A DNA stretch of 32,152 nucleotides from a virus, in the IMG/VR virus record IMGVR_UViG_3300025151_000169, positions 1-32,152 of that record; one strand, written 5' to 3'. The translations under genes were made by a program, and so were the position numbers. Below, piece by piece: positions 1 to 32,152 of this stretch. Position 1 is the stretch's first letter, and each line of letters begins with the position of its first letter. The notes under the pieces are model-generated. The model did not search any database. It was not told the DNA's origin and saw nothing but the letters and a program-made list of their open reading frames with translations.

Positions 1-1905
1 ATGAGCGAAGAGATTTACACTTCAGTCCTCGACGATATTAAAAGCCGGACAAGTTGGGAAACCCGTCAGGGCTTGTGGTATCAGATGCGTACTGATGGGT
101 TGGCTCGGAAGGCCAAGCCTTGGGGTCGCGCAGCGGATATGCATTTCCCGCTGATTGACACCACCATTAACAAGCTAAAGCCCAGTTTCTTTCAGCAGTC
201 TATGGGGTTGGATGTGTTGGCAACATTCGTGCCGATGCGCCAGCAACTTTCCGCTTTCACCGCCACCGCCGAACAATGGTTCAGCTACAAGCTCCATGAG
301 AAATCCAACTACTCCACGGAGGTAATGAGTTGGATTGATTATATGCTCACAAGTGGTCGTGGAATTATAAAAATTTTTTGGAATCCGGATAAGAAGCAAG
401 TGGAGTTTCAGTCCGTTGATCCTATGCACCTAATCGTCCCGCCTTGGACGAAGGATTTGGAGGGGGCAGACCGCATCACACAAGTCATACCAATGAGTAT
501 GGATGCGTATAAGCGCGCTGGCATCTACGCCACCAGTGAAGAGGTGATGAAGAAGCTGCGGGGTGGGAAAGTTGAAGATACTGGCATTTCCTCGGAGTAC
601 CTTAACAAGCGGGAAATCCGCGAAGGACTCACTCATTCCGAGGACAAAGACCAGATTATTGTCTGGGAAGTTTACACCCAAGACGATGAAGGCAAATGGA
701 CAGTGCAAACATTCTCGCCACAAGCTCCGGAAGTGAAGCTGCGCGATGATATGGAAGTTCCGTTTGACCACGGAAAACCGCCCTTTGTGGCGTGTGAGTA
801 CGAAATCACTGACGGAGGTTGGTACAGCCCGCGCGGAGTGTGCGAAATGCTCGCGCCTTTCGAGGCCGCTCTTTGCAAGTTGTGGAATGAGAAACTGGAC
901 AGTGCCACACTGTTTAACCAGCCCATGTTCCGCTCCGAACGCGACCTGCCGAACTCCATCAATTTGCGGATGAAACCTGGACAAATCCTACCGTTCGGTA
1001 TCGCGCCGGTTACCATGCCTCAACCGCCGCTGGATTTTGATAAGGAAATAGTCCGCACCCAATCAATAGCTGAAGGGCGTGTCACTGTACCCGATTACGG
1101 TATCACTCAAGTGATGAATACCCGTGACCGGCGCACTGCCACGGAAATTGAATCCATCAATGCTCAATCGGCCCAATCAATGGACTTGCGACTGCGCCTG
1201 TTCCGTCAGGCATTGGGTAAGATGTTCCGGCAAGCCTACGAGTTGCTGATTCAGTACGACAAGAAATCGCTCCAATTCCGGTTCCTAGAGGATTCGCTCA
1301 ATGTCGATCCGGTGGCACTACACGATGACTACCAAATTGAACCGCGCGGCGGCATGGACATGGTCAGCCGACAAATGCTGCTCAATAAGGCAGTGCAACG
1401 GAAAATGCTCTTGGGCCAAAGCCCGTGGATTGACCAAGTCGAACTGGATAAGTCCATCCTTGAACTGGAAGACCCTAGCCTCATTGCCCGTCTGGTGCGT
1501 GATCCGCAAAACAAGGTGCAGGATGAGGTGGAAGACGAGCAACGGACAATCCCAGCGTTGCTGTTAGGGCAAAATGTTGCAGTCAAACAATACGAAAATT
1601 TACAGGGCCGGATACAGGTGCTGATGGGTTTCATCGAGCAATCCCGTGCAACCGGCCAACCTATAAGCCCGCAAGGGCAGCAAGCAGTACTGGCCCGTTT
1701 GGGCGGACTGATCAGCGCGTTGGAGGTAGTCGATGCCAACACCGCGCGCGCGTTGCGGAAAGATGTGCAGAAGTATCTAGAGACAACTGGAATCATCGCA
1801 AACCAAGAGGAAGCGCAAATGCCACAAGTTCCCGTAGATGCCTCCATCCCGCAGCCTGAAGTCGCGCCGGAGCCGCCAGTACAACCGCAGGAAGCAGTAG
1901 CCTAA
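1..1905 (+). CDS. Phage portal protein
   Basis: This 634-residue protein should form the dodecameric portal ring at the head vertex, through which DNA is packaged and ejected. The length and sequence character fit portals of P22-like and related podoviruses. An early stretch reads like the family N-terminus (residues 40-60, FPLIDTTINKLKPSF). A TATEIE motif at residues 379-384 resembles a conserved portal motif. The C-terminal 30 residues are proline and glutamine rich, as is common for portal tails. The ATG is the first base of the window, so the upstream ribosome-binding site and any terminase gene cannot be seen. The stop overlaps the next start by one base (TAATG). The assignment rests on sequence character and on the position just before scaffold and capsid genes. 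No other function fits as well. Confidence 0.85.
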   Translation: MSEEIYTSVLDDIKSRTSWETRQGLWYQMRTDGLARKAKPWGRAADMHFPLIDTTINKLKPSFFQQSMGLDVLATFVPMRQQLSAFTATAEQWFSYKLHEKSNYSTEVMSWIDYMLTSGRGIIKIFWNPDKKQVEFQSVDPMHLIVPPWTKDLEGADRITQVIPMSMDAYKRAGIYATSEEVMKKLRGGKVEDTGISSEYLNKREIREGLTHSEDKDQIIVWEVYTQDDEGKWTVQTFSPQAPEVKLRDDMEVPFDHGKPPFVACEYEITDGGWYSPRGVCEMLAPFEAALCKLWNEKLDSATLFNQPMFRSERDLPNSINLRMKPGQILPFGIAPVTMPQPPLDFDKEIVRTQSIAEGRVTVPDYGITQVMNTRDRRTATEIESINAQSAQSMDLRLRLFRQALGKMFRQAYELLIQYDKKSLQFRFLEDSLNVDPVALHDDYQIEPRGGMDMVSRQMLLNKAVQRKMLLGQSPWIDQVELDKSILELEDPSLIARLVRDPQNKVQDEVEDEQRTIPALLLGQNVAVKQYENLQGRIQVLMGFIEQSRATGQPISPQGQQAVLARLGGLISALEVVDANTARALRKDVQKYLETTGIIANQEEAQMPQVPVDASIPQPEVAPEPPVQPQEAVA

Positions 1906-2159
1906 TGGCAAGAGATAAAGACAAAATGAAATGCAACTCGCCGCGCCGAATCACAAAAGGCGAAGCGGGACATGGAAGAAAAAAGTTTGTTGTCAAGGCT
2001 TGCTCCGGTGGCAAAGAGAAAATCGTCATGTTCGGTGATGCCAACATGGAAATAAAAAAAGACAACCCAGAGAGACGCAAAAACTTCAGGGCCAGACATA
2101 ACTGCGCTGAAGCAAAAGACAAGATGTCTGCGAAATACTGGTCATGCAAGGCGTGGTAA
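1905..2159 (+). CDS. Small basic phage protein with conserved C-terminal RARHNC...KYWSCKAW
   Basis: This is an 84-residue, strongly basic protein. Its second half (FGDANMEIKKDNPERRK, then FRARHNC and KYWSCKAW) matches a small hypothetical protein that I recognise as recurring next to portal genes in many podoviruses. Three cysteines are present (residues 33, 67 and 81). The role is unknown; a virion or DNA-binding function is only inferred from charge and position. The start overlaps the portal stop in TAATG and its own stop overlaps the following micro-ORF start in TAATG, so it is embedded in a coupled chain. There is no signal peptide or membrane segment. Confidence 0.8.
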   Translation: MARDKDKMKCNSPRRITKGEAGHGRKKFVVKACSGGKEKIVMFGDANMEIKKDNPERRKNFRARHNCAEAKDKMSAKYWSCKAW

Positions 2160-2200
2160 TGAAGGGCAAGAAAAAGAAGACCAAGAAGGTTAAGTACTAA
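2159..2200 (+). CDS. Lysine-rich micro-ORF, 13 residues
   Basis: The frame encodes MKGKKKKTKKVKY and then TAA. Seven of its 13 residues are lysine. Its start overlaps the preceding stop by one base (TAATG), and its stop overlaps the following ATG by one base in the same way. Without it there would be a 40-base gap in an otherwise gapless gene chain. This is the main argument that it is translated. It could be a tiny nucleic-acid-binding virion peptide or simply a reinitiation bridge to the next gene. No homology claim is possible for so short a peptide. Confidence 0.5.
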   Translation: MKGKKKKTKKVKY

Positions 2201-2562
2201 TGCGACTTTTTAGATTCATCCGCATCGCTTGGGCGATGAGTAGCAGGTTGCCTTGGGTGGAGGACGCCGAATGGGAAGCGGATGATATCAATGCATTGCG
2301 CCAGTTTCTGGTTAGCAAGCAGGGGCGGAAGTTCCGCCGTTTACTACTTAACATGGTGCTGCGCCAAAACGCTCTGGTGGCAGCGCAAACGGACAGAAAC
2401 AAGTTACAGCATGAGGCTGGCTTTGCTAACGGCATGAGAATGACCGTTCATACTGTCGAATCTCTGGCTCGTGAAATCGAGCCGGTAGACGAACTTTCAT
2501 CGGACGTATTCGGGGTCGGACGTTCGATGAGTGAAGACCCCACAGCACGGCGCGCGTTTTGA
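2200..2562 (+). CDS. Hypothetical protein in head module
   Basis: This is a 120-residue protein of unknown function. It begins with a short basic and hydrophobic stretch (MRLFRFIRIAWAM). A helical, arginine-rich middle follows (residues 27-70, including KFRRLLLNMVLRQ), and the tail is acidic then polar. There is no convincing transmembrane segment. It sits between the portal-proximal small genes and the scaffold gene, a place where podoviruses often carry small structural or assembly proteins. The ATG is the base after the micro-ORF stop begins (TAATG coupling). An AAGAAGGTTAAG stretch upstream can serve as a ribosome-binding site. Confidence 0.7.
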   Translation: MRLFRFIRIAWAMSSRLPWVEDAEWEADDINALRQFLVSKQGRKFRRLLLNMVLRQNALVAAQTDRNKLQHEAGFANGMRMTVHTVESLAREIEPVDELSSDVFGVGRSMSEDPTARRAF

Positions 2563-2607
2563 TTGCGTATGCGCGACGAGGAACAGCAATCACTATTGGA
2601 GCGTTAA

Positions 2608-3546
2608 ATGCCTGAAGAAAATGCAGAAGTAACTGAAGAGCAACTGGTTCAAGCGGCATCGCAATATGATGCCGCCATCGAGGCCGGTGAAGAGCCTGAA
2701 GTCACCATCGAGGAGCAACCCGAAAGTGATGAAGGTGATGTAACCGAAATCAAAGAGCAGATGCAGGAAGAAGCCGAGCAGGAAGAACAGGCATCGGACG
2801 CTGAAGAACAGTCCAGTTCAGAAGAACCGGAACCGGAAGAGAAGGCAGAGGAGAAGCCGGTAAGCAAGTACGAGAAAAACCGCCGGAGGCAATCTGAAGC
2901 ATGGGAGAAAATAAACTCCCAGAAGGAAGAAGCCAAAAAGCGGGAAGCAGAGTTGGAGAAGCGCGAAAAGGAGTTGGAAGAACAACGCCAGAAAGTAGCT
3001 GCCAACAAAGGCTATCGTGATGAAGACGGGCATTCCGCTGATGACTTCGAGAAGGCGGCAAAAGAGTTCGACCAAGAAGGTGAATCCGACTTGGCGGCAG
3101 CGGCCAGGAAACGCGCGGAGGAATATCGCGGGCGAGAGAAAGAAGCCCAAGAGCAATCTTCCCGCGCTGAAGTCGAAGAGATTCGGAAGAACCAGCAAAA
3201 TGAATTGCGGGAAAAACATCCGGAACTCAACGACCCTAACTCGGAGTTGTTTAAGGAAGTCGCGTCTCTCATGGCTACCTATCCAGTGCTGCAATTTGAT
3301 CCATACGGATTGAAGGCGGCGGTGGATGTAGCCCAATTGCGCCAAAACTCAAAAGAAGCCGACTCCCTACGGGAACGGGTAGGTGAACTGGAGCAACTGG
3401 TTAACAAATACGAAAAGAAAACATCAGTGGGGGGAGGATTTACCACCGCCAAAGTTTCTGGAGACAAGAACTTTGACGATATGGACATCGGCGAGCAGGA
3501 CAATTATTTGCTCCAAGCTGCGATGGCCCATGACGATAACCTCTAG
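2608..3546 (+). CDS. Capsid scaffolding protein
   Basis: This 312-residue protein is the likely internal scaffold that directs procapsid assembly and is then removed. Residues 1-90 are extremely acidic (runs of Glu, Asp, Gln and Ser). Residues 85-215 are a long charged coiled coil (repeated KKREAELEKREKELEEQ-type heptads). A second coiled coil lies near residues 245-275, and the C-terminus after a Gly-rich hinge is short and polar. This composition and the position immediately before the major capsid gene are typical of podovirus scaffolds. A GGAG motif seven bases upstream of the ATG supports the start. Sequence of such proteins diverges quickly, so the call leans on composition and synteny. 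Confidence 0.85.
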   Translation: MPEENAEVTEEQLVQAASQYDAAIEAGEEPEVTIEEQPESDEGDVTEIKEQMQEEAEQEEQASDAEEQSSSEEPEPEEKAEEKPVSKYEKNRRRQSEAWEKINSQKEEAKKREAELEKREKELEEQRQKVAANKGYRDEDGHSADDFEKAAKEFDQEGESDLAAAARKRAEEYRGREKEAQEQSSRAEVEEIRKNQQNELREKHPELNDPNSELFKEVASLMATYPVLQFDPYGLKAAVDVAQLRQNSKEADSLRERVGELEQLVNKYEKKTSVGGGFTTAKVSGDKNFDDMDIGEQDNYLLQAAMAHDDNL

Positions 3547-3572
3547 CCCGCTACTAACACGAAGATAATACT

Positions 3573-4637
3573 ATGGCTACTAACACTAGTACCTCATTAT
3601 CCAACCAGTATCAGAATCATTTCAGCAAGAAATTGCTGTCCTATGCTGTTCAAGCACTGGTTTTGGATCAATTCGCAGAGAAGGTCGCCCTTCCTGCAAA
3701 GGCCGGAAACAAGGCAATCTCGATGTTCCGTTATGGCGCGCCGAGTACGTCTGGTATTGAAACCCTCTCAAACGAGGGAACCAAACCATCGGGAACCCGT
3801 TCCCTCTCGCTCGCCAAAATTGACAAGTCGCTCATTCAGCGCGGTCAGGTGATTGAGTTGACGGACATCCTGACTCAAACCGACCTGTTCAACAGCCTCC
3901 AGCAAAGCATCAGAACTCAAGGTGAAGATGCTGCTCTGGACTTGGACACGCTTACTCGCAATACGCTGGTGGGTTCCAATGTGGCTGGTGACGCTAAAGA
4001 AAACGGCGATGGTTCCGCTCTGGACAACAGCGACACTCTTACCGAGATGTACGCTGGTGGTTCCACGGACTACACCGACTTCTGCGCCACCACTTCCGGC
4101 AATACGCTGGCAGCGAGCGACATCCTTGATGCCGTGACCAAGCTGAAGATCAATCGCGCTACTCCTGCCAAAGGCGGAATGTATGTTGCGGTGGTCAGCC
4201 CGCAGGTCTTGAGCGATGTGATGAAGATCAATGAGTGGTTGAATGCCGCCCAATACAGCAATGTTTCCGAACTCTACAAGGGTGAGGTTGGTTCGTTGTT
4301 TGGTGCTAAATTCATCGAAACCACCAACCCGTTTGTTAGCGGAAACGCCAACACTGCGGATGATGATCGCTTCGATTATGACGCTTCTGCCGGTAACGGT
4401 GTTGCTGCTGACAAGAACGTGTACGCCACCCTGTTCCTCGGACAACAGGCATACGGTGTGCCGAACTTGGGCTCGCAGTCTCCGTTCAGCCCGAAGGTCA
4501 TCATTGCGGACGGGCCGGACAAGAGCGACCCGCTCGATCAGAAGATCACCGTATCGATCAAATGCTACTGGGGTGCGTTGCGACTCAACCCGAACTACTA
4601 CGCCATTATGCGCTCCAAGACCGCATACAGTGGCTAA
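3573..4637 (+). CDS. Major capsid protein, N4-gp56-like family
   Basis: This 354-residue protein is the predicted shell subunit with an HK97-type fold. The N-terminal region (YQNHFSKKLLSYAVQALVLDQFAEKV, shown here with residues 13-38 in mind), followed by IDKSLIQRGQVIELTDIL near residues 87-105, fits the N4-gp56 family of capsid proteins as I know it. A later stretch includes FIETTNPFV and the C-terminal WGALRLNPNYYAIMR. The length is in the usual range for the family. It directly follows the scaffold gene. The ribosome-binding site is weak (GAAGATAAT). A 301-residue antisense open frame covers most of the gene but is a codon-bias shadow. Confidence 0.92.
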   Translation: MATNTSTSLSNQYQNHFSKKLLSYAVQALVLDQFAEKVALPAKAGNKAISMFRYGAPSTSGIETLSNEGTKPSGTRSLSLAKIDKSLIQRGQVIELTDILTQTDLFNSLQQSIRTQGEDAALDLDTLTRNTLVGSNVAGDAKENGDGSALDNSDTLTEMYAGGSTDYTDFCATTSGNTLAASDILDAVTKLKINRATPAKGGMYVAVVSPQVLSDVMKINEWLNAAQYSNVSELYKGEVGSLFGAKFIETTNPFVSGNANTADDDRFDYDASAGNGVAADKNVYATLFLGQQAYGVPNLGSQSPFSPKVIIADGPDKSDPLDQKITVSIKCYWGALRLNPNYYAIMRSKTAYSG

Positions 4638-4651
4638 AAATAAAACAGACC

Positions 4652-5026
4652 ATGCATAAAGGTAAGAAACCAAAAGGCGTGGTTCTTATGATCGCCGTGG
4701 GGGGTGGGGCTGAAAAGCCCCGCCTCTCCGGCAACTCGGAAACCAGTAATAAAAAGACAATGATTAAAATTCCTTTGGGCGCATTATCCAACATGGATGA
4801 AGAGGGTGATGCTGCCATGCCCGAAAATGGCGATATGGTTCAAATGAACAACGTCGAGGGCGTTGTAAAAAACATTGATGGCGAAGAAGCCCATGTTGAG
4901 CTTCAGACCGTTGAAGGCCAACCCATCGAGTACGTTGATCACAAGAAAGAGGATTCGGAAGAAGAATCTGATGATGATCGCTTGATGAAGATGGCGGAAG
5001 AAGAGGACGAAAAAGCCGGTTACTAA
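4652..5026 (+). CDS. Small acidic protein after capsid gene
   Basis: This is a 124-residue protein of unknown function. The open frame extends upstream into the capsid gene, but the first ATG after the capsid stop (4652, giving MHKGKKPKGVVLMIAVGGG) is preferred because that basic, glycine-containing start resembles small phage proteins near capsid genes. The remainder carries a stretch with alternating hydrophobic residues (residues 65-95, likely beta structure). The tail is very acidic (residues 98-120, Glu/Asp rich). It may be a head decoration or completion protein, which is an inference from position only. It ends two bases before the next gene. Confidence 0.7.
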   Translation: MHKGKKPKGVVLMIAVGGGAEKPRLSGNSETSNKKTMIKIPLGALSNMDEEGDAAMPENGDMVQMNNVEGVVKNIDGEEAHVELQTVEGQPIEYVDHKKEDSEEESDDDRLMKMAEEEDEKAGY

Positions 5027-5028
5027 TT

Positions 5029-5292
5029 ATGCCGATTTACCAGTTCAAGTCTGAAGGCGGCGAGGTCATCGAGGAGGTGGTTCCGGTTGGAACTAAAGAC
5101 ATCATTTTTGATGGAGAAAAATACTCCAGATGTTTGGAGCCAACAGGGTTTGCCTTTACCGGCAACTCCACCGGAATGCCGTCCCAGACTGAACAGGTTA
5201 AGCAGGGGTACTACAAGTTAGAGTGTGAGGGGGGTTCAGGCTTCAAATCTTCATACAGTAAGAAACAAATCAAAAAGGCGTGGGGGATTTAA
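5029..5292 (+). CDS. Small protein with FmdB-like N-terminus
   Basis: This is an 87-residue protein. It opens with MPIYQFKSEGGEVIEE, resembling the MPxYxYxC start of FmdB-type zinc ribbons. The CxxC pairs that bind zinc are missing: only two isolated cysteines remain (residues 35 and 66), so zinc binding is unlikely. The middle (DIIFDGEKYSRCLEP) and the serine-rich KSSYSKKQIKKAW tail look well ordered. Small proteins of this kind are common in phage head-tail regions, but their role is not established. The gene ends immediately before the tail fibre ATG. Confidence 0.7.
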   Translation: MPIYQFKSEGGEVIEEVVPVGTKDIIFDGEKYSRCLEPTGFAFTGNSTGMPSQTEQVKQGYYKLECEGGSGFKSSYSKKQIKKAWGI

Positions 5293-7347
5293 ATGGCAAC
5301 TTTATCGGGGCGGACTATTGCATCGAGCTACACTGAACTGCTCAAAACGACATCAAGTAGTGGCGTTACCTCGTCTCTGGACACGGTGCAGGACGGTGAC
5401 GCTACCGATTCCGCACTTCAAATTTCATCAGCGGCGGTCAAATCCACCGGCACGTTAACTTCCACCGGAAACTTTGACGTAGCCACGGATAAACTTACGG
5501 TCAACGCGACCAGCGGGAATACTGCCGTAGCCGGTACTCTGGATGTCACAGGCCAAATTACCGGCAATGTCACTGGCAATGTCACCGGAGACGTAAAAGC
5601 TACAGACGGCACTTCAGTACTTGATAGCGGCACGGACGGAACTGACGCAACTTTCACTGGTACAGCAACCAAGGCCGACCAACTTTCTACCGCCAGGAAT
5701 ATTGAGCTAACCGGAGATGTCACTGGCAATGTAAATTTCAATGGCACGGCGGATGTAGACATTGCGTCCACTTTGTCGAACACGGCAGTCACTGCTGGTA
5801 CATACGGTTCTGCTACTGCCTCTCCTCGCTTTACTGTTGATGCCAAGGGGCGCATTACCGGAGTTTCCGAGGTTACCATTACAGGTGGTGGCGGAGGTGG
5901 CGGAGGTGGGTCTGACGCGACATCGATTCAGGGTGTTGCTGTTAGTTCTACTGATCCCACTACTGACGGCGAGGCACTGGTTTACACTGGCTCGGAGTAT
6001 GAAGCTGTTGCAGTGGTCAAGGATGCCAATGCGGTTTCAACCAATACTGCCAGCAAAGTGGTCAAGCGCGATTCCTCTGGTAACTTTGCCGCTGGAACTA
6101 TCACTGCTGCTTTAACCGGAAATGCATCTACTGCAACTGCATGGGCAACGGGACGCGATGTTGCGCTTACGGGTGATGTCACTGGCACGGCAACTGGAGT
6201 GGATGGTTCGGGTAATGTATCAATCGCCTCCACCTTGGCAAACTCCGGTGTCACTGCTGCAACTTACGGTGATGCAAATACAGTGGCCCAAGTAGTGGTT
6301 GACGCTAAAGGTCGGGTCACTACAGCCACTGACGTAGATATTTCCATCACAGCATCGCAGGTAAGTGACGCTGGTACTGCCGCCACACTCAATGCCGCCG
6401 ATGCCAACTGGAATGCCAACAAGATACAAGGCAGGGATGTCGCAAGCTCGGCTCCGTCAGATGGTCAAACCCTTTCGTGGAACAATAGTGCAAGCCAGTG
6501 GGAACCGACCACGGGTAGTGCCACCAACGCCAACCAGTTGCAGGGTCGTGACATTCAGAATGTTGCTCCGAACGATGGTGAAAGTCTGATTTGGGATAAC
6601 GGCAATAGTCGCTGGTCACCTGCTGCAATTAACATCGTAACCGATACCACTCCCCAGTTAGGCGGAAACCTGGATGTCAACGGTCAGGACATCGTAAGCA
6701 CATCCAACGCTGACATTGAGATTGCTCCGGATGGCACAGGCGCAACGGTGTTCAAGGGTAACACGAATGCTGGTGCAATTAAGCTGAACTGCGAATCAAA
6801 CAGCCACGGGCAGACTATTATTGCTCAACCGCATTCTGCTGCTGTAACCAACACGCTCACTCTCCCTGCTGGTTCTGATCAAGAGATTGTCGGCACAACT
6901 GCCACCCAGACTCTCTCCAACAAAACTATAACGGGACTCGTCATAGGCACGGACGTTCAAGCCTACGATGCGGACACCACGAAGAATGATGTTAGCAACT
7001 CTTGGACTGCCGCCCAGCAAGGCAACACACAGACTGCTGCCTTCTCTGCATTAAGTTCTGGCGTACTGGACTTCGACACTTACCAGAATTTCGTAATCAC
7101 ATTAGGTGCTGGCGCAAATGGCTTTACCAACCCAACAACCGATGCGGGCAACACTGGGCAAACTGGAGTAATCGTATTGATTCAAGACAGTTCAGCGTCA
7201 ACAGCAACGTGGACTTCTGATTACAAGAATGTTGGGGGCAGCGCACCGACACTTTCGAGCGGATCAGCAAAAGTGGATGTGCTGCCGTACATTATTCAAG
7301 CCGACAACACGATCCTGCTCGGCGCACCGCAACTAGACTTTAGCTAA
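5293..7347 (+). CDS. Repeat-built tail fibre or appendage protein
   Basis: This 684-residue protein is a likely fibrous virion appendage used for host contact. The sequence is Thr, Ser, Gly, Asn and Asp rich with many short beta-forming repeats. A 60-residue module beginning LTGDVTG and ending VDAKGRITG occurs twice (about residues 137-196 and 290-350). I recognise this module from many phage fibres. A nine-glycine hinge (about residues 198-206) separates the halves. A TLSWNNSASQWEP-type module is repeated in tandem (about residues 385-445) with a looser copy near 215-235. Residues 570-684 form a distinct C-terminal domain ending in a beta-rich PYIIQADNTILLG. The start follows the previous stop with no gap and has a GGGGGA ribosome site. 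The stop overlaps the next ATG (TAATG). Confidence 0.82.
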   Translation: MATLSGRTIASSYTELLKTTSSSGVTSSLDTVQDGDATDSALQISSAAVKSTGTLTSTGNFDVATDKLTVNATSGNTAVAGTLDVTGQITGNVTGNVTGDVKATDGTSVLDSGTDGTDATFTGTATKADQLSTARNIELTGDVTGNVNFNGTADVDIASTLSNTAVTAGTYGSATASPRFTVDAKGRITGVSEVTITGGGGGGGGGSDATSIQGVAVSSTDPTTDGEALVYTGSEYEAVAVVKDANAVSTNTASKVVKRDSSGNFAAGTITAALTGNASTATAWATGRDVALTGDVTGTATGVDGSGNVSIASTLANSGVTAATYGDANTVAQVVVDAKGRVTTATDVDISITASQVSDAGTAATLNAADANWNANKIQGRDVASSAPSDGQTLSWNNSASQWEPTTGSATNANQLQGRDIQNVAPNDGESLIWDNGNSRWSPAAINIVTDTTPQLGGNLDVNGQDIVSTSNADIEIAPDGTGATVFKGNTNAGAIKLNCESNSHGQTIIAQPHSAAVTNTLTLPAGSDQEIVGTTATQTLSNKTITGLVIGTDVQAYDADTTKNDVSNSWTAAQQGNTQTAAFSALSSGVLDFDTYQNFVITLGAGANGFTNPTTDAGNTGQTGVIVLIQDSSASTATWTSDYKNVGGSAPTLSSGSAKVDVLPYIIQADNTILLGAPQLDFS

Positions 7348-10300
7348 TGGCAGACTTTGCATCAGCACTTTGGAATAAGCCAGCGGCGGCTGACTCAACC
7401 CCAGCCGACCCTGTGACACGTTCGCTGCGGTTTGATACAGCAAGCACACAGAAGTTAACCCGCACTTTTGGCACCCCTACTAGTCAAAAGAAAGTGACTA
7501 TATCGTGGTGGATGAAGCTGTCGGAGCAGGGAAATGGCAGCGCAAGTTACGGCGGGATTATCACTGTGGGGGATGACAGTTCAAACTACGCTGCAATAAA
7601 AGTAATGGGAGGCGCGACTAACACTATTACAGTAGATGAGGTATCTGGGGGTGCTTACAAAAGCGATAGGCAAACGTCTAGAGCATTCCGCGATATGGGG
7701 GCGTGGATGCATTGCGTTCATGTTATCGACACGACTGACTCAACAGCAGATGACCGTTCTAAATTATACATTAACGGGACTCGATACACAGGGCCATTTG
7801 CTACTTCTTATGCGACATATGACCAAGACTACGACACAAATTGGAGTAAGAGCGGTGAAGTAATTTCCATCGGGTTTGATAACTCTGGTGGTAGTCCGTA
7901 TTTCGGAGGCTACCTTGCAGACATCCATTACATAGATGGGCAAGCACTTGACGCCAGCGATTTTGCGGAAACAAATTCATCAACAGGGCAGTGGGTTCCG
8001 AAGGAGTATTCAGGGACTTACGGTAATAACGGATTCCACATTGATGCCCAGCCAGCCCACGATGCAGAACTCCTCGTATCCTCCATAGACCGCAACGATG
8101 GCGACACTGACTTTGCTGATGTGGCGGCGGGGCATACGATTACCACAGGCGGCGACCCAGAGCATAGCATCGCAGTTGGCAATCCGTTTACGGGTGATGG
8201 CAGAGCGATTTACTTTGATGGTACGGATGATTACCTGACTGTAGATGACGGAGCTAACATTGATTTAGGCACTGGCGATTTCACTATTGAGTTCTGGATG
8301 AACAGTGATGAGGACACTCAAAACGCTTATGTCACAGGTAGATGGAATGCCACACCAAACGGCGGAGCTTGGGACAGTAGAGAGTGGGGGTTAACCTGCA
8401 CAAGTTATGGTGGGGGTGAGTTGGACATTTATGTCCCGTATACTGGTGGGTATAACGCATCAAGCCTAAATGTCTGCGACAGCAAATGGCATCATATTGC
8501 TATTGTGAGGCATAGCGGAGATGCAAAGCTATATGTTGATGGAAAGTATCAGATAGATGCTTCTGTTTTAGACAGTTACAATATGAGTTTCTCGTCAAAG
8601 CTACTTATTGGCGGGGGGCAATCTTTATACTGGCGAGGGGCAATATATGACTACCGCATTAGCGACACTGCTAGGTACACCTCTGGCACTTCCGATTTTG
8701 ACGTGCCGACTGAAAAGTTTACCTCGGACAGCGACACTCTGCTGCTGATTCAGCCGGACAAAGATGACACCACATTCCACGATGAGTCCAGCAGTCCCGC
8801 AACTGTTACAACCGTAAGCTCACCCACCCGCACAGCCTCCACCCCCTACGATGCCGCAGCCAAATCAACTGCTATTTCCTTTGACGGAACAGGTGACTAT
8901 TTATCCGTAGCAACATCTAGTGACTTTGACTTTGGCTCCGGTAGTTACACCTACGAAGGTTGGTTTTATTTTAATGGGTTTAGCGAGACGCCCGAAGGGA
9001 TTTTCTCTAGGAACAACTCATCAACTCAAGAATGGGCGGTGTGTACTAATTCTAGCGGGACTCTTCAGTTCTTTGAATCCGTAAACAACTCATACAACAC
9101 CAGTTCATTTACGTTTAGCACGGGGCAGTGGTATCACATTGCACTATGTAAAAACGGAACAACCTACAAGGTGTATGTGGATGCAGACGAAAAGATTAGC
9201 GCAACACTTTCTTCCGCACCAGACGCTAACCTTCCTGTAATTATTGGCAGGTTTTACGACAACTACGATGGGTATTATTTAGATGGCTACTGTTACGATT
9301 TCCGCGCACAAAAGGGAGTAGACACTGGCGGGTCTAAACCATCAGCCCCGCTAGAGCTAAACCCCGTCTACATCGGCGGCGACCAGAGCGGTAACAAAAA
9401 TCATTTTACGCCGACGAATATCAGCAGCCACGATGTCATGCTGGATGTGCCGACGAAGAATTACGCGACTTGGAATCCACTAGACCTTCAAGAAACGGCT
9501 TCTACTGCGCCGACTTTTGCTGAAGGGAATTTAAGTTTATCAACTAACTCTAGCGGCTATGGCAGAATCCATTCTACATTCTCAATTCCTAGCACTGGTA
9601 AGTGGTATGCTGAATTTTATTCAACTAGCTTTAACGCTATTGGCGTTCGCAGAAAAGTAGGAGGAGGTTGGCCTTCTGGGTCTTCCGACTTGGCGTCTGT
9701 TGTCTCCAGCGGTTCCATTACTAATGCTTCAGGCGCTTCGCAGTCTGGACTAGCCTCTTGGTCATCTGGAGACATCCTGGGGGTAGAGGTTAATTGTGAT
9801 GACAACACAATCCAGTTTTTAAAGAATGGTTCTAACTACGGCACATCCGAAAGTTTCACTCATTATGCAGGTGAGACATTTTTCACCTACACAGACGGCT
9901 CTTCAGGCACAGCCTACAACGCAATAGCCAACTTCGGGGCCGACCCAACTTTTGCTGGCAATTATGCAGGGACACCTGAAAGTTCAGAATGGGCGTATAG
10001 TCCGTCCACCGACTTCAAAAGCCTGAACTCCTCCAATCTCGATGCCCCATCCGTTACGCCGTCAGAGAATTTCAACACGGTACTTTACACAGGCACACGG
10101 GATAACAGCAACTCCCTCGGAGCCACATCCAACGCCGTTACCGGAATGGGATTTGAACCCAGCCTCCTTTGGATCAAGGACAGGGATAACCAGTCCTCTA
10201 ATTACGGCAGTAGCTACTCCGGACACTACTTATTCGATTCAGTTCAAGGGGCGGGCAAGGCCATTAACATTGATGGTGGTATGTACACTGGATCAAATGA

Positions 10301-11192
10301 TTTTGTCAGCAATCTCGATGGCTACAACGGAGTGTCCTCTTTTGATTCTGATGGCTTCACACTAGATGAGGCTGAAGCGGTTAACTACGCTGTCGATTCG
10401 GACTATAACGGATCAATAGACACTTACGAACGCTATGCAGCTTGGGGCTGGAAGTTAGGCAGCAACGGCAGTTCGTCAACGTGGGCCGCCGGAAACACTG
10501 ATCCTACGACGGAGAAGTACAACGCTTCGGCGGGGGTGTCAGTCATTCGGCAAGAGGAAAGCAGCGGTAGCTATCCGATGACGGGCGTTACTGTTAACCA
10601 CAGCCTTGGCGAAGCACCAGAGTTTGCGTTCCTAATGGACAACTCAAGCAACACGCAGGAAGTCTTTGCGTGGCACAAAGATTTAGACGCCAACAAGTAT
10701 CTCAAATTAACCCAGAACTCCGCCCAAACAACAGGAAGCGGGTACTTCCCATCTGGGTGCAGCACGGCAACCACATTTCAGATCGGTTCAGATATTGCGG
10801 GAGCAAGCGGGTATGATGGGTGGTGGGACATCTATCTGTATTTATTTTCTGGCGTCGAGGGCTATTCAAAGTTCGGCAAATACACGGGCAACGCCAGTGC
10901 GGATGGGCCATTTATCTACACTGGATTCCGGCCAGCTTTCGTTCTTTGGAAACGCGCAACAGGGTCATCTAACTCGTGGAACATAATGGATAACAAGCGC
11001 GAAGGATATAACCCACAGAATGATTTGTTATTTCCCGACAGCTCCACAATCGAATCCAACGTAACCGACCAAGACCTGCTTTCAAATGGGTTTAAGCTGC
11101 GGACATCTGGAGCGGGTAGAAATGCGAATAACGAGACGTTCATCTATGCAGCTTGGGCGGAGGTTCCGTTCAGCAAGGGAAATGCTCGCTAA
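7347..11192 (+). CDS. Large LamG/SPRY-type modular tail protein
   Basis: This 1281-residue protein is probably a glycan-binding or receptor-binding tail component. Successive beta-sandwich modules can be seen. A concanavalin/LamG-type domain lies at about residues 25-235 (starts RSLRFDTASTQKL). A second is at about 285-440 (AIYFDGTDDYLTV to LLIGGG), and a third at about 508-655 (AISFDGTGDYLSV). A linker with DVPTKNYATWNPL near 700 is followed by a SPRY-like domain at about 735-868 (GKWYAEFYS, then GVEVNCDDNTIQFLKNG). The C-terminal 370 residues hold two related modules that contain PSLLWIKDRD and PAFVLWKRATG. The gene is coupled to the fibre gene by TAATG. It has no catalytic signature, so binding rather than cleavage of polysaccharide is the simpler reading. 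Confidence 0.8.
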   Translation: MADFASALWNKPAAADSTPADPVTRSLRFDTASTQKLTRTFGTPTSQKKVTISWWMKLSEQGNGSASYGGIITVGDDSSNYAAIKVMGGATNTITVDEVSGGAYKSDRQTSRAFRDMGAWMHCVHVIDTTDSTADDRSKLYINGTRYTGPFATSYATYDQDYDTNWSKSGEVISIGFDNSGGSPYFGGYLADIHYIDGQALDASDFAETNSSTGQWVPKEYSGTYGNNGFHIDAQPAHDAELLVSSIDRNDGDTDFADVAAGHTITTGGDPEHSIAVGNPFTGDGRAIYFDGTDDYLTVDDGANIDLGTGDFTIEFWMNSDEDTQNAYVTGRWNATPNGGAWDSREWGLTCTSYGGGELDIYVPYTGGYNASSLNVCDSKWHHIAIVRHSGDAKLYVDGKYQIDASVLDSYNMSFSSKLLIGGGQSLYWRGAIYDYRISDTARYTSGTSDFDVPTEKFTSDSDTLLLIQPDKDDTTFHDESSSPATVTTVSSPTRTASTPYDAAAKSTAISFDGTGDYLSVATSSDFDFGSGSYTYEGWFYFNGFSETPEGIFSRNNSSTQEWAVCTNSSGTLQFFESVNNSYNTSSFTFSTGQWYHIALCKNGTTYKVYVDADEKISATLSSAPDANLPVIIGRFYDNYDGYYLDGYCYDFRAQKGVDTGGSKPSAPLELNPVYIGGDQSGNKNHFTPTNISSHDVMLDVPTKNYATWNPLDLQETASTAPTFAEGNLSLSTNSSGYGRIHSTFSIPSTGKWYAEFYSTSFNAIGVRRKVGGGWPSGSSDLASVVSSGSITNASGASQSGLASWSSGDILGVEVNCDDNTIQFLKNGSNYGTSESFTHYAGETFFTYTDGSSGTAYNAIANFGADPTFAGNYAGTPESSEWAYSPSTDFKSLNSSNLDAPSVTPSENFNTVLYTGTRDNSNSLGATSNAVTGMGFEPSLLWIKDRDNQSSNYGSSYSGHYLFDSVQGAGKAINIDGGMYTGSNDFVSNLDGYNGVSSFDSDGFTLDEAEAVNYAVDSDYNGSIDTYERYAAWGWKLGSNGSSSTWAAGNTDPTTEKYNASAGVSVIRQEESSGSYPMTGVTVNHSLGEAPEFAFLMDNSSNTQEVFAWHKDLDANKYLKLTQNSAQTTGSGYFPSGCSTATTFQIGSDIAGASGYDGWWDIYLYLFSGVEGYSKFGKYTGNASADGPFIYTGFRPAFVLWKRATGSSNSWNIMDNKREGYNPQNDLLFPDSSTIESNVTDQDLLSNGFKLRTSGAGRNANNETFIYAAWAEVPFSKGNAR

Positions 11193-11211
11193 CTAACAGA
11201 AAGATTTTACT

Positions 11212-11694
11212 ATGCCATATACTACAACAGAAGGACGCGCACTCCCGCTAGACAAAGCCTTCAACCACAACAACATTTCATTTCCCGCAAACTGGCTTCG
11301 AGTGTCCACACCTGCCGATAAGGAGGCTCAAGGCATTAGCTGGGTTACGCCTGAAGAACCACCAGTAGTCCGTGCGCCGCTTGAGCGTGAGAAGTCGGAC
11401 GGCATTGCACGAGCCAAAGACACTGCGGGTAAGATGTTGGCTGGTAGTGATTGGCAGATTGTAGCCTCGGTGGAAAGGCAACGTGCAGTGCCAACCGATT
11501 GGGCCGAATACCGTGCTGCTGTCATTGCCGAGGCGGATCGGTTGGAAGGCGAATACAACGCTGCTGAAAGCTACGAAGACTTTGACAAGATTAAACAGGA
11601 GTGGCCGCTGAATCCAGACGAACAGGCCGAGCGTGACCGGATGGAAGCTGAAGACGCGGCGGCAAAGGAGAAGCAAGAAGATGGCGGAGTATGA
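11212..11694 (+). CDS. Tail fibre assembly or DUF4376-like protein
   Basis: This is a 160-residue protein. Residues 70-120 (AGKMLAGSDWQIVASVERQR, then PTDWAEYRAAVIAEADRLE) resemble the C-terminal part of tail-fibre assembly chaperones and DUF4376 proteins, where an xxLLxxTDWxxxR signature precedes a helical region. The tail is acidic and charged. Its position directly after the two fibre-like genes supports an accessory role in fibre assembly or attachment. The last 14 bases overlap the following gene. There is no membrane segment or signal peptide. Confidence 0.6.
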   Translation: MPYTTTEGRALPLDKAFNHNNISFPANWLRVSTPADKEAQGISWVTPEEPPVVRAPLEREKSDGIARAKDTAGKMLAGSDWQIVASVERQRAVPTDWAEYRAAVIAEADRLEGEYNAAESYEDFDKIKQEWPLNPDEQAERDRMEAEDAAAKEKQEDGGV

Positions 11695-11902
11695 TCCTAA
11701 TTCGTTATCGGCGCAACTGGCTCGGATTGAGTCTAGGCAGATACATATAGCTGACCGTCTTGATGAGATTGCGGAGCGGATGAATAATCATTCATTAAGG
11801 CTGAAGTACCTGGAAGAATTTCGATGGAAACTCGTCGGCGCAATTGGACTTGGATCAGCGGGTGGGGCGGCAGCTTTCTCTAAACTATTTGGTGGAGAAT
11901 AA
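11681..11902 (+). CDS. XhlA-like membrane-associated lysis protein
   Basis: This is a 73-residue protein. Residues 5-47 are a coiled coil (LARIESRQIHIADRLDEIAE and onward) with the NHSLRLKYLE pattern. A C-terminal hydrophobic segment follows (about residues 50-68, LVGAIGLGSAGGAAAF). This architecture is that of XhlA and related small holin-partner proteins. The open frame extends further upstream, but ATG 11681 is preferred because AAAGGAG lies ten bases before it and the upstream part is encoded inside the previous gene in another frame. It is followed by a holin-like gene, which supports a role in lysis. Confidence 0.65.
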   Translation: MAEYDPNSLSAQLARIESRQIHIADRLDEIAERMNNHSLRLKYLEEFRWKLVGAIGLGSAGGAAAFSKLFGGE

Positions 11903-11903
11903 C

Positions 11904-12098
11904 ATGAAAGAAAAACTGAAAAGCAGAAAACTATGGGTAGCGGTTGGAGGTCTTTTGACTGTTGCCGCTACTGAATGGCTCAACCTTTCTCCTGAACTAA
12001 CGGAGCAACTGGTTAGTGCCGTGATTATAATCGTTCCTGCCTACATTGGAGGCCAAGGGATTGTGGACGCAATGAAAGAATACGCTGCCAAAAAATGA
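11904..12098 (+). CDS. Holin-like two-segment membrane protein
   Basis: This is a 64-residue protein with a basic start (MKEKLKSRKLW). A first hydrophobic stretch (about residues 10-24, VAVGGLLTVAATEW), a short polar loop (NLSPELTEQ) and a second hydrophobic stretch (about 35-52, LVSAVIIIVPAYIGG) follow, and the tail is KEYAAKK. Such two-segment small proteins next to spanin-like genes are typical class II holins, which accumulate in the inner membrane and time lysis. ATG 11904 is chosen because GGTGGAG precedes it by six bases. Its stop overlaps the next start in ATGA. Another role for this small membrane protein cannot be excluded. Confidence 0.7.
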   Translation: MKEKLKSRKLWVAVGGLLTVAATEWLNLSPELTEQLVSAVIIIVPAYIGGQGIVDAMKEYAAKK

Positions 12099-12343
12099 TA
12101 CTAGACCTACTAGCCGCCTTGAGGGCGATCCCAAAGATTGTGGATGCCCTTGAGCGGCTGGGGGATGTGGCTACGGCAGCACAGGCACAAGCTCGCGAGA
12201 ATGAGAAGAATGATAAAATTTACGATCTTATTGATGCTGCTCGCGAGCGCAGGATGCATAAGCGAGAAGCTGAACGGGTTTCAGGAGATAGCCGAGAGGC
12301 ATCCACTGGGGATGGAGCAGATAACGGAGCATCCGGAGAGTGA
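12095..12343 (+). CDS. Rz-like protein lacking a clear membrane anchor
   Basis: This is an 82-residue protein coupled by ATGA to the holin-like gene. It begins with an amphipathic stretch (MILDLLAALRAIPKIV), which is too short and interrupted to be a normal transmembrane helix. A charged coiled-coil region follows (residues 17-60). Its position and the overlapping lipoprotein in the +1 frame are those of an Rz/Rz1 spanin pair, in which the first protein spans the inner membrane. The missing transmembrane helix argues that it is a divergent inner spanin or a different lysis accessory. The C-terminal 25 residues lie in the region shared with the lipoprotein and are polar and disordered. Confidence 0.55.
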   Translation: MILDLLAALRAIPKIVDALERLGDVATAAQAQARENEKNDKIYDLIDAARERRMHKREAERVSGDSREASTGDGADNGASGE

Positions 12344-12410
12344 AGCACTCATAATAGATTTAGGTCGGTATATAAACGAACTGGAGCGTCGAATAGAAGG
12401 CAAACGATGA
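12201..12410 (+). CDS. Lipoprotein, probable Rz1-like outer spanin
   Basis: This is a 69-residue lipoprotein precursor. Its signal sequence is MRRMIKFTILLMLLASAGC with a clear lipobox (LASAGC), so cleavage before Cys19 and lipid attachment to the outer membrane are expected. The mature part is about 50 residues with an acidic, helical profile. The gene lies mostly within the +1 frame of the preceding gene, the classic arrangement of an outer spanin nested in its partner. An alternative ATG at 12210 would also give a functional signal. The stop overlaps the next gene start in ATGA. The lipobox is direct sequence evidence; the spanin role comes from context. Confidence 0.75.
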   Translation: MRRMIKFTILLMLLASAGCISEKLNGFQEIAERHPLGMEQITEHPESEALIIDLGRYINELERRIEGKR

Positions 12411-13144
12411 CATTAAGCGAACTGGCAGATCAGATTACGACGAAATTGAGCGACACCGATAGCGCATCGGTTGTGACTTGCAAAAAGTTTATCAATAACC
12501 GCTACCGCATGGTTTGGGAGTCGCAACTTTGGACTCAAACCTTGGGCGTGGTCAGCGCGTCTGTTAGTGCGAATGACGAAACGGTCACCTTGTCTGGCGA
12601 CCCAACAATATTCTATTACCCGACATCCACCACCACGGCATCCACCGCGCCTCGGTTGGATTTCGTTGTGGCGGCAAAGTTTACTGAAACCGGCAAGGAT
12701 GAAGGCCATGAAATAAGCGGCCAGAATTGGATACAGTTCTTCCAGCTTGACCCTAATATTTGGAACAACACGGCAGATCGCCGCACCACTCCGGTTAACT
12801 TTACCCCGCTTCCCAAAGACGCCAGCGGCAACTGCCGGATCAAGCCCATACCCACTCCCAACGCCGCCGGAACGGTTTACGCGCTGGGCAAGCTGAAGAA
12901 CACTGACCTTGGCGACTCCGACTCTCCGGTGATTCCAGGTGTTGACAATGTTCTGCTGGCATATGCTGAAGGGGATATGCTTGAGCGTTCGATGCAGTAC
13001 AGCAAGGCGCAGCTAAAATTTACCGAGGCGACAACACTTTTGCAGATTAGCCGCGAACTGGACAACGTCCAACAGAACAAGGTTTCAGTTATTGTGCCGG
13101 ATGTGCCGTCACACTGGAGCCGAAACGATTTCATCATTAACTGA
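12407..13144 (+). CDS. Head-tail adaptor-like protein
   Basis: This is a 245-residue protein. The helical N-terminus (residues 1-40, including KKFINNRYRMVWESQLW), the beta-rich middle and the long helical C-terminal third (about 190-230) fit the adaptor proteins that bind beneath the portal in podoviruses. Near residue 25 the FINNRYRMVWES stretch resembles an adaptor N-terminal signature (INxxYxxI/VxxxxxW). It starts within the ATGA overlap with the lipoprotein and its stop overlaps the next start by one base. In many podoviruses this gene precedes the nozzle gene, as it does here. The identity is moderately supported and not certain. Confidence 0.6.
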   Translation: MTLSELADQITTKLSDTDSASVVTCKKFINNRYRMVWESQLWTQTLGVVSASVSANDETVTLSGDPTIFYYPTSTTTASTAPRLDFVVAAKFTETGKDEGHEISGQNWIQFFQLDPNIWNNTADRRTTPVNFTPLPKDASGNCRIKPIPTPNAAGTVYALGKLKNTDLGDSDSPVIPGVDNVLLAYAEGDMLERSMQYSKAQLKFTEATTLLQISRELDNVQQNKVSVIVPDVPSHWSRNDFIIN

Positions 13145-14961
13145 TGCCCACTTTAAGCAACAATGCCCTTGATGACCCCATCCTAATTGATGGGAATGAT
13201 TCCTTTGTTGGCGGTCAAGTTAGCGCGACCCGCGCGAATCTTGTGCCTGAAAACGGGTATGTTGAGGGTAAGAACATTGACCTCGATGAGTTTGGCAATG
13301 CTGTAACTCGCAGGGGCGCGGCATTAACTCTAGGCTACCTGTCATGGGATTCAGCATCAAATAACTGGGAAGCTGAAGGGCAATTATGGAACGGGGTGAC
13401 TGCGCCGATTACGGGCGCAAGTTACTTTGATTCCGGAACTACTGAAAGGTTGGTGCTGGCAGATGGTTCCAACAACCTGAAGATTTCAACTGAATCTGGA
13501 ACTTACTCCACCATCAGTGGTTCCTCACTGGCGGCTGGTGCGGATGTGAACTTCGCGCAACTTGCCAACCGGATGTACTACTGCGATGGGGATGGGGCAT
13601 TGCGTTACATTGATGACTCTGGAACCAACCAATCCATCTCCGGTGGGCGGATTACTTCCATCGAAATAACCAAGCAGGGAGAAGGCTACACGACTGCGCC
13701 CACAATTGCTTTCTCATCTGGCGGCGCGGCGGCAACTTCCAACATGGGTTACGGAGGTAAGGTGGTAGGCGCGGATATAACCACTGCCGGTAGCGGATAC
13801 TCTACTACCACGCCACCCACTATAACATTTACCGCAGCACCTTCAGGCGGAACCACTGCTGAAGGTATCGCCAAGGTTAGCCAGACGCCTAGCAAGCCGA
13901 AGCTGCTTGTTTCTCACACTAATCGGCTATTTGCCACCAGTGCAGACACCGCCGTGCCGTCTGACACGATTTATTGCAGCGACATCCTGGACGGTGAGTC
14001 GTTTGATTTGGCGGGCAATAGCATACGAGTAGGTGGTGGTGATGGTGACCCCATTGTTGCCCTGACATCTTGGTTTGATTTTAACCTGCTAGTGTTTAAA
14101 GAGCGTTCGATCTGGGTGGTAAATGCTAATCCGGCTCAAAGCGTGGCTGAATGGCAAATCCGTTTAATCAATAACCGCGTGGGTTGCGTGGCAGCGCGCA
14201 CAGTGCAGCAAGTTGGCTCCGATGTGCTGTTTATGTCGCGTGATGGTGTTCGGTCAGTGAAGACTATTGAGTCCGGCGCGCAAACCGACATCTCTCAACC
14301 TTTATCCAGCCCCATCAACGATTTGGTGGGTCAAATCAATCAATCAGCGATCAGCAAGTGCGCTGCGGTGTATTGGCGCAACCGTTACCTAATCGCGGTT
14401 CCGCTTGGAAGTGCTACCGAGCCGGATCATGTGTTGTGCTACCACCTGCTTGCCTCGTCATGGACAGGGTTCTGGACGGGATGGCAACCGCGCGATTGGG
14501 TGATTACCGCATTTGGCGGCAAGCTGCGGCTTAACTTCGGCGACCAAAGCGGCAAGTTGTTTACTTGGGATGATTTTACTGCCGAAAACTCTACGACACT
14601 TACGAACTATCAAGATGGCGGAACTGATTACGAGTCGTACATCAAAACGCGCGCATATCGCTTTGGTGAGACTTGGGGCGACAAGATCGGTCACTCGGTT
14701 CAGTTTAACTTGGAGAACATTCACTCCACGGACATTTCAGCGGATTTGGACTACTACAAGGATTTGAGTAGCACCGAATCTGAACTGGCGAGCAATGTGA
14801 CTATCGCCGCGAACAGCAACCTTGTCCGCAAGGGGTACAACTTAATCCCGAAAGGGCGATTTAACCAAATGCAATTTAAGGTCAAGGCCGACTCCGGACG
14901 TCTTGCAGTTCACTCCATACAAGCGAGTGCATTTGGGCAACCAATTAAACCGGAGAGATAG
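13144..14961 (+). CDS. Tail nozzle or stabilisation-like beta-propeller protein
   Basis: This 605-residue protein fits the large tail tubular or stabilisation proteins (gp10-like) that form the podovirus tail nozzle. Visible features are repeated beta-propeller-like segments (LLVSHTNRLFATS, WFDFNLLVFKERSIWVVN, DVLFMSRDGVRSV, NRYLIAVPLG). An insert at about residues 175-245 carries two copies of a GxGYxTxPTI-type repeat, which I recognise as a common beta insertion in phage tail proteins. The C-terminal region is beta rich. The gene is joined to the adaptor gene by TGATG. Its place after the adaptor supports the role. Confidence 0.7.
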   Translation: MPTLSNNALDDPILIDGNDSFVGGQVSATRANLVPENGYVEGKNIDLDEFGNAVTRRGAALTLGYLSWDSASNNWEAEGQLWNGVTAPITGASYFDSGTTERLVLADGSNNLKISTESGTYSTISGSSLAAGADVNFAQLANRMYYCDGDGALRYIDDSGTNQSISGGRITSIEITKQGEGYTTAPTIAFSSGGAAATSNMGYGGKVVGADITTAGSGYSTTTPPTITFTAAPSGGTTAEGIAKVSQTPSKPKLLVSHTNRLFATSADTAVPSDTIYCSDILDGESFDLAGNSIRVGGGDGDPIVALTSWFDFNLLVFKERSIWVVNANPAQSVAEWQIRLINNRVGCVAARTVQQVGSDVLFMSRDGVRSVKTIESGAQTDISQPLSSPINDLVGQINQSAISKCAAVYWRNRYLIAVPLGSATEPDHVLCYHLLASSWTGFWTGWQPRDWVITAFGGKLRLNFGDQSGKLFTWDDFTAENSTTLTNYQDGGTDYESYIKTRAYRFGETWGDKIGHSVQFNLENIHSTDISADLDYYKDLSSTESELASNVTIAANSNLVRKGYNLIPKGRFNQMQFKVKADSGRLAVHSIQASAFGQPIKPER

Positions 14962-14965
14962 GCCA

Positions 14966-15385
14966 GTGGATGGGACTAGTGCCAGAGATTTTGGAGTTGG
15001 TGATGTCATCGATTTTATACGAGGAAATGACCGAAGGGGAACTTGTTTCGGAAGATGGCCAAACAATATCCTTTCACCTTTCATCAGCTTCTCCGCCGAC
15101 ATTGGAAGTCTGCACCTCGTCCAAGAAGATGGCGAGTTGGTCGCAGTCGGTTTTGCGAGACAGATCGATGAAGACGATTTGGATCGGCATTGGCTACCCC
15201 AAAAAAGGGAAGGCACTGCTATCGAGTTCCAAGACGTATTATCAAAAAACAAGCAAGGGCTGGAAACTCTCATCGATGAATTTACATCGAGGCATCCCGA
15301 TTGGCGTGAAAAAAAACTGTTCGCCACTCGACATGGTCAAAGGAAGAGGATTCAACCCGAACTAATCGAAAGGCTCATGGCTTGA
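14966..15385 (+). CDS. Hypothetical protein, possibly GNAT-like, GTG start
   Basis: This is a 139-residue protein. I chose GTG 14966 because GGAGAG lies eight bases upstream and it avoids a long overlap with the previous gene. A beta-strand-like stretch (residues 48-64, GSLHLVQEDGELVAVGFA) and a helical end (LETLIDEFTSRHPDW, then KKLFATRHGQRK) resemble small acetyltransferase-like virion proteins in tail regions, but no acetyl-CoA binding motif is clear. It could therefore be a divergent GNAT or an unrelated small virion protein. The terminal TGA overlaps the next gene, which starts with TTG inside the same TTGA. A second long frame at 14970-15365 was judged a shadow. Confidence 0.55.
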   Translation: MDGTSARDFGVGDVIDFIRGNDRRGTCFGRWPNNILSPFISFSADIGSLHLVQEDGELVAVGFARQIDEDDLDRHWLPQKREGTAIEFQDVLSKNKQGLETLIDEFTSRHPDWREKKLFATRHGQRKRIQPELIERLMA

Positions 15386-15675
15386 ATTTAGAAGGCCCAG
15401 TTGTCAGAGGTGAAGGCTTTGCAGAGAAAGTCCCAACTGCTAATATAGCACTCGATAAGCCTGTCGAGGTGGGGTGCTATCGTGGGATTGCATATGCAGG
15501 GGCAGACAAGCTGGGGGATGCTGCGGTGTGGGTCATGCCACATCAACCATTCATTGCCGAGGCATATATTTCGGGATACGAGGGCGACCTCTACGACACC
15601 TACCTTACAATTCAAAATATGAATAAACTAAATCGGGAAGATTTAAAGGGACTATACGACAAGGCACTGGCATGA
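15382..15675 (+). CDS. Riboflavin-kinase-like domain protein
   Basis: This is a 97-residue protein whose sequence follows the flavokinase (riboflavin kinase) domain. GPVVRGEGFAEKVPTANIAL near residues 5-24 carries the PTAN nucleotide-binding motif. VEVGCYRGIAYAG is next. HQPFIAEAY contains Glu60, where the catalytic glutamate is expected, and EGDLYDTYLTI matches the DLYG strand. The true enzymes have a domain of about 125 residues, so this version is shortened, and the usual C-terminal helix is brief. Flavokinase phosphorylates riboflavin to FMN; whether the phage version does so is unknown. It starts at TTG with GAAAGG eight bases upstream and is translationally coupled on both sides. Its neighbours are virion genes, not metabolic genes. 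Confidence 0.6.
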   Translation: MNLEGPVVRGEGFAEKVPTANIALDKPVEVGCYRGIAYAGADKLGDAAVWVMPHQPFIAEAYISGYEGDLYDTYLTIQNMNKLNREDLKGLYDKALA

Positions 15676-16913
15676 ACGACTTGATTCAAAGATGCGAGCA
15701 ATTGGCGCGGCAGATTGTCGAAGCCAAGGGACAACAGTTTTGGGCAGCGCGCGGAGCGTTGAACAAGGGAACCCCACCACCGGCCCCAACTCCTCCCAGC
15801 TACGGGGAGGGCGTCGAGACGGCAGCGCAATGGTCACCCATTATTGCTGGAGTAGAGTCGGCCCGTAGATTAGGTAAAGAATTTACATACGAGCATCCTG
15901 ACACTGGCGAGATAAAGACGGTTGATTTCACCAACCTTGGCGATGTCGAGATGGCGAAAGTCATGCAGGACTTTCAGAATCAGTCTGCATCCGAAAACGC
16001 CAGAGTCTTACTAGACCTTTATAAAGAGTATGGCCCGCAGTTTGTTGAGTCTTCCCGCGACCAACTGCGACAAGCTGATCCAAAAGGCTTTGAGGCGCGA
16101 GAGACACTCGGCGACAAGGTTCTGGCGGACATGGACAACATCCCATCCGTACCGGATGCTCCGGAGCTTGAGTCCCTAGACCAGGATACAGTACTTCAAG
16201 CTGATCCGGAAACGCTTGCTGCTCGTAAAGATGCCGAACGTAGCTTGGTGGAGCGATTGCAGTCCGGTGAGTTTAGTCAACGCGCCGCCAAGCGGGCAGG
16301 GGACATCGCTAAAGGGCGTCAGGCCGCTTCTGGCAACATCTTTGGAGGCGGGGCAGTGTTACAGCAGTCCATCGCCGAAACGGGCGCAGAGGACGCTGCC
16401 AGCCGCCAAGCGGTTGCGGACTATCTTGGGTTCCTGCAATCCGGCCAATCGGCAGAGGACTATAGCTCGCGCCTCGCAATGGCTAACCAGCAAAACCAAT
16501 TGACCGGCCAAGCGAGCCGGAATCAAGCATCACAGCAAAGTTACGCCAATGCGATGAATCGCTTGAGCGGTCAGGAGACGATGAATCAGCAACGCATGGG
16601 CAACCTGCAAGCATTTGCCTTCGGCCAACCGCTGGTTAATCAGCTTGGATCACTGGGCGGAATGCAGCAGCAAGCGGCTCCGTATGCTCCGACTCAAGTT
16701 GCCGGATACGGTCAGTCTATCGGGCAGCAAATGGGCAATGTTCAAAGTCTTAACCAATCAAACTACCAAGGGGCGATGCAAGCGTGGCAGACACAAGCGC
16801 AAGCCGCCATGCAACCCAGCGGGTTTGGTTCAGTACTCGGCACTGCATTTGGCGCATTGTCAGGTGGAGTAGGGGAAGGGTTAGGTGCTGGTTTAGCTAA
16901 AAAATGGGGTTGA
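15672..16913 (+). CDS. Internal virion or ejection-type protein, Gln/Ala rich
   Basis: This is a 413-residue protein. The first 30 residues are helical, and a short proline-rich linker follows (PPPAPTPPS). Coiled-coil helices run to about residue 240, with an Ala/Gly/Gln-rich central and C-terminal part (repeated SQQ, NQQ and QQQ-type groups). The C-terminus (residues 383-413) is a Gly-rich hydrophobic patch (GSVLGTAFGALSGG and onward) that could insert in a membrane. Such composition and the position between tail proteins and larger virion proteins fit a DNA-ejection protein. It is coupled to the flavokinase-like gene by ATGA. The family cannot be named with certainty. Confidence 0.65.
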   Translation: MNDLIQRCEQLARQIVEAKGQQFWAARGALNKGTPPPAPTPPSYGEGVETAAQWSPIIAGVESARRLGKEFTYEHPDTGEIKTVDFTNLGDVEMAKVMQDFQNQSASENARVLLDLYKEYGPQFVESSRDQLRQADPKGFEARETLGDKVLADMDNIPSVPDAPELESLDQDTVLQADPETLAARKDAERSLVERLQSGEFSQRAAKRAGDIAKGRQAASGNIFGGGAVLQQSIAETGAEDAASRQAVADYLGFLQSGQSAEDYSSRLAMANQQNQLTGQASRNQASQQSYANAMNRLSGQETMNQQRMGNLQAFAFGQPLVNQLGSLGGMQQQAAPYAPTQVAGYGQSIGQQMGNVQSLNQSNYQGAMQAWQTQAQAAMQPSGFGSVLGTAFGALSGGVGEGLGAGLAKKWG

Positions 16914-16930
16914 TAAATTAAAGGATAATC

Positions 16931-18949
16931 ATGGCAAACTTCTGGGCAGGATTTGGGCAGGGATTCCAAGGCGGATTCCAATCGGCATACAACAGGGCGG
17001 CTAAACGGCGCGACATTAAAGAAGCGCGTGAGCAAGCGCGCGCTGATCAGCGTGAAGTAATGGAGGCTGAAGCTGGAGCGTATGATGACATAAACAAGGG
17101 ACTACGCGAAAAGTTGGCGGAACTAAAACGCCAACAGGAAATAGATTCCATAACAGACCCCAATGACCCACGGTTGTCAGTTTTAAACAACCAAGTGCCA
17201 ATGCCCACCCTCGAAGAAGGTGAGCCGCCCGAATTGTCCATGAAGGATTTGATTCAAAAAAGAATCACTGGAAAGTCTACGCAAGCCTCTTTGTCTGGAA
17301 GAATCGCGGAATTAAAGAAATTACAAGCTGCCCAAAAACTGCGAGAGCAACAACGGGCCGATATAAAAGATCAAAGAGATTACGAAAGCGGGGTGCGACA
17401 GGAAGGATACGCTAGAGAAGATAAAAAATCTGCTGACGCACTCGAATTAAAAAGACAAGAAAAGGTAAATGATTATCTCTTTAAACTCGCAGAAGTAACT
17501 GGAGAAACACCAGAAGGCCCACCTTTAGACGCACTAGAGGCAGCGGCTTGGTTCGGGCGCGCGAAGAATGATCAAAACGAAGCCACCAAGAAAAGGGAGC
17601 AACTAGTAAATTTTGCACCCAATGTTTTAAAACAGTTTGAAGATGCTGGCGCGGCTGGTCAACCAATGCCCGAACTTGATTATAGGTATGAAGATATAAT
17701 TCCGGCAGGGTTAACTGAACAAGCATACAATTCAGCTAGGACGCTGGCAAAAAGTACGGATAGGAAGACCAAATTAGCAGACGCTAAAAAATTAGCTGAT
17801 GCAGAGGTTCAAAGTGCTGGAGATTTAGTCCAATTTGGACTGAAGCCACCCACTGCCGACAACTTCCTGTCCCCGAATGGAATGACAGCGTATTACGCCG
17901 CAAAAGCGTTGGCGTCTAAAAAGAAAGAAGCCTATGAGGCAGTGCAATCGGTGGAGGGGCAAAAAGGATCAATGGGCTTGCCCAAACTTTCCTTGAGTCA
18001 GATCAACAATACTTCCTTTGAGGATTTAGACCACATCATAAACGGTCATAAAACTTTAGCCGGACAGCAAGAGGCGGCTAAAGAATTAGGCCAGAAGGCC
18101 AAGGAAAAGATGCTGCCCAGTTTTCAGCCAGAACCACAAGAAGGCACAACTGCTCAAAGGTTTTTGATGAGTCAGGTGAAAATTCTAAATGACCCCACCG
18201 CCTCTGCTGAAGATAAAAAGTTGGCCGAACAAATGATAGAGTTGCAGGGCGGAACAGCCACTACAGTCTATGGTGAAGACGGAAAACCAATCGTACAGAT
18301 CGGAAGGCCCACAAGCCGCAGCAAGGAAGACAAACCTGAACCTGCTGCCTTGGAGACTGCATTAATGGACTTGAACAGGTTGGCACGGGATTACGATGAT
18401 AAAAAACCCAGCATAGGATGGATAGCCACAGTTAAAAGCGGGATAGGAGATAGTTTCTTGCCTCAATTTGGTATCAACAGCATGAGTGATCCCCAGCGCG
18501 TAAAATACAGGCAAGCAGTTCAGGAGTTTCAAGTAAACTACGTCAAGGCACTTAATGCTCCAGACAGTCGCCTTTCCGACACTGACAGAAAGATGCTTGC
18601 CCCGCTTGCGCCAGGAGTTAACGACTCTCCGGTTATGTTCGCTAATAAAGTTGAAGCGATTCAAGAAAAGATATCCAGACATCAAAGGTTGAATGATGCT
18701 TTTCAGGGCAAAAAAGACCTATGGGGTATGAGAGCTTCTGAAATCACAAGCGCAACATTTGGGCCTAACGCAAGGCTAACACCCGAACTTGGGGCTTTTG
18801 CTATCCAAGAAAAATTTGGAGCTAAAGAACTCTATTCCGATGATCAGTTAAGGGAAGTAATACGCACTCAATTCAGTGGAAAATCTGAAGAGGAAGTTAG
18901 ATTTTTTGTAAGATCACTACTTTCAATTGGAAGACTTGGGGATAAATAA
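16931..18949 (+). CDS. Large internal virion-type protein
   Basis: This is a 672-residue protein. The N-terminus is glycine and phenylalanine rich (FWAGFGQGFQGGFQSAYN), which is typical of proteins in this position that may insert in membranes. It is followed by long charged helices (about residues 25-300) with Gln/Lys/Glu-rich coiled coils. The remainder is a mix of helical and globular segments without a known catalytic motif. Its place between a smaller ejection-like protein and a 1020-residue protein matches the internal core genes of podoviruses. The start has an AAAGGAT ribosome site. The function is inferred from size, composition and order. Confidence 0.65.
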   Translation: MANFWAGFGQGFQGGFQSAYNRAAKRRDIKEAREQARADQREVMEAEAGAYDDINKGLREKLAELKRQQEIDSITDPNDPRLSVLNNQVPMPTLEEGEPPELSMKDLIQKRITGKSTQASLSGRIAELKKLQAAQKLREQQRADIKDQRDYESGVRQEGYAREDKKSADALELKRQEKVNDYLFKLAEVTGETPEGPPLDALEAAAWFGRAKNDQNEATKKREQLVNFAPNVLKQFEDAGAAGQPMPELDYRYEDIIPAGLTEQAYNSARTLAKSTDRKTKLADAKKLADAEVQSAGDLVQFGLKPPTADNFLSPNGMTAYYAAKALASKKKEAYEAVQSVEGQKGSMGLPKLSLSQINNTSFEDLDHIINGHKTLAGQQEAAKELGQKAKEKMLPSFQPEPQEGTTAQRFLMSQVKILNDPTASAEDKKLAEQMIELQGGTATTVYGEDGKPIVQIGRPTSRSKEDKPEPAALETALMDLNRLARDYDDKKPSIGWIATVKSGIGDSFLPQFGINSMSDPQRVKYRQAVQEFQVNYVKALNAPDSRLSDTDRKMLAPLAPGVNDSPVMFANKVEAIQEKISRHQRLNDAFQGKKDLWGMRASEITSATFGPNARLTPELGAFAIQEKFGAKELYSDDQLREVIRTQFSGKSEEEVRFFVRSLLSIGRLGDK

Positions 18950-18951
18950 CA

Positions 18952-21900
18952 ATGAGCGAGAAAAAATTAAAATCCTTAACCGCTGAAGACGTTGATAACA
19001 TTATCAACCAAGTTCGCTCGGAGCAGGATGTCGAGATTGGGGTGACGGGGCCGGAGTTTGCTCCGTCAATTGGGGGCCAAGAACCAGACCCAAGATATCC
19101 GGAGTCAGGGGCCACTGTGGCAGAGATGCGTGATTTAGAACGGAAATACGGCACTTCTGGTGTTGATATTGATCCAAGAGGTCTTCCTGTCGGCTATCGC
19201 GCCCTTTCAGGGTTAGCTCAAACTGGTCAGGATAAAAGGGCGATTTACAGCAAAGTTTTCGGCGAAGAAAATGTCCGCCCGATTGAAGGCACTGATAAAT
19301 TCCTAATTAGAGTCTACAGAGATGGGAAACCTGTTGATGTAGTGGATGACGAGTCGGCGTTTTCCATGAGAGACTTGGCCGACCTTACCGGAATGGTTCC
19401 AGAACTCGCAACAAGCATAGCGACAACAGTCAAAATGCTTCCCAAAAATCCGGCAGGTCTTGCGGCAACCGCAGGTACAGCCGCTGCGGCGTCTGCTGCC
19501 GGTCAGGCAGTTGGGGGGGTGAAAGATTTAGGATTAAGGATTTTAACTGGCGAAGATTTAGATGCTGGTGAAATAGTAAAGAGAAGATTACCTGCCGCAG
19601 CAATAGAAACCGGATTTGGCACGGCATTGCCATATGCTTCCCAAAAGGTCTTCAGCAAGCTCCGGCCTTCGTCGGTTTCATCCGGAGCGCAACCTGTTGA
19701 CAGGGCAATTGCAAAAGAGGGGAGCGAGGCAGCAAAAAAACTTGAGGCGGAAGGCATTCCCGCTCCCCTTACTGCGGGCGAGGCAACAGGTAGTAGAGGT
19801 GTTCAGGAGTACGAGGCATTGGCCGAGAAGCTCGCAAGAATCACTGACCCCACTGGGGAAATCCGTCTAGCGCAGCAGGAGGCGATCAAAAAGGGCCAAT
19901 CCAGTTTGCCTGAAATGAAAGGCGATATAGATAGAAAAATTGGAGATAAGATTTCGGCGCGCCTTAAAGCCCAGGAAACGAATTTAAGCGATGCCGCAGC
20001 GCAATCAGCACAAGAGGCTGTAAGAAGGGCCGAAGCAAATGTTGGATTGGATTTAAGCCAATCTGTCGTGGATGCGGGCAACAAGGTTCGATCCGGACTA
20101 CAAAAAGGCGTACAAGCTAAACAAGCTGAAGTTGATGAGTTGTATGAAACAGCTAACAGGATGCGGGTGGAGGCTGGTGGCGGCGAGGCATTCATCATGC
20201 CGAATCGAACCAGCAAACTGGGCAAGGAAATCATTGAAAAAGAAACCTTAATTCAGGAGACAACTGAATCTTTAGAAGTACCCACTGGCGTGCTGTCTGA
20301 AAGCGGCGAGCAGATTACCGAGGAGGTTCTTAAAACAAGCAAGCAACCCATCGGGTGGGCAGTTCCCGCATACAAAGAGGCGCAGTCTTTCGCTCAATTA
20401 GGTGACACTCCTCAAACTATTGAGGCAATGCGAGAAGCGCGCGCGGTGTTTGGTGAAGCAATAGGTCGCGCGCAATCGGCTGGTCTTGATTCTCTGGGTG
20501 GCGGGTTTTCCTTGGGGCAAGCGAAGAGGTTTTACAAGGCGTTGAGTCAGGACATCGATGACTCGCTCAAGGCACTAGACCCAGATGCCGCCGCCGCTTT
20601 CCAGAAAGCTCAATCCGAATCAAAATCATTATTTGATACATACACATCCAGTAAGACCATGAACGGGTTCAGGTTGTCTGAAGCCGAGGGTGGACTTGCT
20701 GAAGTCAGCGACATTGTCCGCCACTTCAGCCAAAGCAAAGGCAAACCTGGAATGCTATCAAGCATGAAGAAGATTTTGTCTCCTGAAGATTACAGTGTAC
20801 TCAAGAAAGGCATTTTGGCCGACCTTGGTGACGGGGCGAGTTACAGGTTCGCAAACGGCGTTAGCGGGGTGGACTTCAGTATTTTGCAAAAACGACTATC
20901 TCAAATTCACCCTGAAATGAGGGATGAGCTTGTAGGAGGAAAAGATGCTTACATCCGTATACAACAAGCATTGAATGACTTCACGACAGCGCAGGGCGTT
21001 GCCGGATCGAAGAGTCCATTGCAATTCCCCGCACAGGTGACTGCTGATGAGTTGGACAGATTGCTGGCAAAAGCCGGTGACCCCAATATGTTCCAATCGG
21101 TCAAAGAGTCGATTGAGGCATCTATCACGCTGAAGCGAAGGCAATTGGCGGAATACGGCAATGAGGTTACTGCTGCTGTACGGCAAAACAATTTACCTTC
21201 CGGCAAGATAAATGCTGATGATTTTATAGACGGTTTTATCCTTAAACAGACAGACGCTAAACTTGTTAGACAAGCGTTAGACAAACTAACAGAAGAGCAA
21301 GAGCAAGAGGTGGCAAAACAACTTGTCAGGCGAATCTTTGATAAATCACGCGACTTGGCAAAGGAACCCCTTGACGCACTTAAAAAAGGTGATGAGGGAG
21401 TTATTACTGGCAGACAATTGAAAGAAATATTGTTTGGCGGACAGGGTCAGCGACGAATCATTCAAGAGGTTTTGCCTAAAGAGACGCTGGAGAAAATGGA
21501 GAATCTTTTGGCGTACCAGATGGCAATCGAAAATGCCCGCAGTCAGGCTGGTGGATTTGCGAGGGACTATGCAATCGGCAATATGTCCAAAGAGACGATA
21601 GGCAAAATCACAATGGCTAGGCTTGTCTTTTCAGATGCTATGCAATCTTTCCTCAAAAAGGCAGCGGCATCACCCAGTGCGTTATCTAAATTTTCTGCAC
21701 TTGCAGGGAAGGGGATGGATAGATTGCCTAGTAAGATTGGCCCCACTAGGGTGATAGTTTCATCGTATCTGGGTAAGGAGGTCGCTGACCTCGCCATGCA
21801 GTGGGGTGAAGCGACCAGAGGTCTTGACGAGCAGGAAATTGCAGCGTTAAGACAATCATACCTATCAATACCTCAACAAAGAGAAGTCTCTGAAGAAGAC

Positions 21901-22014
21901 TTAAAAAGTGAGATGGACAGAATATTTGGCGGCGGCAACAAACAAGGTAAAACCGAAGCAGAGAAAAGGCGAGACGCCAGAATCAAAGCTAGGATGCCAA
22001 TTAAGTCGCGCTAA
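18952..22014 (+). CDS. Largest internal virion or ejection-type protein
   Basis: This 1020-residue protein is the largest of the late module. A hydrophobic, alanine and glycine rich stretch at about residues 165-190 (NPAGLAATAGTAAAASAAG) could span or disturb a membrane. The rest is mainly alpha-helical with many coiled coils, including RAEANVGLDLSQSVVDAG near residue 360. The tail is basic. No peptidoglycan-hydrolase motif stands out, unlike some homologous core proteins. It is the last gene of the rightward structural run and converges with the leftward ribbon-helix-helix gene, their stop codons sharing bases at 22011-22014. Confidence 0.6.
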   Translation: MSEKKLKSLTAEDVDNIINQVRSEQDVEIGVTGPEFAPSIGGQEPDPRYPESGATVAEMRDLERKYGTSGVDIDPRGLPVGYRALSGLAQTGQDKRAIYSKVFGEENVRPIEGTDKFLIRVYRDGKPVDVVDDESAFSMRDLADLTGMVPELATSIATTVKMLPKNPAGLAATAGTAAAASAAGQAVGGVKDLGLRILTGEDLDAGEIVKRRLPAAAIETGFGTALPYASQKVFSKLRPSSVSSGAQPVDRAIAKEGSEAAKKLEAEGIPAPLTAGEATGSRGVQEYEALAEKLARITDPTGEIRLAQQEAIKKGQSSLPEMKGDIDRKIGDKISARLKAQETNLSDAAAQSAQEAVRRAEANVGLDLSQSVVDAGNKVRSGLQKGVQAKQAEVDELYETANRMRVEAGGGEAFIMPNRTSKLGKEIIEKETLIQETTESLEVPTGVLSESGEQITEEVLKTSKQPIGWAVPAYKEAQSFAQLGDTPQTIEAMREARAVFGEAIGRAQSAGLDSLGGGFSLGQAKRFYKALSQDIDDSLKALDPDAAAAFQKAQSESKSLFDTYTSSKTMNGFRLSEAEGGLAEVSDIVRHFSQSKGKPGMLSSMKKILSPEDYSVLKKGILADLGDGASYRFANGVSGVDFSILQKRLSQIHPEMRDELVGGKDAYIRIQQALNDFTTAQGVAGSKSPLQFPAQVTADELDRLLAKAGDPNMFQSVKESIEASITLKRRQLAEYGNEVTAAVRQNNLPSGKINADDFIDGFILKQTDAKLVRQALDKLTEEQEQEVAKQLVRRIFDKSRDLAKEPLDALKKGDEGVITGRQLKEILFGGQGQRRIIQEVLPKETLEKMENLLAYQMAIENARSQAGGFARDYAIGNMSKETIGKITMARLVFSDAMQSFLKKAAASPSALSKFSALAGKGMDRLPSKIGPTRVIVSSYLGKEVADLAMQWGEATRGLDEQEIAALRQSYLSIPQQREVSEEDLKSEMDRIFGGGNKQGKTEAEKRRDARIKARMPIKSR

Positions 22015-22232
22015 TCCTTACCAAGAATGAAACGGCACATCTCTACAAACGTCCTTTCGGATTTAGATGTTTTCTTGGCCTCGATCTGCCGCATTGTGTC
22101 TAAAATGGCGCGATTCACAAATGATGATCGGGGAATGCCGCAGCGTTTTGATAAGTCAGTTAACTTTCGTAACTCTGCGGTAGACAGCCGGAATGTGCTA
22201 TATTCCAGCTTCTTTTCGGATTTGGGTTTCAT
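22011..22232 (-). CDS. Ribbon-helix-helix transcriptional regulator
   Basis: This 73-residue basic protein has the pattern of a MetJ/Arc/CopG ribbon-helix-helix DNA-binding domain. A beta strand (about residues 11-17, YSTFRLS) is followed by helix A (TAELRKLTDLSKRC), a turn (GIPRS) and helix B (SSFVNRAILDTMRQIEAK). Such dimers bind short repeats through the strand pair. It is the only leftward gene between the two rightward modules, and it faces the operator-like words just upstream of the metallophosphoesterase gene. Autoregulation and control of the early/late switch are inferred. There is no clear ribosome-binding site before its ATG. Confidence 0.75.
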   Translation of the reverse strand: MKPKSEKKLEYSTFRLSTAELRKLTDLSKRCGIPRSSFVNRAILDTMRQIEAKKTSKSERTFVEMCRFILGKD

Positions 22233-22257
22233 ATAGTAAGGTTAGGTTATTGGCAAG

Positions 22258-22285
22258 GTGACAAATGGTGTCACAGTGTCAATAA
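22258..22285. promoter_or_regulatory. Operator-like cluster of TGTCA boxes
   Basis: This stretch holds a perfect inverted repeat, GTGACA-5 bases-TGTCAC (22258-22274), and a further TGTCAATAA word at 22277-22285. It lies between the start of the leftward ribbon-helix-helix gene and the start of the rightward metallophosphoesterase gene. RHH proteins bind short half-sites spaced about 8-10 bases, which fits. It is proposed as an operator for that regulator. No convincing -35/-10 pair was found around it. Confidence 0.55.
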
Positions 22286-22311
22286 AGAGTTTGCAAAAAT
22301 CGGGTGGGATT

Positions 22312-23043
22312 ATGGGCAAATTTGAGACTTTTGTGGCTTTTGGTGACGCACATGGAGATATGGCGTGTCGAGAGTCGATCAACGCCCTCGAAAAGCACAT
22401 CGAGGAGTTCAAACCGCAGCACCGCATATGCCTCGGCGATTTCTTCGATTTCCGCGCTTTGAGAAAGGGCATCGGGAATGATGAGAGCGATGCCTACGAT
22501 AATTTAGTGAGCGATACCACCGCAGGTTATATGTGGCTGGATCGTTTGCGACCCACAGTATTTTTAAACGGAAACCATGAGCATAGGTTATACCGAGTGG
22601 CCGCGGAAGCGGCCAACGGGCTGGTACGCGAGTACGCGATTGAAGGCGTTAAAAAGCTGGAAGGCCATCTCCGCAAAATGGGATGCAAGGTCTACCCGTA
22701 CCACTATGAACAGGGAGTTCACACGATCCGCAAAGTGGCGTTCATCCACGGATACGTTGCATCGCAAGCGGCTGTAAAACATTCAGCCGAAGTTTACTCA
22801 CCCCCTGGTGGGGCAACCGTGATGGGACATCTTCACAGGATCGAAGCAGTCCACGCGGTTAGGCATGGTGGAGCGCAGGGGTACTCCGGCGGGTGTCTCG
22901 CTGACATCCCTCGCCTCCATTATGCCGCAACACGCCACGGCACAATGCGATGGGCCAACGGGTGGCTTTACGGGGTAATAGGCAAAAAGGGGTATAAGAT
23001 ATGGCAAGCCGAAAGAGTCGAAAACAACTGGATGCATCCCTAG
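22312..23043 (+). CDS. Calcineurin-like metallophosphoesterase
   Basis: This 243-residue enzyme has all the metal-binding motifs of the calcineurin-like phosphoesterase superfamily in order: GDAHGD (residues 11-16), LGDFFDF (D-x-x-D), NGNHE, a His-Gly pair (HGY), and GHLHR (residues about 180-184). Two divalent metals are expected in the site. Substrates range from nucleotides to DNA ends or phosphoproteins; the sequence does not decide which. The open frame reaches a GTG at 22258, but ATG 22312 is preferred because GGTGGG precedes it and the upstream part overlaps the operator-like repeats. It begins the rightward early module and overlaps the next gene by 43 bases. Confidence 0.85.
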   Translation: MGKFETFVAFGDAHGDMACRESINALEKHIEEFKPQHRICLGDFFDFRALRKGIGNDESDAYDNLVSDTTAGYMWLDRLRPTVFLNGNHEHRLYRVAAEAANGLVREYAIEGVKKLEGHLRKMGCKVYPYHYEQGVHTIRKVAFIHGYVASQAAVKHSAEVYSPPGGATVMGHLHRIEAVHAVRHGGAQGYSGGCLADIPRLHYAATRHGTMRWANGWLYGVIGKKGYKIWQAERVENNWMHP

Positions 23044-23306
23044 AGTCCAAAGCGAGCGGCAAGAGTGATATCGCCGAATGGGCCAAAGCGTTGCTGGATG
23101 CCAGAAACTGCGGGGATGAACCCGTGCCGGAGGGATACCTTACAATAAAGCAGATATCCGATAAGCTAGAATTGGCTCGCTCCACCGCACACACCCTAGT
23201 TGAGGAAATGGTCGAGGATGGTCGAGTTGAGGTTAAGGAGTTTTATAGGGGGCGCGGCAAGGACGGGCGCAGGTATCGGGCAAAACATTACAGGATCATC
23301 AAATGA
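23001..23306 (+). CDS. Winged helix-turn-helix protein
   Basis: This is a 101-residue basic protein. After a lysine and serine rich N-terminus, residues 45-80 (YLTIKQISDKLELARSTAHTL, then VEEMVEDGRVEVKEF) give a helix-turn-helix with a following wing of the type found in MarR-like and replication regulators. The tail RGRGKDGRRYRAKHYRI is strongly basic and probably contacts DNA. A good Shine-Dalgarno (AAAAAGGGG) precedes ATG 23001. It overlaps the metallophosphoesterase gene end and is coupled to the next gene by ATGA. It likely acts as a phage regulator; its target is unknown. Confidence 0.75.
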   Translation: MASRKSRKQLDASLESKASGKSDIAEWAKALLDARNCGDEPVPEGYLTIKQISDKLELARSTAHTLVEEMVEDGRVEVKEFYRGRGKDGRRYRAKHYRIIK

Positions 23307-23557
23307 ATGTACGGGTAAAAATGGGGGAACTATATGTCATCCATTGGCTCGATGCCGCTGGCTACATGATGGAGGATTTGGTTAAGGCTAAACCGTGTCT
23401 CTGCAAGACCGTAGGCTGGGTCAAAAAAGTAGAGAAAGATCACATCGTTTTAGCGTCATCTTTTTATCCGGATGACAAGGATGAGCATGGTGATTTTTGC
23501 GTTCTACCAAAGGGCATGGTGACAAAAGTTAGCCTCATCAAGCATGATGATCAGTAA
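23303..23557 (+). CDS. Small conserved phage protein, beta-rich
   Basis: This is an 84-residue protein. The segment GWVKKVEKDHIVLASSFYPD, then GDFCVLPKGMVTKVSLI, is recognisable as a small hypothetical protein common in phages: a beta-barrel-like pattern with a conserved IxLAxS core and a PKG(x)xxK end. Two cysteines (residues 32 and 34) form a CLC pair. No enzymatic motif is evident. Its start overlaps the preceding gene in ATGA. It is the last gene before the 400-bp AT-rich non-coding region. Confidence 0.75.
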   Translation: MNVRVKMGELYVIHWLDAAGYMMEDLVKAKPCLCKTVGWVKKVEKDHIVLASSFYPDDKDEHGDFCVLPKGMVTKVSLIKHDDQ

Positions 23558-23702
23558 TTTGAAATGTCTACCAAACCCGAATCTTGAGGTCTTCAAATCC
23601 TAATAACGGGCCATTTATTTCACTTTTTTTCAATTTTAGCCTAATTTTAGTTTGCAAGGCTTTTGGGTGGAAATTGGAAATGTTGGATTACAAAATAATC
23701 TT

Positions 23703-23716
23703 TAAATTATAATTTA
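23703..23716. repeat. Perfect 14-base AT palindrome with embedded TATAAT
   Basis: The bases TAAATTATAATTTA read the same on both strands and contain a -10-like TATAAT in each direction. TTGGAT (23683-23688) lies 19 bases upstream of the rightward TATAAT. TTGACA on the leftward strand (23736-23731) lies 19 bases from the leftward TATAAT. Both spacings are longer than the usual 17, so promoter activity is uncertain. Confidence 0.4.
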
Positions 23717-23730
23717 GCTAAACGACTACC

Positions 23731-23739
23731 TGTCAATAA
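23731..23739. promoter_or_regulatory. TGTCAATAA box shared with 22277-22285
   Basis: This nine-base word is identical to the one next to the ribbon-helix-helix gene. It lies in the non-coding region ahead of the HTH genes. Its reverse complement starts with TTGACA and could also be a leftward -35 element. A role as a regulator half-site is inferred. Confidence 0.4.
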
Positions 23740-23910
23740 CTTTGAGCATCTAGAGCCTTGACTGTTCACATCATAGTGGTCTAGGCTCCGCCCATGATGA
23801 CTGCTGCAATCCATGAGCGTTTCGCACAATATATGTTGCAACAACGTGTGGTGCGACTTGACATATCTTGTGACTCGATAGACTTTCTGCCGACACCCAA
23901 GCACACCTTG

Positions 23911-23926
23911 TGTCAAATGTTGACAT
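23911..23926. promoter_or_regulatory. TGTCAA-ATG-TTGACA operator-like palindrome
   Basis: The 15-base inverted repeat TGTCAAATGTTGACA (23911-23925) lies 35 bases before the HTH gene start. Its 16-base context matches the 22259-22274 operator-like site at 12 of 16 positions. TATATA at 23932-23937, with TTGTGT 18 bases upstream of it (23908-23913), gives a weak promoter candidate that would overlap the palindrome. This is the usual geometry for repressor control. Confidence 0.5.
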
Positions 23927-23959
23927 ATTGGTATATAGGCAGCTTGGGTTTTTATAACA

Positions 23960-24193
23960 ATGAGAGTCACGGCAGCAGAGTGGAGGGAGCGTTATGAGCA
24001 ATGGCGCGCATGGGGCGAGCGACCAAGTATGCTCACCACAACCGACCTCTGCCGAATCTTCAACGTCCACCGTCGAACCATCTATCGATGGGTCAAGGCT
24101 GGGCGCATTAAGCCCATCAGAGCAGGAGGGGAGAAAGCAGACTACCGATTCGATGTTGAGTCAGTTGTCAGCCTTATCAACACGCCGCGATGA
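23960..24193 (+). CDS. Excisionase/MerR-type HTH protein (first of two)
   Basis: This is a 77-residue protein. Residues 24-75 have an excisionase-like helix-turn-helix: LTTTDLCRIFNVHRRTIYRW, then VKAGRIKPIRAGGEKADYRF, then DVESVVSLI. This fold binds DNA in phage regulators and recombination directionality factors. The start is uncertain: ATG 23960 has no Shine-Dalgarno, and an internal ATG at 24029 would still give the whole domain. Most of the gene is also covered, in the +1 frame, by the next HTH gene. The frame ends at TGA 24191-24193, directly where a +1 shift would enter the neighbouring frame. Confidence 0.6.
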   Translation: MRVTAAEWRERYEQWRAWGERPSMLTTTDLCRIFNVHRRTIYRWVKAGRIKPIRAGGEKADYRFDVESVVSLINTPR

Positions 24194-24458
24194 TGAAGGC
24201 AACCATCAAATTGTAGAGTTCATCACCAAAGAAGACATCTGCCGGATGGTCGATGTAAACCCGCGCACCGTTCAGCGTTGGGTGGCGTCAGGTGAACTTC
24301 CCTGCATTAAGTTAAATCATAATGCAAACTCCCCGATTCGATTCCGCATCGAGGATGTAGACAGATTTCTTTTGTCGCGAATGCGACTAGCCAAGGAGGC
24401 GCAAGATGGGAAAGGGAAACCATCTGCCGATCCAACTACTGCGCCTACCGATAAGTAA
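23994..24458 (+). CDS. Excisionase-type HTH protein (second of two)
   Basis: This is a 154-residue protein. Residues 77-132 (FITKEDICRMVDVNPRTVQR, then WVASGELPCIKL, then SPIRFRIEDVDRFLLSRM) form an excisionase-like HTH related to the one in the overlapping gene. Residues 1-70 are Ser/Thr/Pro-rich and look disordered, as expected where a second gene occupies the same DNA. ATG 23994 has a strong Shine-Dalgarno (GGAGGGAG, about seven bases away). An ATG at 24153 would give a 101-residue protein with the complete domain. The last 53 bases overlap the zinc-ribbon gene. A single gene with a +1 shift between the domains is another reading. Confidence 0.65.
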   Translation: MSNGAHGASDQVCSPQPTSAESSTSTVEPSIDGSRLGALSPSEQEGRKQTTDSMLSQLSALSTRRDDEGNHQIVEFITKEDICRMVDVNPRTVQRWVASGELPCIKLNHNANSPIRFRIEDVDRFLLSRMRLAKEAQDGKGKPSADPTTAPTDK

Positions 24459-24639
24459 GGTAGGCCAGTGTTGGGTCTGCGGGAGGGCCGAGCAGGTTCT
24501 CACGATTGCAGACAACAGTGTTAAGGAAATGATGTGTGAACATTGCGGAGCTTTAGCTTTGGCTAATGAAAAGTGGCTTTGTGTCCACTTGCCAGAGGCG
24601 GGCATCCGCCACCCTAAAAATTACGAGAATTTCAGATGA
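24406..24639 (+). CDS. Small zinc-ribbon protein
   Basis: This is a 77-residue protein with two CxxC knuckles (CWVCG at about residues 22-26 and CEHCG at about 44-48) separated by 18 residues, the pattern of a zinc ribbon. The N-terminus is basic, and the tail contains a helical stretch. Such proteins bind nucleic acids or act as adaptors, and this one precedes the recombination genes. AAGGAGG lies seven bases before the ATG, which is among the best ribosome sites in the window. It is coupled to the ERF gene by ATGA. Confidence 0.75.
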   Translation: MGKGNHLPIQLLRLPISKVGQCWVCGRAEQVLTIADNSVKEMMCEHCGALALANEKWLCVHLPEAGIRHPKNYENFR

Positions 24640-25151
24640 AAAAAGAAGCTACAAACACAACGGGCTTGATGGACGCGCTGGTCGCGGCTCAAGCGGAACT
24701 GGAAACGGTGAAGGGAACCAAAGAGAACCCTTTCCATAATTCAACCTATGCGGGGCTGGATGATATCGTGCAGACGGTGTTGCCGGTGTTAAGCAAACAC
24801 GGCATCGCGGTTACGCAAACGACATCATTCCTTCGACGCCACATCGAGGAGGGGCGAGAGTATTCGCCGATCATTCTGATGGTGACCACCTTGCACAAAG
24901 GTGATGAGAAGATTGCATCGGAACTGCCATTGCTCGGCGTAGGCAACAATATGCAAACGCTTGGAAGTGCGGTGACCTACGCGCGCCGGTACGGGTTACA
25001 GGCCATCATCTGCTCTAGCTCGACTGATAAGGATGACGATGGCAATGCGACCTTGTCGCCGGAGGAGCAGCGCAAGGGTCAGCAACGCGCACCAAAACGC
25101 CAACCGGCCAAGCAACAACAACCCCCCGTAGCTGAAGGCGGCTTATTATGA
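24636..25151 (+). CDS. erf: ERF-family single-strand annealing protein
   Basis: This 171-residue protein matches the ERF superfamily of phage recombinases, which anneal complementary single strands during recombination and recombination-dependent replication. Family signatures are visible: NSTYAGLDDIVQTVLPVLSK (residues about 35-54), the long beta region with ILMVTTLHKGDEKI, and GSAVTYARRYGLQAI (about 110-124). The C-terminal 40 residues are Gln/Pro/Lys rich and probably a flexible protein-interaction tail. It overlaps the next gene by ATGA, pairing it with a nuclease, as is common in phage recombination modules. Confidence 0.9.
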   Translation: MKKEATNTTGLMDALVAAQAELETVKGTKENPFHNSTYAGLDDIVQTVLPVLSKHGIAVTQTTSFLRRHIEEGREYSPIILMVTTLHKGDEKIASELPLLGVGNNMQTLGSAVTYARRYGLQAIICSSSTDKDDDGNATLSPEEQRKGQQRAPKRQPAKQQQPPVAEGGLL

Positions 25152-25435
25152 GTGAGCGCAAAGGTCTGCCGAGTGCATCCTATATGGAGCAGATCGCGCT
25201 ATGCCCTGACTCGTTTCAGGCGCAGATGCAATATCCGGATACCACAAGTTTTGCGGCGGAACGGGGCAACCGTATTCACGCTTACCTAGAGGGCCAGGAT
25301 ATTGAGCTTAATATGGAAGAGATGGAATGCGCGCAGGAACTTGAGCATAAGCGTGATGAACTGGTGAAGCGCATTTTCCCAGACGCGAAGAAACTTAAAG
25401 TGGTGAAGGAGGTACGGTTATGGCTGGAGAAATAA
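25148..25435 (+). CDS. N-terminal part of split PD-(D/E)XK (DUF2800-like) nuclease
   Basis: This frame encodes 95 residues that match the start of DUF2800/Cas4-like nucleases: MSERKGLPSASYMEQIALCP, then the conserved RGNRIHAYLEG (residues 39-49, containing the family histidine), then the long helical E-rich stretch, and finally KEVRLWLEK and a TAA. The catalytic residues are not here but in the -1 frame that follows. Normally this is one continuous protein of about 350 residues. The start is coupled to the ERF gene by ATGA. Confidence 0.75.
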   Translation: MSERKGLPSASYMEQIALCPDSFQAQMQYPDTTSFAAERGNRIHAYLEGQDIELNMEEMECAQELEHKRDELVKRIFPDAKKLKVVKEVRLWLEK

Positions 25436-26193
25436 ACTATTCGGGGATGCCGGATTACCTTGTGACAAAAGGTAACAAGGCACTGGTGGTGGACTACAAA
25501 ACCGGCACGGGCAAGGTGACGGGTTCGCGTGAGAATCTTCAACTGCTGGCACTTGCCGTTTTGGTCAAGGCCAACCATCCGAAGATCACGAAAGTGTACG
25601 CGGCCATCATCCAGCCCATGCATCCGGTTGAGTGGGCCGAATACGACAGCAAGGCATTGAAGGATGGGCGTCAGTTCATCGAGGGCATCCTGCGCGTGGC
25701 GATGAGCAACTACGCTCACCGTGAGGCGGGCGAGAAGCAATGCCGGTTTTGCAAAGCCAAGGCTGACTGCCCTGAAGCCATCGCCGCCACACTGACGGTG
25801 AGCAAGGGCGCGCAAGCCTTGAGTGATCCGGAGCGTTTCGCGCAACTGCTCGACTACGTTGGCGTTGCGAAAAAGATGATTCCGGAAATCGAAGAGCGCG
25901 CGCGCGTCATGCTGGAGGAGAACCCCGATGCCATTGACGGCTACATCTTAAAGGACGGTGTTCAACGCCGTGAGATCGCATCCATCGAAGCCGCATTCCA
26001 AGCCTTGAAGCAGGATGGGCTAATCGATCAATCAGAATTTATCGGAGCGTGTAAGGCGTCCTTAACCGGCATTGAAAAGGCGGTGAAGGAGTCGAGCGGG
26101 CTAACAGGTAAAGCAGCAAAAGAGGCGGTGAGTCGCTCATTGGGCGACCTCGTTTCGACAACAAAAGGTAAACCACGTTTAACTAAAAAATAG
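25420..26193 (+). CDS. Catalytic part of split PD-(D/E)XK (DUF2800-like) nuclease
   Basis: This frame encodes 257 residues with the catalytic core: GMPDYLV and VVDYKTG (Asp...Asp-x-Lys of the PD-(D/E)XK motif), NLQLLALAVLVKA, the strand VYAAIIQP, and a CRFCKAKADC cysteine cluster (three cysteines, possibly metal or iron-sulphur binding). It is in the -1 frame relative to the first part. ATG 25420 follows AAGGAGGT with seven bases between, a near-perfect ribosome site that lies in the coding sequence of the first part. Independent translation is therefore plausible. The joined protein would read VRLWL-GEINYSGMPD, a normal family sequence. Confidence 0.8.
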   Translation: MAGEINYSGMPDYLVTKGNKALVVDYKTGTGKVTGSRENLQLLALAVLVKANHPKITKVYAAIIQPMHPVEWAEYDSKALKDGRQFIEGILRVAMSNYAHREAGEKQCRFCKAKADCPEAIAATLTVSKGAQALSDPERFAQLLDYVGVAKKMIPEIEERARVMLEENPDAIDGYILKDGVQRREIASIEAAFQALKQDGLIDQSEFIGACKASLTGIEKAVKESSGLTGKAAKEAVSRSLGDLVSTTKGKPRLTKK

Positions 26194-26194
26194 T

Positions 26195-26521
26195 ATGGAA
26201 CAAAGAAAACAACTAGCACCAGGTAAGGGGTCAATCTACCTCAATCTAAATCAAAAGAATCCGAACGCGCCACGTTACTCCGGAAAGGTGCGGACGCTGG
26301 ATGGCAAGCTCCTCAAGTTTGCGTTCTGGCTTAACGGCGAGATGGGCCAAGAGGGGTTTAATTTTGGCATCGATTATGAAGAGGTTGACGAGGGCGCGGA
26401 GGCGCAGCGTCAGGAGCAACGCCAGCAGCAAGCCGGTTGGAACAAGGTTAAGACCATTGTGCAGGAGGGTCAGCCTCCGCTACAGCAGAACATCATTGAG
26501 GAGGATGATGTCCCCAATTAG
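26195..26521 (+). CDS. Small acidic-tailed protein after nuclease
   Basis: This is a 108-residue protein of unknown function. Residues 10-60 (KGSIYLNLNQKNPNAPRYSG, then KVRTLDGKLLKFAFWLN) are beta-forming and basic, somewhat like small OB-fold-like phage proteins. The remainder is Glu/Gln rich (EEVDEGAEAQRQEQRQQQ) and ends EEDDVPN. The acidic tail recalls single-strand-binding-protein tails, but that is only a resemblance. It begins one base after the nuclease stop and ends before the structured intergenic element. Confidence 0.65.
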   Translation: MEQRKQLAPGKGSIYLNLNQKNPNAPRYSGKVRTLDGKLLKFAFWLNGEMGQEGFNFGIDYEEVDEGAEAQRQEQRQQQAGWNKVKTIVQEGQPPLQQNIIEEDDVPN

Positions 26522-26528
26522 TTAATCT

Positions 26529-26602
26529 AACTGGCGGGTCGATTCTTCAGGGACACCCTCCTTTGCGGCTAACGCCGTTTCCCGTCCCACGGCCCGCCAG
26601 TT
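26529..26602. other. Structured intergenic element with nested stems
   Basis: A perfect 10-base inverted repeat, AACTGGCGGG (26529-26538) with CCCGCCAGTT (26593-26602), encloses two more: GGGAC (26550-26554) with GTCCC (26584-26588), and CGGC (26566-26569) with GCCG (26574-26577). This predicts an RNA with three stacked stems. No U-tract follows, so it is not an ordinary terminator. It sits in the short gap before the methyltransferase gene and may act as a small RNA, a leader structure or a protein-binding site. Confidence 0.5.
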
Positions 26603-26614
26603 TCAATTACTACA

Positions 26615-27325
26615 ATGAATGAAAAACGAACGCACATCGACCTGTTCTCCGGCATCGGAGCATGGAGCATCGCTGCCGAGCGAACCGGCAACTTTCAAAC
26701 AGTTGGATTTGCTGAATGTGCCGAGTACCCCAGTGCCGTCCTCAAGCGACACTGGCCCCATGTCCCAAACTTTGGGGATATCCGAAAAGTCACTTTTAAG
26801 AAAACAGGCATCTGCGATTTGCTCACCGCCTCGCCCCCTTGCCAACCTTACTCCAGAGCTAATAACAACCGAGGCGACGAATCAGATGACCGTATCCTCT
26901 GGCGAGAGTTGTTTAACATTGTTGAAGACCTCCGGCCCACTTGGCTCATTGGTGAGGAGGTTAGTGAGTTCGCGAAGTTTCACCTCGACGATTTTTTCGA
27001 TGCGCTGGAGTCCGCAGGGTACACCACGGGGGCGGTTGTACTTCCAGCTTGTGCCTACGGAGGTTGCCCCCATCGAAGGGACAGACTCTGGTTCATGGCC
27101 CACACCGACCAGCCGCGATTGGAAGGACACCGGAAGTTTAGAAAACGTACCCGAAAAGGGACTGCTTGGGAGAGTGTTCCAGAACATCTTTGGGATGAAA
27201 CTCCCTCCAGAGTTCTCCGAATGGTTAATGGGTTTGCCTCTTGGCCATACCGTAGTGAACGGATTCAAGCCATTGGAAACTCAATCTCCGCGCCACTCGC
27301 GCACCAAATCTTAAAACTCTTATGA
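26615..27325 (+). CDS. C5-cytosine DNA methyltransferase
   Basis: This 236-residue protein is a C5-methyltransferase. Motif I DLFSGIG (residues 9-15) binds S-adenosylmethionine. Motif IV SPPCQPYS contains catalytic Cys76. The motif VI position is GEEVSEF (the usual ENV replaced by EEV). Motif VIII is HRRDRLWF, and motif X is QAIGNSISAPLAHQIL. It is shorter than most family members, with a small target-recognition region. The recognition site cannot be read. It may protect phage DNA from host restriction. The ATG has no clear Shine-Dalgarno. A second long frame in the same DNA starts four bases later. The stop overlaps the next gene by ATGA. Confidence 0.88.
   Translation: MNEKRTHIDLFSGIGAWSIAAERTGNFQTVGFAECAEYPSAVLKRHWPHVPNFGDIRKVTFKKTGICDLLTASPPCQPYSRANNNRGDESDDRILWRELFNIVEDLRPTWLIGEEVSEFAKFHLDDFFDALESAGYTTGAVVLPACAYGGCPHRRDRLWFMAHTDQPRLEGHRKFRKRTRKGTAWESVPEHLWDETPSRVLRMVNGFASWPYRSERIQAIGNSISAPLAHQILKLL
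26619..27314 (+). CDS. Overlapping-frame protein inside methyltransferase gene
   Basis: This 231-residue open frame lies inside the methyltransferase gene, one base ahead in phase, starting only four bases after the enzyme ATG. It carries SMRWSPQGTPRGRLYFQLVP (about residues 127-146), SGSWPTPTSRDWKDTG (about 157-172, W160), and EFSEWLMGLPLG (about 200-211). These blocks match, from memory, a recurring protein sequence of phages found near or over C5-methyltransferase genes. If that is right, both frames are under selection. The first 100 residues are less ordered. The function is unknown. An alternative is that both frames are read as a fused or shifted product. Confidence 0.5.
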   Translation: MKNERTSTCSPASEHGASLPSEPATFKQLDLLNVPSTPVPSSSDTGPMSQTLGISEKSLLRKQASAICSPPRPLANLTPELITTEATNQMTVSSGESCLTLLKTSGPLGSLVRRLVSSRSFTSTIFSMRWSPQGTPRGRLYFQLVPTEVAPIEGTDSGSWPTPTSRDWKDTGSLENVPEKGLLGRVFQNIFGMKLPPEFSEWLMGLPLGHTVVNGFKPLETQSPRHSRTKS

Positions 27326-27765
27326 AAAAAATAATGCTACTACTGATGTTCACCTTACCGGCCAAGGCCGTGGTGATTAACCCCCAGTTGATCGATGGGT
27401 TCGCCTACATCGAATCCAACTTTAATGATAAGGCGATTGGGAAGGCTGGAGAGAAGGGCGCATGGCAATTCGGCAAGGCGGCATGGGCCGACTGCAATGC
27501 CGAGCGCATTAAGATGGGCAAGCCGGTCTACCATTGGAGCAAGGCCCATGACCGGCGCATCGCATCCGATTACGCCCACCTATACCTCTGCTTGATCCAC
27601 GGCAGACTATGGAAGGCTTTAGATCGCGAACCGTCAGTTGGCGAACTCTACGCTGCCTACAACTGCGGAGTGAATGGATTCGCAAATGGCCATGACGGCA
27701 AAATCTCCAAATGCCCCGCCACAACTCAAAATGCAATTTCTAAACTAATCAAATACCTAAAATGA
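27322..27765 (+). CDS. Secreted lytic transglycosylase-like protein
   Basis: This 147-residue protein has a signal peptide (MKKIMLLLMFTLPAKA, cleavage probably after residue 16). An SLT-type lysozyme-like fold follows: catalytic Glu31 in FAYIESNFN, GAWQFGKAAW (about residues 46-55), and YAAYNCGVNGF, which matches the SLT AYNxG motif. Such enzymes cleave murein and could act in DNA entry or lysis. It is unusually placed in the early region, far from the holin-like genes. The stop overlaps the next ATG, and the start overlaps the methyltransferase stop, both as ATGA. Confidence 0.8.
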   Translation: MKKIMLLLMFTLPAKAVVINPQLIDGFAYIESNFNDKAIGKAGEKGAWQFGKAAWADCNAERIKMGKPVYHWSKAHDRRIASDYAHLYLCLIHGRLWKALDREPSVGELYAAYNCGVNGFANGHDGKISKCPATTQNAISKLIKYLK

Positions 27766-28130
27766 AATCCAAACTAAAACTATCGCCATCAAAAGCAAAA
27801 GAGGTCGATCACATTATCGATGTGGTTGAAAAGCATACCGGCATATCTCGCAAGGACATCTTGGGGCGTAACCGCATGGAACCCATCGTGGATGCTCGGC
27901 ACATCGTCTGGTACTTGTGCGCCGAACATCTTGGCATTCACCTGGCTATGCTTGGCCGACACTTCGACTGTCATCACGCTGCCATCATCCATTCGCTAAA
28001 GCGGGTCGCTTGCCGGATTGTGGTTCACCGTGACCGTTACTTCACCGGCTTGATCAATGAGATCGCCAAGGAATTGGATTGCGAATCTGTCATCCCTCAA
28101 ATGCCTCATGTCGAGCGTGTCAAAGCATAG
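27762..28130 (+). CDS. DnaA domain-IV-like DNA-binding protein
   Basis: This is a 122-residue protein. Residues 35-85 (RNRMEPIVDARHIVWYLCAE, then HLGIHLAMLGRHF, then DCHHAAIIHSLKRV) follow the C-terminal domain of the replication initiator DnaA. That domain normally carries the DHxTV signature and recognises origin boxes. Here the signature is degenerate (CHHAAI). No AAA+ module is present, so this is a stand-alone domain that might direct replication proteins to an origin or compete with host DnaA. It is coupled to the transglycosylase gene by ATGA and overlaps the RusA-like frame by 23 bases. Confidence 0.75.
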   Translation: MKSKLKLSPSKAKEVDHIIDVVEKHTGISRKDILGRNRMEPIVDARHIVWYLCAEHLGIHLAMLGRHFDCHHAAIIHSLKRVACRIVVHRDRYFTGLINEIAKELDCESVIPQMPHVERVKA

Positions 28131-28416
28131 GATCACCATCGAATGCCCAAGCAGAGTACCAAGCCTGAATCGGCTATTCGGCATGAATCCGTGGGCGCGG
28201 AAGAAGCTCAAGGAGGAGTTGTTCAACGAAGTGTGGTCAGGATTACAAGCCGCCGGATTCGACTGCTTGACCCAGATAATCTCTGCCCGAAATACCACAT
28301 CGACGCGCTCCGGTACGCGGGCATCATCGAAGACGATACAACGGCGCACATCGAAGTCATCTGCCGCCAAGAGAAAGTCAAAACGAGGAAAGAAGAAAAA
28401 ACGATCATCGAGGTGA
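28108..28416 (+). CDS. N-terminal frame of split RusA-like resolvase
   Basis: In this frame the first 50 residues (MSSVSKHRITIECPSRVPSL, then NRLFGMNPWARKKLKEELFNEV) match the start of RusA-type Holliday-junction endonucleases of phages. The remaining part of the frame becomes Ser/Thr/Lys/Arg rich and does not fit the family, because the proper continuation is in the -1 frame. ATG 28108 is the best start; it overlaps the DnaA-like gene end. An AAGGAGGAG stretch at 28209-28217 lies just before the point where the frames should join. Confidence 0.6.
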   Translation: MSSVSKHRITIECPSRVPSLNRLFGMNPWARKKLKEELFNEVWSGLQAAGFDCLTQIISARNTTSTRSGTRASSKTIQRRTSKSSAAKRKSKRGKKKKRSSR

Positions 28417-28424
28417 ACCCATGA
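28143..28424 (+). CDS. C-terminal frame of split RusA-like resolvase
   Basis: This frame carries the catalytic half of a RusA-like enzyme: VVRITSRRIRLLDPDNLCPK with the LDPDN motif (about residues 43-47 of the open frame), YHIDALRYAGIIEDD with the second acidic pair, and an ending EEKTIIEVNP. RusA cuts four-way DNA junctions as a dimer; the acidic residues bind magnesium. The open frame starts at ATG 28143, but the true protein probably joins the other frame by a -1 shift near 28215-28240, or uses GTG 28233. The stop overlaps the next gene in ATGA. Confidence 0.65.
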   Translation: MPKQSTKPESAIRHESVGAEEAQGGVVQRSVVRITSRRIRLLDPDNLCPKYHIDALRYAGIIEDDTTAHIEVICRQEKVKTRKEEKTIIEVNP

Positions 28425-28564
28425 AAGGCGCGGAGTACTACGATTTTTGTGAAGACGAATTGAATGATCCACCCTTGTGCTTTCACGGCCTTGAGCCTGT
28501 AGCGATGGAGTGGGATGACGAACGGGGGGAATGGGAATGTCCAAGGTGCAAGCAGGATCAATAG
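28421..28564 (+). CDS. Small acidic cysteine-containing protein, 47 residues
   Basis: This 47-residue protein is highly acidic and tryptophan rich (VAMEWDDERGEWECPRCKQD). Four cysteines (residues 10, 20, 40 and 43), with a CPRC end, suggest a small zinc-binding fold. Its start overlaps the RusA frame stop in ATGA, and GAGGTG precedes it. It is too short for general gene finders. It may be an inhibitor or adaptor, but no function is known. Confidence 0.65.
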   Translation: MKGAEYYDFCEDELNDPPLCFHGLEPVAMEWDDERGEWECPRCKQDQ

Positions 28565-28755
28565 AGTTTTGGGAGGATTATGCCCGCAGGATTTTAGTTA
28601 ACAAGGACGCCAGCCGGAGCGAAGTAGATTGCGCTTTGATTGGCATTACAGGGAGTAAAGACCAATGGCTGAAGAAGGAATTGAAAAAGAAGCGAGTGAA
28701 AGCGTGGACGGGCAAGTTGAGCCTATTAGTGACTATGATCGGGGCTGGACTTTAG
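28537..28755 (+). CDS. Small hypothetical protein, basic C-terminal half
   Basis: This is a 72-residue protein of unknown function. ATG 28537 (MSKVQAGSIEFWEDYARRIL) is preferred over 28531 because GGGGGA lies seven bases upstream. The N-terminal half looks globular; the second half is lysine rich (KDQWLKKELKKKRVKAWTG). It overlaps the next gene by 91 bases, so the end of this frame may be shaped by the neighbour. The evidence for translation is the ribosome site and the tight packing of genes. Confidence 0.5.
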   Translation: MSKVQAGSIEFWEDYARRILVNKDASRSEVDCALIGITGSKDQWLKKELKKKRVKAWTGKLSLLVTMIGAGL

Positions 28756-28856
28756 GCTACCGGATTGGGCGCGGAGATGTGGAGAATTATTACAAGGGCC
28801 AGTTGGAGACGCTGGATAAGCAAATGCGCTACTACAAGGATTTGTCAGAACGATGA
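28665..28856 (+). CDS. Small hypothetical protein with GWTLGYRIGRGD motif
   Basis: This 63-residue acidic protein has a middle (DYDRGWTLGYRIGRGDVENY) reminiscent of small phage proteins with a YxxGxxxG pattern. It ends in a coiled-coil stretch (YYKGQLETLDKQM, then RYYKDL). GGGAGTAAAGACCA before the ATG can serve as a ribosome site. The stop overlaps the membrane micro-ORF in ATGA. The role is unknown. Confidence 0.65.
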   Translation: MAEEGIEKEASESVDGQVEPISDYDRGWTLGYRIGRGDVENYYKGQLETLDKQMRYYKDLSER

Positions 28857-28933
28857 ACCGGCTATCTCTCGTCATTGATATTTTACTGGCACTGGCGTTC
28901 TTCGCCTTTTGCCTACGCCTAGCATTCAGATGA
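28853..28933 (+). CDS. Single-span membrane micropeptide, 26 residues
   Basis: This 26-residue frame has a short start (MNRLSLV), a hydrophobic core (residues 7-20, VIDILLALAFFAFC) and a basic end (LRLAFR). It would form one transmembrane helix. It overlaps the preceding gene stop in ATGA and its own stop overlaps the next ATG in ATGA, which strongly supports translation. Without it there would be a gap of about 75 bases between coupled genes. The function is unknown; small toxins, lysis regulators and superinfection proteins are all possible. Confidence 0.6.
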   Translation: MNRLSLVIDILLALAFFAFCLRLAFR

Positions 28934-29502
28934 TCCTGCAACTCGAAATCCCGCAGATCGCCAAGCAATATGCATGGTTGTTCCTTGCCCAGAACAATAT
29001 GGGCAATCGCGGGCATTTCGATGGTGACCGTAACCGGCAATACACCGGCCTGTTAGGCGAGATATGCTTCAAGAAACTGATCACCGGCTATTGGCCCACC
29101 CTCAAAGGGGGATACGATGGCGGGTTTGACATCGAACTGGACGGTCTTAAGGCCGATGTGAAGACAATGGGCCGGAAGGTTCCGGTAGCACCGGACTTCG
29201 TTCACAATTTTGTACTGGCACAAGCGCATCTGGATGCCGAGGTGCTGATATTCCAATCGCTGATCAAAGACACTTCCACGCTGGAGGTCTGCGGGTGGAT
29301 ATCGAAGGAGGATGCGCTGGCCTTTGGCACTGAATATCCCAAGGGTACAATACGGAGTCGCAGGGACGGTTCTACGTTTGAATTACAAGCAGCACTGCTG
29401 GAGGTCGAGCAACGCTTCCTAAACCCCTTCAGGGGCCATTTAGCGTTCAATCTGGAGTCCAGCCAACTATCGGGGCCGTTATTCGCCCCTGCACAATTAT
29501 GA
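28930..29502 (+). CDS. Putative PD-(D/E)XK-like nuclease
   Basis: This is a 190-residue protein. YTGLLGEICFKKLI provides a possible conserved Glu (residues about 40-45), and GGFDIELDGLKADVKTMGRK (about 70-90) provides an Asp...Asp-x-Lys pair with a beta-strand context typical of the PD-(D/E)XK fold. A following strand region (AEVLIFQSLI) and a WISKEDALAFG helix also fit. It could be a restriction-type or replication nuclease. ATG 28930 overlaps the micropeptide stop, so the longer upstream frame (28909) is not used. The stop overlaps the next gene in ATGA. Confidence 0.6.
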   Translation: MILQLEIPQIAKQYAWLFLAQNNMGNRGHFDGDRNRQYTGLLGEICFKKLITGYWPTLKGGYDGGFDIELDGLKADVKTMGRKVPVAPDFVHNFVLAQAHLDAEVLIFQSLIKDTSTLEVCGWISKEDALAFGTEYPKGTIRSRRDGSTFELQAALLEVEQRFLNPFRGHLAFNLESSQLSGPLFAPAQL

Positions 29503-29678
29503 GCCTACTAAACCATGCAGCAGTCACCAAAGAGGTGATGCAGACCGCTAACCGATACAAGAAGGGCGTGAGCCAGATATCCAGGGATTGGAAGGATGAG
29601 CTTGAGCAGGATGTGCGCCTATTAATTTTCAGAAAAGTAATGGCCCATGACAAGGGCAAAACATTGAAAGTAAAATGA
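29499..29678 (+). CDS. Small basic protein, 59 residues
   Basis: This is a 59-residue protein beginning MSLLNHAAVTKEVMQTAN with a helical middle (DWKDELEQDVRLLIFRKVMA) and a basic end (HDKGKTLKVK). The H-x-KGKTL end resembles a family of small phage proteins of unknown role. It starts in an ATGA overlap with the nuclease-like gene and ends in an ATGA overlap with the next gene, giving good support for translation despite its size. Confidence 0.65.
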   Translation: MSLLNHAAVTKEVMQTANRYKKGVSQISRDWKDELEQDVRLLIFRKVMAHDKGKTLKVK

Positions 29679-29821
29679 AAGACAAACAAAAACCACTCGA
29701 ATTCAAGAAAGACCTCCACGAATGGCTCGCCGTGATGAAGGCCAAGCAAGAAGCCACCAAGAAGCGCGAAGAAGTAGAAGCCTACTGGAACGCTCCGCTC
29801 GATCAAAAGGACAGGGACTAA
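29675..29821 (+). CDS. Small charged helical protein, 48 residues
   Basis: This 48-residue protein is rich in Lys and Glu and predicted to be a coiled-coil helix (residues 12-38, KDLHEWLAVMKAKQEATKKR). It overlaps the previous gene stop by ATGA and ends six bases before the DUF1376 gene. Both this gene and the next start with the same 12 bases (ATGAAAGACAAA), so a local duplication of the start region is possible. The function is unknown. Confidence 0.6.
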   Translation: MKDKQKPLEFKKDLHEWLAVMKAKQEATKKREEVEAYWNAPLDQKDRD

Positions 29822-29827
29822 AAGGTT

Positions 29828-30547
29828 ATGAAAGACAAAGATGAAAGACTGTTTCAATTCCCGTTTTATCCGGAATCATTCCTAGTGTCCACCATGCTGA
29901 TGAGTCCGGCAGAGGTGGGAGCGTATATGAGACTGCTCTGCCACTCATGGCTGGACGATGGGATTCCCATGAAAAGCAAATCACATTTGGCGCGTTTGGC
30001 GGGCGTTTCTACATCAAAATTGGAACAAATTCTGCCCAAATTCTACATAGACGATGAAAATCGTGTCCGCCACCATCGGCTTGAAGAGGTGCGAAAATCG
30101 GTTGCCGACCTGCGAGAAAAGCGCAGAAAAGCAGGGGCATTAGGGGGCAAAGCAAGTAAGCAAAGCTACAGCACTGCTTTAGCAAACAGGCAGCAAAAAA
30201 GCAGCAATCGTCCACCTAGTAAAACAAAACAAAATAAAACAAAATATACCCCCCTTAATCCCCCCGCCCAATTGTCTACCGCAGACAAGATCGCATTGGA
30301 GCGCGAGCGGGATGCTATTGCCGAGGAAATTAAAGACATCTACCGGAAGGCGGGCAGGGACGCGATGGGCAGTGTGATTAGCTGGGGCAAGCCGGATGAT
30401 CCGGAGCGCGTTCAGCATCTGCGCGAGCAGGAGCAGATGATCAAGGATCGGCTTCGCGACAACGTGCTATGCATCGCGAGCGATGAACCGGCCAATGGTC
30501 ACATCCCCGATGCCATTTCAATCCTAGCTGCTGAAAAGACACTCTGA
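29828..30547 (+). CDS. DUF1376 protein (YdaU-like)
   Basis: This is a 239-residue protein. Residues 8-85 match the DUF1376 domain found in phage replication-region proteins: FQFPFYPESFLVSTMLMSPA, then EVGAYMRLLCHSWLDDGI, then the HLARLAGVSTSKLEQIL winged-helix-like part. The rest is a Lys/Gln-rich linker and a helical C-terminal domain specific to this protein (SVISWGKPDDPERVQHLREQ). DUF1376 genes often sit near replication initiators, so a role in replication is inferred. AAAGG precedes the ATG. It ends the rightward run. Confidence 0.8.
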   Translation: MKDKDERLFQFPFYPESFLVSTMLMSPAEVGAYMRLLCHSWLDDGIPMKSKSHLARLAGVSTSKLEQILPKFYIDDENRVRHHRLEEVRKSVADLREKRRKAGALGGKASKQSYSTALANRQQKSSNRPPSKTKQNKTKYTPLNPPAQLSTADKIALERERDAIAEEIKDIYRKAGRDAMGSVISWGKPDDPERVQHLREQEQMIKDRLRDNVLCIASDEPANGHIPDAISILAAEKTL

Positions 30548-30569
30548 TGCGCGTACAGGCATAACCCGT

Positions 30570-30601
30570 AATGGCCCGTAAATGGGCCTACAAGCCATTT
30601 T
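30570..30601 (+). terminator. Candidate rightward terminator
   Basis: AATGGC (30570-30575) can pair with GCCATT (30594-30599), and AAATGG (30580-30585) can pair with CCATTT (30595-30600). These hairpins are followed by a short T run (CCATTTT). The alternatives share the same right arm. The element lies 23 bases after the DUF1376 stop. The short stem makes the prediction weak. Confidence 0.4.
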
Positions 30602-30648
30602 GATAACGGAACAGCATGATGAGGGCGGGCAGGGTGGTAAAAGGTGTT

Positions 30649-30690
30649 AAAACGTAAAAGGGCCGGAAGGCAATGTCTACCCTCCGGCCC
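30649..30690 (-). terminator. Leftward rho-independent terminator
   Basis: On the leftward strand, GGGCCGGAGGG pairs with CCTTCCGGCCC (one mismatch) around a nine-base loop, covering 30660-30690. The stem is then followed by TTTTACGTTTT. This is a good terminator for the leftward four-gene operon. On the rightward strand no T run follows, so it is directional. Confidence 0.75.
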
Positions 30691-30710
30691 GTGGGACTGA
30701 ATCAAACGGG

Positions 30711-31001
30711 CTAGGACTTCCCGTCTAATTCATAATTGCCGCATCCAATCTGCTCCAAAAGCTCATCCTCCTGAATTCGATGGAATTCCCCATCCGCGAT
30801 ACAATCCAACGTGTATTCCGGAACCGACATTCTTGTTTTCTTATGCTTTTTCTTGCCAATTTTCTCTAAACAAGGGGCAGGGCTGTCATGGTGAATTGTC
30901 CTGAAAAGCACCCTTTCAAGCACTTTTATTTTTTGGAATCCTAGCCAGTTGTGCGAATTGTTGTCCGCGTTATCAATGATTTTAAATGTCAGATTTTTCA
31001 T
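30711..31001 (-). CDS. Hypothetical protein of leftward operon (last gene)
   Basis: This is a 96-residue protein of unknown function. The first third is hydrophobic and beta-like (KNLTFKIIDNADN, then WLGFQKIKVLERVLF). A strongly basic patch follows (GKKKHKKTR, about residues 49-57). The C-terminal 35 residues are acidic (EDELLEQIGCGNYE). It overlaps the upstream gene by four bases and ends 21 bases before the leftward terminator, so it is the distal gene of the operon. Confidence 0.65.
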   Translation of the reverse strand: MKNLTFKIIDNADNNSHNWLGFQKIKVLERVLFRTIHHDSPAPCLEKIGKKKHKKTRMSVPEYTLDCIADGEFHRIQEDELLEQIGCGNYELDGKS

Positions 31002-31516
31002 ACGCTCAATACATTTTCCTTAATGGTTTTGTTCAATAATTCAAGAGACTCATCCTCATCATCTATATCCTGGTACTCTCCATTGGGGTCATTCCATGAA
31101 AGCATCCGGATTCTCTGGTCATGGTCGAAATCCTCCGGATACCGTCCGGCCCACGCGAATTGATCCAGCCAAGGCAGGGCGTAGAACACTTCCGATATCC
31201 AGAAATCAAACAGCATCGGTTCCAATTCCTGCCGAGTTTGTGCCGTGCGCGAGTCATTCATCACTTCGCACCCGAAGCATTCAATGAATGGGATTCCGTG
31301 CGATGATTTTGGCGCGCGTTCGGGATTCAATTCATGGATATGTAAACCGCCTTCATAAACGTGAAGCGCGCGAAGGTCGCCCAATTTGTAACCTAGAACG
31401 CACGTTAACAATCCGGCGTCATGGAGTGAATCGTAATCGGTGAGCGCGCGATGGGATTCCTTAAATCGCGCGTATAGCGCGAGCGAATGATCGCTTAATG
31501 TTTTGCTGTAGTTCAT
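30998..31516 (-). CDS. Hypothetical protein of leftward operon (third gene)
   Basis: This 172-residue protein is not recognised. The N-terminal half includes LTCVLGYKLGDLRALHVYEG and GLHIHELNPERAP, and a cysteine-containing stretch (FIECFGCEV) follows. The second half is aromatic and acidic (DFWISEVFYALPWLDQFAWAG) and ends with a highly acidic tail (DIDDEDESLELL). The many aromatic and acidic residues recall phage inhibitor proteins, but this is only a compositional impression. It is coupled at both ends by four-base overlaps. Confidence 0.65.
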   Translation of the reverse strand: MNYSKTLSDHSLALYARFKESHRALTDYDSLHDAGLLTCVLGYKLGDLRALHVYEGGLHIHELNPERAPKSSHGIPFIECFGCEVMNDSRTAQTRQELEPMLFDFWISEVFYALPWLDQFAWAGRYPEDFDHDQRIRMLSWNDPNGEYQDIDDEDESLELLNKTIKENVLSV

Positions 31517-31746
31517 TGGTTTTTCTTAATTCGCATTACGGTTTCAACTTCAGTCAGTAGTCGCTCAAAATCAGCAACAACCTCACGCGCGTCTTTCAAG
31601 TTGCGCTCGGCATTGGCTAACCTTTGTTTCTGTCTTTTCAATTGATATTGAGCATCCCTTAATTCACCCGCCCTTTTCAGTAACACCAATTCACATTGGT
31701 CAAAGGTGAGATCCAGCATTTCAGATATAGTCAATTCAGTCTTCAT
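31513..31746 (-). CDS. Small coiled-coil protein of leftward operon
   Basis: This is a 77-residue protein. After a short start (MKTELTISEMLDLTFDQCE), nearly all of the rest is one charged coiled coil (about residues 20-70, including YQLKRQKQRLANAERNLKDA). It overlaps the downstream gene by four bases and starts four bases after the upstream gene stop. It could be a scaffold-like or regulatory partner. The function is unknown. Confidence 0.65.
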   Translation of the reverse strand: MKTELTISEMLDLTFDQCELVLLKRAGELRDAQYQLKRQKQRLANAERNLKDAREVVADFERLLTEVETVMRIKKNQ

Positions 31747-31750
31747 GGTT

Positions 31751-32074
31751 TCAATTTGATTTTTCGATTCGTTCCAATTCTTCCAAAACTTCCATAGATT
31801 TTATGGGCAGTTCCAATTCAATGTGATTCAGGGCGCGCGCGAGTGATTCCCGCGCGAGCGCAATATCTGCTTTATGGGTTGCCGGTTGAGATAATGCCGC
31901 AAGCGCGCTTTGGGCCGCGCGTAGCAATTCCGGCGCGAGCGCGAATAGACTAGCGCGAGCGCGATTCTGCTCTGGCATTACGGCAAGCAATTTGGGCCGC
32001 CGGTTTTTTGTGTATTCGCGGAGAATCAATTTGTCGCCTTGAGTCTCGACCAGGATTCTGTTGTTTGTGTTCAT
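31751..32074 (-). CDS. Alanine-rich APELL-type phage protein, first gene of leftward operon
   Basis: This is a 107-residue protein. LFALAPELLRAAQSALAALS (about residues 44-63) matches a small protein type that is widespread in phages (the AAPELLEALKxLL pattern followed by an Ala-rich helix). It is usually found in early operons and has no known function. The N-terminus is beta-like (ILVETQGDKLILREYTKNRR). GGAAA lies before the ATG on the leftward strand. It heads the operon, so a promoter should lie in the last 78 bases of the window, but none is clearly seen. Confidence 0.7.
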   Translation of the reverse strand: MNTNNRILVETQGDKLILREYTKNRRPKLLAVMPEQNRARASLFALAPELLRAAQSALAALSQPATHKADIALARESLARALNHIELELPIKSMEVLEELERIEKSN

Positions 32075-32104
32075 GGTGTTTTTTCCGTTTAAGGTTTAAC
32101 CCAA

Positions 32105-32131
32105 AACGCGCGCCCAATTTGAAAGCGCGTT
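32105..32131. promoter_or_regulatory. Inverted repeat upstream of leftward operon
   Basis: AACGCGC (32105-32111) and GCGCGTT (32125-32131) form a perfect seven-base inverted repeat with 13 bases between. It is located 31 bases before the start of the leftward operon, a suitable place for an operator. No matching promoter boxes were identified. Confidence 0.35.
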
Positions 32132-32152
32132 GGATTTACCGGCCCGCATTAC

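Follow-up and report, generated by a model that had tools for sequence, protein, structure and literature searches.

Riboflavin kinase (RFK), which makes the cofactor FMN, is among the housekeeping enzymes essential to cells. In bacteria it occurs as the RFK domain of RibF/FAD synthetases, such as T. maritima TM379 (PDB 1mrz) and C. ammoniagenes CaFADS (5a88-5a8a), and in eukaryotes as a monofunctional enzyme (S. pombe, 1n06). In CaFADS, the loops L1c-FlapI, L4c-FlapII and L6c, together with helix alpha1c, form a closed flavin site (PMC5428420). The RFK fold is also encoded by viruses, as in the giant-virus riboflavin kinases of Fadolivirus (A0A7D3R2S5, 121 aa) and Indivirus.

We analyzed an RFK-like cistron in a 32,152-nucleotide stretch of viral DNA (the window). 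The encoded domain and its viral relatives have the fold, PTAN loop, catalytic Glu, DLYG strand and C-terminal helix in common with cellular RFKs. They differ from these in length (97-115 aa versus about 120-160) and in having FlapI, FlapII and L6c shortened or absent, and, unlike cellular RFK/FAD synthetase, they have no FMNAT module and are encoded in a phage virion operon. The giant-virus enzymes, at about 20% identity, differ as well and belong to eukaryotic dsDNA viruses.

For the genomic context, the closest described arrangement is that of T7 genes 11-16, which the window matches in block order and approximate gene sizes; the likeness of the neighbors to T7 rests on this order and size. 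T7 has no RFK-like gene between genes 13 and 14, whereas in the window the RFK-like cistron is found at that point. While RFKs in cells and giant viruses are already known, the new element is a trimmed phage RFK clade that is fixed in a virion operon and that was not found in PHROGs, cultured phage records or the literature searched. It represents a stripped-down, strictly conserved relative of an essential cell enzyme, locked into the virion operon of an uncultured phage group.

Homology to riboflavin kinases and the predicted active site

Homology of the viral domain to riboflavin kinases is established by sequence profiles, predicted fold and active-site conservation. The window protein scored 27.7 bits (E 3.4e-6) against the Pfam family PF01687 (Flavokinase), above the cut-off of 19.6. 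The same family was matched by all 17 aligned viral relatives (with E 1 as the reporting limit; lowest value 7.2e-8) and by four more divergent members (22.8-31.9 bits). In a search of all PDB sequences, phmmer with the single 97-aa sequence gave no match, but a profile built from eight viral members had T. maritima RibF as its sole match (E 2.6e-4), in the riboflavin-kinase domain. When the viral family was aligned to six cellular RFKs with hhalign (E about 1e-11, 97%), PTAN was paired with PTAN, Glu with Glu and DLYG with DLYG.

The structural comparison gave the same picture. AlphaFold2, run on the viral alignment, predicted a six-strand barrel with a C-terminal helix (pLDDT 92.9). The first 24 Foldseek matches of this model in the PDB were all riboflavin kinases (probability 1.00, TM 0.50-0.68 by query), and no non-RFK structure in the PDB had comparable support. 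In the viral structure library BFVD, the best named matches were giant-virus riboflavin kinases.

Residues of the active site are conserved throughout the family. Among 35 distinct viral sequences (one contig-end fragment left out), the invariant residues are G, V, G, K, T, A, N, G, G, P, E, L, Y, Y and A, which include T, A and N of the PTAN motif, E60, and L and Y of the DLYG strand. E60 aligns with the Glu of the E. coli, human, S. pombe, T. brucei, C. ammoniagenes and T. maritima RFKs. The window protein reads DLYD where nearly all relatives have [D/N/S]LYG.

The Pro of PTAN is replaced by Ser in only one lineage, L130/L131 (around 4396-4734), which has STAN together with a one-residue insertion and keeps the Glu and DLYG. 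It represents a natural variant that may be useful for probing the need for Pro.

The original prediction, made from the letters alone, had recognized an RFK-like domain by its PTAN motif, a Glu at the catalytic position and a DLYD strand. The domain is confirmed by the Pfam score above the cut-off and by the AlphaFold2 and Foldseek results, and all three motifs are present (P18-T19-A20-N21, E60 and D69-L70-Y71). Two findings that could have spoken against the assignment were looked for, a different predicted fold and loss of motif residues in close homologues; the predicted fold is that of a riboflavin kinase, and the motif residues are kept in close as well as distant homologues.

The loops around the flavin site are not conserved in the same way. 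FlapI, the loop before PTAN, is about 3 residues shorter than in cellular RFKs according to both alignment and model, and FlapII, from the NP motif to the Glu, is about 6-7 residues shorter. The L6c loop with its LR-x4-F segment is absent, and strand 74-83 of the model runs directly into helix 85-96. As judged from alignment and model, the viral domain has a shortened flavin lid but still possesses the residues of the Mg-nucleotide and base site. The complete FlapI, FlapII and L6c loops of a canonical riboflavin kinase (EC 2.7.1.26) are thus lacking, and mainly because of this reduced lid next to a preserved Mg-nucleotide and base site we do not class the protein as a working riboflavin kinase.

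The cistron and its genomic neighbors

The open reading frame had been predicted correctly with respect to length and coordinates, and its setting in a virion operon, between a tail-region protein and an ejection-type protein, proved to be real and conserved across loci. The features are collected in Table 1.

Table 1. Features of the RFK-like cistron and surrounding genes (window coordinates)
Feature	Position	Strand	Remarks
245-aa protein, T7 gene 11 position	12407..13144	+	synteny in relatives; without family match
Tail/stabilisation (head-closure-like) protein, 605 aa	13144..14961	+	tblastn 'phage stabilization protein'/'head closure'; PHROG structural matches
GNAT-fold protein, 139 aa, T7 gene 13 position	14966..15385	+	GTG start inferred from homologues
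AAGG, Shine-Dalgarno-like (inferred)	15370..15373	+	8 nt 5' of TTG start; read from sequence
RFK-like (flavokinase-fold) cistron	15382..15675	+	97 aa, TTG start, TGA stop
PTAN motif (residues 18-21)	15433..15444	+	Mg/ATP loop of riboflavin kinases
Glu60 codon	15559..15561	+	aligns with RFK catalytic base (E268 of CaFADS)
Asp-Leu-Tyr of DLYG strand (residues 69-71)	15586..15594	+	
Ejection-type protein, 413 aa, T7 gene 14 position	15672..16913	+	synteny; role by position (inferred)
Putative internal virion protein, 672 aa, T7 gene 15 position	16931..18949	+	synteny; role by position; no family match
Putative internal virion/ejection protein, 1020 aa, T7 gene 16 position	18952..22014	+	synteny; role by position; no family match

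The upstream gene ends in a TGA that overlaps the TTG start (...ATGGCTTGA), and the ATG of the next gene overlaps the TGA stop (GGCATGA). AAGG motifs can be read 7-8 nt ahead of both starts. The overlaps suggest that the RFK-like cistron is translationally coupled to its neighbors. The start codon is supported by the homologues, as the nearest divergent relative (L112) has GTG at the homologous codon, likewise overlapping an upstream TGA, and other relatives have ATG at or near this position.

We also considered a frameshift fusion with the upstream GNAT gene, as the RFK frame could be entered by a -1 slip on an A-run at 15309-15316. We prefer a separate cistron, because homologues carry proper start codons where the two genes overlap and because in L015, a locus without the RFK-like gene, the GNAT gene also terminates normally.

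The 139-aa protein encoded immediately upstream was modeled by AlphaFold2 with a pLDDT of 88.1, and Foldseek matched it to GNAT-fold acyltransferases. Its homologues begin at the equivalent codon. It lies at the position of T7 gp13 (138 aa, PF11090), which is listed in Pfam as a probable scaffold protein. In a marine phage, a GNAT encoded beside internal virion proteins was taken as the counterpart of T7 gp13 and associated with morphogenesis (PMC6775973). Sequence homology to gp13 is unsupported in our case: there was no sequence similarity (hhalign probability 0.1%), and PF11090 was not found in a Pfam scan of relatives of the GNAT-fold protein. The equivalence with gp13 is therefore one of position and fold type only. 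By eye, the alignment of the GNAT-fold protein is without a clear canonical Q/R-x-x-G-x-G/A acetyl-CoA loop, and the protein may be a non-catalytic GNAT fold.

Distribution and inheritance of the gene

IMG/VR was searched for relatives by back-translated pattern and by profiles of both the RFK family and the upstream GNAT gene. The family was found on about 50 other IMG/VR contigs, with identities down to about 35%. Four different queries against 50,697 phage records gave no relative, and neither did searches of plasmids and PHROGs. Two pattern scans of GTDB genomes were also without a match, which gives no indication of a prophage or cellular source as far as close relatives are concerned, since such scans need near-identical short stretches. 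The lossy first look of the genome search missed the RFK-like gene of record G077, in which a local profile detected it (as L138), so absences from that search carry little weight. Literature searches found no report of the gene; in two virome papers, riboflavin kinase appears only as an entry in lists of annotated functions.

Gene order around the RFK-like gene is fixed: tail/stabilisation protein, GNAT-fold protein, RFK-like protein and ejection-type protein. A stabilisation homologue was found upstream in all 53 loci (corresponding to about 50 contigs, as some loci are overlapping views of one contig), and the stabilisation proteins of the examined loci are down to about 34% identical to that of the window. 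A homologue of the 413-aa ejection-type protein was seen in 51 of the 53 (50 by BLAST, plus L119), and the remaining two contigs end at this point.

In L119, the GNAT-type and 413-aa-type genes lie in one open frame (3070-4683) that spans the RFK gene in another frame. This single frame is due either to loss of a stop codon, to gene fusion or to an error in sequencing.

Several observations bear on how long the gene has been part of the operon. Across 32 loci, identities of the RFK-like proteins were correlated with those of the GNAT-fold proteins (r = 0.83, Mantel p 0.0005), which indicates that the pair has long been inherited together. Among close relatives, dN/dS was about 0.1-0.3, indicative of purifying selection. 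From the correlation and the low dN/dS, we conclude that the RFK-like gene has long belonged to the late operon. A recent moron is ruled out by the same correlation and by the fixed position.

The gene is not present in all related phages. It is missing in seven contigs that share the GNAT-type gene and have a readable slot (L015, L127, L163, L164, L165, L168 and L170), and also where an unrelated gene fills the GNAT slot (L012-L014, L016 and L018). As some related phages are without it, the gene is accessory and non-essential for the virions of the group.

In L127, an unrelated ORF of about 150 aa (3105-3560) occupies the RFK-like slot, suggesting that this is an exchangeable accessory slot.

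Possible function, and other genes of the window

We tentatively favor, with confidence a little below even, a phage-specific, minimised protein of the flavokinase fold that would bind nucleotide, would probably transfer phosphate and would serve virion building or the ejected proteins. Late expression, virion association and the ligand are presumed here; the reading builds on the invariant Mg-nucleotide and base site, the reduced flavin lid and the fixed, coupled place in the virion operon. The protein would be made late, in step with its coupled neighbors, would bind Mg-nucleotide in the PTAN loop and would still transfer phosphoryl groups to a small alcohol, either a flavin or some other ligand. 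Its role would lie in virion assembly or with the ejected proteins, and not in general FMN supply. T7 gp13, in the neighboring slot, is thought to serve morphogenesis and provides an analogy. Gene neighborhood by itself is no proof of a virion role.

A rather doubtful reading, which we nevertheless consider, goes further and takes the protein to be a flavokinase recruited into the internal-virion/ejection module of a podovirus-like clade. It would then be virion-associated or ejected, Mg-nucleotide-dependent and changed in substrate, and it would act beside the GNAT-fold protein. If this were true, a second enzyme fold would have been exapted in this part of the operon.

Alternatively, the protein could be a compact but active ATP:riboflavin 5'-phosphotransferase, the product of an auxiliary metabolic gene that would raise FMN late in infection and that came to lie in the virion operon by happenstance. 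The Pfam match, the fold and the retained catalytic residues would all fit, as would purifying selection and the riboflavin kinases of giant viruses found in BFVD, and the Glu base has no obvious purpose in the absence of catalysis. However, the loops that bury the flavin (for their role, see PMC5428420) are trimmed, and one would not usually expect a metabolic gene to hold the same coupled position among virion genes in every locus. A gene for the flavoenzyme ThyX was also not found in 15 related records, a weak argument in view of fragmentary records and a lossy search. We regard this alternative as unlikely. From the trimmed loops and the fixed late-operon position, plain FMN supply appears less likely than the original prediction implied.

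A catalytically dead RFK fold, used solely in the structure or assembly of the tail or internal core, much as seems to be the case for the GNAT fold at the gene 13 position, is quite unlikely in our view. The operon position, co-inheritance with the GNAT-fold gene and trimmed substrate loops agree with such a role, as does the listing of T7 gp13 as a probable scaffold, but a dead fold would have no need of T, N and E, which stay unchanged in relatives as distant as about 35% identity even as most of the remaining positions vary. Finally, a short ORF with a TTG start might have suggested that the resemblance is due to chance or that a host ribF has left a pseudogene remnant. This is extremely improbable: the length and the overlaps at start and stop are conserved and selection is purifying, and the 35 distinct sequences and the predicted RFK fold likewise contradict it.

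Either these phages would make use of flavin chemistry as infection ends or within the particle, or a metabolic fold would have been turned into an assembly part.

Two other regions of the window also deserve mention. Positions 7347-11192 encode a large tail/virion protein of 1281 aa, in which several lectin domains (laminin-G/concanavalin-like) are combined with a DUF7483 C-terminus. Further downstream, two near-coextensive ORFs of 236 and 231 aa (26615-27325 and 26619-27314, plus strand) lie in different frames. One of them is a C5 cytosine methylase (PF00145, E 1.3e-30; phrog_363, E 3.3e-54), and the other matches phrog_1008 (E 4.7e-18), phrog_26627 and Lacticaseibacillus phage proteins (E about 1e-7). 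The two are possibly an overprinted gene pair.
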